Shown here: positions 1-64,000 of the stretch, piece by piece | Numbering within the stretch: position 1 is the stretch's first letter | Layout: the number at the start of each line of letters is the position of its first letter | From: Sycon ciliatum | Lineage: Eukaryota > Porifera > Calcarea > Leucosolenida > Sycettidae | Reading direction: 5' to 3' | Assembly: GCF_964019385.1 (NCBI RefSeq) | Contig: NC_088653.1 | Span: forward strand, 9,706,790-9,770,789 | DNA: 64,000 nucleotides | Notes under the pieces: model-generated | Told to the model about the DNA's origin: nothing | Database searches by the model: none | What the model saw: only the letters and a program-made list of their open reading frames with translations | Program-made: the position numbers and the translations under genes

Positions 1-129
1 GAAGTGACAGACACAACTGTTTCTTTCCCATTGCTGCCATACGATAGGCTGAGAACGCAAGAGATACTCTACCAGTCTACGCCAGCAGCTAGACACCAGT
101 TGAGTGAACTTTGGACCTGTATTACTAGT
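1..129 (+). CDS. ROCO gene exon, truncated at window edge
   Basis: The frame starting at base 1 is open for 43 codons and ends exactly at a consensus donor, GTGAGT at 130-135, in phase 0. The next exon (1780) also starts in phase 0, so the two join in frame to give ...LWTCITS-LEEFYSEG.... The peptide has no domain I recognise. It would be the linker just before the Roc domain, where other ROCO proteins carry leucine-rich or ankyrin repeats. The exon start is outside the window. Confidence 0.5.
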
Positions 130-3100
130 GTGAGTGCAAGAACGCGCTCCTTCGCTGATTTATTTCGTGCATTTTGCTTACCTTGCTTCCTTTCTTCGAC
201 TCGCTTCACCTGATTCCATTGCTGACATTTTTTTCTTGTGGCAGAGAGTATTCATGTATCATGCTTCCTCACTATGTCTGTTTGAAATTTCACAGAGCGG
301 TAAAAAACTCCTGTTCTTAGTGGCGAAAGATAAGCGACAATTGCGATGAGCCGGACGAAGTACATAGTAATTGTTAAAAATGGATGAAGTTTCGTTTTCA
401 ATCCGTGCATATGGTAAAAAGTCGTCTGTACTTTCAATACGTTTCACAAAGCTATCACCGACTCATTCGATGTCCACCATCCTAGTGTTGAAAGTAGCAA
501 GAATCTTTATAGATTCATTTCCTGCTTGTGTTTAAATTCAGGCAAGTACATGTGTGCAGTGGATGCCGCTTTCCGAAAGAACCATATAGCATGTGGACAA
601 GCTGATCTTCTCATTTACATTGTCCGATTCATAAAAATATTCATCTCCACTTAAGAAATGTGCTCCTCACATACTTTACTGTCAAACAGATGAACACTGC
701 CAACTATGGAGCATTATCATCTTCACAGCCTTTAAGGAAAAGTTGCCTTCAATACTTATATCCAGTAATTATTATTCTTTACTAAGAAAATGGTGGGCAT
801 CACGCAACTGCGTTATAAAGGAAAGGGGGTTTATCAACTGACAACCCCTCTATTCAGTTGCTATTCACAGTGAGTGGCCCGAAACGTCACAATTTTTTGA
901 CGTCACTAATACAGAATTTTCATCCAGCGCATGCGCCAAGTGTGAATAGCAACTGCATAAAGTGGTTGTAAGTTCACGAGCCCCCTATTCTTTAATTGTT
1001 GTGCTTGTGTGAATGAAGCTGAAGACACCACTGCAGCTGTACTTATGGTTGATAAATATGGTGGTAAAGACACACCTGGCAATATGGCGGTAAACACACG
1101 CCTGCCCACACACGCTCCCTAGGCTGCAAAGTTCTGGCACAGAGCTCTCCTTCTCACCACCACCACCATCAGTTCGCGCCTGGCGCCTGGTCGATGCATG
1201 GCTGGCGGTATCCGGCATAGCAGGCTGGTACATCAAGTAGCGCATGGTACATAGATGATGACACAGCAACGATATAGCTTGATTGCGATGTACGTTTCGT
1301 CCCCGCTGGACTCATCAGGCAATCTTCTTCTTGGATGTCTTCATACGGAGCTTGACTCGGAGCTTGACTCATATTTATCAACCATAAGTACAGCTGCAGT
1401 GGTGTCTTCAGCTTCATTCTCCCGAGTCAAGCTCCGTATGAAGACATCCAAGAAGAAGATTGCCTGATGAGTCCAGCGGGGACGAAACGTACGTCGCAAT
1501 CGAGCTATGTCGTTGCTGTGTCATCATCTATGTGCCATGCGCTACTTGATGTACCAGCCTGCTTTGCCGGATACCGCCAGCCATGCATCGACCAGGCGCC
1601 AGGCGCGAACTGATGGTGGTGGTGGTGAGAAGGAGAGCTCTGTGCCAGAACTTTGCAGCCTAGAGAGCGTGTGTGGGCAGGCGTGTGTTTACCGCCATAT
1701 TGCCAGGTGTGTCTTTACCACCATATTTATCAACCATGTTGTTCTTGTGTGTATTATATATACGCAGACTTACCTTCAGCTGGAGGAATTTTATTCCGAA
1801 GGCCAAGTGGACGCTAACACTCTAGTTGTTCTAGTTAGCGGGGAACAACTTGTTGGGAAGTCGACACTGATCAAGACATTGAGAGAAGAAGGAAACAACG
1901 GCACATCAAACGACTCGAAACGAACCCGAGGCATCCAGATGTCCAACTTCACTGATAATCTTGGTCAGCATTTGCGTATCAAAGATCTCGCTGGGCAGGA
2001 CGCGTTTTCAGCGACACACGACATTTTCTGCCTATCCACATCAGTACCAAGCCTCGGTCTTGCTGTTGTCAATAGTAAATGGGACGAGAAACTGATTACA
2101 ACAAGCATAACCACCACAGTTGGTCGGTTTTTGAGCCGGAGGCCACCATCGGTAACATCAGGTCAGTGCGATATTTTCTCAAATGCATTTTTGTGAAATT
2201 TTGTTTGTGTCTGTTGATCCGTATGTCGGCATGTACTGTAGCAGACATGGAAATTCAGTTGTTTGACCAGGGCCGGCGCCCTCAGCGCGAACAGAACGCT
2301 GCGTGCAGTGCACATGTTGATCCGATACGACCAGCGCTCTGCAGAGCATAAATACATGTGTGTTCCGCTTGTCCATGGCCGCATGGCGAGTGCCCTGGGG
2401 CCGCTAGAAGTGTGACCGGATTTCCATGTCCACGACACTACATGAATGAATGAATGATAGGGGTATGTGTTTGATTCTGTTTACTGGTGCAGGGAGGGCA
2501 CTGTGTGTGTGCATGCAGGTATGTGTGTGTGTGCATGCAGGTGTGTGTGTGTGTGTGTTTATGTGTGTGTGTTATTTATAGTGGTGTGCATGGGTAGTCG
2601 GATACGCATGCAGCCCGTGAGGATCTCGTGTAGACGGGTACAGAATAGTACCTGAAAACCCGAAGTCGCTGATGGCATCATGTACAGTGCACATGTACAA
2701 ATTCATGTAGTACTCTGCATGTCTATCCAGTGTGTAAGGGAAGGAGTGCATTGTGCTGTCACCATGGAAACATTACCCAATAGGGTATCCGTGCTACCCG
2801 TGGAAAACTACCCAAACCCGATCCCTGAAGAAAATGCTACCTGACTCAGCCCTAGATATTCATCTCTCTGTCCATGGTAAATGCCTGTAATAAGTCCTTG
2901 GGTTGAAACATTGGTGAAGGTCGAGCACATGTGCGTCAATATGGGCCCGGGAGCGTATGTGGTCCCGGCGATATTTTGGATACGTGAAATCAGACTGTTT
3001 TTCACATGAACGAACAGTTTTATTCACAAGTGCTGTGCACTACACTGTACACTGTACTAACGAATTGTTACTGCACATCAAGCTGAACATGCACTGCCCC

Positions 3101-6100
3101 ATGTACTGGGTCTTTCCTTTTGCCCATGTATGTTCACACGGAGGTGGTCTAGAAAATGAGATAAGAGTGTCGATACATGGCACATGGGCGCGTACAAGGA
3201 TAGTGGACATTATACAAATCTTCAAGTTATTCCGAACTTTCCAGAGTTGGACTTTTCACGCTGTGTGTGTGCAGTGGTTAACAGTTTTACCACACAGAGC
3301 ACTATGGTCTGTGCATAAAGTTATGTACCACTACCAGTCTACTGGACACCCGGACTGTCGTGCTACATGAATCACGTGGCACAAGTCCACAGACTTGTCA
3401 CGTGCACATACATGCAGTCAGGGAAAGTGAGCTTGGTGTTTGAGAAAGCAATTAATTATTTTATTTTAGGGCATGGAATAGTCCCGCCTCATCTTTGCTG
3501 CAACAATGAGTCCACAACTTACAAGTGAGAAACAACAAACAGCTTCTGGATCGAAAATGTTCAGATCCTTTAGTGTGGAGAGCCTTGAATGAAAGAGCCG
3601 TGCCCGTGGTTCAAATATTCTGCTCTCTTCTCCAATTGAGCAACGTCCGAAATAAGCTATGTCCATACCAAAATTGTCTATGCCCGATGGAGCCCAAGAT
3701 GTTCGGAAACATTCAGAGAACTCGCATCTATCTTCTCCATCTCCAGACTTTTCTCCTCAGAGATCTGATAATTAAATCAGCCTGGTCGGCATTGGCTGCT
3801 TCTTCTTCATTTGTCGCAGAAACAGCAGCGCACACTTCTGCCTGGCCTGTGCAGCCACTTCTCCAGTAGATTACCAAGGTTCTCAGCCCGAGACCGAACA
3901 CATGGAGGTCAGGCATGGTTCCATCCTCACTCACGAGATATATATTCGAGGCCGCTCATAACACCCTAGTACGTACTATCGGTCGCCAATTCATTTGAAG
4001 TAGCATGAGCACAATTGCTTTAAAACACTCTTTTGACCAATTTGTTAGCTGCATACTATGATATTGCGGAGAGTGTGTTGCTTAAAATCACCTTTCCTCA
4101 AATCTCAAACCTTTCCTCAAATCTCCTCACCACAAATATAATTATATATATTTTTGTTTGCGTTTCCCATCTCTTATTGTTGCAAATACAGACCAGCCGT
4201 TCAATGTCATGATCATTGCGACCTTCCGCGACGAGATCAAGAGAGAGGATCATGGAAAACTTGCTGCAAAGCTTGCCACAAGCTATAGTAGTGTCGAGAA
4301 GGAGTTTGGTGATAAACTCCACTTTCGAGGACGCTTTGCTATCAATGCCACCGTCAATGACGCAGACTTCGATCGCTTGAGAGTAAAACTTTCTGAGGTC
4401 TGCAGAGATATCCTGAGCGTAAGTAAAACTGTAAACCAGATTTCAATTACAACTAGTGGAGAAACTAGGGGATAGTAAAGGGATCAGGAAAGATAAAGTG
4501 TGATAGAGAGAGTCAAAGATGGAAAGATGGAGAGAAAGAGGGAGAAGGATAAAGAGATAGATAATGAGAACGAGAAAGAGAAAGAGAAAAAACAAGAGAG
4601 AAGAGAATGAGATAAAGAAAGGCAGAAAGAGATGAAGAGAAAGATGGACAGATCGATGGAGAGAAAGAGTTAGGGAGACAGGGAGTGAGGTGGGAGTTAA
4701 AGAGAGACAGAGATAGAACTGCAATGCACACCAGTGCATTAGACAGAGTTTATAATCATTTGTGGTCATCTGCACTTGCACCTCTCCCGTGAATTGTGCC
4801 ATGGATTTGGTTATGAAAGAACTATTCAAACTGGAAAGCAACCTTATACGATGTTCCAAGAATGACCTTCACAAAATAATGTCCGGCATAGAAAGTGGCA
4901 AGCTGCAGGGATAGTGCCTGGATCATGGCCTGACACGAGGGAAAATATGGATCAGCGAAAGTGATTTTTGGTCCAAGAGCGCGTGGCTGTGAGTCTGATC
5001 TACTCAGCCACCAGGACAAGGTCCTGGGGGTCTGGTGATGTTTTATCTTTTTAGGCAGTTCACTTCCCCGTCTGATCCTTTGAATCATCCAATTATCCAT
5101 GAGCACTCGGCCGAAGGCTAGAGATAGGCACCCACCAAGCTAGAAACCAGCAGCCAAAGGTGGAGCCATGCATCATAATAAATATGGATATTAAATAACA
5201 AAGCAAGGACCTTATGCAGGATAGCTGCCGAGCCAAGGAGAGCGTTCTTTTGCAATTCAGACATAGAACAGTAGCTGGTGATACCAATTGTGTCAAGATA
5301 TCCTGGCAACTGTTTGGAAACGTGCCCTAAGTCCCAACTACCACAGGAACAATCGGAGTCTCAACTTGCCATAGTCGATGGATTTCGCGAGCAAGAATTT
5401 GATACTTGGCACGTTTCTCAATGTCCTTTTCAACAACGCGTGGATCACCAGGTACAGCAATGTCAATGATCAGGGCCTTCTTGGCAGGTCCATCAACCAG
5501 AACAATATCAGTCCGTCAGTGCTTAGTGAAGCGATCGCACCGGATGGTGAAATCCCACAGAATCTTGATCTTCTTGTCCTGTGGAGAGATTTTGGAGTCT
5601 GAAGTATCTCTAGCTCCAGGCACATTATCCTCGGGTGCAGGATGCTCTTGTACCGTTACACTAGTCTTGGTATGCTCAAGCACAGGATCACAGTGGTGCT
5701 TGTAGTACTTGTCTTCACATGGTATCCCATGTACACGACAGAGCGACCAGTGGACCAGAGAGGCCAGCCGATTTTGACGCTCGAAGTAATCCCTTCCAGC
5801 GAGCTTCGAACACTCGCATAGGATAAGGGCAACCGACTCGCCTGCCTTCCCAGACATTCGACACAGGGGGCTTCTGTCTGCCCTGATAGAAGATTTGGGC
5901 CTTGAGCAAGTTAGTTCCTAAGGCCTGGTCTTGTGCCGCAGTGATCAGTCTCTCTGTGGTCTTCTTGAGACCAGCCTTTGTCAGCCAGTTCCAGGTGTTC
6001 TCCTTGGTCAGTTTTTCTTTTGGCCGGACAAACTGTCCATGCACGGGTTTCTGGGTCCACGACAAGAGGTGTTCTTTTTGAAGCGACACTTCACTACCTG

Positions 6101-9100
6101 TGAGGAGTCTGGTGGGGCATTCAGATGTGGCCACAGAATGGGCGCAGCTACCTTCAGGAGCTCCTTATCTGACTGATGCACATAACGCTGCAGATTGCTT
6201 TTCTCCATTGTGACATCATCATGAATATTTTGCAAACCATGTCCACCCTCCTTGCGACTGACGTACATACTGGCTACATCAGCGCGTGGATGGAGAGCTC
6301 CATGCATGGTCATAAGCTTGCGCGTTCTTCGGTCAGCAGATTTCAACTCGTCTTGCATGCATGCCAAGATAGCAGCACTATACCATATCAAAGCCACAAT
6401 CCAGGTGTTGATGGCTGTGATGATGCTGTGGCCGTTTAGAGCTGCGCGGAGTACTCGTCGCACACGCCACTTGTACTCCTGCAGGATTTTCGTCTTCATA
6501 TTTGAATGGTCAACACCTCCAGCTTCAAGGAAACCGTGGTATTTGTACGTTTCTTCTGGCTGTAGCGACCTGATAGATGAGTCACTCAACATTATTAAAC
6601 GCATGTCCACGAAGGTGGCGGGTGCCACTTTCGCTTACGCCATTCAGGATTGATGTCTGAAGAGTAATACAATACAATTAACTGACAGGAGTGACAAAAA
6701 CAAAAGCCGTTAGCAACAATACCAATTGGGCTGATGGAAAACTTAATCAAAAGTATAAAATATAATAATTATACACTCAATCTGCGGGCAGCATGCTGTT
6801 TTGTTCTTTGTGAACTCATCAGCGCAGCACAGAGGAAATGAGGCTGAGCCTGATAGCAATGAAAATAAAAATTTCCAATCAAGCCCGAACGTACCTTGCC
6901 ACGGAGTGCTCAAACTGACAAGTCAGTGAGCTCTGCGTAATGCAAACAGCAAAGGCACTACCCCACATGAGAGTGCTCAACTACTACAAGAGCAGGAGCG
7001 AAATCCTCAATCTGCGGACAGTGTTTCGTTCTTTGTGAACGCATCAACGCAGCACAGAGGAAATGAGGCCGAACCTAATAGCAATGAAAATAAAAATTCC
7101 AATCAGGCCCGATATAATATACATATATGTGTGGTGTTATTTCGAAAATCGGCACCAGAACACAACCCTATCCAGGCCCAGACGACACCGAAGTGCGAAA
7201 ATGAGAAACAGTTTAAAAGATGCGCTGCTCGAAGAATTCGGCCAGCCACTGCATGCCGTACCAGCACGATGGTGCACGTCCGCACGAAGCCAAAATCAAT
7301 GCACGTGTGTTAGCAGCGCAGGGGAAAGCAAAAGGGTTTGACATTTGGGTTGCCATTCAGCCGACTCAAAGTCCCAATCTCAACTTGGACGACTTGGTAT
7401 TCTTCCACAGCCTGCAGGCAGACTTGTCACTTGTGACGAAGGAAACCAGAAAGAAGCTTCTGCAAGCTGTGGAAATATGTTGGCATGAATACTCCGTTGC
7501 CAAGATGAGGAGCGTTTGGCTGTGTCTGTATGTCTCTTTCCATCACGGCATTCTGGAGAGTGGCAGAGACAACAACTAACAGCGCCACTGTGGAGGTCAT
7601 CAAGCTCACAGTTCGGGCAAAGAACTTGGCGATTTCTAGTGTTTTGGCAACTTGTAAAGGCTGCGGAACAAAAACGAAAGTCAGCGCGGATGCAGACACG
7701 ATATCATCATGGAGTCGTCATGAGATTCAGACGAAGAGTGAAGCTGGACTGCTTTGAAACGAGCTGTATGACATCTGTAAATAACTAATCTCTCATATGC
7801 TGCTGTGTTTTCCACTTTTCAAAGTGTGTTTGTAGCCATAGAATGCTTTATACTGAACTGTAAATATGCAATGAAGTTTAGCTTACGGAGGAAGTACGTC
7901 ATTAGTGGATTGGGTTCGTTCTCAGTGACGTATACATACGTCATTAACGATAAAAAGGTTTAATCAGGTTTGTGAACAGAGAGTACTTTACCCACTGCGT
8001 TGATGTGCATGTTCAGAAATCTCCCAAGCAACCCAAAGTGCTCGGGCAGGCAGAGGAAGTACTGGCACAACTGCATGACAACATCCGAGAGCCATTCTCA
8101 ACAAGTCGGGAGTTCTCTCGACAGCTTTGTGCTGCTAGCCACGTAGAGTATGATGACGATGATGACGATGAAGATAGCATCTACACCGAACAAATCCGTC
8201 GATATCGCAAGATCCTCAATGCGTATGGGCTGGTATGTACATACTCTGCAGATTGAGTAATTTCAATTTACTTTCAGTAGATGTATTTCATGTTATGATG
8301 TATGTCATCTACGTCATGTACATCTCTAAGGGGTCGTCGCAAAAGTGTTTTATCGTCCCTGAAATGAACATCGCTCATTTCTTACTCGCACACCCTCCAC
8401 TCCCTATGAAACAAACGCAGCTTGCTATGCTGGGTGATGAAAATTGCATGCATGTTTATGTACTCATGTACATATATATAGTATCGGTCGACTTGTGATT
8501 TTTTCCAGATTTATTGGAAACTGGCACCCTACCTTTTTAGTGTCTCCCACACATAGTTGTAGATATCATGAAAACAGTACATCCTGCATTGTGTGACCCG
8601 TGCAATAACTCCTTGCCACATTTGAGGGCAGAAAAGCCCAAGAACAGGGAAATAGAAATTCGAAACTCGGATGTTGAGCCATAAATAAAAGTAGAAAGGA
8701 AAAGACATTATGGATACGAGTTAAGAGTAACTCTCCATCACTGTAACATGATACTTTATACAGTCAGAAAGTGCAATAACTAGGCACAAAACTGACACGT
8801 ACTGAGACATTCGACGTCCTGACACCTAGCTTCAACACATCTCCGTAGCGCTAGCCTACAGCCTTCCAACTTGGAAGGTTCAAGGTTACGAAAAGACCAA
8901 AGAGGGGAAGGCAAGCGCAACGAAAACGAGCAAAAGCTACAGTCCCAACGGAACAAAGAATGTCGATTGTTACTGGACGATGACAAGACCAGTACGATAT
9001 TTGACAAAGCGGTCTAACTACAATTCGAAGCAGCAAAGCATCACACCACCCAACTTGGGTGAGTCATGAATATTAAAGATAAGTAAAGAAATGGAAAGCT

Positions 9101-12100
9101 TTGCGAAAACGAATTGTACAAGCCGAAAGCCAAACTCCTACAGTACTCCTCATGCATGACATTGTGATGGACTAGTTGACTACAAAACAAGTTGTTTCAT
9201 ACGACGTACGTTTCGCCGTACGGTTCTTGACGGCTTATCAGGTGTGCAATTTGAAACTCGGATGTTGAGCCATAAATAAATGTAGAAAGGAAAAAGGCAT
9301 TATGGATACGAGAGTAACTCTCCATCACTGTAACATGATACTTTATACAGTCAGAAAGTGTCTTAACTCGTATCCATAAATAGAAATTCAGCCAGGTTTA
9401 CAAAATTTGAATAGGTATGCCATGGCAAAATATGTGGAGAAGCAAATCCCAAACCAAGAATGAGATTCTTGAGATTTAAAGTGGGTTTTTGATCCTCAAT
9501 TCGGCCCAGATCGAACTTTCAAAAGCCAGCGGGACAGTTTCCGATGAATTGACCCTAGTGTCGGTCGACTTGCGATTTTTGCCCCCCCCCCAACCCCTCC
9601 AACGAATGATGCTCGTCTCAGGAACAACAAAAAAACGTTTGCAACCACCCCTAAACTAGATTTGTTCTTATTCGTTGGTTTGAGGGAAAGATGCAACCGG
9701 TTTGATTTGTTCCTACTTCTTTTAAAGCCCATATCTAGAACATTACGATGCCCATCCTGCAATTAGCTGTAGTTTATTATCTATTATTCAGTGGTAGACC
9801 AGCTATACACCGATACTAGTAAGTGTAAGGCTGCTGGAAACTTCAAGGTGAAGTGAAAATTGTGGAACAGGTTTAGTGTGTTGCTGTGCACAGTATGGCT
9901 AGCTGGGGCTTGACAGCAGGGGATATCACCTACAGATTGCTGGCTTTAGGCTGATAAAGAAATGATTGACAATGGGTGCATTGTGCTTTGCACCTTTGAT
10001 GGATTGATCTTCAACAGTGAGTTTCTATTAGGATGTGCTGCATAGTCCTGCTTTGGCTGGCACCAGACGATAGTATTTGTGTCCATGAGAGGATACGGCA
10101 CTGATTTCCGTGCAACTCAAGCCAGGGCATCTCTACCCGTGTCCCTTACATCCATTTCTTTAAAACTTAGGATGGTTCATTTAACAGTTTCGCATTGTCT
10201 CTCAATGTGGGGTCAGGCAAAGTGTGCTGTCATGACACGTCGAGGATTGGCTGGTTGACTTGCTTTGTTATGTTTTATTTTGGAGGTGTTTGGCCTTTTT
10301 ACTATCCTTCTGTCTGCGCATGCAGTGGAATGTGTTTGCATCCATATTTGGGCATGTACAGTGCATCGGCTTACAACTATGTGTGTTGCTGTGTGTATGG
10401 GTTTGCATATCGTGTTTTTGTTTCTAGATTGTTTCTTTCTCATCACCTGAGCTGGACGACATCATTGTTAACCGACCCAACTGGTTGCTCTCCAAGGTCA
10501 TTGGTCTCATTTTCGCACCACCTGGGCTTGATGACGAAGATATGCTGCACTTCATAGATGGTGTTGCGAAGGTCCAGGAAGTCCTTGGCAAGCTTAACAG
10601 CTGCGAGGGAGCAGAAGGTCAGGGCCCTCTGCTGCTGCAGATGGTGATACAACTAGGTGTATTGCTCCAGGAGAAAGGAAGGATCCTGGCACCCAGCCGT
10701 CTTCCGACCGCTGACAACTGCCTCGGCTCACTGGCCAAGAAAGATTCATCATCTCGGTCGGCGTGCGCAGGAGTCTCTTTCACGACTCAGCACTGCTTCT
10801 CCACTGCTCTTGTTATCCGGCTACAGACAGAGCTGTACGCCTATTTCCACGAGCTTCACGGCATTCCTGCTGAGCTCTGGAAGAATCTGGTGGTAGTGGC
10901 TCCTGTCCATTCTACAGCCCGTGGTTGCATCTCCGTCACGGACAGCCTGCGCCAAGCTGTCGCTGTTGTCCATGCGCCCGTTGAAGATACGCTAGATGGC
11001 TATTGTCTGCTGGCTCTGTTGCGCAAGGTGTTTGGTGACCTAGCAGCACAGTATAGCCCGGGTACTAGCTACTCCACAAGCATCCTCAGCTCTGCTTCCA
11101 TTCGTCAGCACCTCCACGAGCCAAGCGACAAGTTTGATTTCGCTGTGTACGACGCAGAGGACGTCCGATCATCCGTAGCAACAAAGGGTCATCTCTCCAC
11201 TAGCCAACGTGACGTTGATCGTGCCCCGCTTCTTCTCGAATGGCCGGTCAACCATGCTTCACTGCTCTCTGCAAAGTCCTTTGAGTCCATCCGAGAAAGC
11301 CTTGGTGAGTCCGACCTGCCTGCGCTAGCCACCTGCCTGGGCCTTACATCATCATCTTCATCACGTGGGCACAGTAATCATCTACACGCTGCAGCAGCAT
11401 TGGTCCACAGCTGGGCAGTTACCGACTACCATCACACCTCGACCAAGCTTCACCAGCTGCTAGTGAAATCACCGAACGCCCAGCGCTTTGCAAAGATCTG
11501 CAAGGTGCTACGGCAGCATGAAGAACTGGTGAGTGTGATGGCCTGTTGCACACGCCCCTCTCTCTCAGTCTCTCTCTCAGTCTCCCTCAGTCTCTCTCTC
11601 TCTCTCTCTCCCAGTCTCTCTCTACTTCTCCCCCCTCTCTGCCTATGTGTGTCTGTTGATGTATGCAAGTTGTTCTAACATTTTACTCAACAATACATCT
11701 GTCACCTACCATTACGCAATGCACAATGTATTCTCGGCCGTGTACCTCTCATTGATTTCACTCTCAGTGGTGTGGATGATATTGACAATAGCTGATGTTG
11801 ATATCAGAGCCATGTTTGTTGCTTGTTTGTATATTTGTTACTCTCCACACTGCAGCTGGCGACCGATTTCCCAGATATATTCCGGAAGCGTCGGGTGCAA
11901 GCCGTCCAGCCGGTCTCTGCCGGAGCTATTTCCTCGACTGTTCAGTCAGACTCCGCGGAGAGCGTTTCTTCTGGCAGCCAGTCACACTCTGATCAAGCCA
12001 GTCAGTCCACTGCTGCTCGCCAAGATGATGCTGGTAAAGTTGAATGTGCTCAATACACCATGTGTGCTCCCTGTATGCTAGTGTTAGTTTACTTGTGTGC

Positions 12101-15100
12101 AAATGTCTACTTCACACTATCTTGCAACACAACTTGATCCATGGGCTTGCTCAGGTCTCAAAGAGAACTTCTGTTTGCATGGGATTCTATACGACAAAAT
12201 GAATTATTTTCTCTGTGGATAATGAACACATGACTGGTTAGGTATGTGTTATGCTAACCTTGATGATTTGATACCCATTCCTATAATCGAATACTTCTGC
12301 ACAGAGACAGGGATAGTTTTAAAATCTGTTTTCTGTTTTTTCCTGTTGAATGTATCAGGCCATGCTGAGCATCACGCTGGTCATGGAAGCTGTGGGATTT
12401 TCCTATCCACTTCACCACTGTAAGTTCTACGCATGTATTACTCAACAATGAAGTATAGAACCGTTGAATCAGTCCTAGGTAAAGTTCAGTGAAATGTACT
12501 GCACCATTTCCAACATAATGAGTCATCCCGGCCCAGTGAGTGAGTTCTCAGACCATGATTGTGCAATGACAGGTATATGTATCATGATCAAGTCCTGACT
12601 TGAAGAGGATTGCTTCAATTGTGCTGTACACCACAGTGAGTTGGGAACACGAGGTGTGGAAAACAGGGCAACATTGATGCAGAAAGTGGGTTTTCACCTT
12701 TGCCCATATACTGTAATTGGTGGATCTGAATTTTCCTCTCCATCCGTAAAAAAGCGGCATCTGACGCCTTTGCATGTGGTCTTTTCATGTGGTCTTTTCA
12801 TGTGGTATTTTCATGTGGCGGTGTCGTCATCCCTAGAAACCAGAAAGGTCTTATTGAGCTGTGTAGTTCCCAGATCCTCTTTAAAACACATTTCCCTATT
12901 TGAAGTACATAATCAGAAGAAAGTAGAGATTGCAGATACGCAACCAAATCGCCTATGCAATTGTGTTGAGAAACACAACCAGTTTAGGAAGTTTTGCTTG
13001 TACAAGGCCACCACCATGCCTGAGATACCAGGGTGGCAGATGTAGCACGTGACAGCAAGGGTAACTTAGTATCAAAAGCAATGCCTGACAAGTTGCAAAC
13101 CTTGTTAGCTGCATCTATGTTACCCTCACTACGAATACAGTGTAGTGAGTACACAGTTAACAGTGGTTGTCAGAGCAGTTAACTGGATGTAAAGTGGTTC
13201 ACGCTTGCATCACAGCATTTGTTAACAAAGTACATGCTCACTGGTGTCAGCACTGGTCTTGAACTCAGACCCTTGGGATTTGCAGGCAAGCCCACAACCA
13301 CTCGGCCAAAGTACTGGTCAGTAGGCAGTGGCAATAATTTCCCTACACTGCTTGCTTAATGAAATGACCACTTTTTCGCCCAACCACGTTTTTTTGAAGG
13401 CCCTGCAAGGCTGCATCGCCTACACCAGGGAGTCGTAGGGGGTCGTACGACTTCCTGGCTTGCACCAGGGAGCCCTACGCGTAACACATGCGAGTGTACG
13501 TGCATATAGGGCTACCGGTATGGCCTACGACCATGTACACTGTGTGATGCGCATCCCCGGACGCTTTTCGCTTGCACGCCTTCGCTGATCCGCTGCTTTT
13601 TGTGTTCCACTTTTTCCAAAGAATTCTCGTAGTTGTGTGTCTTTTTCTCTCTGATTGCTGCTTGTGTGGACACCATGGAGGCTCATCAGCCTCGGAACTT
13701 TGCTTTTCCAAAGCGAAGTTTCGGGCGAACATCGATCGTTGAGCGTCCGTTTCAACCAGCTTGGTTCGATAAATTCAACTGGTTGCACTACGAGTCGACG
13801 GATTCTGTGACCTGCCATTTGTGTTCCTTTGCTGATCAGCAAGGGAAGCTGAAAGCGCCATCGAAGGACTCGGCCTTCATTTCTAAGGGCTTCAAGAATT
13901 GGAAAGATGCCACGGAGGGGTTCCGCCGTCACGAAAAGTCGCTGTGTCATATCGACGCTGTCCAGGTGATTCTTGTGCTACCGCAGACTGTCCCGGACGT
14001 TGGTGAGGCGCTAAGTCAAGCCCATGCCAAGGAGAAAGCCCTGAATCGGCGAATGTTCGTCAGAATCCTAGAGAACATGAAGTTTTTGGGTCGCCAAGGT
14101 CTTCCCTTGCGTGGCCACGGCGATGCAGAGTCGAACTTTATGCAACTGCTGCAACTACAGAAGCTACATACTCCCGAGTTGCGTGCCTGGCTGGAGCGAC
14201 GAGTGTATAAGTACTGCTCCCCCGAAATCCAGAACGAAATCATTCAGCTAATGTCGCATAGCATACTCCGGAATGTGGCCAAGTCCATCCATACTGCTGA
14301 GGTGTTCAGCGTAATGGCCGATGAGTGCGCAGATGTATCTTACAAGGAACAGCTGGCGTTGTGCTTCCGGTGGGTTGACCAGGAGTTGGAAGCTCATGAA
14401 GATTTCGTTGGTTTGTGCCAGATTGACAACATATCTGCAGATACGCTCGTTGCGGCTATCCGGGACTGCATGCTGCGACTCAACCTCCAACCGACTCAAC
14501 TGTTGCCGAGGCCAATGCTACGACGGTGCCACAAATATGGCTGGTCACAGATCTGGTGTCGCGAAGCAGTTGGGAGATGAAGAGCCAAGGGCTAATTTTG
14601 TGCACTGCTACGGGCACTCTCTGAACCTGGCAATGTGCGACACCATCAAGACGACTGTGCTGACCAGAGATTCCCTCGATGTCACCTGCGAGATCAGCAA
14701 GTTAATTAAGTACTCGCAAAAACGAAATGCCCGGTTTGACGTCCTGAAGGGTGAGATCTCGCCCTACACACCAGGATTCCGTGTGCTGTGCCCGACCCGC
14801 TGGACAGTTCGAGGCAAGAGTCTGCAAAGCATCCTGAATAACTATCTGGTCTTGCAAGAACTGTGGGATGAAGTTCTGGCTGGGAGTGTGGACCCCGACG
14901 TGCGTGCTCGCGTAATCGGAGTGAAGGCTCAAATGGAGACTTTCAACTCCATCTTTGGAATCAGTTTGGCCCGTCTTGTCCTGGCACATGGTGACAACCT
15001 TTCTGTTTCCCTCCAGAGTTCAACAATGTTTGCTGCCGAAGCCCAGAAAATAGCACGTTTGACGGTGGACACAATCACAAAGATGAGCACAGAGAATTCA

Positions 15101-18100
15101 TTCTCGATGTTCTGGGAGGCTACTGTGGCAAAAAGTCACCAGTTTGATGTCTCTGAACCGCAGTTCCCTCGCAAACGCAAACGTCCACAGAGGTATGAAG
15201 GTGGAGATGAGCCAGCATACCACCCCAGCTCCCCGGAAGGCCGCTATCGGCAGCTGTATTATGAAGTGCTTGACAGTGCCAAGTCCTCCATCCAGACCCG
15301 GTTTAATCAGAAGGGATTCGCCATATACACGCAGATGGAGAACCTTCTCTTGAAGAGTGCCAAAGGGGTGGACGCTACAGACGAGTTCAAGGCAGTGACA
15401 GAGTTGTACGGCGAGGATCTCGACTCCAACCTCCTTCTGACCCAGTTTTCCCTCCTTCAGACGCAGCTGACCTCTGATGACGATGTCACGTTTAGGTCTG
15501 TGCTGAAGTTCTTGTGGGGCTACTCCACATCTCAGAGGCAGCTTCTGTCTGAAGTTGTGAAGCTGGTGCGCTTGATTCTGGTAAGCCCAGCTCCGAACGC
15601 TATCAGCGAGAGATCCTTCTCAGCAATACGGAGAATCAAGACCTATCTCCGCTCCACAATGGGCCAGAGTCGGTTAAATTCAGTCATGCTCCTCCAGACG
15701 CACAAGGACAGGACAGATGCACTGTCTGTGGTGTAGTTGGGCAATGCCTTCGTCGATGTCACCAGCAGTGATCACCGCCGCTCAATATTTGGCACATTCA
15801 CGGATGCTGATCTTTCAGCTTAGTAACCCAGCTAGCAGTTTGCCTGTGATTGCTCTTCTTGTCTTATTTCCGCGGCTTTGGCTTTCGTACACAGCAGCGG
15901 GACCATGCACAGTAATAAATATTATACTTATTGTTTCAATGCATATTGTACGCCATCTGACACATATTATTATTTCTTGCCTGCATTTCTTTTCCTCGCT
16001 AGTTTTGCTGAGAGTTTTTGTACACCTATTCAATGGTGGATGAGATAACAGGCTTTAAATGCTGTCCATAGTTGTTTTCTTGGAAATAGTAAAACAATGC
16101 CAAAGGTGCCCAGAATGCAGGATTTTGCACCCTAATTTCAAAATATTTCCGGGGGAAGATCCCCCCCCAAGAACCCCCCCCCCCCCCTGGCCAGACCACC
16201 GCCAACGGCGGTGCTACGCGCCTGGGTAAAATGTGTAACTGCGTGCAGAAGTGTAGGCAGTGGTGCAGGCAGTAGTGCAGGCAGAAGTGTAGGCAGTAGT
16301 GTAGGCAGTAGTGTAGGCAGTAATGTAGGCAGTAGTGTAGGCAGAAGTGTAGGCAGTAGTGTAGGCAGTAGTGTAGGCAGAAGTGTAGGCAGTAGTGTAG
16401 GCAGTAGTGTAGGCAGTAGTGTAGGCAGTAGTGTAGGCAGTAGTGTAGGCAGTAGTGTAGGCAGTAGTGTAGGCAGTAGTGCAGGCAGTAGTGTAGGCAG
16501 AAGTGTAGGCAGTAGTGTAGGCAGTAGTGTAGGCAGTAGTGTAGGCAGTAGTGTAGGCAGTAGTGTAGGCAGTAGTGTAGGCAGTAGTGTAGGCAGTAGT
16601 GCAGGCAGTAGTGTAGGCAGTAGTGTAGGCAGTAGTGCAGGCAGTAGTGTAGGCAGTAGTGTAGGCAGTAGTGTAGGCAGTAGTGTAGGCAGTAGTGTAG
16701 GCAGTAGTGCAAGCAGTAGTGTAGGCAGTAGTGCAGGCAGTAGTGTAGGCAGTAGTGTAGGTACTAGTGTAGGTAGTTGTGAGGAGTGGGGGCAGGACTG
16801 AGCAGCGTTGGAGGGAGTGGCGCTGCGAAGGACTAAAGGGACCATCACTTAATTTTTGCCGACTACCCGCCAAAAATATCTTTTCGTTTTACGTGTCAGA
16901 CAATTGTGTAGTAGTGTAGGCAGAAGTGTAGGCAGTAGTGTAGGCAGTAGTGTAGGCAGTAGTGTAGGCAGTAGTGCAGGCAGTAGTGTAGGCAGTAGTG
17001 TAGGCAGTAGTGTAGGCAGTAGTGTAGGCAGTAGTGCAAGCAGTAGTGTAGGCAGTAGTGTAGGCAGAAGTGTAGGCAGTAGTGTAGGCAGTAGTGTAGG
17101 CAGTAGTGTAGGCAGTAGTGTAGGCAGTAGTGTAGGCAGTAGTGTAGGCAGTAGTGTAGGCAGTAGTGCAGGCAGTAGTGTAGGCAGAAGTGTAGGCAGT
17201 AGTGTAGGCAGTAGTGTAGGCAGTAGTGTAGGCAGTAGTGTAGGCAGTAGTGTAGGCAGTAGTGTAGGCAGTAGTGTAGGCAGTAGTGCAGGCAGTAGTG
17301 TAGGCAGTAGTGTAGGCAGTAGTGCAGGCAGTAGTGTAGGCAGTAGTGTAGGCAGTAGTGTAGGCAGTAGTGTAGGCAGTAGTGTAGGCAGTAGTGCAAG
17401 CAGTAGTGTAGGCAGTAGTGCAGGCAGTAGTGTAGGTACTAGTGTAGGTAGTTGTGAGGAGTGGGGCAGGACTGAGCAGCGTTGGAGGGAGTGGCGCTGC
17501 GAAGGACTAAAGGGACCATCACTTAATTTTTGCCGACTACCCGCCAAAAATATCTTTTCGTTTTACGTGTCAGACAATTCCGCGTGCGCCTACGATCACG
17601 ACTAGCGACTACGTAGTCGACTCGCTACCTTTCACGTCAAGCAATCTGTTCACGCCACGTGGCTGGATATCGATAGCGCGTACAAGCAAACAATACATGA
17701 TTGAAGACTTGCAAATTATTTTTAATTTTTACAAGTCCAGCTAGGCGCTAGGCCGAGCTGCTACTGAGTCTGTTGTGAGAGTACTGACTCTTTACTCAGT
17801 AATGGCAGTTGACTTGATTTTCGGAGAAACACTACTGGAGTGTCATTGTACAGTAGTAAAAAGTAACAATGAATGGCGATAGCATCTTGGAAGGATCGCT
17901 ACCCTAACGTGAAGGAAAGGCCTTGCGCGGCTGCTCTACGAAGTGTTGAAGAAAGACTCAAAGTTAGTTGCGGGACGAACAACTCGCTGGTGCCTGAAAA
18001 CTACTGAATTGGCCCCCAACGATGGTAACTTGGTGTTTGGTGAATCATCAAGCATAGTGTCTTGTAGCAGTGTTCACCGAGGAAGGAGAACGCTCTAGCC

Positions 18101-19829
18101 GCTGCTGTTGTCCGTTTCATCCACGTTGGGCGTTTTAGTACTCCATGGACACACATTAGCATTCTGAGCGATTGTGGAGCAAACTTCATTATCAGCATTA
18201 TCAGGAGTATTTACTGTTACTCTTCATCCTACATGTAGATTTGGAGTATACACGGCCTTGTCACGACAGCGACAGCTCTACAGAGTGTTCAAGTGAGAAA
18301 CATTAATTTCAATTGTTGGTGGACGAACTAGTATCGATATCCAGCCATGTGGCGTGAACAGATTGCTTGACGTGAAAGGTAGCGAGTCGACTACGTAGTC
18401 GCTAGTCGTGATCGTAGGCGCACGCGGACGTGTCTGACACGTGAAACGAAAAGATTTTTTGGCGGGTAGTCGGCAAAAATTAAGTGACGGTCCCTTTAGT
18501 CCTTCGCGCGCTTGTGGGAAGGAGTGCTGGCAGGCGTGTGGGCAGGAGTGTGATCAAGAATGCGAGCCGAGAAGTGAGGGGAGGAGTATGAGCGTGTTCA
18601 GAAAGGCTGGCAGGAGTGTGATCAAGAATGCGAGCAGAGAAGTGAGGGGAGGAGTATGAGCGTGTTCAGAAAGGCTGGCAGGAGTGTGATCAAGAATGCG
18701 AGCAGAGAAGTGAGGGGAGGAGTATGAGCGTGTTCAGAAAGGCTGGCAGGAGTGTGATCAAGAATGCGAGCAGAGAAGTGAGGGGAGGAGTATGAGCGTG
18801 TTCAGAAAGGCTGGCAGGAGTGTGATCAAGAATGCGAGCAGAGAAGTGAGGGGAGGAGTATGAGCGTGTTCAGAAAGGCTGGCAGGAGTGTAATCAAGAA
18901 TGCGAGCAGAGAAGTGAGGGGAGGAGTATGAGCATGTTCATAAAGGCTGGCAGGAGTGTGGGCAGGAGTGTGGGTAGGAGTGTGATCAGGAATGCGCGCA
19001 GAGACGTGTGGGCAGGGGAGTGTGGGCAGGGAGTGTGGGCAGAGAAGTGCGGGCAGAGAAAAGAGGGCAGGGAGTGTGGGCAGAGAAGGGTGGGCAGGAG
19101 AGTGTGGGCAGGAGTGTGATCAGGAATGCGCGCAGAGAAGTGTGGGCAGAGAAGTATGGGCAGGGAAGTGTGGGCGGGGGAGTGTGGGCAGGGGAGTGTG
19201 GGCAGGGGAGTGTGGGCAGGGGAGTGTGAGCAGGGGAGTGTGGGCAGAGTGTACACTGTTCTTCTGAAAGGGGGTCAACTGGGGAAGCTAGGTCCGCTCA
19301 CACTGTGGCCAGTAATTGTGTGGGTGCACTAACCAAGGATGGCATAATGTCAGCCAGTAAACACATATCCGTGAACCCGGAGCCATGGTAGAGAAGTGTG
19401 GGTAGGGGAGTGTGGGCAGGGGAGTGTGGGCAGGGGAGTGTGGGCAGGGAGTGTGGGTAGAGAAGTGTGGGCAGGGGAGTGTGGGCAGAGAAGTGTGGGC
19501 GGGGGAGAGTGTGGGCAGAGAAGTATGGGCTGGGAGTGTGGGCAGGGGGAGTGTGGGGGGGGGGGGGTGTGGACAGAGAAGTGTGGGCAGGGAGTGTGGG
19601 CTGGGAGTGTGGGCTGGGAGTGTGGGCAGGGGCAGTGTGGGCAAAGTGTGCAGACAGGAGTGTGGGCAGGAGTTTGGGCATTGGCAAGAGTATGAGCAGG
19701 GATGCGTGCAGGAGTACGGCTAGCAATGTGGGCAGCTACATGTGTGTGTGTGTGTGTGCAAGTATCGAATTTTGTCATCAAATGGTTAGTATGTTCCATG
19801 TTTGTTCATTTTGAACGTGTTTGTGGGTT

Positions 19830-19916
<87 letters not shown>

Positions 19917-22900
19917 GCGAGTGTATCTACAGCCATGCCATGTGGTCAACGGACGAACGCATTGCAAACCTGTACGAAGAGGATGAAGCGGAGCTCTCTG
20001 AAGAAACAGGTGCGTTATTCCTTTTAACATAAGACTGCTCTCTTTATCCTGTTCTCATCTATCTGCACTCAACTGCCCTTCAATGTGTGTTCTGTTACCA
20101 TTGTTGTCTTAGTCTGTCTGTATGCTATATACATACACGAAAACACACAAAAATACATACCTTCAGTTCTTGCTCTACATACACTGACTTATACTTCATT
20201 CCAAATTCACCCTCATGCAATTGGCTATCTACAGGCATAGTGGATATTGCTAGATATTCACCGATTATATTCACCACTTTTCGATACTTACTGTAAAGAG
20301 AGCAGTACTCGGTGCTGCGCTTGATTTCTCTTCAGTCAGCGCACCGGAGATGGCGAGTGCCGTAGGACATTTCTACGCTAACTTCTGTAAACAGGACTTT
20401 TCTGAGTACAAATGAAATCGGCATGTGACCAGGTGGTGACAAGTTATCAGCCAGCGAGCAAACAAGGTTTTGTTCGCTCGGCATGTCCATGGATAGCGGA
20501 TCGAGCGGCAAGCAAGGAATTTCGTTTGTACTCAGAAATGTTCTGCTTATGGACGTTGGCGTAGAACTTTTCTAGGGCACGCAACCGCTCCGGAGCGCTG
20601 CCTGGAAAGAAAATATGGGAGGGCTGAATCGCTTAGATTGCTGTCTATTAACCGACTCCCGAAAATGATGCTCACAGATTGGTCAAATCTTCTCATCGAA
20701 ACGGGGACGATGACTGGCTCACGTAAAGCACGAGCGTGCTCTTTAAGGTGATTGGCTCGAGTGTGTTCACCAAGGTCGTCGCATCCCGTGCCACATGCAC
20801 CAGTACTTGTCCACGATCTGTCCTAACAAACTTGAACAATATTCTGTCAAGAACACGTCGCTCTCCGATTCATGCAAGAACATGTCACCCGGTAATGAAG
20901 TAACAACGACTTACGTTAGTTCTGCGTACATGTTCATGTATCACCAACGTGACTCGTTTGTTCAGCTGTACGGATAACTGTTTTCTGATGATGGCTTAGT
21001 GCGTGAAACGCAGAGTTAAAATACTATCTTTGTCCTCTTATTGTCTGAACCCGCTCTGCCTCTCGGTATTGAGCACTCTCTTGGACAGCCTGGAACCTCT
21101 CTGTTTGACAGACATATTCATAAATAGGAACAGCACACTAATTGGAGGGCAGTTGACCGCAGATAGATGTGAATCGGATAACGAGAGAAGTCTAGAAATA
21201 CTGACTGAGAACAGAATGTTTTAAATAGAAAGAAGACGGTATGCACGAGGATTATAAGGACGGGTCACAATGCAGAACAGCGCTGCTAATTGAAGTACGT
21301 GGGATGGTCAGATTCATTTTCCTGGATCGCGCCAGCTGGTAAAAATCCTCGCGCGGAAGCACGTAGTAGTGAGGTGAAAAACCAGGTGCATGTCCCCAAT
21401 GGTGATTGTATGGCATCATGATAGCAGGCAAATCACATCATAGCAAAATTTAATTTGAAAAAGCGAGATTGATGTGCACAGAAATGAAGGTTGGGAGGGC
21501 AAGGACCCTGAGGAGACTCAAACCTGATCGAGGAAGCCTGGAAAAGAAATAACGATAAAGAACACATTAGATGCCATACTTGCAACCGAAAAATATTGCC
21601 CGAAAATATTGTTATTACCTACCTCGCTGCGCTTGCCTGTCGAAAAATGTAATGTCCTTCTTTCGAAAGTGCTTGACTTATGCTGAGTGCATGAGTCAAT
21701 GGTGTGTGACTTATCACAAGTGTGTGGATTAAACGTGTGTGACTAATCATGAGTAGAAAGATTACCAATCTCATTGCACACCTATCCCATATGTGTATGC
21801 CTGGTGATGTAAAACAAACTGTATCATCTTGTCTTGAAATGTGCTGGAGAAGAGAAAAGCATTGCAAGCACCGTGAATGCAAATTCCGAGCCAGGTACAG
21901 TTGAACATCGATTATCCGCACATTGACTATCCGACCATTCGATTATCCGTAACAGTTTTTCTGGGCGCACGTGCCGTAGAGTACGCACTGTGCATGTAGT
22001 GAGCCATTCAAAAAATACGAAAATTTTGAAAAGTAAAAAGTAAAAAGGTCGTGCGGCTAGTAATAACCACTGAAAGTGTGTGAGTGACATTTTTTTTCTT
22101 ATCCGGAACATTTGCCTTATCTGAACACCGCCTGACAGTTGTCTGCCCAGAGGTGGTCGGATAATCGATGTTCAACTGTACCTAGGTGTAGGAGTATTGA
22201 AACAATCTCGTTACTGTCAGGTACCTAGGTGTAGAAATGTTGAAGCAATCTCGTTATTGTCAGATGTGAAAACTGTGGCTTCATTCATAGAAAAGTCAAT
22301 CAGAGTGTTCTGGCAGCATGCATTAGGAGGCGAATGCACCAACTTAAAACTTGATGTCGAGAAGGTCGCGTTCAACCGATAAAACAAGTCCAGAACAGTT
22401 TTAGCAAGGCGGACGTTACGAAACAAAAAGAAGAGAATAATAATTATAATGAATCTAAATGCAAAATTTCCTGATCATTTTTCATGACTCACTCATCATG
22501 GAAAGCTATTATCTCCTCGTCGCTTATTTAAAGTAGAATGTTCTCAATACACCATGTGTGCTCTCTGTATGCTACTGCTAGTTTACTTACTTGTGTGCAA
22601 ATGTCTACTTCACACTATCTTGCAACACAACTTGATCTATGGGCTTTCTCAGGTCTCAAAGAGAACTTCAGTTTGCATGGGATTCTATACCAAAAAAAGA
22701 ATTATTTTCCCTGTGGATAATAAACACATGACTGGTTAGGTATGTGGGTTATGCTGACCTTTAGCATTTAATACACATTCCTATAATCGAATATTTCTGC
22801 ACCGAGACATGGATATTTTTTTAATTCACTTCCTCTACTGTTCAATCAGACTCGGCAGAGAGCGTTCCTTCGAACAGCCAGTCACACTCTGATCAAGCCA

Positions 22901-25900
22901 GTCAGTCCACTGCCGCTCGCCAAGATGATGCTGGTAAAGTTGAATGTTCTCAATACACCATGTGTGCTCCCTGTATGCTAGTGTTAGTTTACTTGTGTGC
23001 AAATGTCTACTTCACACTATCTTGCAACACAACTTGAGCCTCTAGATCGGAAAAGAGGCTTTTTTCTATTTTTGGTGTTTTGTATTGTATTGATATATTT
23101 GAATTGGGTATCTCAACACTACAATAAGTACAACTTGGGAACATCCACGCTTATGTCGTTTCACGCAGTACTGAGAAAATGCATTTTAAAGTTGTGTTTT
23201 CCGCATAAAGTGATGTATAACTCACTTTTTGCCAGCTAACTGGCCTCTCTGCGTACACCCCAGACACACCCACACACAACAGAAAGATACAGATCACAGT
23301 AGTAGTGTGGTCTTTGTTCACTCACGGTGGAAGATGGAAGAGCTTAGCGTAGTGTATAGATGAGCATGAAGAAGGGCATGCCACCTCACACATATACATG
23401 TACACATATGTACCAGACCAACATAATGCAAAAAGTGAACCACTGTGGCGAATAGGGCCGCCGGATAATTAACCAGCCCGAAGCTGGCGGAAAAAAACCT
23501 CGGGACCCCGGCGGAGGCACAACTCTGAGGAAAAAACTGGTTAGAATAACCCCATAAGATAAATGAACAAAACGTAGCCTGCAGGACCTATCTCGAAGTG
23601 AGAATAAAGGGGAGGGCGGGTGGGAAACTACAGCGAAAAGAGAAAGACCACGATGAAGAGAAAAGTTTGAGAACACTGACAAAAAAACAGCTGACGCAAT
23701 CCTGATGCCGTAACTATGATGAAAATGCTGGCAAAAAAATACATTTTTCGTTTCATTCGCTACGCTCAGCCAACGAAAAATACCACTTTTTGCCAGCTAG
23801 CTGGCCTCTGCGTACACCACAGACACACCCACACACAACAGAAAGATACAGATCACAGTAGTAGTGTGGTTTTTGTTCACTCACGACGGAAAGGATAGCC
23901 GACCCGACAGTCACTGGTGCAGTGTAGCGCGAGACACTGACAGCATGTCCTTGAGGGAATCCTACACATACACGTTCTTACATGTGGATGACTTCCAACC
24001 CCCTTGCCCCTGAACAAGGCGCTCTGGCACGCCAGCATTGGCCGCTGCCGTCGCTCCCCCCGAGCGGAGACTGTGCATGCCATACCTTGTGGGGTCTTCA
24101 CCTACGCGGGCGAGAGCTGTGTGGATCAATTCGCGCGCCCGGGCGTATGTCATCTTTCCCCGCAGACATGACTGGTGGGTTGCTGCGGAGACCTTGCCAA
24201 AGAGAGGTTGAGTGGGTACATGCCGTGCTCTCTCCATGAAACCCTCTATGGCCGACACAGGACATGGTGTAGTAGCCTGCTGCTCCAGTCGGCTCACCAT
24301 GACCACATCGCCCTGGCGCAACTGGTCGTTCTTGCGTTGTCGCAGGTGGAGGGACATATGCGTGACGCAAATGGAGATATCCTGAGGCGTGAGGCGTTGT
24401 AAATTGTCCCAGCGAAGCAGAGCAGTGAAGCCGAGGACAAGCAACGCTGCGGTTTGCCAGTCCTGCAACGGGGCGGTAGGGATAGCCAGTGTGGCGACGA
24501 CCTTGTTGAACACCACCGACCTCAAGGGTGAGCGGCGATTGATTGGTCGGGCACAAAGACGTCTTGCAGCAGTGAGCAATTGTCTCACCACGGTATGTTG
24601 TGGGGATCCTGCCAATCCGCCTTACAATGCGCCCAGTGCAATGCCGCCACAAATTGGTTTATTGGCCCCATGGTACACTGTGACTGCAAAACTTGACGAT
24701 GTATAAGCACACGCTGGTGGGTGCCGCTGGGAATGACGTAACTTGACACGGTACGGTCCACTTTTCCCATCAGTGTAACGCGAGCTGGTACGCAGACGCA
24801 GTGGAGCTAGCAACATCCTTCCAAGTCACTGTCCTTAGCAGGTCCGCCAGAGGTTTCAGGGACGGTTGTGTCACAGCGTCCACCTCGACCCAGAACGCGA
24901 ACGGGCCTGACAAGAATGACACAAGGAGAAGCAAAATAGGCAGAAACACGCAACCCAGTCAGCAAAAAAACAACAACAACCATGGGTCCTCATTAATGGC
25001 CATCGTAAACGAGTCCCATGCATGATAGCATGATAGCAGCTCATTCCGTAGGCTTCCGAGCCACAAACAAACCCGACCCAGCAGACAACAGCATCCCGTA
25101 ACACATTGTCCCCTTGGGCAAACACATGCACAACCTAACCACCCAAGTGGGGATGACCAACCCGCTCCCAGGGAGCTCCAGGCCTGCCTCTCACTGGCAT
25201 GCAGATAACCCAGTGTCCCGTCGCACATTGTCCCCTTCGGAAAACACATGCAGAACCTGCCCACCAGGTGGGAATGACACACACGCTCCCAGGGAGCTCA
25301 CGCTCTGCCTCCCATAGGCATGCAGATCACCAAGTGTTGCACACCTTTGCTCCCAGGGAGCCTCACACAAACATGCATGCCCTCCATAGACTGTAGTGAC
25401 AGCACTCCGCTAGCACCCATTTGCGCATAGGATCAAGCCCAGCCCATATAAATCTACACCATTGCTTTCCAAGACAAGAAAAAATCCAATAACTATGCCT
25501 CCTCCAAGTCAAATGTGAACATAAAGCACTCGGACTGAAATAACTGGGGAATAACACGAAGATCTTCAAAAGAGAAACGCATATCAGCTAGGAATTGATT
25601 AACATACCGCAGATAAATATTAGGCGCAGCTTCCCATTTTTCATTGGAACAACACCCAAAGGACTGACCACAACTAAGCTGGCCAGTGGGGCTTCCTCAA
25701 CGGCACCCGACAAACATAAATCCCGGATATTGGAGGACACAAACTCAGCATGGGAGATAACAGCAAGGGGAATTACAGATGACCTTTGGAGGAGGAAGGG
25801 CAGTGAAACACAAAAAATATCCACACCCAATAATCCTCAATACATACTCTGACACGCCAATACCACACCAAAAACTAACACAAGGCTTAAGCCGCCCGTG

Positions 25901-28900
25901 CACACTTATCTTATTGTGGGTGCTGGGCTGGCATGAGGGCTGCTGCCGCTGGTGAAGCACTTAGCATACTGGGGCCGCCGAATTGCCCATTGGCTGCTCC
26001 ACCAAATCACGGTTGGTGTTGCCGTGGACCACGCTGCTGGCTGAGGCATACTCTGGCCATGTGACCCACCTGTCCACAGGCATAGCAGGTGACTCCCGCA
26101 GAGCCCAGAACTCTGCCTCCGTCTCCGAACGCCCCGAAGCCAGTGTTTCTTCGGCCGAACTGTGCAGGCGGCCGCGACATATACTGCTGGCTGGGGGTGC
26201 GAAAATTCCGCTGCTGATGCTCCCGCGTGCTATCAGGACGTGCTGCTATCCGCCGTGCTGTTGCAGCCGCCTGAGCAATCCTCTTTTCATCTGCCATCCT
26301 GTCACCCAGCACACCGTTTTCATATACTTCGACTGTTTTCCAATCGTAAGCGTCCGCAATCCGGAGATGCTTCTGGCGGAGGGTCAGGGTCGCGTTAATT
26401 TATGCTAGGTATGCAGCCGCGTCTGATGGCAGTTGAGTGAGCGCTTCCTCCACGCCATCGAGCACAGTTTGGTTTACGTCGAATTGTTTTTGCAGGCCAG
26501 CTTGCTTCAACATGACGTGGTTCGACTTGGAGGCTGCCAGCTCAGCCCGTGCAGCCCTCGTCTCTCTCTCTTGACATCCTGGATCTCTTCTGACAGCTGT
26601 CTGAAGGCCTGCGCGAACCAAGCTGGCGGGGAGCCGGCAACCTCCGGGGGACCAACCATGACAGGATCCGGAGCAGGTACTTGCTCCTCGACGTTGCCAG
26701 CACGGATACGCTTTCGGGCTGTGCCGACAGGTCCAGGTGAGGCGGACTGGGTCCGCTTTTTTCTGGGTGGAACTGGGATTTGAACCAGGGGTGCAAGCGA
26801 AACGCTTGCCAGCGAGTTTTTACTTCTCGTTTGTGGCATGGTCAAACTCTTCCCCGGACGAACAAAAATGCAAACTACAACGAAAAGAGAAAGACCACGA
26901 TGAAGAGAAAAGTTTGAGAACACTGACAAAAAACAGCTGACGCAATCCTGGTGCAGTAATTATGGTGAAAATGCTGGCAAAAAAATACATTTTTCGTTTC
27001 ATTCGCTACGCTCAGCCAACGAAAAATAACACTTTTTGAAACACCTATAACTCTGTGAAACATGACAATTTTAGACCTAGGTGTTTTTACAAAGTGATCT
27101 GCTGAGATACAGCAATGCCATGGTATAGATCACTCAAAATGCTCAAAAATGACGTGAGCCACCTTTTTGAATTTAGAGGCTCATTTGATCTATGAGCTTG
27201 CTCAGGTCTCAAAGAGAACTTCAGTTTGCAGGAGATTCTGTACGAAAAAAAGAGTCATTGTCTCTGTGGATAGTGAATACATGACAAGTTGGGAATGTGT
27301 TTTATGCTTACCTTTTATGAAATCAGTTTACAATTTATACCCATTCCTATAATCAAATTTGTCTGCACCGAGCCATGGATAGCCTTTTTCATATGCTGTT
27401 TTCTGTTCTTTCCTGTTGAATGTATCAGGCCATGCTGAGCGTCATGCTGCTCATGAAACCTGTGGTACTGTCCTACCCACTTCACCACTGTAAGTTCTAC
27501 GCGTGCATTGCTCAACAATGAAGTATAGAACCGTTGAATCAGTCCTAGGTAACATTCAGTGAAATGTACTGCACCATTTCCAACATAATGAGTCAGGCCG
27601 GCCCAGTGAGTGAGTTCTCAGACCATGATTGTGCAATGACAGGTATATGTATCATGATCAAGTCCTGACTTGAAGGGGATTGCTTCAACTGGGCTGTACA
27701 CCACAGTGAGTTGGGAACACGAGGTGTGGAAAACAGGGCAACATTGATGCAGAAAGTGGGTTTTCACCTTTGCCCATATACTATAATTGGTGAATCTGAG
27801 TTTTCCTCTCCATCCGTAAAGAAGCGGCATCTGACGACTTTTCATGTTGTCTTTTCATGGGGTCTTTTCATGTGGTCTTTTCATGTAGTCTTTTCATGTG
27901 GTCTTTTCATGTGGTCTTTTCATGTAGCATTTTCATGTGGTCTTTTCATGTGGCATTTTCATGTGGTCTTTTCATGTAGTCTTTTCCTGTGGTATTTTCA
28001 TGTGGTCTTTTCATGTGGTCTTTTCATGTGGTCTTTTCATGTGGCATTTTCATGTGGTCTTTTCATGTAGTATTTTCATGTGGTCTTTTCATGTGGTCTT
28101 TTCATCTGGTCTTTTAATGTGGTCTTTTCATGTGGTCTTTTCATGTAGTCTTTTCATGTGGTATTTTCATGTTGTCTTTTCATGTGGTCTTTTCATGTAG
28201 TCTTTTCATGTGGTATTTTCATGTGGTCTTTTCATGTGGTCTTTTCATGTGGTCTTTTCATGTGGTCTTTAAAAAAAAAATTATTTATGGATTCCCGAAA
28301 GGCCGATTCATGTGGTCTTTTCATGTGACGGCGTCATCCCTAGAAACCAGAAAGGGCCTATTGAGCTGTGTAGTTCCCAGATCCTTTTAAAACACATTTC
28401 CCTATTTTGAGGTTCATGAGAAGAAAGTAAAGATCGCAGACGCGTAACACAACCGTTTGTAGAATTGTGTTGAGAAACACAACCAGTTTAGGAAGTTTCG
28501 CTTGTACAAGGCCACCACCATGCCTGAGATACCAGGGTGGCAGATGCAGTGCGTGACAGCGAAGGTGACTTAGTAAGTATCACAAGCAATGCCCGACAAG
28601 GTGCAAACCTCATTAGCTGCCTCTATGTTACCCTCACTTCAAATACAGTCAGGGCTCACCCGACCATACAAAATTCGAAAAGCGTCGACCACCATTTTGA
28701 AAACATGGCGATGGCGCCGAGGCCAGAGTGTGTGCAGTCATAGCGGCTACGCACCCGAGTTCATGCTCCTCGATGTACAGCGATGTACAGTCTAGTCGTA
28801 AAATACCGGTATTTTACGACTCCCTGGTCTCTACTCTGTACAGCAAAGGGCCAGTGCCGAAGCGCATCTTGTTCTTTGATGTCGGGAAAGACACGCGGAG

Positions 28901-31900
28901 AAGACGTCCTTTCTCTAAGCCATCTTGGTCATTTTTCTCAATCCGCTGGTGGGTGTCGACCACTATATTATGTCCGTGAGGTACTGGTGAACTGGAGTCC
29001 TGGCATCTACAAGAATTTGCCGCGCCTAGCTAACCAATGTTGTCTGTAGAACTCAGCATTTCCTGATTGCGACTCGGCACACCCTTTTCTGTTTGGCCTC
29101 GCAGCTTTCACGCTGCGAGTGGGGAGTTTTCTGGCCACAAATGAATCCCTTAGTCATGACCATGATGAGAGGTGACTGGTATGATCCCTGACTGGCACGA
29201 GTCCTTAGCTTGAGTCAACACGAAGGTAAACTCTTCACTTGGAACGCTTGCTGTCGCCTCCGTCCTTTCTTGTTGCACTTCCCGATATGCGCAAGGCTGC
29301 CAGTTTTTGTTGGTGCGCGCGGCGACGCACGGCCGACCTTGATATCTTCAAAAAGTAGACCATCGGTTCTCCTTGGCCGATTTTCACCATCGATAGCTCA
29401 TTTTCAAGGTCTTGGAATTCTCTATCGGTTTACCGTCCCTGGTTTCTAATTTTCTCTTCATTCACTTGTTTGCACGCCTTCGCGTTTGAGTGATTTAACC
29501 ATCCGATCTCAGCCAAACGAAGGCAAAATCGAAAAATTCGAGACGGTAACCCTCCAAAGACACACTTTCTGAACACGAATCCACAATCGCCTAATGTCTA
29601 AAACCAACGAATACAGCCAAGTTCCACTCAGAAAACACCCCACAATTGCAAGAAACAGCCCGTTTTGCCATGCGCTGAATGGTCAAATCCAAATGACTGT
29701 TATTGGCGCTTTGTACGGTCGTGGTGAGCCCTGACAGTGTAGTCAGTAGCCAGTTAACCGTGGTTGTCAGAGCAGTTAACTGCATGTAAAGTGGTTCACG
29801 CTTGCATCACAGCATATGTTAAGACAGTACACGCTCACTGGTGTCAGCACTGGTCTTGAACTCAGAACCTTGGGATTCGCAGGAAAGCCCACAACCACTC
29901 GACCAAAGTGCTGGTCAGTAGGCAGTAGCAATAATTTCCCTACACTGTTTGTTTAATAACATGTTTTGCAAAAACTCACTTCAGCATATTGTGGTGAGTG
30001 CATGAACGGGTGTACTGCCTAAAGCCTAGTGTGAGGTAAAGTGTGTGAAGAGAACTGCGGGCAGTAGTGTAGGCAGTGGTGTAGGCAGTAGTGTAGGCAG
30101 TAGTGTAGGCAGTAGTGCTGGCAGTAGTGTAGGCAATAGTGTAGGCAGTAGTGTAGGCAGTAGTGTAGGCAGTAGTGTAGGCGGTAGTGTAGGCAGTAGT
30201 GTAGGCAGTAGTGTAGGCAGTAGTGTGGGCAGTAGTGCAGGCAGTAGTGTGGGCAGTAGTGTAGGCAGTAGTGTAGGCAGTAGTGCAGGCAGTAGTGTGG
30301 GCAGTAGTGTAGGCAGTAGTGTAGGCAGTAGTGTAGGCAGTATTGTAGGCAGTAGGGTAGGCAGTAGTGTAGGCAGTAGTGCAGGCAGTAGTGTAGGCAG
30401 TAGTGTAGGCAGTAGTGTAGGCAGTAGTGTAGGCAGTAATGCAGGCAGTAGTGCAGGCAGTAGTGCAGGCAGTAGTGTAGGCAGTAGTGTAGGCAGTAGT
30501 GTAGGCAGTAGTGCAGGCAGTAGTGTAGGCAGTAGTGTAGGCAGTAGTGTAGGCAGTAGTGTAGGCAGTAGTGTAGGCAGTAGTGCAGGCAGTAGTGTAG
30601 GCAGTAGTCTAGGCAGTAGTGTAGGCAGTAGTGTAGGCAGTAGTGTAGGCAGTAGTGTAGGCAGTAGTGTAGGCAGTAGTGTAGGCAGTAGTGTAGGCAG
30701 TAGTGTAGGCATTAGTGTAGGCAGTAGTGTAGGCAGTAGTGTAGGCAGTAGTGTAGGCAGTAGTGTGGGCAGTAGTGTGGGCAGTAGTGTAGGCAGTAGT
30801 GTAGGCAGTAGTGTAGGCAGTAGTGCAGGCAGTAGTGCAGGCAGTAGTGTAGGCAGTAGTGTAGGCAGTAGTGTAGGCAGTAGTGCAGGCAGTAGTGTAG
30901 GCAGTAGTGTAGGCAGTAATGCAGGCAGTAGTGCAGGCAGTAGTGTAGGCAGTAGTGTAGGCAGTAGTGTAGGCAGTAGTGCAGGCGGTAGTGCAGGCAG
31001 TAGTGTAGGCAGTAGTGTAGGCAGTAGTCTAGGCAGTAGTGTAGGCAGTAGTGTAGGCAGTAGTGTAGGCAGTAGTGTAGGCAGTAGTGTAGGCAGTAGT
31101 GTAGGCAGTAGTGTAGGCAGTAGTGTAGGCAGTAGTGTAGGCAGTAGTGCAGGCAGTAGTGTAGGCAGTAGTGTAGGCAGTAGTGTAGGCAGTGGTGCAG
31201 GCAGTAGTGCAGGCAGTAGTGTAGGCAGCACTGAAGAGTTTAGGCAGAAGTGTGGGCAGAATTGTAGGTGGCAATCATAATAATAATAATAATACGGGTC
31301 GCATGTCTCCCAGATAATGGATTCCACGCATCTGTCAACTGTTTCACCATGAAATAGATTGCAGCAGGAAGAATAGCAGACGAAAAAAACCATATACAGG
31401 TTCTAGCACATGACAAGTACATGCCATTTTTTTCACCGATGTACATTTGTCAATGAAGTCCAGCCATAGCTTTTTGTCCCGTGCAGTGTTGAGGCAATCC
31501 TCGAGCGTGTGTCCGAGAGGGGAGATGTCGGATTTCACCACTAGTCGGTAGTGCGGGCAAATGTAGGCAGTAATGCGGGCAGAAGTGTATGCAGTAGTGC
31601 GGGCAGGACTGATGAGTGCGGGCAAGACTGGGGAGTGCGGGCAGGACTGAGGAGTGCGGGTAGAACTGATCAGCGTTGGAGGAATTGTGGGAAGGAGTGC
31701 CGGAAGGAGTGTGATCAGGCATGCGAGCCGAGAAGTGCGGGGAGGAGTATAGGCAAGAGTGCGAGCATGATTGTGTTCAGGAATGTTGGCAGGAGTGTGG
31801 GCAGTAGTGCGGTCAGGACTGCGCGCAGAAAAGTGTGGGAAGGGGAGCGTGGGCAAAAAATGTGCGGACAAGAGTGTGGGCAGGCGTTTGGGCGGTGGGA

Positions 31901-32245
31901 AGCGTGTGTTCAGGAATGCGCGCAGGAGTGCGGCCAGGAATGCGCGCAGGAGTGCAGCCAGGAATGTCGGCAACTATATGTGTGCGCATGTATGGATTTT
32001 CATGTGATCAACTGGTGAGTATATTGCATGTTTGTTCACTTTAAATGTGTGTGTACAGTAAAACCTGGTTTGAGTGACCTCTCGTTTTAACCACTACCTG
32101 ATCTTAACGACCGTTTTTCCATGCACAGACAGTTCTACACAGAGAGTGTGGGACCTGGTTCTAAAGACCACCTGGTTTTAATGACCGCTTTTCCTTGCAC
32201 CGTGTCATGGTCGCATAAACCAGGTTTTACTGTATGTGTGTGTGT

Positions 32246-32298
<53 letters not shown>

Positions 32299-35206
32299 TG
32301 TATATATGTGTGTTTGTGTGTGTGTGTGTGTTTGTGTGTGTGTGTATGTGTGTATGTGTATGTTTGTGTGTATGTGTGTATATGTGTGTTTGTGTGTGTG
32401 TGTGTCTTCAGCCATGCCATGCGGTCAACAGACGAACGCATTGCAAACCTGCATGAGGAGGATGTAGCGGAGCTCTCTGTACAAACAGGTGCGTGATTCC
32501 TTTTAACATAGGACTTCTCCCTTTATTCTGCTCTCATCTATCTGCGCTCAACTGCCCTTCAATGTGTGTGCTGTTACTATTGTTGTCTTAGTCTGTCTGT
32601 ATGCTATATACATAAGCAAAAATACATACCTTCTTGCTCTTTATACACTGGCTTATACTTGATTCCATATTCACCCTCATGCAATTGGCCATCTACATAA
32701 GTGGTGGAAATTGCTAGATATTCACCGCTTATATTCACCACTTTTCGATACGTACTGTAAAGAGAGCAGTACTCAGTGCTGAGCTTAACTTCAGTCAGTA
32801 CACCAGAGCTGGCCAGTGTCGTAGAAAGGTTCTACGCTAACTTCCGTAAACAGGACTTTTCTGAGTACAAACGAAATTCCTTGCTTGCCACTGGGCGCTG
32901 AATCCGCATATGACCAGGTGCTGACAAGTTACTAGTATCAGCCAACAGTGAGCATCTTCACAGACGGAGCGTTCAAACAAGCAAACAAGGTTTTGGACGC
33001 TCAATATGTCGATGGATTTCGGATCAAGCGGCAAACAAGGAATTTCATTTGTACTCAGGAATATTTTGTTTATGGACGTTGGCGTAGAACTTTTCTAGGG
33101 CATACAAAAGCTCCGGCGCGATGCCTGAAAAGAAAATAAGGGAGGGCAGAATCGCTTGGATCGTGTCTGTGAAACTACTCCTGAATTGGCGTTATGCTCA
33201 TGGATTCGTCAAATCTTCGCATCGAAACGGAAGATGATTGGCTCTCGTAAAGCACAAGCGTGTTCTCCAAGGTGATTGGCTCGAGCGTGTTCTCCAAGGT
33301 GATTGGCTCGAGCATGTTCTCCAAGGTGATTGGCTCGAGTGTGTTCTCCAAGGTGATTGGCTCGAGCATGTTCTCCAAGGTGATTGGCTCGAGCGTGTTC
33401 TCCAAGGTGATTGGCTCGAGCATGTTCTCCAAGGTGATTGGCTCGAGCGTGTTCTCCAAGGTGATTGGCTCGAGCATGTTCTCCAAGGTGATTGGCTCGA
33501 GCGTGTTCTCCAAGGTGATTGGCTCGAGCGTGTTCTCCAAGGTGATTGGCTCGAGCATGTTCTCCAAGGTGATTGGCTCGAGCATGTTCTCCAAGGTGAT
33601 TGGCTCGAGCATGTTCTCCAAGGTGATTGGCTCGAGCGTGTTCTCCAAGGTGATTGGCTCGAGCGTGTTCTCCAAGGTGATTGGCTCGAGCGTGTTCTCC
33701 AAGGTGATTGGCTCGAGCGTGTTCTCCAAGGTCGTCGCCTCTCGTGCCACATGCACCAGTACATGCACCAGTACGTGTACACGATCTGTCCTAAAAAAAA
33801 CTTGAACAAGATTCTGTCAAGAACACGTCGCTCTCCGATTCATGCAAGAATATGCCAGTCGGTAGTGAAGTAACAACGACTTACGTTAGTTCTGCGTACA
33901 TGTGCATGTATGACCAACGTGACTCGTTTGTTGAGCTGTAGGGATGATAGGGTGAATATGGAGAGGTATAAGTCTATTAAAACAAACGGCGAGGAGACAA
34001 TAATTTTATTACCCCAATCAATAAGACAAGCTGAATCGACATTAATGTACACTTTATTCATACAATGCGAAACGGTGGAGACAATAAAACGATGAAAATA
34101 TGAAGAAATTGTGTAGAGAAAACAAGGATACACACAAGTTTTCGTGCAACACTCCTCAGGAATCGTCGTTGTACTAAAGAACACTGAAACAAAATGGAGC
34201 TATCATAGAAAATCTAAGTTAGAGAAATAACACTAAGAACAACAGCAGAGAAATTTACAAGTGTGAATTTTAACAATGAAAGCGAGAGCAAAACTGTATC
34301 ATCTTGTCTTGAAATGTGCTTGAGAAAAGAAAAGCATTGCAAGCACCGTGAATGCAAATTCCGAGCCAGGTACCTAGGTGTAGAAGTATTGAAGCAATCT
34401 CGTTATTGTCAGGTATCTAGGTGTAGAAGTATTGCAGCAATCTCGTTATTGTCAGCTGTAAAAACTGTGGCTTCATTCATAGCAAAGTTAATCAGAGTGT
34501 TGTGGCAGCATGCATTATGAGGCGAATGCACAACTTAAAAACTTGATGGCGATAAGGACGCGTTCAACCGATAAAAAATGTCAAGAATAGTATTAGTAAG
34601 GCGGACGTTACGAAACAAAAAGAAGAGAATAATATGATGAATCTAAATGCAAAATTTCCTAATCATTTTTCATGACACACTCATCAGGGAAATCTATTAT
34701 GTCCTCGTCGCTTATTTAATAAAATTGACGGGCTGGAAGAGTTTCTAAGGGTGTTTGATAATTTCTCATTACAGGCACTTTGTCTGGAGAACGTTTATAC
34801 TGCCTTTGCTGCTTTGGCAGAAACAGCACCTGATCAGATTGTACATTGGCCTCAACAATATGGTCACGTTCTTTTCTGCTTTTCAGAGACGTTCTTGAAG
34901 AACCCATTCAAACATGCCATCTTCATTAATGATATCCACATCTGGCTGCAATCACTAGATGCTGCCAGCCTACGTGGCAAAGCGCAGAAGTACGGATTCT
35001 TTACGGATCTTGCTCGGATCGACAGGCTCGCGCTCACTGAGAGAAACCATGGTAACGAACCCCACAACCGTGAGCTGCTGGCTATCATCATGGCACAGGA
35101 ACGTGATGGCTACATCAACCTGTGCAAGATGGTCAAGGAATTCGGACTGTACACAACGCGTCTTGAGCAGATGAACAGTTTGCTGACGGAGAGTGATCAA
35201 GTCTAA
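1..35206 (+). CDS. ROCO-family GTPase gene (Roc-COR-Death), 5' partial; whole-gene span
   Basis: Proposed exons are 1-129, 1780-2161, 4192-4418, 8017-8232, 10428-11528, 11856-12033, 19933-20009 (tentative) and 34775-35206. Every join keeps phase (0, 1, 0, 0, 0, 1, 0) and uses GT..AG sites. The protein has a Ras-of-complex GTPase domain (P-loop GEQLVGKST, G3 DLAGQ, a TFRDE stretch in the G4 position), then a COR-like region with the INVNRPNWLL-type tryptophan motif, then a Death-fold-like segment and a C-terminal region I do not recognise. ROCO proteins are GTP-regulated scaffolds, and the Death segment recalls DAPK1-type members; no kinase domain is visible here. The N-terminus lies left of the window, so LRR or ankyrin repeats cannot be judged. 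Introns carry several kinds of transposon. The Roc-COR assignment is secure; the Death domain is likely; exon 7 and its link to exon 8 are tentative. Confidence 0.72.
1281..1324 (-). ncRNA. Hammerhead ribozyme, type I (stem III weakened)
   Basis: On the minus strand, in order: GATTGC (stem I), CTGATGA, GTCC-AGCGG-GGAC (stem II), GAAA, a minimal stem III CGTACA, TC, then GCAATC closing stem I. All core nucleotides match the hammerhead consensus. Stem III has a C-A mismatch where the sister copy at 1458 has a G-C pair. Predicted cleavage lies between 1287 and 1286. The tiny stem III is typical of hammerheads in Penelope-type repeats. Cleavage activity may be lowered by the mismatch. Confidence 0.75.
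1458..1501 (+). ncRNA. Hammerhead ribozyme, type I, complete consensus
   Basis: In order: GATTGC 1458-1463 (stem I), CTGATGA 1464-1470, stem II GTCC 1471-1474 with GGAC 1480-1483 around loop AGCGG, GAAA 1484-1487, stem III CG-TA-CG 1488-1493, then TC with predicted cleavage after C1495, and GCAATC 1496-1501, which pairs perfectly with 1458-1463. Every conserved core position is present. It lies in the right arm of the inverted-repeat element. This assignment rests on exact motif order and base pairing, not on a search. Confidence 0.88.
1780..2161 (+). CDS. ROCO gene exon: Roc GTPase domain, first part
   Basis: The acceptor CCTTCAG ends at 1779 and the exon runs to the donor GTCAGT at 2162, leaving phase 1. 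The P-loop GEQLVGKST is encoded from 1840, and the switch II motif DLAGQD from 1984. Between them a KRTRGIQMSNF stretch sits where switch I lies. Downstream LGLAVVNSKWDEKL matches the hydrophobic strand and polar helix after G3 in Roc domains. The G4 region is in the next exon. This order and spacing identify a Ras-like GTPase of the ROCO class; the sequence after the VVNSKWD block is less typical, so the exact 3' end is a little uncertain. Confidence 0.78.
2162..4191 (+). other. Intron of ROCO gene; no gene seen
   Basis: Donor GTCAGT at 2162, acceptor AATACAG ending at 4191. It contains a GT-rich tract (about 2495-2575) and otherwise non-repetitive sequence. Short open frames show no recognisable domains on either strand. 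Confidence 0.6.
4192..4418 (+). CDS. ROCO gene exon: end of Roc domain
   Basis: The exon enters with two bases that complete the split codon of the previous exon and ends in phase 0 at a perfect donor GTAAGT (4419). It encodes QPFNVMIIATFRDE, which fits the beta-strand plus G4 region of Roc domains, then a helix and a FAINATVNDAD segment, which fits the strand that carries the G5-like asparagine-alanine in ROCO proteins. The exon closes with a helix leading to the COR domain. Confidence 0.75.
4495..4715 (+). repeat. Purine-rich (GA) low-complexity tract
   Basis: Degenerate GAGA/GAAA purine run on the + strand shortly after the donor at 4419. No gene in it; open frames on the minus strand here are rich in Ser, Leu and Phe only because of composition. 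Confidence 0.85.
4830..6650 (-). mobile_element. Non-LTR retrotransposon remnant, 3' half, frameshifted
   Basis: Minus-strand frames in succession resemble the C-terminal half of a LINE-type reverse transcriptase polyprotein: about 6628-6008 (YKYHGFLEAGGVDH, then AINTWIVALIWYSA, RRTRKLMTMHGALHPRADV, SRKEGGHGL), 6134-5715 (NWLTKAGLKKTTERLITAAQDQALGTN), then 5857-5516 and 5309-5118 (GYLDTIGI plus a LLGSA-ILHKVL tail). These blocks follow the usual order of such ORFs, but stops and frame changes separate them, so it is dead. It lies antisense in a ROCO intron. The 5' half is missing, consistent with 5' truncation. The clade is not assigned. Confidence 0.75.
6782..6827 (-). ncRNA. Degenerate hammerhead ribozyme
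   Basis: Minus strand: CTGCG, CTGATGA, stem II GTTC-ACAAA-GAAC, AAAA instead of GAAA, stem III CAGC-AT-GCTG, CC instead of TC, then CGCAG, which pairs perfectly with CTGCG. All three stems are intact, but two core positions are changed, so it is probably inactive. Confidence 0.6.
7012..7052 (-). ncRNA. Degenerate hammerhead ribozyme
   Basis: Minus strand: CTGCG, TTGATGC (consensus CTGATGA, two changes), stem II GTTC-ACAAA-GAAC, intact GAAA, a shortened stem III CACTG, TC, then CGCAG closing stem I. The core damage differs from that of its partner at 6782, so the two were disabled separately. Confidence 0.55.
7220..7570 (+). pseudogene. Tc1/mariner-type transposase C-terminal remnant
   Basis: The frame encodes YQHDGARPH (the second catalytic aspartate region) and then FDIWVAIQPTQSPNLNLDDLVFF, which matches the QP-x-SPD-LN-x-LD-x-FF signature at the third catalytic residue of plant- and oomycete-like mariner transposases. 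The expected catalytic aspartate in SPDLN is asparagine here, and only about 100 residues of the C-terminal part remain. It ends with a helix and VW, as in the family. An intronic fossil. Confidence 0.65.
8017..8232 (+). CDS. ROCO gene exon: start of COR domain
   Basis: The frame is open from before 7972. I prefer the acceptor ATGTTCAG ending at 8016 because it enters in phase 0, matching the previous donor; its pyrimidine tract is weak. The exon ends in phase 0 at donor GTATGT (8233). It encodes an EEVLAQLHDN helix and a TSREFSRQLC segment, as at the start of COR domains, then an acidic run of Asp/Glu and RYRKILNAYGL, leading into the next exon's IVSFSSPELDD. Confidence 0.68.
8233..8656 (+). 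other. Intron sequence, nothing recognised
   Basis: Start of the intron 8233-10427. AT-rich, with no protein, RNA or repeat signature that I can name. Confidence 0.5.
8657..9385. repeat. Pair of ~110-bp direct repeats enclosing ~480 bp
   Basis: GAAACTCGGATGTTGAGCC and the following ~100 bp at 8660-8780 recur at 9254-9362 with few changes. A short inverted piece (CTTAACTCGTATCCATAA) follows the second copy at 9363. The same GAAACTCGGATGTTGAG motif recurs at 56,599 beside another hammerhead element. A degenerate hammerhead sits at 9198-9246, directly before the second copy. This looks like a decayed element of the same broad hammerhead-bearing class. Confidence 0.55.
9198..9246 (-). ncRNA. Degenerate hammerhead ribozyme
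   Basis: Minus strand: CACAC, CTGATAA (consensus CTGATGA), stem II GCCGT with ACGGC, GAAA, minimal stem III CGTACG, TC, then GTATG. The stem III and cleavage block is identical to that of the 1458 ribozyme. The G-to-A core change and one stem I mismatch probably inactivate it. Confidence 0.55.
9386..10427 (+). other. Rest of intron, nothing recognised
   Basis: Contains a C-run near 9583 and unique sequence. It ends with a strong pyrimidine-rich acceptor TTTTTGTTTCTAG at 10427. No other feature is supported. Confidence 0.5.
10428..11528 (+). CDS. ROCO gene exon: COR domain and Death-like domain
   Basis: The acceptor at 10427 enters in phase 0 and the donor GTGAGT at 11529 leaves in phase 0, giving 367 codons. 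It begins IVSFSSPELDDIIVNRPNWLL, the COR motif with the conserved tryptophan, then a GRILAPSRLP block and FSTALVIRLQTELYAYFHE, both in COR order. From about 11,280 the sequence ESLGESDLPALATCLGL...VHSWAV...STKLHQLLVKSPNAQRFAKICKVL has the spacing of a Death domain: LG, LA-x-LGL, a central W and the final helix. Together this is the DAPK1/ROCO type of layout. COR divergence from vertebrate relatives is high, so the ROCO subclass is left open. Confidence 0.72.
11556..11638 (+). repeat. CT-rich microsatellite
   Basis: (TCTC)n-type tract, interrupted by CAG, just after the donor at 11529. Confidence 0.9.
11856..12033 (+). CDS. ROCO gene exon: Ser/Gln-rich C-terminal segment
   Basis: Acceptor CACACTGCAG ends at 11855 (phase 0) and donor GTAAAG at 12034 leaves phase 1. 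It encodes LATDFPDIFRKRRVQAVQP, then a low-complexity stretch rich in Ser, Gln and Ala ending RQDDA. The second half of this exon recurs as a truncated copy at 22,836-22,933 in the tandem duplicate. Confidence 0.65.
12775..12822 (+). repeat. 13-bp tandem repeat, short allele
   Basis: About 3-4 copies of CTTTTCATGTGGT. The homologous site in copy 2 (27,838-28,266) has about 30 copies. Confidence 0.85.
13240..13315 (-). repeat. tRNA-derived SINE head
   Basis: On the minus strand, TGGCCGAGTGGTT matches a pol III A box of the tRNA-Ser/Leu type, followed by CAAATCCCAAGGGTCT and a B-box-like GAGTTCAAGACC. The cloverleaf is not intact. It reads as the tRNA-related head of a SINE rather than a functional tRNA. 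A second copy lies at 29,845-29,912 because of the segmental duplication. Confidence 0.55.
13360..16222 (+). mobile_element. hAT-superfamily DNA transposon insertion, copy 1 only
   Basis: Boundaries come from comparison with copy 2: homology stops near 13,358 and resumes at the GGTAAA before the minisatellite near 16,222. The element carries a zinc-finger/hAT transposase reading frame broken by one frameshift, then about 480 bp of 3' sequence with C runs. About 75 bp of copy 2 (29,958-30,033) has no counterpart, so exact termini and target duplication were not resolved. Confidence 0.7.
13675..15736 (+). pseudogene. hAT transposase (TTF-type zinc finger, ZMYM1-like), frameshifted
   Basis: The ATG at 13675 starts MEAHQPRNFAFPKRSFG, followed by WFDKFNWLHY and a zinc finger with CHLCSF and RRHEKSLCH, as in TTF-finger hAT transposases. 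The first frame continues (VMADECADVSYKEQLALCFRWVD) to a stop at 14580, but homology switches frame near 14,495-14,505 and resumes as CRGQCYDGATNMAGHRSGVA, then VHCYGHSLNLA, PTRWTVRGKS and the C-terminal hAT dimerisation block ERSFSAIRRIKTYLRSTM. The stop is at 15,736. One small indel thus separates an otherwise full-length protein of about 685 residues, indicating recent activity. It catalyses cut-and-paste transposition in the nucleus when intact. Confidence 0.88.
16240..16792 (+). repeat. 12-bp minisatellite, first block
   Basis: About 46 tandem copies of GTAGGCAGTAGT with AGAAGT and GTGCAGG variants. The unit is three times a codon-length multiple, so all six frames stay open (Gly-Ser-Ser-Val and so on); this does not imply a gene. 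Confidence 0.97.
16832..16904 (+). repeat. Truncated inverted-repeat end of the 1,003-bp element
   Basis: Identical or nearly so to 17,502-17,574, cut off inside the terminal repeat where the next minisatellite begins. It shows that a ~655-bp block (minisatellite plus element end) was tandemly duplicated after the element inserted. Confidence 0.85.
16905..17455 (+). repeat. 12-bp minisatellite, second block
   Basis: Same unit and largely the same variant order as 16,240-16,792, which supports block duplication rather than independent growth. Confidence 0.97.
17502..18504. mobile_element. Non-autonomous DNA transposon with ~172-bp terminal inverted repeats
   Basis: Left end AAGGACTAAAGGGACC and right end GGTCCCTTTAGTCCTT are inverted, and the match runs 17,502-17,675 against 18,332-18,504. 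Each arm contains a small internal palindrome (CGACTACGTAGTCG). The ~650-bp core has no coding region. Copy 2 near 31,680 shows the uninterrupted GTTGGAGG...TTGTGGGAAGG site, so insertion followed the segmental duplication. The target duplication is not clear, and the superfamily is not assigned. Confidence 0.82.
18526..18960 (+). repeat. 68-bp tandem repeat
   Basis: About six copies; GTGTTCAGAAAGGCTGGC occurs at 18594, 18662, 18730, 18798 and 18866, with a variant at 18934. Copy 2 has only about one unit near 31,690-31,780, so it expanded in copy 1. Confidence 0.93.
18960..19740 (+). repeat. Degenerate ~15-bp GTGGGCAGGGGA repeats
   Basis: Two arrays (about 18,990-19,250 and 19,390-19,690) of GAGTGTGGGCAGGG-type units, separated by unique sequence. 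Noncoding. Confidence 0.85.
19833..19912 (+). repeat. (GT)n microsatellite next to a candidate exon
   Basis: About 38 GT dinucleotides ending 20 bp before the acceptor at 19,932. The same arrangement is kept in copy 2 (32,233-32,400, less pure). Confidence 0.95.
19933..20009 (+). CDS. Candidate ROCO exon, copy A (77 bp)
   Basis: Flanked by acceptor TATCTACAG and donor GTGCGT. With the upstream exon leaving phase 1, the frame is A-MPCGQRTNALQT...SLKKQ and leaves phase 0, which joins exactly to 34,775. Another open frame (HAMWSTDERIANLYEEDEAELSEET) is more acidic and protein-like but does not fit the phases of the neighbours. The exon is kept at 77 bp in copy 2 with both splice sites. Inclusion in the transcript is unproven. 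Confidence 0.4.
20965..21825 (+). other. Sequence present only in copy 1, no gene
   Basis: Homology with copy 2 breaks at about 20,965 and resumes at about 21,825; copy 2 has a different ~340 bp (33,944-34,285). At 20,986 a CTGATGA...GAAAC pair resembles a hammerhead core but lacks a convincing stem II. No gene seen. Confidence 0.5.
21898..22178. mobile_element. Tigger/pogo-like MITE, 281 bp
   Basis: Inverted ends CAGTTGAACATCGATTATCC and its complement, flanked by TA on both sides. Copy 2 (34,373) has the empty site GGTACCTAGG, confirming a TA target. CAGT-start ends with CGATTATCC are typical of pogo-group mariners. Confidence 0.9.
22836..22933 (+). pseudogene. Truncated duplicate of the 11,856-12,033 exon
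   Basis: The 3' 98 bp match the original exon (SSTVQSDSAESV...QDDA) and the donor GTAAAG is kept, but the 5' half and acceptor are absent. It probably cannot be spliced in. Confidence 0.8.
23962..24900 (-). pseudogene. Tyrosine recombinase of DIRS-like element
   Basis: The main frame (24,615-23,962) encodes ALLRWDNLQRLTPQDI (first catalytic Arg), then GMHSLRSGGATAAANAGVPE (HxxR) and GGWKSSTCKNVYV (the W/H position and a nucleophile Tyr). The N-terminal part (about 24,900-24,620) shows ASSTASAYQLALH-type sequence in other frames, so there are frameshifts. It would join circular DNA to the genome. Confidence 0.82.
25088..25365. repeat. ~123-bp tandem repeat inside the retroelement
   Basis: CTCCCAGGGAGCTC and surrounding text recur about 2.3 times with a ~123-bp period, in the place where RNase H coding would be expected. 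This region has replaced part of the polymerase. Confidence 0.75.
25440..25830 (-). pseudogene. Reverse transcriptase N-terminal fragment (DIRS-like)
   Basis: The frame reads FVSSNIRDLCLSGAVEE, then VVSPLGVVPMKNGKLRLIF, the conserved VxPLGVV-x-K-x-GKLRLI block, then after a stop FLADMRFSFEDLRVIPQLF and FTFDLEEA (the first catalytic FDL). The catalytic YxDD part is absent. Confidence 0.8.
26007..26839 (-). pseudogene. Gag-like protein with CCHC zinc knuckle, frameshifted
   Basis: The ATG at 26,839 starts MPQTRSKNSLASVSLAPLV, with a basic PPRKKRTQ segment. The reading frame is interrupted near 26,510 and resumes to give a zinc knuckle CYACGQVGHMARVC (C-x2-C-x4-H-x4-C) near 26,070. It is the nucleic-acid-binding structural protein of the retroelement. 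Confidence 0.75.
27838..28266 (+). repeat. 13-bp tandem repeat, expanded allele
   Basis: About 30 copies of CTTTTCATGTGGT with TAGT and GGCA variants, against 3-4 at the paralogous site 12,775-12,822. Confidence 0.95.
28649..29734. mobile_element. 1,086-bp DNA transposon, 3-bp target duplication, no ORF
   Basis: Ends TCAGGGCTCACC...CGACCATACAAA and, inverted, TCAGGGCTCACCACGACCG. Flanked by CAG on both sides; copy 1 (13,138) has the single uninterrupted AATACAGTGTAG. Three-base duplications occur in PIF/Harbinger, CACTA and Academ groups; I cannot choose between them. Confidence 0.85.
29845..29912 (-). repeat. tRNA-derived SINE head, copy 2
   Basis: Paralogue of 13,240-13,315, with A-box-like GGTCGAGTGGTT and B-box-like GAGTTCAAGACC on the minus strand. 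Confidence 0.5.
30058..31262 (+). repeat. 12-bp minisatellite in copy 2
   Basis: About 97 copies of GTAGGCAGTAGT with GTGCAGG, GTGGGC and rare variants. It is homologous in place to 16,240-17,455 but is one uninterrupted array. Confidence 0.97.
31265..32050 (+). other. Unique and degenerate-repeat DNA of copy 2
   Basis: About 290 bp of unique sequence, then GGGCAGGA-type degenerate repeats matching 18,520-19,740 in shorter form. No gene seen. Confidence 0.55.
32056..32232. mobile_element. Tc1/mariner-type MITE, 177 bp
   Basis: Ends CAGTAAAACCTGGTTT and AAACCAGGTTTTACTG, flanked by TA. Copy 1 (about 19,820) lacks it, so insertion followed the duplication. Confidence 0.88.
32233..32400 (+). 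repeat. (GT)n-rich tract
   Basis: Interrupted GT repeat with TATG and TTTG variants, just upstream of the copy B exon acceptor. Confidence 0.93.
32412..32488 (+). pseudogene. Candidate ROCO exon, copy B (77 bp), stop in the phase-compatible frame
   Basis: Paralogue of 19,933-20,009 with acceptor TCTTCAG and donor GTGCGT kept. In the frame that fits the neighbouring exons it reads MPCGQQTNALQTCMRRM followed by TAG, whereas copy A is open. In the other frame (HAMRSTDERIANLHEED...) both copies are open, but the phases do not match. It is either a dead duplicate or a stop-containing exon. Confidence 0.45.
33253..33737 (+). repeat. 27-bp minisatellite
   Basis: About 18 copies of GTGTTCTCCAAGGTGATTGG plus CTCGAGC, with GCGT/GCAT alternation. 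Copy 1 (20,740-20,785) has about two diverged units, so the array grew in copy 2 only. Open frames on both strands are by-products of the 27-bp period. Confidence 0.97.
34775..35206 (+). CDS. Terminal coding exon, probably of the ROCO gene
   Basis: Acceptor TTTCTCATTACAG ends at 34,774; the phase-0 frame encodes ALCLENVYTAFAALAETAPD, a mostly helical 143-residue segment (FSETFLKNPFKHAIFINDIHIW, MAQERDGYINLCKMVKEFGL) to TAA at 35,204-35,206. Balanced composition and a clean frame mark it as a real exon. I do not recognise the domain. CCAG-GTCAGT follows the stop by 4 bases, so a 3' UTR intron is possible. It could instead be the end of a separate gene whose earlier exons I missed. Confidence 0.6.
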   Translation, partial: ALCLENVYTAFAALAETAPDQIVHWPQQYGHVLFCFSETFLKNPFKHAIFINDIHIWLQSLDAASLRGKAQKYGFFTDLARIDRLALTERNHGNEPHNRELLAIIMAQERDGYINLCKMVKEFGLYTTRLEQMNSLLTESDQV

Positions 35207-36060
35207 CCAGGTCAGTGATCAGCACACTCCTATCTGATTACATCACCACTGCGGGTTGCCATGACAACTGCTTGAAAATTGTTTGGCTGCTTGAAGGCCC
35301 TCCCATACCCTGCAGCGCAGTGATAGCTTCCGCTTGATTGATGTAACACCTGTGTGTAGATCTACTGCACCTAATTTCCTAATTCCTAAGGGCTTGAACT
35401 AGTCTTTTCGGCTGGTTTCCTGAAAGTCCTTTGCACGAGAGTTTCCCTCAGGACTTGGTGGTTATTTTGATTAGCTCCTTTGCCCAGTCCTCTGTGAGCT
35501 TCAAAGTGTGTCCTCCGGATTGGTCTCATATTTTGGAGATGTCTACTTGAGGTGTAGTTTCTTCGTCAGCGTTTTGCTGGTGATAACTTTTCACTGGGCG
35601 CTGTACTGTGCGAGCACTGAAATTCAAGCTCGCGAAGCACTTTTCCAGCTTCTCTAAAACTCCCTGTGTTCAACCATTCTCGCCACCAGACAGCTGGAAG
35701 TAAGCAGAAACTGTATTTTCCTTCGCTCTGAAATGCGAACATCCCGACCTATTTTACGGACTGGAACAGAGGTTGCAGCGTTTTCTAGCGCGGACGGAAG
35801 TGTTTGTTGGCGCCAGCTCCAGTGAAAAAGACTCAAACGAACCGATCGCAACTTCTGTGATGGTTTGTGCTGCCATGTCGTCGGAAGCACTGCTCAATGG
35901 TTATGTTAGGATGGTGAATCGGTGGTTCCATGCCATACAGCACTGGCAGAACACCAAAATATCAACATATTATCAAGTGCGAAGAAAAGCGCAAATTTTA
36001 ACTAGACGGACCAAGTATACACTGAAGTGTGTTTAGTGTATGTGTATGCGTGCGTGCGTG
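35207..36060. other. Intergenic, nothing recognised
   Basis: Probably holds the 3' UTR of the upstream gene. Short frames on both strands have no known domain. Confidence 0.5.
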
Positions 36061-36074
36061 AGTGTGCTCTTGCG

Positions 36075-36114
36075 TGCGTGGTGTGTGTATGTGTGTGCAT
36101 GTGTGTGTGTATGT

Positions 36115-36184
<70 letters not shown>

Positions 36185-36226
36185 GCATGTGTGTGCGTGT
36201 GTTTGCACGTGTGTGCAAGTGTGTTT
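36075..36226 (+). repeat. (GT)n microsatellite
   Basis: Long GT run with GCGT and TATG interruptions. Confidence 0.95.
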
Positions 36227-36394
36227 TGTTGTTATTGTCTTCGTCGTTGGTGTTGATGATGGTGATGGTGTCATTGCCACCATCACCAACCGTGTACTGA
36301 AGAACACCGCATATTCGGGAGCATTGTGGCCATTTCTGGCTGCTGTGAACGAGAGAGCTTGGAAGCTCAGGGCCCTACGCTATGCTTTTTGCCT

Positions 36395-36800
36395 TGATGA
36401 CCTAGACAAATGAAGACATAACGTGGGATTGGAACCCGCACTATCGCCCTGCATGCATCCCCCGATACACTTCGCATACATGCTAATTCTTCCAAGTTGC
36501 TTCACGTTATGATGTTGCATTTGAAAGCCCTATTTGAATATGCATTGTGCATGTGGCCAGCCGTCTTTGATGGTACGGTACGGTACAGGTACGGGACAGG
36601 TACGGGACAGGGTAATACGACAACGTCTACCGCCTTGATGACCTAGGCAAAAAAGCATAGGGATGTTATAAATTCATACTCATTCCTCAAAGTTGCTTCA
36701 CGTTATGACCTCGCGTTTGAAATCCCTATTTGAATATGTCGGCCAGCTGTATGTGGCCAGCTGTGTTTGATGTTACGGTACGGTACGGGATAGATACGGG
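36395..36800 (+). repeat. ~240-bp direct duplication
   Basis: GCCTTGATGACCTAG, AGTTGCTTCACGTTATGA, CCCTATTTGAATATG and TACGGTACGGTAC recur in the same order about 240 bp apart. Noncoding. Confidence 0.8.
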
Positions 36801-36927
36801 ATAGCGCTAGGCGTGACACAAACAAACAAACAAACAAACAAATATCAAATTAAAGCTGTGTGGACCCTGCCTAGCGCCAGACGCTACTGAAGTAGCGTCT
36901 TCTGCATAGCTACGGGAATAATTATAG

Positions 36928-36929
<2 letters not shown>

Positions 36930-37002
<73 letters not shown>

Positions 37003-37030
37003 TGCGTGTGTGTGTGTGTGTGTGCGTGTA
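36930..37030 (+). repeat. (GT)n microsatellite
   Basis: Nearly pure GT run. Confidence 0.95.
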
Positions 37031-37525
37031 AGCATTTGGAAGTTGGACTGGTTTCGGCTCCACAATCCAGTGTGTCCTTACTATAATATCTTTCGTGGCT
37101 GAGGTTGTTGGTATGTCTGTTGGCTCTGGGTTCCCAGTACTCAGTAGCCGAGGCTGGTTGGTAAATGGAAATTGGAGTTATCTAATAACTCCAATTTCAC
37201 TTCAAGGTACCAGCGCATCTAGTGTCTGCTTCTATCAAAGCAGCGTGCTGTATATACTGGTTACCCCAGGAAGTGTAGGGTGTGCATAGGTAACTGTCTT
37301 TGCCGTTTTATGCCGATGTACTCTGTGTGGTGTAGACCAGGTGTGCATTGATGGTCGATTCACATGGCTTCGCCAGTTTTGTGGATTAGACAGTTATCTG
37401 GCGCAAGTCTTGATCTGTCTCATCCAGATCTTGTTCGCTATCGTTGCTATAATAGAAAATCTGTGGGTGCACGTCCAGTGCACGTGCTTCTCTTGCGACG
37501 GGCGTATACATGATACACGGGACAT

Positions 37526-37572
<47 letters not shown>

Positions 37573-37701
37573 ATGTATTTGTGTACACGTGTGTATAAAT
37601 TATTATTTTTATTATTAGACACAATCTCATAGCATGTGACAAGCATAGCTAATGCAGGGAGAGAATCCCCTGAGACAAGGGCGTGTACATGTATTTGTGT
37701 A

Positions 37702-37798
<97 letters not shown>

Positions 37799-37825
37799 AT
37801 GTATTTGTGTACGTGTGTGTGTATA
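37526..37825 (+). repeat. Two (GT)n tracts with shared flanks
   Basis: TACATGTATTTGTGTACACG borders both tracts (37,570, 37,685 and 37,796), so the GT tract and flank were duplicated together. Confidence 0.9.
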
Positions 37826-38178
37826 AATGATGTGTACATCATGTATTTGTTTGTTTGTCACATACAGGTTACAGGTGTCTGCACTCTCCAACCAGGTCAT
37901 CGTTGTCATGGTCACTGAGGCCAGAGTCGGAACAGTGTCTGATGTCTTCCATTATCAATCAGTAGTCATGCTGGCTAGAAATTGGCCATTGTGGCAATTT
38001 GTTGTTTACTCTTTCACTTGCATAATGTCCTGCATGTTTGTACAACAATCTTTCTCTTGTTTACCTCAGTATTACAGAGAATTATGGATTTTGCGTTTAT
38101 GTTCACTGACATTTTCACTCGTCTTTTTCAAGTCTTTTTTATGAATGTATGTGTTTGTGAGTGTATGTGTATGTTGAA

Positions 38179-38216
<38 letters not shown>

Positions 38217-39890
38217 TTTGTATGTGCATGTGCACTTATTGCCGCCTACAAAATTTGCCTAGCTATTTTTGTAGCACGATGTGCTTGTGTGTAATGCCAT
38301 TTCACTTGCTATTCTTCTTCGTCATCAATGATGTCCATGTGTGTATTTGCCCTGAAGTTCCCGTTCGGCTTGCTTTTAGTACTACAACGTAACAGAACAC
38401 ACTGTCATGGTTGTTTGCATGTTGAACAGTTCGACTTGTTTTTATCCATCATTTCTGATCACAACATGCTTTGTGCATTTCACTGCAGCTTCACTTGCTT
38501 GTCTCCATCATTACCTCATGGAAATATGTATGTGTGCGTGTGTGCATTGCGATGTCACTTTTTTTTTACTTTTTTTTTTACATGACACAATTATCATGTT
38601 TGTGAACTACAGCACTGCAGTTTCGCTTGTTATTTTTCTCATCACTAAAGCACAGAATTTGTTTGTGTAACTCGCAGTTTCCCTCTTTTTTACCCATCAT
38701 TCCAGACCCCAGTGAGCTTTTTGTCATTGTTATTCCCTTGCTAGCCTACATCACTACCGACCTGCAATATGATTGCATGGGTGTGTGTGCAGTGATGTTT
38801 TCATTTGTTTTCTGTGACAGTTACACAACATGATGTGTTCGTGTACACTGCTGTTTCGCTTGTATCATTTTTCTTATCACTACAGCACAGAATACGTGTG
38901 TGGCTGGGTGTGTGGAATGATCATGCACTACCTTTATCCATGATGTGAGATCACAGTGTGGTCTTTGTGCAGCTCATCACTGTTTTCATTGCTATTTTCG
39001 TTGCTTTTTCACTGCCAGCTGTTTTCGTTGCATTTTCACTGCCAGCTGTCTTCGTTGCTTTCTTATTGCCAGCTGTTTTCGTTGCTTTTTTTGTTACTTT
39101 TCGCCTCTAGTATTCTACATGGTTGGAGTCGGCAATGTATTTTCATGCTCTGCTGTTTTCTGACTTTGTTTTCTGTATCAGTAAGGAACACACTTTGTCG
39201 CAACTGCACTTTACTTTGCATGCATTTTTATTACAGCACAGAATGTGTGTGTGTGTCTGCACTGATCTTGCACTTGTTTTCCTTATCATTGCACAACATG
39301 ATGCGTTTACACTTTGCCAAGGTTTACACCATGTACCACTGCTGCAATTGCCTTGCCGGATCATTACGTCATTACGTCATTACGTCATTACGGTACACAA
39401 CTTGTTGTACGGTGCACTGCACTTTCGCTATTTTCATCATCATTATTCGGAAGTCTTGTTTTTGTTATCCATACGGAGACCCGACCTTCACAGTGTGCCT
39501 GTGTGCTGTCTGCTGCTCAATGTGTTGTGCTGGATGCAATGTATGAGTGCGGTGAAGCATGTTACAGAGCTGTTTTCACCTGTGTGTGTACTGATGGTGA
39601 CTATAGCTCAGCTAATTTTTATGTAAATCCGTTTTTTCATCGCTCTCAAATAGATCAGGGATATGCTGAAGGCTGACATTTCATAATGGCAAAATTGGTC
39701 TGTGGAGAAACGACGTGGGGACAGAGAGATGGCTGACTATATACTTCATGATAACAGGAATCAGAAATAGAGCATAATTGTTTAAAGATGACTGCATGTG
39801 TGAGAGAGTAGTTATCTACGAAGTGCCTGTTGTCCTGGTAACTAATCTCAGGTAACAAGGACTTATCCTTAAGGCCGTACTAACTATATG
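37826..39890. other. T-rich intergenic DNA, no gene
   Basis: Contains a GT run at 38,178-38,215 and three ~30-bp copies of CTGCCAGCTGTTTTCGTTGC-type sequence at 38,995-39,085. Open frames here are Phe/Cys-rich from composition and show no family. Confidence 0.6.
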
Positions 39891-39896
39891 ATGATT

Positions 39897-40362
39897 GTAT
39901 TACATGTGTACTTAGGTGTTGCACTGCACCATGCATTTTACACACTACACAGTACAGTACATGTGTACTTAGGTGTTGCACTGCACCATGCATTTTACAC
40001 ACAACACAGTACAGTACATGTGTACTTAGGTGTTGCACTGCACCATGCATTTTACACACTACACAGTACAGTACATGTGCACTTAGGTGTTGCACTGCAC
40101 CATGCATTTTACACACTACATAGTACAGTACATCCGTACTTAGGTGTTGCACTGCACCATGCATTTTACACACCACACAGTACAGTACATGTGTACTTAG
40201 GTGTTGCACTGCACCATGCATTTTAAACACTACACAGTACAGTACATGTGTACTTAGGTGTTGCACTGCACCATGCATTTTACACACTACACAGTACAGT
40301 ACATGTGTACTTAGGTGTTGCACTGCATCATGCATTTTACACACTACAGAGTACAGTTTTGC
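39897..40362 (+). repeat. 60-bp tandem repeat, ~8 copies
   Basis: The unit contains TACTTAGGTGTTGCACTGCA and CCATGCATTTTACACAC, 93% or better between copies by eye. It is a multiple of three, so a 20-residue repeat ORF appears on the minus strand; I see no other coding sign. Confidence 0.95.
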
Positions 40363-40418
40363 ACAGAAATAACTACTTGCCGTCATTCCATAGTATACAT
40401 TAGTACATGATGACTGAG

Positions 40419-40588
40419 CAGTCGTGGCCAAAGAAATCCAATTGGCCAACCCACGTGACAAAAGCAATGCCAAGTCTCATGCGGCCGCTGCGGCCGTCAG
40501 ATCAGTTTTAGGAACGTGCATGAAGTCATTGGAGTGCAAACGCTGAGCTACTTTTGACTTGCGGGTGTGATTCCTTTGGCCACGACTG
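40419..40588. mobile_element. MITE with CAGTCGTGGCCAAAG ends, 170 bp
   Basis: CAGTCGTGGCCAAAGAAATC and its imperfect complement at the right end. A relative with the same kind of ends lies at 54,676-54,948. Confidence 0.7.
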
Positions 40589-40879
40589 AAGTACATGTTA
40601 CGCTGGTGCATAGACCGATTCCGACAATGTAGGAAAGGAAGTGGCTTTCTTTTACATCACACCAAGCCCTACCAATGATGTATGACATATTTCAGAAGGT
40701 TAGCACGAGAGAGCGCCGGGAGATAGCTTATGGGATGGGTCCAGATAGTTTGGTGGTTCCCGTAGGGTGGAGACCAAGAGAGTAGCCAACAGATCGTCTC
40801 TATGTATGACTGAATGACACGATGTGTGTGACTAGGACCAGTTCCAGTACAGCAGGGTACACAACAGCAAGGATCCATC

Positions 40880-41058
40880 ATCATTGAACAGTTATCACAC
40901 TTGCTACATGCACTGACATCATCATTGAACAGTTATCACACTTGCTATGCACTGACATCATCATTGAACAGTTATCACACTTGCTACATGCACTGACATC
41001 ATCATTGAACAGTTATCACACTTGCACTGACATCATCATTGAACAGTTATCAGACTTG
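40880..41058 (+). repeat. ~41-bp tandem repeat, about 4-5 copies
   Basis: Units of CATCATTGAACAGTTATCAC plus ACTTGCTACATGCACTGA, some shortened. Confidence 0.9.
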
Positions 41059-41755
41059 CTACGCTACGTTATTCGCCCGTACAAGAGGCTTTGTACAACC
41101 ATAATTGGCGGCCCTATGAGTGATAGGTATGCGGCTGGAGGTACAGATGTACTTCAAGTACATGTTCAAATAGAGTGATGCTTCGTAACTGGTCTAGAGC
41201 GGTAGGTTTGCGCCTCTTGCCGGATTTCAATGAGTGCAACTGTAGTGAGTGCTATTGAACTGTACAAGCGTTTAGCAGCTTACCAGGTCACCAAATGTCT
41301 TAGGTACCTGTCTTCAGTTTTGTGATCAGAAACTGCACGTTCCTACCGTCAAATCTCTTAAATCCTTTGAGAGAAATTTCGAATTGTCATGTATTCCCCC
41401 ATTCTGTTCTTTTATTGTTGGTGTTCTGATTTGCACAAGTTTCCCTTCCTTTTCTTATTTTTCTTATTTTTGCCATGGCTGGCTATAATCGCCCTCACAT
41501 CCTCCTTGATTGGCCTTGGCCACGAGTGTGTGCGCAATAATAATAAATATTAATATTACCCGCCCGTCACTATTAAATAGAAAAATAGAATTTTTTTATA
41601 TTTTTCTTCCAAAACTCTACACAGCGCAAATTTCCTTACCACTTCCATGATTATAAACTGTAGATCGCCAGGTTAATGATATTCAGCATCACCTCAGTTA
41701 CAAACATGAGTGTAGGTCGAACTGTCATGTTTCAAATATTTTCTTCACCCTTGCC

Positions 41756-41778
41756 ACCCCCCCCCCCCCCCCCCCTCC
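41756..41778 (+). repeat. Poly-C tract
   Basis: Run of C with one T. Assembly length may be unreliable. Confidence 0.9.
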
Positions 41779-41998
41779 CCCGCGCTCCTATACACATACA
41801 CACTTACTTGTTCTTTTGTACTTGTTGCGCATTGCCAAACCTGGTCAAGTGGGTCTTTCCGGGAGAGCGGAGAGGGTCTTTAAAGGAATCTTGGAAAGAT
41901 GACACAACTGGCTATTGAATTACGCAACAGCCGACACAACCTAAATTCGCCAATTCTCTGGGTGAACATGAAAATGATCCCATTATGAGCACACCAAA

Positions 41999-41999
<1 letters not shown>

Positions 42000-42041
<42 letters not shown>

Positions 42042-42125
42042 CAACATACACATATATACACCCACCCACAACCACACTCTCTCACACACACACACACACA
42101 CACAAACACAAACACACAAACACAC
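42000..42125 (+). repeat. (CA)n microsatellite
   Basis: CA run with AT and AA interruptions. Confidence 0.95.
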
Positions 42126-42199
42126 ACATACAAACCACAAACAAACCACGCACATGCACACAAACAGAAGTGTATTGCTGTAAATAATTCGAACAGTAG

Positions 42200-43980
42200 A
42201 GGGCAGCGAAGAAATGGAAAAAGAGAGGATGAGCAGGAATAAAGAAATTATGACAGAAAATGGGCCTGATGTATGTAGAGGCGACGGTTTGAAATAGGAC
42301 ACAGGTTGCAAACCGGAACGGACTCAATATTCACTTTCTCTCTTGATATTTTGATTAGAAAACATATGTCACAGTGAGACTACGATGTGTTATACTCCTG
42401 GCCAAAATTTCATGGCTCTGCGATGACCAGAAGCGCCATACCAAGCAGGTGAGTTTTTGACGTGTTCCTTCCCACTGCGACTTGAGTTTTATGACTTTCG
42501 AAAAAATAATCAACTTCTTGTCGCAGGTAAACAGCGGCTTGCCTCTCGCCAATAAAACACATAGCAATCAAAACTAATGGAAGCACACACAAGGCTTATT
42601 GTTACTCTGTACTGGCCGTCGTGGAGCGATAGCAATTACCTAATTTCAGACCCAGAGTGAATTTGACGTGCACTCTAAAACGTGTCCGGTTTGGAGCCAC
42701 CTCTGATTTGAACGTTTTTGAAGCGAAAAATTGGGCAACTTGGAGGCAATGGGTCAACACAAAGGAGTGGCTCATTTCGATTGACTTTGGCCCCAGAGCA
42801 AACTTCAACACGCCAGTTTCCTTCCACAAACATATTTCGAGTGAAAAATCAACGCTGATGATCGGTTTGGGTCTATACAAATTTGGCTGTCAAAGCGTCC
42901 CGGTATCGAACCGTCTACTCTACAGTGTGCTCATTCTTGTAGTTTCACTAATGAGCCATGACATTCAAAGAGCAGCCATTACCTATGGACAAGCCTCTTG
43001 TACGGGCAAAGCAAATGTGCTTACATAATTATTATAACAGAAAATCTCAATACCAAAAAAATGAACAAAACGTCAAGATTCTGAAGAAAGAAAAACTCAA
43101 TCCAATACCTATTCTGTGAACAGAAATTCGGTGAACATGCTGTCGATGAACCTGTTTTATGGGAACCTGATTTTCGGCGATATGAACAGTCGCTAAATCT
43201 TACACTCTGTGAAATGTGTTTCGGTGAACCGTTGTTCTGTGAATGATTGTTCTGTGAACGCGCTTTTGGTGAACCGTTGGGATACCAAACCACAACAACA
43301 GTTCATAATACCCGGGTATTCGCAATGACTGTCCCCACTCAGAGTTTTCCCGTCTTGTCCATAGAAATGTCACTCGATGTAATGACTACCTAGAAATATC
43401 AGGACACGAAATGTCATGCGCCTCACTGTCCGGGTTACACGGTGGTCAGTGGCTGGTACAACCAGGAAAATAGGTTTGCGACATGCAAGACGTGTACAGT
43501 GACCACTGCATGACAAAAACACGCACTGTAACAGACTTAGTTTTACTTTCCTATACCTACTGTACAGGTAACCATGTAGTACTTGAAGTCTCGTGTAGCC
43601 TTGTACGGACATGATATCATAGATGCTGGGATCACCTTCTTTTATTTTGGTTTGTTTTCCCTCTTCCGACGCATTCCCTTTTTTCGTGCTGATGCTAGCA
43701 CCACTGGTAGGTATAGTTCGTCCAGACGCACCAACACCACTATTCTGTAGTAACCATAATCTCATTGTTCTTTATAGTTCTTTTCACAATATTTGTTGCT
43801 GTGGGATATAGCTTGTGCACATTTCAGCTGCGCTCCCCTTGCCCTCATAGGTCCTAGCACAACATTGAACATTCCAAGCTGGAAGGCTGTTGGTGTGGGC
43901 AGCTACAAGTTAAGTGTCCAGCTGATGTCCTGTTGTCGGCGGGTTGTGGGGGGGGGGGGGGGCTGTCTGGCTTGTACACC
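42200..43980. other. Body of array unit 1, no recognisable gene
   Basis: Holds low-level repeats of TTCGGTGAAC and TTCTGTGAAC (43,110-43,275). Short frames near 42,600-43,028 on both strands have no known domain. A G run lies at 43,951-43,962. Confidence 0.5.
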
Positions 43981-44799
43981 GGATCTTTGGACCAAAGGGC
44001 TAAGCTACTACACCTCTGTCGGTTTCTGACGCCTTATCATTGGGCAAGGGTGTTCTCCTCTTGGTTTGTTTTGCTGACATGTCCAAAGGCCACTACAGAC
44101 GTCGTGAGCACAATCCCATCCAAACTGCATATTTGAGGCCCTGGGAGTGATAGGAGTGCGGACGGACGAGTAAGGTTATGCACTCGTAACTATTCCAGGG
44201 CACTAGTTTTCCTCCTTCGGCCGGATTTTAGTCAACTGTCGTTAGCGCTGTAGAGATATGCAAGCGGTTAGCAGCTAAATAGGGTACAAAATGTCTCTAT
44301 GGTACCCGTCTTCGGTTTCATGGATACCAACTGACCATTCCAGCAGTCAAATTCACAAATCTCAGTTACAAACATGAGTGTAGGTCCAACGTTCATGTTT
44401 CAAATATTTTCTTCACCCGAGCCAACCCCGACACTGGGTCTCATGGACATGCCTCATTGTTTGTGACGTATGGACAGTAGCTGGAGGAGTGCAAACCTAT
44501 TAGTATACTCCAAGTCCAAGGCATGGGTGTGGGTGTGGGTGTGATGGTTAATGGCTGCTCTTTGTATGATAGTGCTCAATAGTGAAACTGCACCAATCAT
44601 CACAGACAGGGTTGCTACAGGTCATCATTCTTCTAGTTTCACAGTTAATATGTGTAGCTAGAGTGACGGGAGGGGTGGGGGTGAGGGGGGGGGGGCAATA
44701 TCGCTTCTAAACCGGATCAATTTACAAAAGGCTACAAGCACGAGTCGTTCAACCCTGCAGTACAACTGCATTTTACATCGATGCCGAGAACATGGAAAC

Positions 44800-45055
44800 G
44801 TTCATGCTACTCTTTGGACAACGTCACCGTATGTCTGACTGGTGGTCGCTTAAGACAAGCTGAAGCCGTCACAACATTCGCAGCCAGTTCAACCAGCATG
44901 ATTTGGATTGGGTAATGCCAAGGAACTGCAGCAGAAACTGGAAAACATTCTGAAATGTGAAAACGTTTAGAAAACACTAGCAAATCCAGCCCAAGCAAGT
45001 GTGGTCAGCCGAAGAGAGTAACGGTGGTAGTGGTGAAATCAACCAAGAAATCAAA
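44800..45055 (-). other. Conserved flank downstream of ORF A
   Basis: Clearly related to 47,735-47,990 downstream of ORF B (shared AACGTCACC/ATCGTCACTATG, TTCAACC, ATTCTGAAATG). Probably 3' UTR or flanking sequence of the tandem genes. Confidence 0.55.
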
Positions 45056-45255
45056 CACTACCGTCATAATACTTTTGTACAAGAATTGTCTTAATTATAC
45101 TAAAATCAACCATGGTGGAGGTGATAGCAATCTTTAACAAATTAACAAAAAAAGAAACCTGTGAAATACGATATGAACACAATATGCATTTTCTGAATAG
45201 TAAAGGACAGAATGATGACAGTGATATACATGCATTGATGCAATTGTTGTCATGA

Positions 45256-46313
45256 TCATGATTTGGGCAGCAGATGTGAGTGAGACTCCAACCTGGTATA
45301 CCGGCCATAGTATGCACTGAGTTCTCTAGAAGTAGACTCCGTCGGATAGCTTGGATCATACTGTGGAGGGTTAGAATTAGCATAGCCATTAATGCGTAAC
45401 GTGGGGCGAGGATCATCTATGTTATAGAAGGGATTGTCTGGAATATACAAGCATCCAACAGGCCACGTTGAATACCAGTTAACATCATAATCAGTGTGGT
45501 ATAGACTATAGACAGAACGTAAACTGAATGCATGGTCGATTGGCAAGAAAACGTGAAAATGGGACAACGTGTTGGGAAGGAATCTGAGAAGTCGATTTTA
45601 ATTTGAAACGCGAGAAACCTGTTCGACTTTGGTAATGGGCGCATAAATTCTCTAAAACTCGCTATCCCTAGGAAGAAAACGAGGCATATGTTCCGCTGCA
45701 GTAAACTTAAATCCAAAGCACTTGTCTTGTAATGACAGCAAAAATCTAAGTTAACCAGACCAGACCAGACACCACCAGTCAAGTTAAAAAATACGGTCTC
45801 ACTTATTAGCTGAAAACCTTCCAGCCTGTATTGCATGCGTCTAATGTGAGGTAAAATTCCTAAATGTGCACGTCGCAGGCACTTGACTATGGATGTTTGG
45901 TACAGCTGACTGGGGTTGAGTTTCTTCATCGACCCTCCGGGAGCGTTAAGATGAAAAGACCTAGATAATCTCTCAGAACGATTATCACTGTGTCGGAATG
46001 TAGTCATCCAATGTAACATCTCCATGGTAACCGCTTCCATGCATTCCACCGGACAATGTTTCATTGCTATCGTTACGTCCAGTCTTGAACGGGATACATT
46101 ATCATGGTTCAATGCACGTAGTACACTCCTGAACGTCTCATTAAACAGAACATCGGTCTGGAAATCTCGACACTTGAACGTCACTTCAACGAAAAGCTCA
46201 AATGGTTCACAATCACTGGGTACACAAATTTCCCAATCTACCGTTTGATCGGTTTTCTTGAAATGTTTACTGACCTGACAAGGACTGTAGATTAGCTCTA
46301 TCTTCTTCACCAT
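45256..46313 (-). pseudogene. ORF A of a tandem family of unknown function, frameshifted
   Basis: The start chosen is ATG at 46,313, because homology with ORF B begins there (MVKKIELIYSPCQVS versus MERKLTLIYSPCQVS); an in-frame ATG 17 codons upstream is also possible. The proteins share QTVDWEIC, TFKCRDFQTD, FRSVLRAL, CP-ECM, SQLYQTS, LDFCC and QRN-CL. Relative to ORF B, 34 nt are missing near 45,578-45,588, shifting the frame: the first frame stops at 45,417, while homology continues in another frame (TLSHFHVFLP...STWPVG...HSHLLPKS) to 45,256. Family unknown; no signal peptide is visible. The SQLYQTS...LRR stretch faintly recalls a SOCS box, a weak idea. Confidence 0.6.
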
Positions 46314-48140
46314 GTCTGCTGTTGACGGAATGAAACAGATCGGCTGGACGTCAGGTAACGACACTAGATTGCCGTTGGTGATGCTACACCTCGGCCTTTA
46401 TTCTATCACAGGAATAGCAGCCAATTATCGTGTCCTAACTGCACGTCTTCGCTTGATCCTGGTTAACACAAACTGAGCGCTGTGCTCCCTGACACAAAAG
46501 TATTTCTATGTGTGGGAAACCTGACAGTTTACAGCTGTGGTTCTGTCAATAGCGCTAATCGACTCAGCCTGTGGCGATATTTGACGCCTGATCATTGCGT
46601 TGGGGGTGTCTTTTTTATTATAATATAGATCATGCTCCTAACAACATGATTTTAATACAAAGTTTACATACATACATACTTACTACACCAGTGCTGGCCG
46701 AAACCCAATCGAAGCCAAAGTACTTTTTTGGTGGCCTGTGAGTGATAGGAAAATGGCAAAATGTGTTTTGTTCGCCCGTGCAAGAGGCTTTGTACAAGCA
46801 TAATTGGCGGCCTATGAGTGATAGGAATGCGGCTGCAGGTACAGATGTACATGTTCAAATGAAGTGATGCTTTGCAACTGGTCTAGAGCGGTAGGTTTGT
46901 ACTTCTTGCCGGATTTCAATGAGTGCAACTGTAGTTAGTGCTATTTAGCTGTACAAGCGGCGTTCAGATTCACCAACACGACTACTCTGTAATACCCACA
47001 TTCCCATTGCTCTCTATTCTACTTCTCACATTCTGTTATTGCCGTGGGGCATAGTTTGTGCACATTTTAGCTGCGGTCAATTACCCCTCCTAGCTCCTAG
47101 CACAACATTGAATCTTCCAAGCTGGTAGTATGTTGGTTTGGGCACTGAATATTTGTTAGAGCTACATGCAAGGTTTCCCTGTAATTGAATTTCTCAGTAG
47201 CCTGTCAGTGTTGTGCTAAGTTACCACGCTTTCTGTGTATTATCTTGTAACAGTATTGTACAGTAACTCATAACACGTGATCCATACGTCACGTGATCCA
47301 TACGTCACGTGATCCATACGTCCAGTCTTCTGTTTACAGTTCCTTCTTTTTCTTTTTACTTTCCACTTCTTATTTTTTTTCTCTGCTCGCTGTGGTTGGC
47401 TAAGAAAACCCTGCAATCGCAGTGCAAAGTGTTCAGTGTCAGATCTTGCCATTTACGCAGCATAGTTTTGAATAAAACTGTTAAACTAAACGGTGTGGAT
47501 GATTGATACTGGCCGGTCTCACCACGACAGAAGGTTTGCAACTTCCCTTACACTTTCTTGCAGTGATTGTGACCTGGTGACAATCTGTGATAATGCCTGC
47601 ACTGTCTGGAGCTAATGCACTGTTCTCGGGAGAGGGGGAGTATCAATTGACAAGAAGACTAGAATTATGAGTCGTTAAAGCCCTGCAATACATGTACATC
47701 TTACATCGATGCAGAGGAAATGAAAGGTTCATGTTACACTTTGCACATCGTCACTATGTGCCTGACAGGTGGTATTCTAAGAGCATCTGAAACAGCCAAA
47801 ACCTTCCCAGCCTGTTCAACCTGCATGGTTTGGATGGTGTAATGCCAGGGAACCTCAGCAGACATGGAAACCATTCTGAAATGCGAAAAAGGTTTTGAAG
47901 AATAGCAAATCAAACACAGGCAAGTGAGGTCGACCAAATAACTTAACGGTGATGGTTATGAAGTCAACGTAGAAATCACACTCAACTGGGATAATGCTTG
48001 TGTGCAGCAAAATTTTAAATTAAACTAAGATTAGCTGTTCAAGAAATCTGTGGAAGACAACATTAACACAATATTGGTTTTCTGAATAGAAAACATCAGA
48101 TCAAAATGAAATGCATCCACTGATCTAGATGTTGGAATGT

Positions 48141-49196
48141 TCATGACTTGGGCAGCATATGCGAGTGAGACTCGCACGTGGTGCAACGTTCATATGGACT
48201 TGGTGCTCCTCTACTAGATACCATCGGGTAGATTGGATCACACCATAGATATTCCCAATGAGTATTGATACAAATGCATAATTTGCTGACAGAATCACCA
48301 CTTTTATAGAACAGTATGTCTGGATTATACAATCTTCCAACAGGCCACGTTGATTTCCAGCCAAAATTCCGGTGGTCTGGAGATGCTATCCTCAAGAAAC
48401 GGTCAGCTGGCAGGAATGCTTGAAAATAGGACAACGTGTTGAGAAGGTATTTGATGGCAAGTAAAACCACTGGTATGCAGACTTGACAGCAATCGATTTT
48501 GATTTCAAACATGTTCCACCTCCACTTTCGTGCTGGATTTGCAAAGTCTACCAAACTCCCTATTCCTAAAATAAAAATAAGGCATAGATTTCGCTGGTGT
48601 AAATTAAATTCCAAAGATCTTGTCTTGTGAGGACAGCAAAAATCTAATTTAATACCAAATTCATTTTGTCGATAATACGCGTCCTCAGTCATTAACTGAG
48701 AACCTTCTAGCGTGTACTGCATGTATGTGCATGTTTCTAAATTTACACGTCGCAGGTAATACAGCATGGATGTTTGGTACAGCTGACTGAGGGTGATGTT
48801 CTTCATAGACCTCCCGCGAATATTAAGATGATAGGACGGAGAGAGTTTCTCACAACCATCATCATTGCTTCCGAAAGTCTTCTGCAAGTGAAGTATCTCC
48901 AAAGTAACCGTTGCCATGCATTCTAGAGGACAATTTTTTATTGCTAACTTTAGACTGGGTACATGATCATGCGTCAATGCACGCAGTACACTTCTGAACA
49001 TCACATTGAACGGAACATCTGTCTGGAAATCTCTACACTTGAACGTAATTTGAACGAAAAAATAAGGTAGTTGAAAAGGTGTCCCTAATGGTGTACACGG
49101 AGGGAAACAAATTTCCCAATCTACAGTTTGGCGTGTTTTCTGGTAATGGTTACTAACCTGACAAGGACTGTAAATTAGCGTCAGCTTCCTCTCCAT
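48141..49196 (-). CDS. ORF B, intact member of the tandem family, unknown function
   Basis: 351 codons in one exon from ATG at 49,196 to a stop at 48,141. A stop lies in frame about 40 nt upstream, which supports this start. It is homologous to ORF A along its whole length, and conserved residues are concentrated in several Cys-containing blocks (IYSPCQVS, TFKCRDFQTDV, KNCPLECM, LDFCCPHKT, CTTCESHSHMLPKS), so a Cys-rich globular domain is plausible. Two hydrophobic stretches (NLCLIFILGIGSL and VCIPVVLLAIKYLL) may be buried strands or weak membrane segments. The preserved frame against a diverged paralogue is the best evidence that it codes. I do not recognise the family. Confidence 0.6.
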   Translation of the reverse strand: MERKLTLIYSPCQVSNHYQKTRQTVDWEICFPPCTPLGTPFQLPYFFVQITFKCRDFQTDVPFNVMFRSVLRALTHDHVPSLKLAIKNCPLECMATVTLEILHLQKTFGSNDDGCEKLSPSYHLNIRGRSMKNITLSQLYQTSMLYYLRRVNLETCTYMQYTLEGSQLMTEDAYYRQNEFGIKLDFCCPHKTRSLEFNLHQRNLCLIFILGIGSLVDFANPARKWRWNMFEIKIDCCQVCIPVVLLAIKYLLNTLSYFQAFLPADRFLRIASPDHRNFGWKSTWPVGRLYNPDILFYKSGDSVSKLCICINTHWEYLWCDPIYPMVSSRGAPSPYERCTTCESHSHMLPKS

Positions 49197-50212
49197 GTCT
49201 TGTACTGGCGGAATGGAATAGATCGGCTGTTGATGTCAGGTATGGGACACCAGGTAACTGTTGTTGATCTTAATCCTCAGTCTTTGTTCTGGCGCGGGAT
49301 TGGCAGCCAACGAACGTGTTCTAACTGCACGTCTTCGCTTAATCCTGGTATACACTAACTGAACGCTGTTCTCGCTGACACACAGGTATTTCTATGTGTC
49401 AAAAACCTGACACTCTACATCTGTGGTCCTGTCCACAGCGCTAATCAACTCCGCCTTTGGCGATCTCTGACGCTTGATAGTTGGGCTGGGCGTGTTGCCT
49501 TTTGATTGTTTTGATTGTTTTGCTGATTGCTCATAAAAACGAGATTTTCAAAGTCTACTACTGTTATGCGTGGCGAAATCGAATCCAAAGTGAATATTTG
49601 GTGCCTTGGGAGTGGTACGAATGCGATTGGACGTAGATATGTACAGGTGAAAGGATGCAATCATGACTGGCCCAGAGCGCTGGTTTAGCACCTTTGTCCG
49701 TATTTCAGTTAACATTACTGTAGTTTGCGCTATTGAGCTGTGCAAGCTTTTAGCAGCTTACCAGGTCACCAAATATCACAGGTAGCCGTGTTCGGTTTTC
49801 AGATCAGCAACTGTACGTTTCTACAGTCAAATCTTTGGCCAAAGTGTTAAATTGTCACGTATGGTCAGCGCATCACTGTTTTCCTTTAATCTTCCATAGT
49901 TTTATACACCGGACATTTGCTTACAACTTATATGTAACATGTAGATGGATTGGCTCATGATATTCAGTTCAATCTCATGATGCAGTTACTTCCAAATGTA
50001 CAAACATGAGTGCTGGTCTAAGTTCCATGTTTCAAATACTGAAGTATTTGTTCCCCCGACCCAGCACGGACACTGGGTTGATGTACAAGTGATAATTCTT
50101 GCAATTTCACTAATGAGCAAAGCCATCCAAAGAGCAGCCATTAACCGTCACACCCATGCTTTGGACTTAGAGGAGTATACTAGTATGTTTGTGCTCCTCC
50201 TGCTACTGTCAG

Positions 50213-50312
50213 TGCGTCTTCGCTAGAGCACGATCACAACTGTCAGTGCGTCTTCGCTAGCACACGATTACCACTGTCAGTGCGTCTTCGCTAGCACACG
50301 ATCACAACTGTA
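50213..50312 (+). repeat. ~37-bp tandem repeat, 3 copies
   Basis: CTGTCAGTGCGTCTTCGCTA followed by GCACACGAT-type text, three times. Confidence 0.9.
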
Positions 50313-50399
50313 CCTTGCTGCACTCCACGACAGTCATATCACACACATATACAGTACATGAACATGTAGATGTCCTGCACCTGATAACTACCTACACTA

Positions 50400-50638
50400 C
50401 ACAACTACTGTTCATGATACTAAGTGACGGGCTGAAGGTGCTACTTCGAAGTACACAACTCGCCAGTACACAACCATACTTCCCCTTCCCCTTCTTCGCC
50501 ATCACACCCTGGAACAACCTGCCTGCGGACCTCCTGCTTCACGAGCCTCATCCAAGACGCCTCCAAACCTTCAAGGTCAACGTATGTAAGGATCTAATCC
50601 GAAAGAGATGGCTGTGGTCCACACAGTACCTGTGACGA
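50400..50638 (+). mobile_element. Non-LTR retrotransposon, 3' end of RT ORF
   Basis: The frame ends LRSTQLASTQPYFPFPFFAI and TPWNNLPADLLLHEP, then LQTFKVNVCKDL and a stop. The FFxxxIxxWNxLP motif is the usual C-terminal signature of endonuclease-type LINE polymerases. Only about 80 residues remain. Confidence 0.65.
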
Positions 50639-50779
50639 TGATATTGAGACCCATTTAGTATTTACCTCTCTACTAGTAAACACTTTTCTCAAGGTTTGGA
50701 GACTCCACTGTAGCCAATACTTGAATCCATACATCCTGTACACACACCTTGTACACACTCTCTCTAACGGTCTCTAGGC

Positions 50780-50835
50780 TACACTGCAATTGATATACGT
50801 TAGCTCAAATTTTCGGGCAAGGCCCATCATCAGGA
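50780..50835 (-). other. Hammerhead-like fragment, unsupported stems I and III
   Basis: Minus strand CTGATGAT-GGGC-CTT-GCCC-GAAA has the core boxes and a perfect stem II, but no cleavage-site stem can be paired. Probably a decayed relative. Confidence 0.3.
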
Positions 50836-51044
50836 ATAAGTCTACTGTAGACAGAACAGGGGTTTATATATATGTGACAAGTACTAGTGGCCAAAGTGTG
50901 ATGGTATAGCGTAAAATGTTGCAATACCACAGGAAGCGAGATTATTATTCTGTGTGATATGTATGAAGTGAAAATATAGTGCAGTGATAGTGCAGGATTA
51001 CTAATGTGAGTACAAAGCAGAAAAATACACACTTCTAGCAACAC

Positions 51045-51100
51045 ACACACACACATACATACACACACACACACACACACCACACACGCACACACACCCA
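51045..51100 (+). repeat. (CA)n microsatellite
   Basis: CA run with occasional AT. Confidence 0.93.
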
Positions 51101-51199
51101 ACTCTCACACCATCAGTTACTTGGACCTGTCAATCTCGGTGTCAGGTGGCAAGTTGGACTGGGAGTTATTTTGTCAAGTCGTCCCATAGTGGTGTACAT

Positions 51200-51430
51200 T
51201 TGTCATATTTGTCTGCTTTGCCAATGGAAACAAAAATCGCTGTCGCCAACAACCAGATCAGCAGGGCAGTCAACAACGCAACAACGGAGGCAGGACGACA
51301 ACGGGGGATTGAAAAGATCACCACACTCCTCCTTGAGAACCACTACCCACGGCGCATTATACAATCAGCCATACAACACTCCGACACCGCACGGGCAACC
51401 GCACGCATCCGAGAGCAGCCCCACCAGCAT
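51200..51430 (+). mobile_element. Penelope-like reverse transcriptase C-terminal remnant
   Basis: The frame reads SALPMETKIAVANNQISRAVNNATTEAGRQRGIEKITTLLLENHYPRRII. A SxxP-x-x-K start, an Arg-Ala helix, and then L-x-x-N-x-YP-x-x-(I/F)I form the pattern at the end of the polymerase region in Penelope-type and related elements, before the GIY-YIG domain. It is short and ends in a frame without that domain. Of interest because Penelope elements and hammerheads travel together. Confidence 0.5.
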
Positions 51431-52229
51431 CAAATCACAAAAATTTCAAGGTGGTGCTGTGCATTGAAAAAGGCTGGGAGCTGGCAGCAATGGAAAGGGT
51501 AGAAACGAAACCAGTAATGTAGAGTATTCATAAGGTAGAGGGAGATGAAAACGGGAGAAGAGTACGAGTAGTGTCAATAGACAGCATCGTGTTGCATACG
51601 TTGTGAATATTGTGTGAATCTAATAATTGGCGAAGGGTAGTGATTAGGCAGAGTATTGTTACAATAGGCAGAGTATTGTTACAAGGTACTTTGTGAGCAG
51701 ATAGCAATCAATATCACGGCATGGTTTAGACAGGAACTCATAAATGTCACGAAATTGATAATCCAAAATTATAATATTATCCCCTGAGTAGTATTTTTTA
51801 TTATGGTGTTCTCCTGTGTTTACATGCAGAGCCTTGACGTTGCTGGACGAGCGACAATATAAATTACATAAACATGTAGCTCATGATGTGGAATGACTGC
51901 CGTATCGCATTACCAATGCAAACCCATCCTGTGTCAGTGCAGCCATCCAGCAACTTGAACTCCCCGGACCAGATGCCGCTGCAGCTGAACACCATGCCGA
52001 TGGAAAGCCAGGAGTTGATAGCGAAGCATTCTGGTCTGCACAGTACAAGCCGGCAAAGAACAATTATGAATTATAACGCATTGTAATCCTTCCCACACGT
52101 CTTTGTAAAAACAAACAAGCAATGCCATTATCACAACACTTGATCAAGCTTCTTGATGAAGGTATTTTCCATTGTGCTGGCCCAGCATCTGCACCAGGAA
52201 GACCATGTACACTTACACGTATCTTGTGT

Positions 52230-52440
52230 GTGTGTGTTCGTGCGTGTGTGTTTGTGTATCCGTCTGTGCATACGTGTGTGTGTGGGGGGGGGGGTACATG
52301 CACACATGTGTTTGGGTAGGAGTGTGTGTGTAGGGGGGGGGGGGGGGTACACGCACATGTGTATGGATGTGCGCGCTGCATGCATGTGTCTGTGGGATGG
52401 GGTGGGAGTGCACGCACATGTGTACATGTGTGTGCGCAAT
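52230..52440 (+). repeat. GT-rich and poly-G low-complexity tract
   Basis: GTGTGTG segments with two G runs (52,284-52,292 and 52,334-52,347). Confidence 0.9.
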
Positions 52441-52604
52441 ATAGCATGTGTGTCTGTGTTCGTTGAACACAGGGCTCTAGGGTGTCCTAGCGATCCTCCT
52501 GATTCCATAAACTTAGTGATCATTGTGATTTCATGTGCTTTGAAGTTGAATTCGCAATACATGTACTGATGCTTGATTAGATTTATGTTCCACATGTTCC
52601 CAAT

Positions 52605-52652
52605 GCTGTAGACAGCAAGCTGTTTCGGCCATAAAGGCCTCATCAGTACAGC
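52605..52652 (-). ncRNA. Hammerhead ribozyme 1 of retrozyme dimer
   Basis: Minus strand: GCTGTA (stem I), CTGATGA, stem II GGCC-TTTAT-GGCC, GAAA, stem III CAGC-TT-GCTG, TC, then TACAGC, a perfect closing of stem I. All core residues present. Predicted cleavage between 52,611 and 52,610. Confidence 0.92.
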
Positions 52653-52844
52653 TACGAGCTAAATAGGCCGAGCTACCAGCCATGGTGCAAAGGAGGCACC
52701 ACAGACATTTAAAAGGTAGCTCGTCGCTCTAGCGCCAGAGTGCTCAAACTACAAAAAGTAGCGGGCATTGCGCGATGCAGCAGCACTAGAGCAGCCTACT
52801 GAGAGTGCTCAACAAGGCGAAAGCCGGGGAGCGTAATACCCAAT

Positions 52845-52892
52845 GCTGTAGACAGCAAGCTGTTTCGGCCATAAAGGCCTCATCAGTACAGC
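52845..52892 (-). ncRNA. Hammerhead ribozyme 2 of retrozyme dimer
   Basis: Base-for-base the same as the 52,605 ribozyme. Predicted cleavage between 52,851 and 52,850, giving a 240-nt monomer with the first site. Confidence 0.92.
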
Positions 52893-52917
52893 TACGAGCT
52901 AAATAGTCCACATGTTC

Positions 52918-54545
52918 TATTTATTTTATTTTACTTCAAGCACCTGTACTATTCAAGCACAACCCTACCAATGAAGGGAAAGAAGCAGCAGAGAGACACC
53001 TACTGAGTCAAATGACTGCCACTGTCAGTTCTCAAACAAAAACAATTTTTGTCAAATTGAAAAATCTCACCTGTTACATGTTGCTCACTAGCCACTAGTG
53101 ACTCGAGTTGTTCGTCCACGAAATTTGCAATTATGCACTACGGTACCAGCAAGAGTAGGTAAGTTGGCATTGAACAACAGCTATGCACAGCCATGTTCAT
53201 CTCCTCTTCACTTTGGAAGGCAGTACAAGCACCCTTCATACCTCGACATTGCCTTGGAGTGGAAGCAAATTCACCATGAGTTTTCCAATTCGCTACAATC
53301 GATCTCGGGGTGATGATCGTGTCTTCTTCATCACCACTGCAGCCTGGACAGCCTTCGGGAAGACATGTGTCACTCTCCTGCTCTACAGATTCCTACCTCT
53401 AGATTTGTTTACCATTAGGGAACGAAATAGAGCTGCAAAACATCAAAGTAATTGTTTTCTTCCATTCAATTACATGTACACTGCTGTCCTGAGCATGCAC
53501 AGCATGGTGACAGCTAAGCAGTACGTACGTCATCAAGCCCAATTTCCAAATATGGAAGGTGTTATTTATGAAATTTGACACGGTTCCTCTTCTCTGATCG
53601 GCTCGAGACATAGCTCATCGGAATCAGTGCCCAATTCTCCTTCGGATAAGCCATACTTATTAATATTTTTGGCGTTCAGTTTCCCTTTAAACCTTTACTT
53701 CGCCAAAAATACTCATCGAATGCATTCAGCGCCGAACCCCCCATGAAATCGCACAGTCGCGTCATTCGATGACCACCTCGAGATGGCTCGCGACGAAGTG
53801 TCTCGCTGTCATGTCATGCATGCACCGGTGCACACGCACTCGGCCGCAGCGCAGACTCGTACGATCGTGTCGCGAGTCGATAATTTATGGATCTGGCCCG
53901 CGGAACGCGCGTTTGTTTTGTGTGTTTGAATCTTTTGTAAGTTTTGATCGCAAAACTAATTATTTACTTATGTCTTCTGACTGCTGAGTGACAAAACAAC
54001 CTTGCCTACGCGTATACGCAGCAAAGACAACTTAGTTGAGAACTGAGGCGAGTTTCACTGTGTGTGACCAGCTAAAATTGTTTACTGCAATGTCAATCAA
54101 AACAATACGATTCAACCAATGGCCCAGTGCGGAGCCTGGGACTGGACAGTTTTTTTGCAGACGTTCAACGCCGCAAGCAGTGCCAGTGTGGTCGTTGTGA
54201 AGTAAGGCAACAGCAGCTTGTGCATTGCTGGGGACAAAACTGTGACTCCAAACTTTCAAGAGCCACTCTCTCCGTGTCATTTCTCTCCAACAACCCGCTG
54301 CTCCTCCGGGGTCTCTGACGGCAGCGCATCTACTTGTAGGCGTACGTGAGCGCACTGTAGCAATGTAGCCGGCTGCAGGACTGAACAACGTATTACCTGC
54401 GTGTGGTGCTGATCCCAGCTCGCGAGCGAGGACCTCTCCATCAGGTACCAATTATTGGCCTACAATAGTGGCTAGTAGCTAATACCACGCGGGCTACAAA
54501 TTACAATCAGCTTGTGCCACACACACACACACACACACACAGAGT
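52918..54545. other. Region upstream of PPP2R3C
   Basis: Mostly unique. From about 53,750 it is richer in GC with several CG dinucleotides, which suits a promoter and 5' UTR, but no defined element can be named. A short CA run at 54,522-54,540 abuts the start codon. The text TCATCGAATGCATTCA at 53,716 recurs at 55,248, a small dispersed repeat. Confidence 0.45.
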
Positions 54546-54597
54546 ATGGCAACGATGTCCTGGGAGCAAAGGCTGCAGCAATTCGTCGAAGCTAAGG
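54546..54597 (+). CDS. PPP2R3C: PPP2R3C exon 1
   Basis: ATG at 54,546 starts MATMSWEQRLQQFVEAK; the donor GTACGG leaves phase 1. The W-E/K-x-x-L-x-x-x-L pattern resembles the start of the animal family. A second in-frame ATG three codons later could also be used. Confidence 0.7.
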
Positions 54598-57500
54598 GTA
54601 CGGTGAAGCAATTCAGCTACTTGTGGATTTTTTTTACGTTTTGTTTGTTTTAATTATTTTGTTTCCATGCGCATACAGTCTTGGGCAAAGAAATCCAAAA
54701 ACTAGTGCCAACCCGCGAGCCAAAACTAGTGCCAACCCGCGAGCCAAAACTAGTGCCAACCCGCGAGCCAAAACTAGTGCCAACCCGCGAGCCAAAACTT
54801 GTGCCAACCCGCGAGCCAAAACTAGTGCCATGTCTCCATTTCATTAACCAGTACATCATGCACGTTCCCAAAACTGGTCCGAGGGCCGCATGAGCCGTAT
54901 GAGCCTTGGCGCTACTTTCAAGGGTTGGATTTCTTTGGCGACGACTAGTTTGCACAAAAGAACGGACTGAAATTGGCAACATGCGGCACAGTTAGCCATG
55001 CAGCGAGTGATCTTGGTGATCCGGCAATGCATTGGCGAGTGGTGTGGACGACTCCCGTCACTTGCCGAATACCCACCTGGCTGTCACCCAACAGTCTTGT
55101 CGGTCATGCTCGTGATTCGTCGTTACTATGACCGGATACTTCTGCAGTGTTGTTCTGTCTGCACCCAGCTGGATAAGGTTCGGCAACGTGCGCTGCATTT
55201 CCTGGGAGTCGACATGAGTCAAAGTGTCTTTACTTCGCCGAAAATATTCATCGAATGCATTCAATGATTCACCCCGCCACCCCGCCATTCCCTTCGTTGT
55301 ACACGCTCCCGATGCCTGATTGCGCCGAGACCTCTGGTTGGTTGAGTGGCTCTCAGTGCGTCGGTCACGTATTTCCTACAACCTCTGTGTCTTGTTTTGT
55401 GTTGTTCTTGGCCACATGTTTCCCAGCAGGGCTGTGTTCACAGTGAAAAAGAAAATGAGAAAGACTCTAGTTTCAAAACGCAATCAATAGTACAAGCTGG
55501 ATCGACATACTGTAAATATACAAAATTTCGGCGCTGCAAAATTTTCGGCACTTCACGATTTTTGACTTTTCGGCGGCGATTTATTTTCGGCTTGGGGTAG
55601 AGGGCATGGTACATGGTATAGTGCGACAGATGCTGTGAAAAATTTCATCGGCGTTTTAATTTAGGCGTTTTAGGTCGGTGCCGAATATAGCCGAAATTTA
55701 ATAGCTGCCGAAAATTTGAATATCTACAGTACCAGGGTTTTTGACTGTCTACATATTTCTTCTAGCACAATTTTTGTTACTAGTTTTAGTAAATTAGGCT
55801 CGGGTGGAGAGCCAAGGATTCATTTATAAGAAGAAAAGAGGGCCAAAGAGCTACAAGTTACGCTATAATATCCACTAACACCACCAGTTACATTACAAGA
55901 TGCGCTAGAGCTGAGATGTGCTAGAGCTGATTGCCAGTTAGGTGTAGAACGTCAGTACCGTCGGTCAGTGTTGTGCAATGTTATCGCAAAAGCTTATTGT
56001 AAAGTAACTGCAGTGGTGTTACTGCATATTATAGCGTAACGTGTAGCTCTTTGCTCCTCTTTTTCTTCTTATCATTTAATAAAGAGTATTTAGTATTGTA
56101 TGTGTGTCCAGCTTGTCCAGTTGATTGCACTATTAAAACTACAGGGAAACAGCTGTCTGAGACGACGGCGTAATGGACCTTCAAAATGTGGTCTCTGTTA
56201 CCAGGTGGTCTCCTTATCCAGGGTCATTTGACAGGTAATAGCATCCCTTGATCCTTGTTGCAGTGGTCTTCTAGGACAGGGGGTGGTCGCCTTGACAGGT
56301 TTTAGTGTATAGTCCCCTCGTCGCTTGTTCAAAAAAAAAGACTCTGCGTTCGCTTTTGTTCTGATCCAGGTAGCAGTAGCAGTGCTGGTGCTGCTGGTGG
56401 TGCCGGGCCATCGGGCGCAGTGTCGGCCGCATCGGAGGCGGACGTGGAGCAGATGACGGTGCAGTGCATTGCCGACTGGCACACGCCGACTGCTGCCGCC
56501 GCTGCAGCATCCACTTATCAGCACATACCTCGATTCTACAGAAAGGTACAGTGTGAAACTCTGCAGATTCTTTTGCATTTCTTTTCATGTTTTCTTTTTG
56601 AAACTCGGATGTTGAGTAAATAATAAATAATTCTTTGTTGCCATCTTCCATAGGTCCGTCAAATAGTAGTAATAGGTTTTTCATTTGACCCGACGAGACC
56701 ATGCGACGCTTGCAGACAACAGCACGAACGGTTCACCAGCCACACTCCACGAAAGCAAGTAGTATTACTCCTGACAAGTCTTGTTTCGTTCCATAAAGAT
56801 GACGGGGAACTCATCAGAGGAGAAGCAGTTGTTGAATGATGGAGTTAAGCTGAATAATGCAGTGGCGGGTTTAGGGGGGGGGGGGGGGGGGTCGCGGGGG
56901 GCGCGCCCCCCCCCCCCCCTTCAAAAATTTCGACCTAGGTTTCGAAAAATAAAAGGCAGCTGCGCAGGGCGCCGGGCCGGTCTAGCTAGACTAGGCTCGG
57001 CGCGCGCGCGCGCGACCTGAAACGATTGTCCAAAAGCGGTTGCACGGTACGGTGCTCGAGCTGGTGTTGATTGTACTGTACACTACAGACTACAGACTAG
57101 TATAGTACTGTACACTACAGACTACAGACTAGTATAGTACTGTACACTACAGACTAGTATAGTACTGTACACTACAGACTACAGACTAGTATAGTACTGT
57201 ACACTACAGACTACAGACTAGTATAGTACTGTACACTACAGACTACAGACTAGTATAGTACTGTACACTACAGACTACAGACTAGTATAGTACTGTACAC
57301 TACAGACTACAGACTAGTATAGTACTGTACACTACAGACTACAGACTAGTATAGTACTGTACACTACAGACTACAGACTAGTATAGTACTGTACACTACA
57401 GACTACAGACTAGTATAGTACTGTACAGTGTAGAGAGTAGAGTCTACGTACAGTGAGCATATGCACGGCTACAGAAACACGGTGACCAGTGGTGACCTGA

Positions 57501-60500
57501 CTGTGTACTGTTGAGTGTTGTAGAGTGTGATCCCTGCTGGGACGCGCTCGACGCGTCTTCAACGGTACAAACATCGAAGAAAAGTCTTCGATCGAGTCAA
57601 CCAAAACACGATTCGAATGCCAAGGGCTCAGGCGATCATCCTCGTTCGAATCGGGTTTTGGTTGACTCGAAGGCTTTTCTTCGATGTCTCAGGGACATCC
57701 CAAAAGGCCAAGCTCTAGCCAGCAGAGCCTGGAATTTTTGTAAAGCGTTCCTGTCGCGGCGCAACTCCTGCTGCCGCTCCAACAGGAAACAGTGGGAGTG
57801 ATGAAGTCGCTGTTATTCCAGTTGAACTTTCGGAGCGGACTGACAGTCACACTCCGCCAGACGTGGAAGAACCTGTTGTCAGCGAGCAGCCAGAACATGA
57901 AGAACAGCGCACAGTCAACAGCGCACGGAAGGGACCAGGGACACGTATCACTCTAAAATCAGAGGGGAGAGCGTTCCAGAGAATGCTTCCCCGAAACATC
58001 ATGGTCGATCATCCCGCAGGCCCACGAAGAAAGGGAACTTGAAGCAAGTTCGACACTTGTCCCCGTGTGGTGCGCTGATCCTCCGGAACAGTCTCTGGGG
58101 CCGTTCGGGTGAATAACTGTTGAAGAAGGGGGCTACAGGAGGAGCTTCTTGACATCGGTTTCCCAAATGGCTGACCTGGGACAGTAGCATGATGTCATCA
58201 TGTACCCCCACCCCATCCCGCCTTGATCCCGGCCGCAACCCCCCCCCCCCCTCAGCCAAATCCTGGACACGCCACTGTAATGTTATTTTATAGAGAAGAT
58301 ACCATTGCAAGGTGTAAGCACTCAACTATCTCACATATGTGACAAATCCACACAAAGAGGAATAGTGCAGAATGGAGGTGTTATGAACCCTACGGTACCA
58401 TACTTAACTATCACAAGTGCTAAATCGATCACAATGAGAAGGAGAGGTACACAGGCATAGGTTGCGCTAGTTTACACGTCACAAAGAGTACTGAGGTGGT
58501 GACAAAGATAGGTGAAAAGTGAAAAGTAGACGCCAAGTGAAGGCCAACAAATCATCATGGACGTCTAACGTCACATCTGAAGCCTGATTGCTAACTGCAC
58601 AAGACAAATACTTCACAAACCTCGATGATTGAAATTCAGCTTCAGCCAACGGTAGGTGAAAGGAAGGCTGCTGGGTGTGACATAGAACTGTGGGCTGCTG
58701 AGGCGACGTATCCATCTAGATCTTGACTGCAGGGTTGGCGTCTAACGCTATAATCCGAGCAGCAGATCACATCCTTCCTCTGACAATGGCAGGTTCCCTG
58801 GTCCAGGAGAAGTCATAATTCTTTGTTGCCATCTTCCGTAGAACTGTGGGCTGCTGAGGCGACGTATCCATCTAGATCTCGACTGCAGGGTTGGCGTCTA
58901 ACGCTATAATCCGAGCAGCAGATCACATCCTTCCTCTGACAATGGTAGGTTTCCTGGTCCAGGAGAAGTCATAATTCTTTGTTGCCATCTTCTGTAGAAC
59001 TGTGGGCGGCTGAGGCGACGTATCCATCTAGATCTTGACTGCAGGGTTGGCGTCTAACTCTATAATCCGATCAGCAGATCACATCCTTCCTCTGACAATG
59101 GCAGGTTTCCTGGTCCAGGAGAAGTCATAATTCTTTGTTGCCATCTTCCATAGAACTTTGGGCTGCTGAGGCGACATATCCATCTAGATCTTGACTGCAG
59201 GGTTGGCTTCTAATGCCATAATCCGAGCAGCAGATCACATCCTTCCGTTGAGTGTTTACACCTTGCGCTGGTATCTTCTCTATAAAATAACATTATTCAG
59301 CTTAACTCCATCATTCAACAACTGCTTCTCCTCTGATGAGTTCCCCGTCATCTTTGTGGAACGAAACAAGACTTGTCAGGAGTAATACTACTTGCTTTCG
59401 TGGAGTGTGGCTGGTGAACTGTTCGTGCTGTTGTCTGCAAGCGTCGCATGGTCTCGTCGGGTCAAATGAAAAACCTATTACAAAATTTAATAATAAATAG
59501 TCAACTTTGCGTATAACGACACTCGGCAGGGCATCTTTTACTCCCAGAAAGGTGGCAGGCCTGACAATATGTTCTATGCCTGCGTGGCCACACGTACACT
59601 GTAGAAGCAGACATTTTCGGTGGTGTAATTTTTTGGGTATTCTCCAAAATTGGCGTTTCGGCGGAGGGAAATTTTAGGTTAACCCGTTTTCCAGGTAAGT
59701 GTACTAATACCGACATTTTCGGTTGCGTTTTATTTTAGGTAAAAATTGTCCGCACCGAAGTTACCGAAATAAAACACCACCGGAAATTTCTGCTTTTACA
59801 GTATTCTTTGTCTGCTCGTATGTGTTTGCTCTACACTGTTCAGTGTCCGGATGAGAACGATGCAGTCCGTATGAGAGTGAGAGAGGAAGCACGGTAAGCA
59901 TGCTATAATTTTTATGATGATGTCATGCTTTGCTCGTCTCGTGAGAAAATGTTATACAATGTGCACTCTGATGTAAAATATGTACTCTGTTTTGCATTTC
60001 TGCACGCTAGTGTTCAACCACGCATGCTCGGTTTTTGGGTGCGTGCGCGCCTGCGTGTGTGTGTGTATGTGTGTGTGTATGTGTGGTCATTGGACGTGTG
60101 TGTGTGTGCATGTGTGGGTGTGTGTATGTGTTGTGTGTTTGTGTGTGTTTGTGTTGTGTGTTTGTGTGTGTTTGTGTGCGCGCGTGTGTGTGTGTTTGTG
60201 CACGCTCTTGTTTTTTCTGTTTGTTTTCAGAGCACGTCATGTGCAGCGCCTCAGCAAGGAGATGTTGACGAACAGCGACCTTGATGTGAGTGTATACTTT
60301 CAAAGCAGAACTTTTCGGTGGTGTTTGATTTTCGGTAACTTCGGTGCCGACAATTTTTACCGATAATAAAAAGCACCGAAAATTTCGGTACAACCAATAC
60401 TGTATACATGTAGTACTACTAGTACACTTACCTGGAAAACGGGTTTTACCGAAAATTTCCCTCCACAGAACCGCCGAATTTGGAGAATACCGGAAATATT

Positions 60501-60953
60501 ACACCATCGAAAATATCTGCTTTACAGTATACTGTGTAGTGTATAGTGCTGCGCTGTATTGAGTTACTGAGTCACTGAGTCACCGAGTCACTCAGTCACT
60601 CAGTCACTGAGTCACCGAGTCACTCAGTCACCGAGTCACTCAGTCACCGAGTCGCTGAGTCACCGAGTCACTCAGTCACTGAGTCACCGAGTCACCGAGT
60701 CACTGAGTCACCGAGTCACTGAGTATGGCTGCTTTCCCCACTTGTTGAGTTGGATTTGGGTCATTCACGTGCATTCAAAATCTTGCGGGTGTGTCGACAC
60801 CCACTCTGTGTGTGTGTGGGGGGGGGGGGGGGGGGGGGGTGCGTGAACATGCCTACGCATGTGTGAATTACTTACTGGCGACTGACACAGTTTCCACACT
60901 CACTTATTCCTATTATCGCTGCCATTGCTGCCGCCTCCAGTGCTGCTGCTGGT

Positions 60954-61041
<88 letters not shown>

Positions 61042-61087
61042 TTTAATTCTTTATTCTCACGATGGTACCATCGCCAATAAGACATCG

Positions 61088-61118
<31 letters not shown>

Positions 61119-61802
61119 CGTCGCCGCCGCTGCCGTCGTCGTCGTCATCGTTGTTGCCTTTGCCGATTTCGTCAATGTTATACTTCGTGCCAAACAATTG
61201 AGAGTCCTCAGGCTAGGTAGAGTGCTCAATATTCATTTGAATAGAGCTATCTCTTACACACCACACAGAGCACCACACATCTGATCATTCGCGGCAGCTA
61301 GTAGTTTCATGCCCATAGGCAATCATCAGACAACTAAACCTTCGTGTCATGGTATTCAGGGGCGTCGCACACGGTACGGTCACTACGGTATTGACCGTAC
61401 CACTCTTTGCCCCGAGTACCCCGTGAATCAATAAAATGCACTGATTTGAGCTCTGAATTTCTAAATTTTTGGCTCAGCCACCCCTCTCTCGCGCGTAAAT
61501 AGTACTTCAGATGGCTGACCGTATCACACTAAAATACCTTCCAACGCCCCTGGTGTTTGTTGTCCGTTACCCAGGTTGTCTGGGCTCTTCTACAGAGGCA
61601 ATACTCCAGTCAGGAGAATGAAGAGAAGGTGAGTTGTTGTTGTTCTGTTGATCCGCCGCTGTGGTGGTCAGTGTGTGAACTGCACGTGGGGCGTGGGTCA
61701 GTGAAGCTTGCTCTGTTGTCAAATAACCAAGAGTTCATAGCCAAAATTGTTCAGCTCGACCAGCTCTCACCTAGTGGTGAAACGGTCACACGTGTGTCCG
61801 TT

Positions 61803-61848
<46 letters not shown>

Positions 61849-63138
61849 GCTCTCCAATTCTCTCCGACTCTCTCTCTCTCTCTCCCCAATGCAGATGATC
61901 AATTTTGACGACTTTGTGCGCGTAGGCCAAGAGGCCGGCGAAAAGTTCAGGTAAGGCTGTAGCTGGGCCTTCCGGTCGGTCACCTTTGCACCAGCCTCTC
62001 CCCATACCCCCCTCCCCTCCCCCATCACCGTCATTGCCGCTGTCGTCGTCTTGGTTTGAAGTCTTTATTCTCACGATTACCAGTGGCCAATAAGAGGTGT
62101 TGTTTGATTTCTTTATTCTCACTTGTTGTTGGCGGTGGTGGTGGTGATGCTGCTGTTATTGTTGCTGCTGCTGGTGCTGCCGCCGTTGCCGCTGTTGTCA
62201 TTGCCGTTGATGTGAACATTTTAGTTGTTGTTAACACCATTCTCATCGTCATTCTCATTGTTTTCTCTCATGGTTCATGCAGCTCTTACTTCACTTCACC
62301 CATGGTGTATGCAAAGCTCTACCAGCAAGACCCTCGTGGCCGGTAAGCTGTTCTAGAGTACAGCCATGCAGCCATGCAGCTGTACAGCTTAGCTAAAGCT
62401 AGCTACGCATACAAGTTTTATTTTCCCTACACGTACAAGTGGACTTTGCCCACTGGCCCTGGATTCTGCATTCACAGCACGTACCGTGAACTGCGATGCC
62501 TAGGCCATTAGGCACAAGCATTCACTGCCGCCCTCACGGACTAAGTGCCTGGCACTTCTGCACTTTCAACCTTTTGAGAAGTGGGTTGGGTGGAGGGGGG
62601 GGGGGGGGGGAGGGGGAGGGGGCACATGCTCCCTGTCGCCCTTTCGGACTACCAAGCGCCTGGCACTTCTGCACTTTCAACCTTTTGAGAAGTTTTGACA
62701 CTGTGGAGCTTACCGTACGTGCAGCCTTTGACTCCTGATATAACAAACACCATTGTGCAGGAGAATTAGTTCTTTATAGCCGAAGTTCCTTATAACAGAA
62801 ATGCACTCACACCATACAAGCAGCACGTCATGACTGGAAAGTGGACCATGACTGTATGAGTGCACTTGGTTTACATGCGGCCCTACAAGATTTGGTTTGT
62901 TACAACCGAAACTGTTCGCTATAAAGGGTCAGCTTTGTGCGGGTTCAAACAGGGACATGGACACTGGTTCGCTATATCACGTAATTCGCTACATGTATGT
63001 GCGAGTCTGTTATAAGTGGAGTCGACTGTATATCTTTAAAAAAAGACGGGCTCCCTCTTCAGGCCAGCAATGGATCAGCCACTGATGTGCATATCTGTCT
63101 CTCCGTCTATCTTCATTTCTGTGTGTCTGTCTGTCTGC

Positions 63139-63221
<83 letters not shown>

Positions 63222-64000
63222 TTGTGTATCAATGTCTTTCTCGTACCTCCTCGTCTCTCTCTCTCTCTCTATCTATCTCTCTCCCAGGTTACCCATCAGT
63301 CGCCTGTATGCCTACATAATGAGAAAAGGTAAGGAGGTTTGAGTTTCATGTTATTAAAAACTCTGGTGTTGAGCCAATAGTAATAATGTAAAGAGAAAAG
63401 GACCTATTTGACTGTATATTATCTTGTCACCTTGGTGGACTGTCAGTCATAACTAGTAGCTTATAGGTCCTTTTCTATTTCATCTTATTAGTTTGAGAGC
63501 ACTGTGATGCAAGCGTTCGTGAACGTTGGAAAAGTTGGACAAGTTTTGAACTCCTTTCAAGGCAGATTTGTGCGCGCATAAACAATATCCTGAATGAATA
63601 TAGCCTAAACTAGTAAACTTGCATGTTGTTTTGTGATGTTCTGTATTGATGTTGCACGGTGTCTATTGAAGGACAATGTTTGTACGTATGAACATATGTG
63701 TTGGCACGCACTGACCTAGGCCACACTCACCTCCAGTGTTGAACGGCTGAACAGGATACTCTGTGTGTGTGTGTGTGTGTACGTGTGTACGTGTGTGCAC
63801 ATCTCTCCACCTCTGCATTACAGTCTGGCTGCAGCAGACGCGCATAGGCCTGAGTCTGTACGACTCGCACGGCACCGGGGTTCTCCTTGAAGTCGTAAGT
63901 TTACAACTACACATGATCATTGTGTACCCCAGGCACACATTGGGGACTCTGCCCATGTGCTGTAAGCTCACTCGGATCATCATCACCACGTGTGACCACC
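54546..64000 (+). CDS. PPP2R3C: PP2A regulatory subunit B''-gamma gene, 3' partial; whole-gene span
   Basis: Exons 54546-54597, 56370-56545, 59844-59893, 60231-60285, 61575-61628, 61895-61950, 62283-62342, 63288-63328 and 63824-63894 join without a phase error. The product aligns in order with the first ~190 residues of animal PPP2R3C (G5PR), related to plant FASS/TON2: IPRFYRK, a charged helix, MINFDDFVRVGQEAG, YFTSPMVYAKLYQQDPRGR, LPISRLYAYIMRK and VWLQQTRIGLSLYDSHGTG. The protein recruits PP2A catalytic and scaffold subunits to centrosomal/nuclear substrates through EF-hand-type B'' folds, known from the family. The N-terminus is Ala/Gly/Ser-rich here. Human protein is about 450 residues, so over half lies to the right. 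Confidence 0.93.
54676..54948. mobile_element. MITE with internal 24-bp tandem repeat, in intron 1
   Basis: Ends CAGTCTTGGGCAAAGAAATC and, inverted, GGATTTCTTTGGCGACGACT; related to the 40,419 element. It contains six copies of AAACTAGTGCCAACCCGCGA plus GCCA (54,702-54,833). Confidence 0.72.
54702..54833 (+). repeat. 24-bp tandem repeat, about 6 copies
   Basis: Nearly perfect units inside the MITE; a multiple of three, hence the LVPTREPK-type open frames. Confidence 0.95.
55508..55731. mobile_element. MITE, TACTGTA-ended family, copy 1
   Basis: Starts TACTGTAAATATACAAAATT and ends with an approximate complement finishing TACAGTA. TTTCGGC and GCCGAAA motifs fill the ends. Two relatives lie at 59,595 and 60,293. 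Confidence 0.7.
56370..56545 (+). CDS. PPP2R3C: PPP2R3C exon 2
   Basis: Acceptor CTGATCCAG ends at 56,369 and donor GTACAG follows 56,545. It completes a Gly codon, then encodes a Ser/Ala/Gly-rich linker, EADVEQMTVQC and STYQHIPRFYRK, the conserved block ahead of the long helix. Confidence 0.88.
56768..56822 (-). ncRNA. Hammerhead ribozyme, left arm
   Basis: Minus strand: CTCCT, CTGATGA, stem II GTTCC with GGAAC around a 13-nt loop, GAAA, stem III CAAGACTTG, TC, then AGGAG pairing perfectly with CTCCT. Full core consensus. Confidence 0.88.
57060..57427 (+). repeat. 32-bp tandem repeat, ~11 copies
   Basis: Units of ACTGTACACTACAGACTACA plus GACTAGTATAGT; one copy lacks a ~9-bp ACTACAGAC piece. 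Confidence 0.96.
57571..57686. mobile_element. Small hairpin MITE, 116 bp
   Basis: ACATCGAAGAAAAG at the left and CTTTTCTTCGATGT at the right; inner GTCAACCAAAAC and GTTTTGGTTGAC also pair, so nearly the whole element folds. Nested inside the 1,418-bp transposon. Confidence 0.8.
58685..59247 (+). repeat. 156-bp tandem repeat, ~3.6 copies
   Basis: GAACTGTGGGCTGCTGAGGC or a close form starts at 58,685, 58,841, 58,997 and 59,153. Part of the unit (TTCTTTGTTGCCATCTTCC) also occurs at 56,633 beside the left arm. Confidence 0.96.
59328..59382 (+). ncRNA. Hammerhead ribozyme, right arm
   Basis: CTCCT 59,328-59,332, CTGATGA 59,333-59,339, stem II GTTCC 59,340-59,344 with GGAAC 59,358-59,362, GAAA 59,363-59,366, stem III CAAGACTTG, TC 59,376-59,377, and AGGAG 59,378-59,382. 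It differs from the left-arm copy by one loop base (GT for AT), so core and stems are conserved. Confidence 0.9.
59595..59804. mobile_element. MITE, TACTGTA-ended family, copy 2
   Basis: TACACTGTAGAAGCAG...CTGCTTTTACAGTA with ACCGAAA/TTTCGGT motifs near the ends. About 40 bp upstream of PPP2R3C exon 3. Confidence 0.7.
59844..59893 (+). CDS. PPP2R3C: PPP2R3C exon 3
   Basis: Acceptor CTGTTCAG, donor GTAAGC; encodes CPDENDAVRMRVREEA plus a split Arg, matching the acidic turn and helix after the FYR motif in the family. Confidence 0.85.
59894..60230 (+). repeat. Intron with GT-rich tract
   Basis: (GT)n and TTTGTGTG repeats at 60,054-60,205, then a strong pyrimidine-rich acceptor before exon 4. 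Confidence 0.85.
60231..60285 (+). CDS. PPP2R3C: PPP2R3C exon 4
   Basis: Acceptor TTTGTTTTCAG, donor GTGAGT; encodes ARHVQRLSKEMLTNSDLD, the continuation of the charged helix. Confidence 0.87.
60293..60529. mobile_element. MITE, TACTGTA-ended family, copy 3
   Basis: Inverted relative of 59,595-59,804, starting 8 bp after the donor of exon 4 and ending CTGCTTTACAGTA. Shared GGAAAACGGGTT and CGGTAACTTCGGTGC blocks occur in opposite orientation, so intron 3 and intron 4 transcripts could pair across exon 4. Confidence 0.72.
60555..60728 (+). repeat. GAGTCAC(T/C) short tandem repeat
   Basis: An 8-bp unit (GAGTCACT, GAGTCACC) repeated about 20 times. Confidence 0.95.
60817..60839 (+). repeat. 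Poly-G tract
   Basis: Uninterrupted G run; length may be unreliable in assembly. Confidence 0.9.
60955..61116 (+). repeat. (GTT)n trinucleotide repeats, two blocks
   Basis: 60,955-61,040 and 61,087-61,117, split by unique text. TCTTTATTCTCACGAT between them recurs at 62,060 and 62,120. Confidence 0.95.
61290..61330 (-). other. Hammerhead-like fragment
   Basis: Minus strand CTGATGAT-TGCC-TATG-GGCA-T-GAAAC has both boxes and a 4-bp stem II, but no closing stem I or cleavage site is convincing. Confidence 0.25.
61357..61552. mobile_element. MITE with CAGGGGCG ends, ~196 bp
   Basis: CAGGGGCGT at the left and ACGCCCCTG at the right; no ORF. hAT-like ends, but no clear target duplication. It ends 22 bp before exon 5. 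Confidence 0.65.
61575..61628 (+). CDS. PPP2R3C: PPP2R3C exon 5
   Basis: Acceptor TTACCCAG, donor GTGAGT; encodes VVWALLQRQYSSQENEEK, the LW-x-LL helix of the family, phase 0 at both ends. Confidence 0.9.
61809..61885 (+). repeat. CT-rich tract before exon 6
   Basis: (CT)n and TCTCTC text that merges with the pyrimidine tract of the exon 6 acceptor. Confidence 0.9.
61895..61950 (+). CDS. PPP2R3C: PPP2R3C exon 6
   Basis: Acceptor CCAATGCAG, donor GTAAGG; encodes MINFDDFVRVGQEAGEKF plus a split Ser, a strongly conserved EF-like helix. Confidence 0.93.
62283..62342 (+). CDS. PPP2R3C: PPP2R3C exon 7
   Basis: Acceptor TTCATGCAG, donor GTAAGC; encodes SYFTSPMVYAKLYQQDPRG plus a split Arg, the helix and D-x-x-G-R loop of the B'' fold. 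Confidence 0.93.
62500..62700 (+). repeat. ~65-bp direct repeat in intron 7
   Basis: GCCTGGCACTTCTGCACTTT and following CAACCTTTTGAGAAGT occur at 62,548 and 62,658, separated by a G-rich run (62,596-62,620). Confidence 0.9.
62750..63030. mobile_element. Possible Tigger/pogo-like remnant
   Basis: TTATAAGTGGAGTCGACTG followed by TA is a typical right end of Tigger-type elements, and CTTTATAGCCGAAGTTCC-like text recurs within. No left end found. Confidence 0.4.
63120..63222 (+). repeat. (TGTC)n microsatellite
   Basis: About 24 units of TGTC. Confidence 0.96.
63288..63328 (+). CDS. PPP2R3C: PPP2R3C exon 8
   Basis: Acceptor TCTCTCCCAG, donor GTAAGG; encodes a completed Arg, then LPISRLYAYIMRK, conserved in the family. 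Confidence 0.93.
63824..63894 (+). CDS. PPP2R3C: PPP2R3C exon 9
   Basis: Acceptor GCATTACAG, donor GTAAGT; encodes VWLQQTRIGLSLYDSHGTG and VLLEV, the most conserved stretch seen. Phase 0 at its end; the gene continues past the window. Confidence 0.95.

Follow-up and report, generated by a model that had tools for sequence, protein, structure and literature searches.

The 307-bp insertion at 52600–52906 of the window (the 64,000-nt stretch of Sycon ciliatum DNA analyzed here) belongs to a retrozyme family, family 1, in which a fixed start of copying, a variable 5′ end and target-site duplications (TSDs) are present in many copies. Judged on its sequence, it is a non-autonomous, non-coding member of the metazoan non-LTR retrozymes described in passages of Cervera and de la Pena (2020, PMC7229834). 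The best explanation of the whole, in which we have good confidence, is that such a retrozyme would pass through an RNA circle and be inserted by target-primed reverse transcription from a fixed start, by an enzyme supplied in trans that is most likely Penelope-like.

The segment 52589–52917 of the window corresponds to positions 9759378–9759706 of contig C12 in a searched genome of 538 Mb (313 contigs). An independent repeat search found in it a direct repeat of 71 nt (52599–52669 and 52839–52909; 240 bp spacing, 99% identical) whose element part is identical in both copies, and showed the insertion to be one monomer repeated incompletely in tandem. Both hammerheads carry, on the minus strand, the complete motif GCTGTA-CTGATGA-GGCC..GGCC-GAAA-CAGC..GCTG-TC^TACAGC, with stems I (GCUGUA/UACAGC), II (GGCC/GGCC) and III (ACAGC/GCUGU). 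Stem I is the open stem, and the hammerheads are therefore of type I. The features are the following:

52600..52906, minus strand: family 1 retrozyme copy, 1.28 units of a 240-nt monomer with two complete hammerheads (repeat search and motif reading)
52589..52599, no strand: left copy of the TSD, TCCACATGTTC (exact match to the right copy)
52907..52917, no strand: right copy of the TSD, TCCACATGTTC (exact match to the left copy)
52845..52892, minus strand: type I hammerhead 1, 5′ on the transcript, predicted cut 52851/52850 (motif and three stems; below the Rfam gathering score)
52605..52652, minus strand: type I hammerhead 2, predicted cut 52611/52610 (motif and three stems; below the Rfam gathering score)
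52611..52850, minus strand: predicted 240-nt RNA freed by both cuts, to be circularised (positions of the predicted cuts)
52599..52610, minus strand: TACAGCATTGGG, the stretch from the ribozyme cut to the fixed point where reverse transcription begins, 3′ end of the inserted copy (ends of copies)

Position 52599 could be a TSD base or the last G of the element, which makes the latter 307 or 308 bp long. A preliminary description of this DNA had proposed two identical hammerheads with full core and three stems, in the same orientation and 240 bp apart, within an 11-bp target duplication; the repeat search and a strict scan returned the same coordinates, and TCCACATGTTC is exact at both places. 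The retrozyme identity, minus strand and 240-nt unit that it had deduced are borne out by the complete motifs and the two predicted cuts. It had also called the element compact, which describes no special feature, since passages of PMC7229834 give 170–400 nt as ordinary for animal retrozymes.

The window copy is non-coding (longest stop-free run of 60 codons in a tripled monomer), and the monomer GC content is 52.9% for family 1 and 49.6% for family 2, described below. Folded as a circle, the 240-nt unit has a minimum free energy of −84.6 (z −2.5; 4 of 200 shuffles as low). Separately, the minimum-free-energy fold was dropped as evidence, the native hammerhead fold being absent from it and lying about 3 kcal/mol above the minimum; also dropped was the fold of a 65-nt stretch, no better than chance (z −1.2).

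A strict scan for the motif with three stems found three full motifs in the 64-kb window (the family 1 pair plus a further one at +1464), whereas 60 shuffles had none, which rules out a chance motif. The preliminary description had suggested a covariance search with the type I hammerhead model, and this did not yield the call: at the gathering score, Rfam left the family 1 pair of the window uncalled. At a lax threshold, the pair scored 25.9 bits with the type III model (cut-off 48.5) and 21.3 with RAGATH-1 (cut-off 56.3); type I is missing from this listing because Rfam places it in one clan with type III, and a clan is represented only by its best match. Since the gathering scan misses the element, its identity rests on motif, covariation and relatives. 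Seven hammerheads hand-picked from families 1 and 2 of the same genome were aligned. Double-sided changes occur at 5 of 15 stem pairs: stem I has three and stem II two, and stem III is without any. One of the five depends on the decayed copy L067. Of the alignment cells, 97.9% pair, versus 24–46% in slid versions. The stems thus covary, and selection seems to keep cleavage.

A DNA search of the sponge's own genome returned at least 89 matches at 89–100% identity (best 40 of 1321 candidates scored). We sampled 40 array loci, the window copy and 39 others fetched from among the matches listed. The monomer is 237 nt long in 65 of 76 full units (window's unit counted), making the window's 240 nt a rare length, and the window monomer is on average 97.8% identical to 75 full units. 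The exact word CTGTCTACAGCATTGGG, which spans the cut site and the next 12 nt, occurs at 745 places genome-wide, and its reversed control at none. Of the 94 exact places on contig C1, 65 lack another one within 260 bp (mutated neighbours uncounted). The largest arrays hold up to about six units. A head-to-head arrangement was seen at one fetched locus only (L015, at 88%).

Over the whole unit, divergence is 0.9% within arrays versus 1.8% between them; four arrays exceed this between-array mean internally (L009, 4.8%; L035, 3.8%; L028, 3.1%; L042, 3.0%). At three columns, selected for common variants, array uniformity was 25/25, 30/31 and 32/35, against 9.6, 19.0 and 14.6 expected when units are shuffled between arrays. 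The recent mobility put forward in the preliminary description is supported for the family, given the high identity among units, the low divergence of arrays and the exact TSDs, but the window copy alone is undatable, as its 67-bp halves are too short.

Some units are mosaics. In L020 (around 539) and L038 (around 574), family 1 and family 2 are joined inside one unit at short shared words, and the L009 array has mixed alleles and a subfamily switch within a unit. These three loci need either template switching or recombination; template switching is probable.

When copies are read on the ribozyme strand, they stop at a common point, ...CTGTC^TACAGCATTGGG, followed by foreign DNA. By hand count, the exit from the monomer is at GGG, or inside a TA(T) common to monomer and target, in 39 of the 40 array loci; the remaining one, L039, runs on to monomer position 138. 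TA comes next in 36 of these 39 exits, the exceptions being the window copy (GAACATGTGGA), L036 and L043. The preliminary description had called for a genome search for further copies with target duplications, and these were found: an exact TSD of at least 9 bp (9–17 bp) flanks 23 of the 40 array loci, and none of at least 8 bp the other 17. Nine TSDs are made of simple repeats, and the flanks of L047 are those of L046; without these ten, 13 TSDs were left, and in 12 of them the TA after GGG is part of both TSD copies.

A similarity search ranks arrays high, and we therefore also sampled ten places without neighbours, hand-picked from the listed exact CTGTCTACAGCATTGGG matches and spread over contig C1, all on the plus strand. 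All ten exit at the common point of family 1, into TA (seven), CA (two) or GA (one). Insert length ranges from about 20 to 250 nt; an exact TSD of 7–13 bp flanks five of the ten, two of these TSDs measuring just 7 bp.

Genome-wide, the next monomer (TATYACGC) follows directly at 152 of the 745 CTGTCTACAGCATTGGG places, and the other 593 end 12–14 nt past the ribozyme cut; the latter number is somewhat too high, as a continuing monomer mutated within TATYACGC is scored as an end. TA comes next at 607 of the 745 places and at 455 (77%) of the 593 non-continuing ones, leaving 138 without it; the share of TA among dinucleotides of the window is 5.5%. The 5′ ends of family 1 copies are scattered. 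An apparent hotspot (12 of 34 loci starting in monomer 173–190; scan P 0.0002; L013, L020, L023, L038, L039 and L047 of the 40 loci omitted from the count) was set aside, the sample having been ranked, and thereby biased, by similarity to a query that contains the 307-bp element. A mid-monomer word has 403 exact places and the 3′ word 745, a difference that agrees with 5′ truncation; we give this count little weight because it includes a cluster on C1 (15.1–15.3 Mb) without the 3′ word.

A fixed 3′ end, scattered 5′ ends and short TSDs together are the mark of target-primed reverse transcription. Reverse transcription begins on the 3′ side of the cut and reads across it, which excludes the cut linear monomer as template. 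The template must have been continuous over the cut site, as in a circle or an uncut multimer, and a circular template is strongly suggested. One circle copied repeatedly explains most arrays simply, and so would the transcript of a uniform array.

The same end rule holds in a second family. An Rfam type I search of the genome returned at least 72 matches (best 74 of 76236 candidates scored), and most of the 30 loci cut out from it are family 2, with a 226-nt monomer and hammerhead variants; one long array lies on contig C189. Family 2 copies end 11 nt past their own cut, at CGCAGATTGAG followed by TA. Exact TSDs flank at least 5 of 22 loci (L050, L051, L053, L057 and L062), and exits into AA, CA or GA occur at L052, L054, L055, L058 and L059. 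The 3′ end of L068 (about 1505–1545) lies exactly at the ribozyme cut (CTGTC, then AGATAGAT...), as if cut linear RNA had served as template. Loci L072–L077 were rejected as independent insertions: they are a dispersed repeat of more than 2.6 kb with an old family 2 insertion in a fixed place, and frames are listed in three of them.

A third family lies near the start of the window:

1011..1737, no strand: family 3 retrozyme with a 352-nt monomer, a head-to-head inverted copy (Rfam, inverted-repeat search and motif scan)
1458–1501, plus strand: family 3 hammerhead, the sole Rfam match above cut-off in the window
about 1281–1324, minus strand: mirror hammerhead of family 3 with one change in stem III (motif reading)
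998..1010, no strand: left TSD of family 3, GTTGTGCTTGTGT (12/13 match with 1738–1750)
1738..1750, no strand: right TSD of family 3, GTTGTTCTTGTGT (12/13 match with 998–1010)

The TSD register was set by eye, and none of 2000 shuffles was as good at that register. The plus-strand hammerhead sits in one arm of a 316-nt inverted repeat. A genome search with family 3 gave at least 140 matches, most at 97–100% (best 40 of 1145 candidates scored). Forty loci among the matches listed comprise 9 single, 7 one-orientation and 24 two-orientation loci. In all 24 of the last group minus units precede plus units from left to right, and the reverse order was seen in none; three C12 loci (window included) and two C8 loci look like mutual copies, and hence at most about 21 head-to-head loci are independent. 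Two of five "single" loci that were read, L120 and L121, are minus-then-plus as well. In 20 of the 24 two-orientation loci, the two outer units extend as far as the final 8 bases of the query 3′ end, and many cut-short units are central in the array.

Twelve outer 3′ ends were readable: five stop at monomer 242–243, six about 31–37 nt further, and one (L126 left) at neither place. Family 3 thus has two start sites, about 35 nt apart. The window copy, with its 13-bp TSD carrying one mismatch, has one outer end of each kind; among the 24 two-orientation loci, it and L126 are those whose outer ends were read. It would seem from this arrangement that family 3 is copied from both ends of the break, the two copies meeting mid-way.

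A plus-strand frame at 1471–2196 has a GTPase match (MMR_HSR1 above the cut-off, Roc just below). Its upstream part crosses the retrozyme, so that the insertion may be intronic in a host gene. The window also contains a remnant of a hAT-type transposase at 13633–15736 (plus strand; two overlapping frames; Pfam DUF4371 and Dimer_Tnp_hAT), a tyrosine recombinase frame at 23962–24621 (minus strand; Pfam Phage_integrase), possibly of a DIRS-like element, and long minisatellites at 16026–17605 and 29976–31402 with several open frames on both strands (LPTLL, CLHY and SSVG repeats).

We also looked in the genome for Penelope-like elements. A search for GIY-YIG gave at least 150 matches from 944 candidates and many Penelope-like elements, in which stop-free frames of 902 aa stand head to tail about every 2935 bp. 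The one array that was read matches reverse transcriptase (E 3.6e-5) and GIY-YIG (E 1.4e-4), both just below the Pfam curated cut-offs. The 229 bp between two such frames hold, by eye, a hammerhead-like core (CTGATGA..GCCGAAAC); Rfam, at E up to 1, returned no hammerhead in that stretch. Among 15 copies shown of one Penelope family, P2, ten end about 78 nt past the hammerhead-like core (several of these near-identical duplicates), four about 39 nt further (about 117 nt), and one earlier. In family 1 and in P2 alike, reverse transcription is thus seen to start at a fixed internal place beyond the hammerhead. The main P2 end has no preference for TA. An alignment search of retrozyme start regions against Penelope repeats gave no significant similarity, the sole match with E below 1 being the hammerhead core. 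A tail common to family 3 and P2 was considered and rejected: the two look alike by eye, and the alignment search does not support it.

According to passages of PMC11167929, the Penelope protein starts internally at two sites and, at AT-rich targets, cuts and extends both strands; parts of PMC3846280 describe rotifer Penelope-like elements with head-to-head repeats, TSDs of 8–10 bp and an optional tail. The choice of start site and the head-to-head order make a Penelope reading good for family 3. For family 1 this reading is likely and less certain, because start distance and target preference are unlike those of P2. Neither a second start site nor head-to-head copies were seen as a rule in family 1. 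Penelope-type machinery is the likeliest mobiliser on the sequence evidence. We give roughly even chances to a broader proposal, that animal retrozymes are satellites of Penelope: the Penelope protein would open both target strands and prime on the circular RNA beside the ligated junction, at one end (family 1) or at both ends with a second template (family 3). If so, the hammerhead has two roles: it makes the RNA circle as a ribozyme, and it provides the surroundings in which copying starts.

For family 1, the route would be as follows. Read-through transcription of the minus strand would produce an RNA with two hammerheads; both would cut themselves, freeing the 240-nt RNA, and a host ligase would close it into a circle, as the anatomy and passages of PMC7229834 suggest. 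A reverse transcriptase/endonuclease acting in trans, most likely from a Penelope-like element, would open AT-rich DNA, usually at a site beginning with TA. Copying would start at a fixed place on the RNA, 11–12 nt past the ligated junction on the 3′ side of stem I, and would run round the circle to a variable extent, often far less than one turn and sometimes one to six (1.28 for the window copy). Joining of the variable 5′ end would leave a TSD of about 9–17 bp.

The enzyme could instead be the reverse transcriptase of a LINE (non-LTR) element, mobilizing the retrozyme in the manner of a SINE by ordinary target-primed reverse transcription. The fixed 3′ end, 5′ truncation and TSD length fit LINE insertion equally well, and LINE enzymes use short primer-template pairing of the UA/TA kind, which counts in favor of such an enzyme. 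LINEs are also named beside Penelope-like elements in passages of PMC7229834 and PMC11722881. We nevertheless consider a LINE enzyme rather unlikely in view of family 3: a head-to-head order in which each outer end has a start site, and a choice between two start sites, are marks of Penelope (PMC11167929, PMC3846280, both in part).

More doubtful is a template consisting of the uncut multimeric transcript of a genomic array, with no role for the ribozyme in insertion. Such a transcript carries the start site too, and a uniform parent array would give uniform copies; moreover, as reported in sections of PMC11167929, the Anolis Penelope protein inserts uncut RNA in vitro, and hammerhead mutants leave insertion unchanged. 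Against it, the covarying stems indicate that cleavage is seemingly under selection, arrays of up to about six units would demand transcripts with as many uncut ribozymes, and many copies are single, as the isolated exact places on C1 show. A further alternative is plain satellite DNA that multiplied through unequal crossing-over and segmental duplication and whose hammerhead is a relic or arose by chance. It would suit the tandem monomers, the long family 2 array on C189 and the common flanks of L046 and L047, and is very improbable given the exact TSDs of unrelated targets around arrays and single copies, the single 3′ end common to 593 of the 745 copies and the compensatory changes in two of three hammerhead stems.

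The closest known counterparts of family 1 are the non-LTR retrozymes of other animals. Cervera and de la Pena (2020), in the parts of PMC7229834 that bear on this, described the kind (220–245 nt in Acropora, 350–390 nt in Mytilus, 331/353 nt in axolotl), suggested that a primed circle is the template and put Penelope-like elements forward as a strong candidate. Like family 1, the elements in those passages carry a type I hammerhead per monomer, form non-coding dimers to multimers of 170–400-nt units, have TSDs longer than 4 bp and co-exist with Penelope-like elements; family 1 differs in being a distinct sequence family and in its monomer GC of 53%, versus a reported tendency below 50%. In passages of the main text of PMC7229834 we found neither head-to-head arrays nor 5′ truncation, TA targets or a constant starting point of reverse transcription, and searches of one open-licence library, preprints excluded, yielded no report of a fixed start site or of head-to-head retrozyme arrays. 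The kind of element is therefore already known, and what is new here is the insertion record, which is unusually legible. The return of retrozymes to DNA, its template and its enzyme are treated as hypothesis in passages of PMC7229834, PMC7761336 and PMC11722881. With three families with fixed starts, several hundred insertions and long Penelope-like frames in one genome, the question becomes open to direct test.

Plant LTR retrozymes share with family 1 the tandem hammerheads and a life cycle with circular RNA (PMC4918200, PMC7229834 and PMC7761336, in part). They differ in having a type III hammerhead, LTRs with a primer-binding site and a polypurine tract, and a 4-bp TSD (PMC7229834 and PMC7761336, in part), whereas in the window copy stem I is open and the TSD is 11 bp. 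Penelope-like elements (Anolis PAc, PMC11167929; Adineta vaga Pen, PMC3846280; passages of each) have a hammerhead in the terminal repeat, tandem copies and an internal start of reverse transcription past the hammerhead, together with AT-rich targets, TSDs of 8–10 bp, head-to-head repeats and an optional tail of 30–40 bp. The same passages have them encoding a reverse transcriptase and a GIY-YIG endonuclease, whereas family 1 encodes nothing and starts 11–12 nt past the cut. That start, with a TA target and 5′ truncation, and in one family head-to-head arrays, gives a diagnostic that can be applied to the retrozymes of corals, mussels and axolotl.
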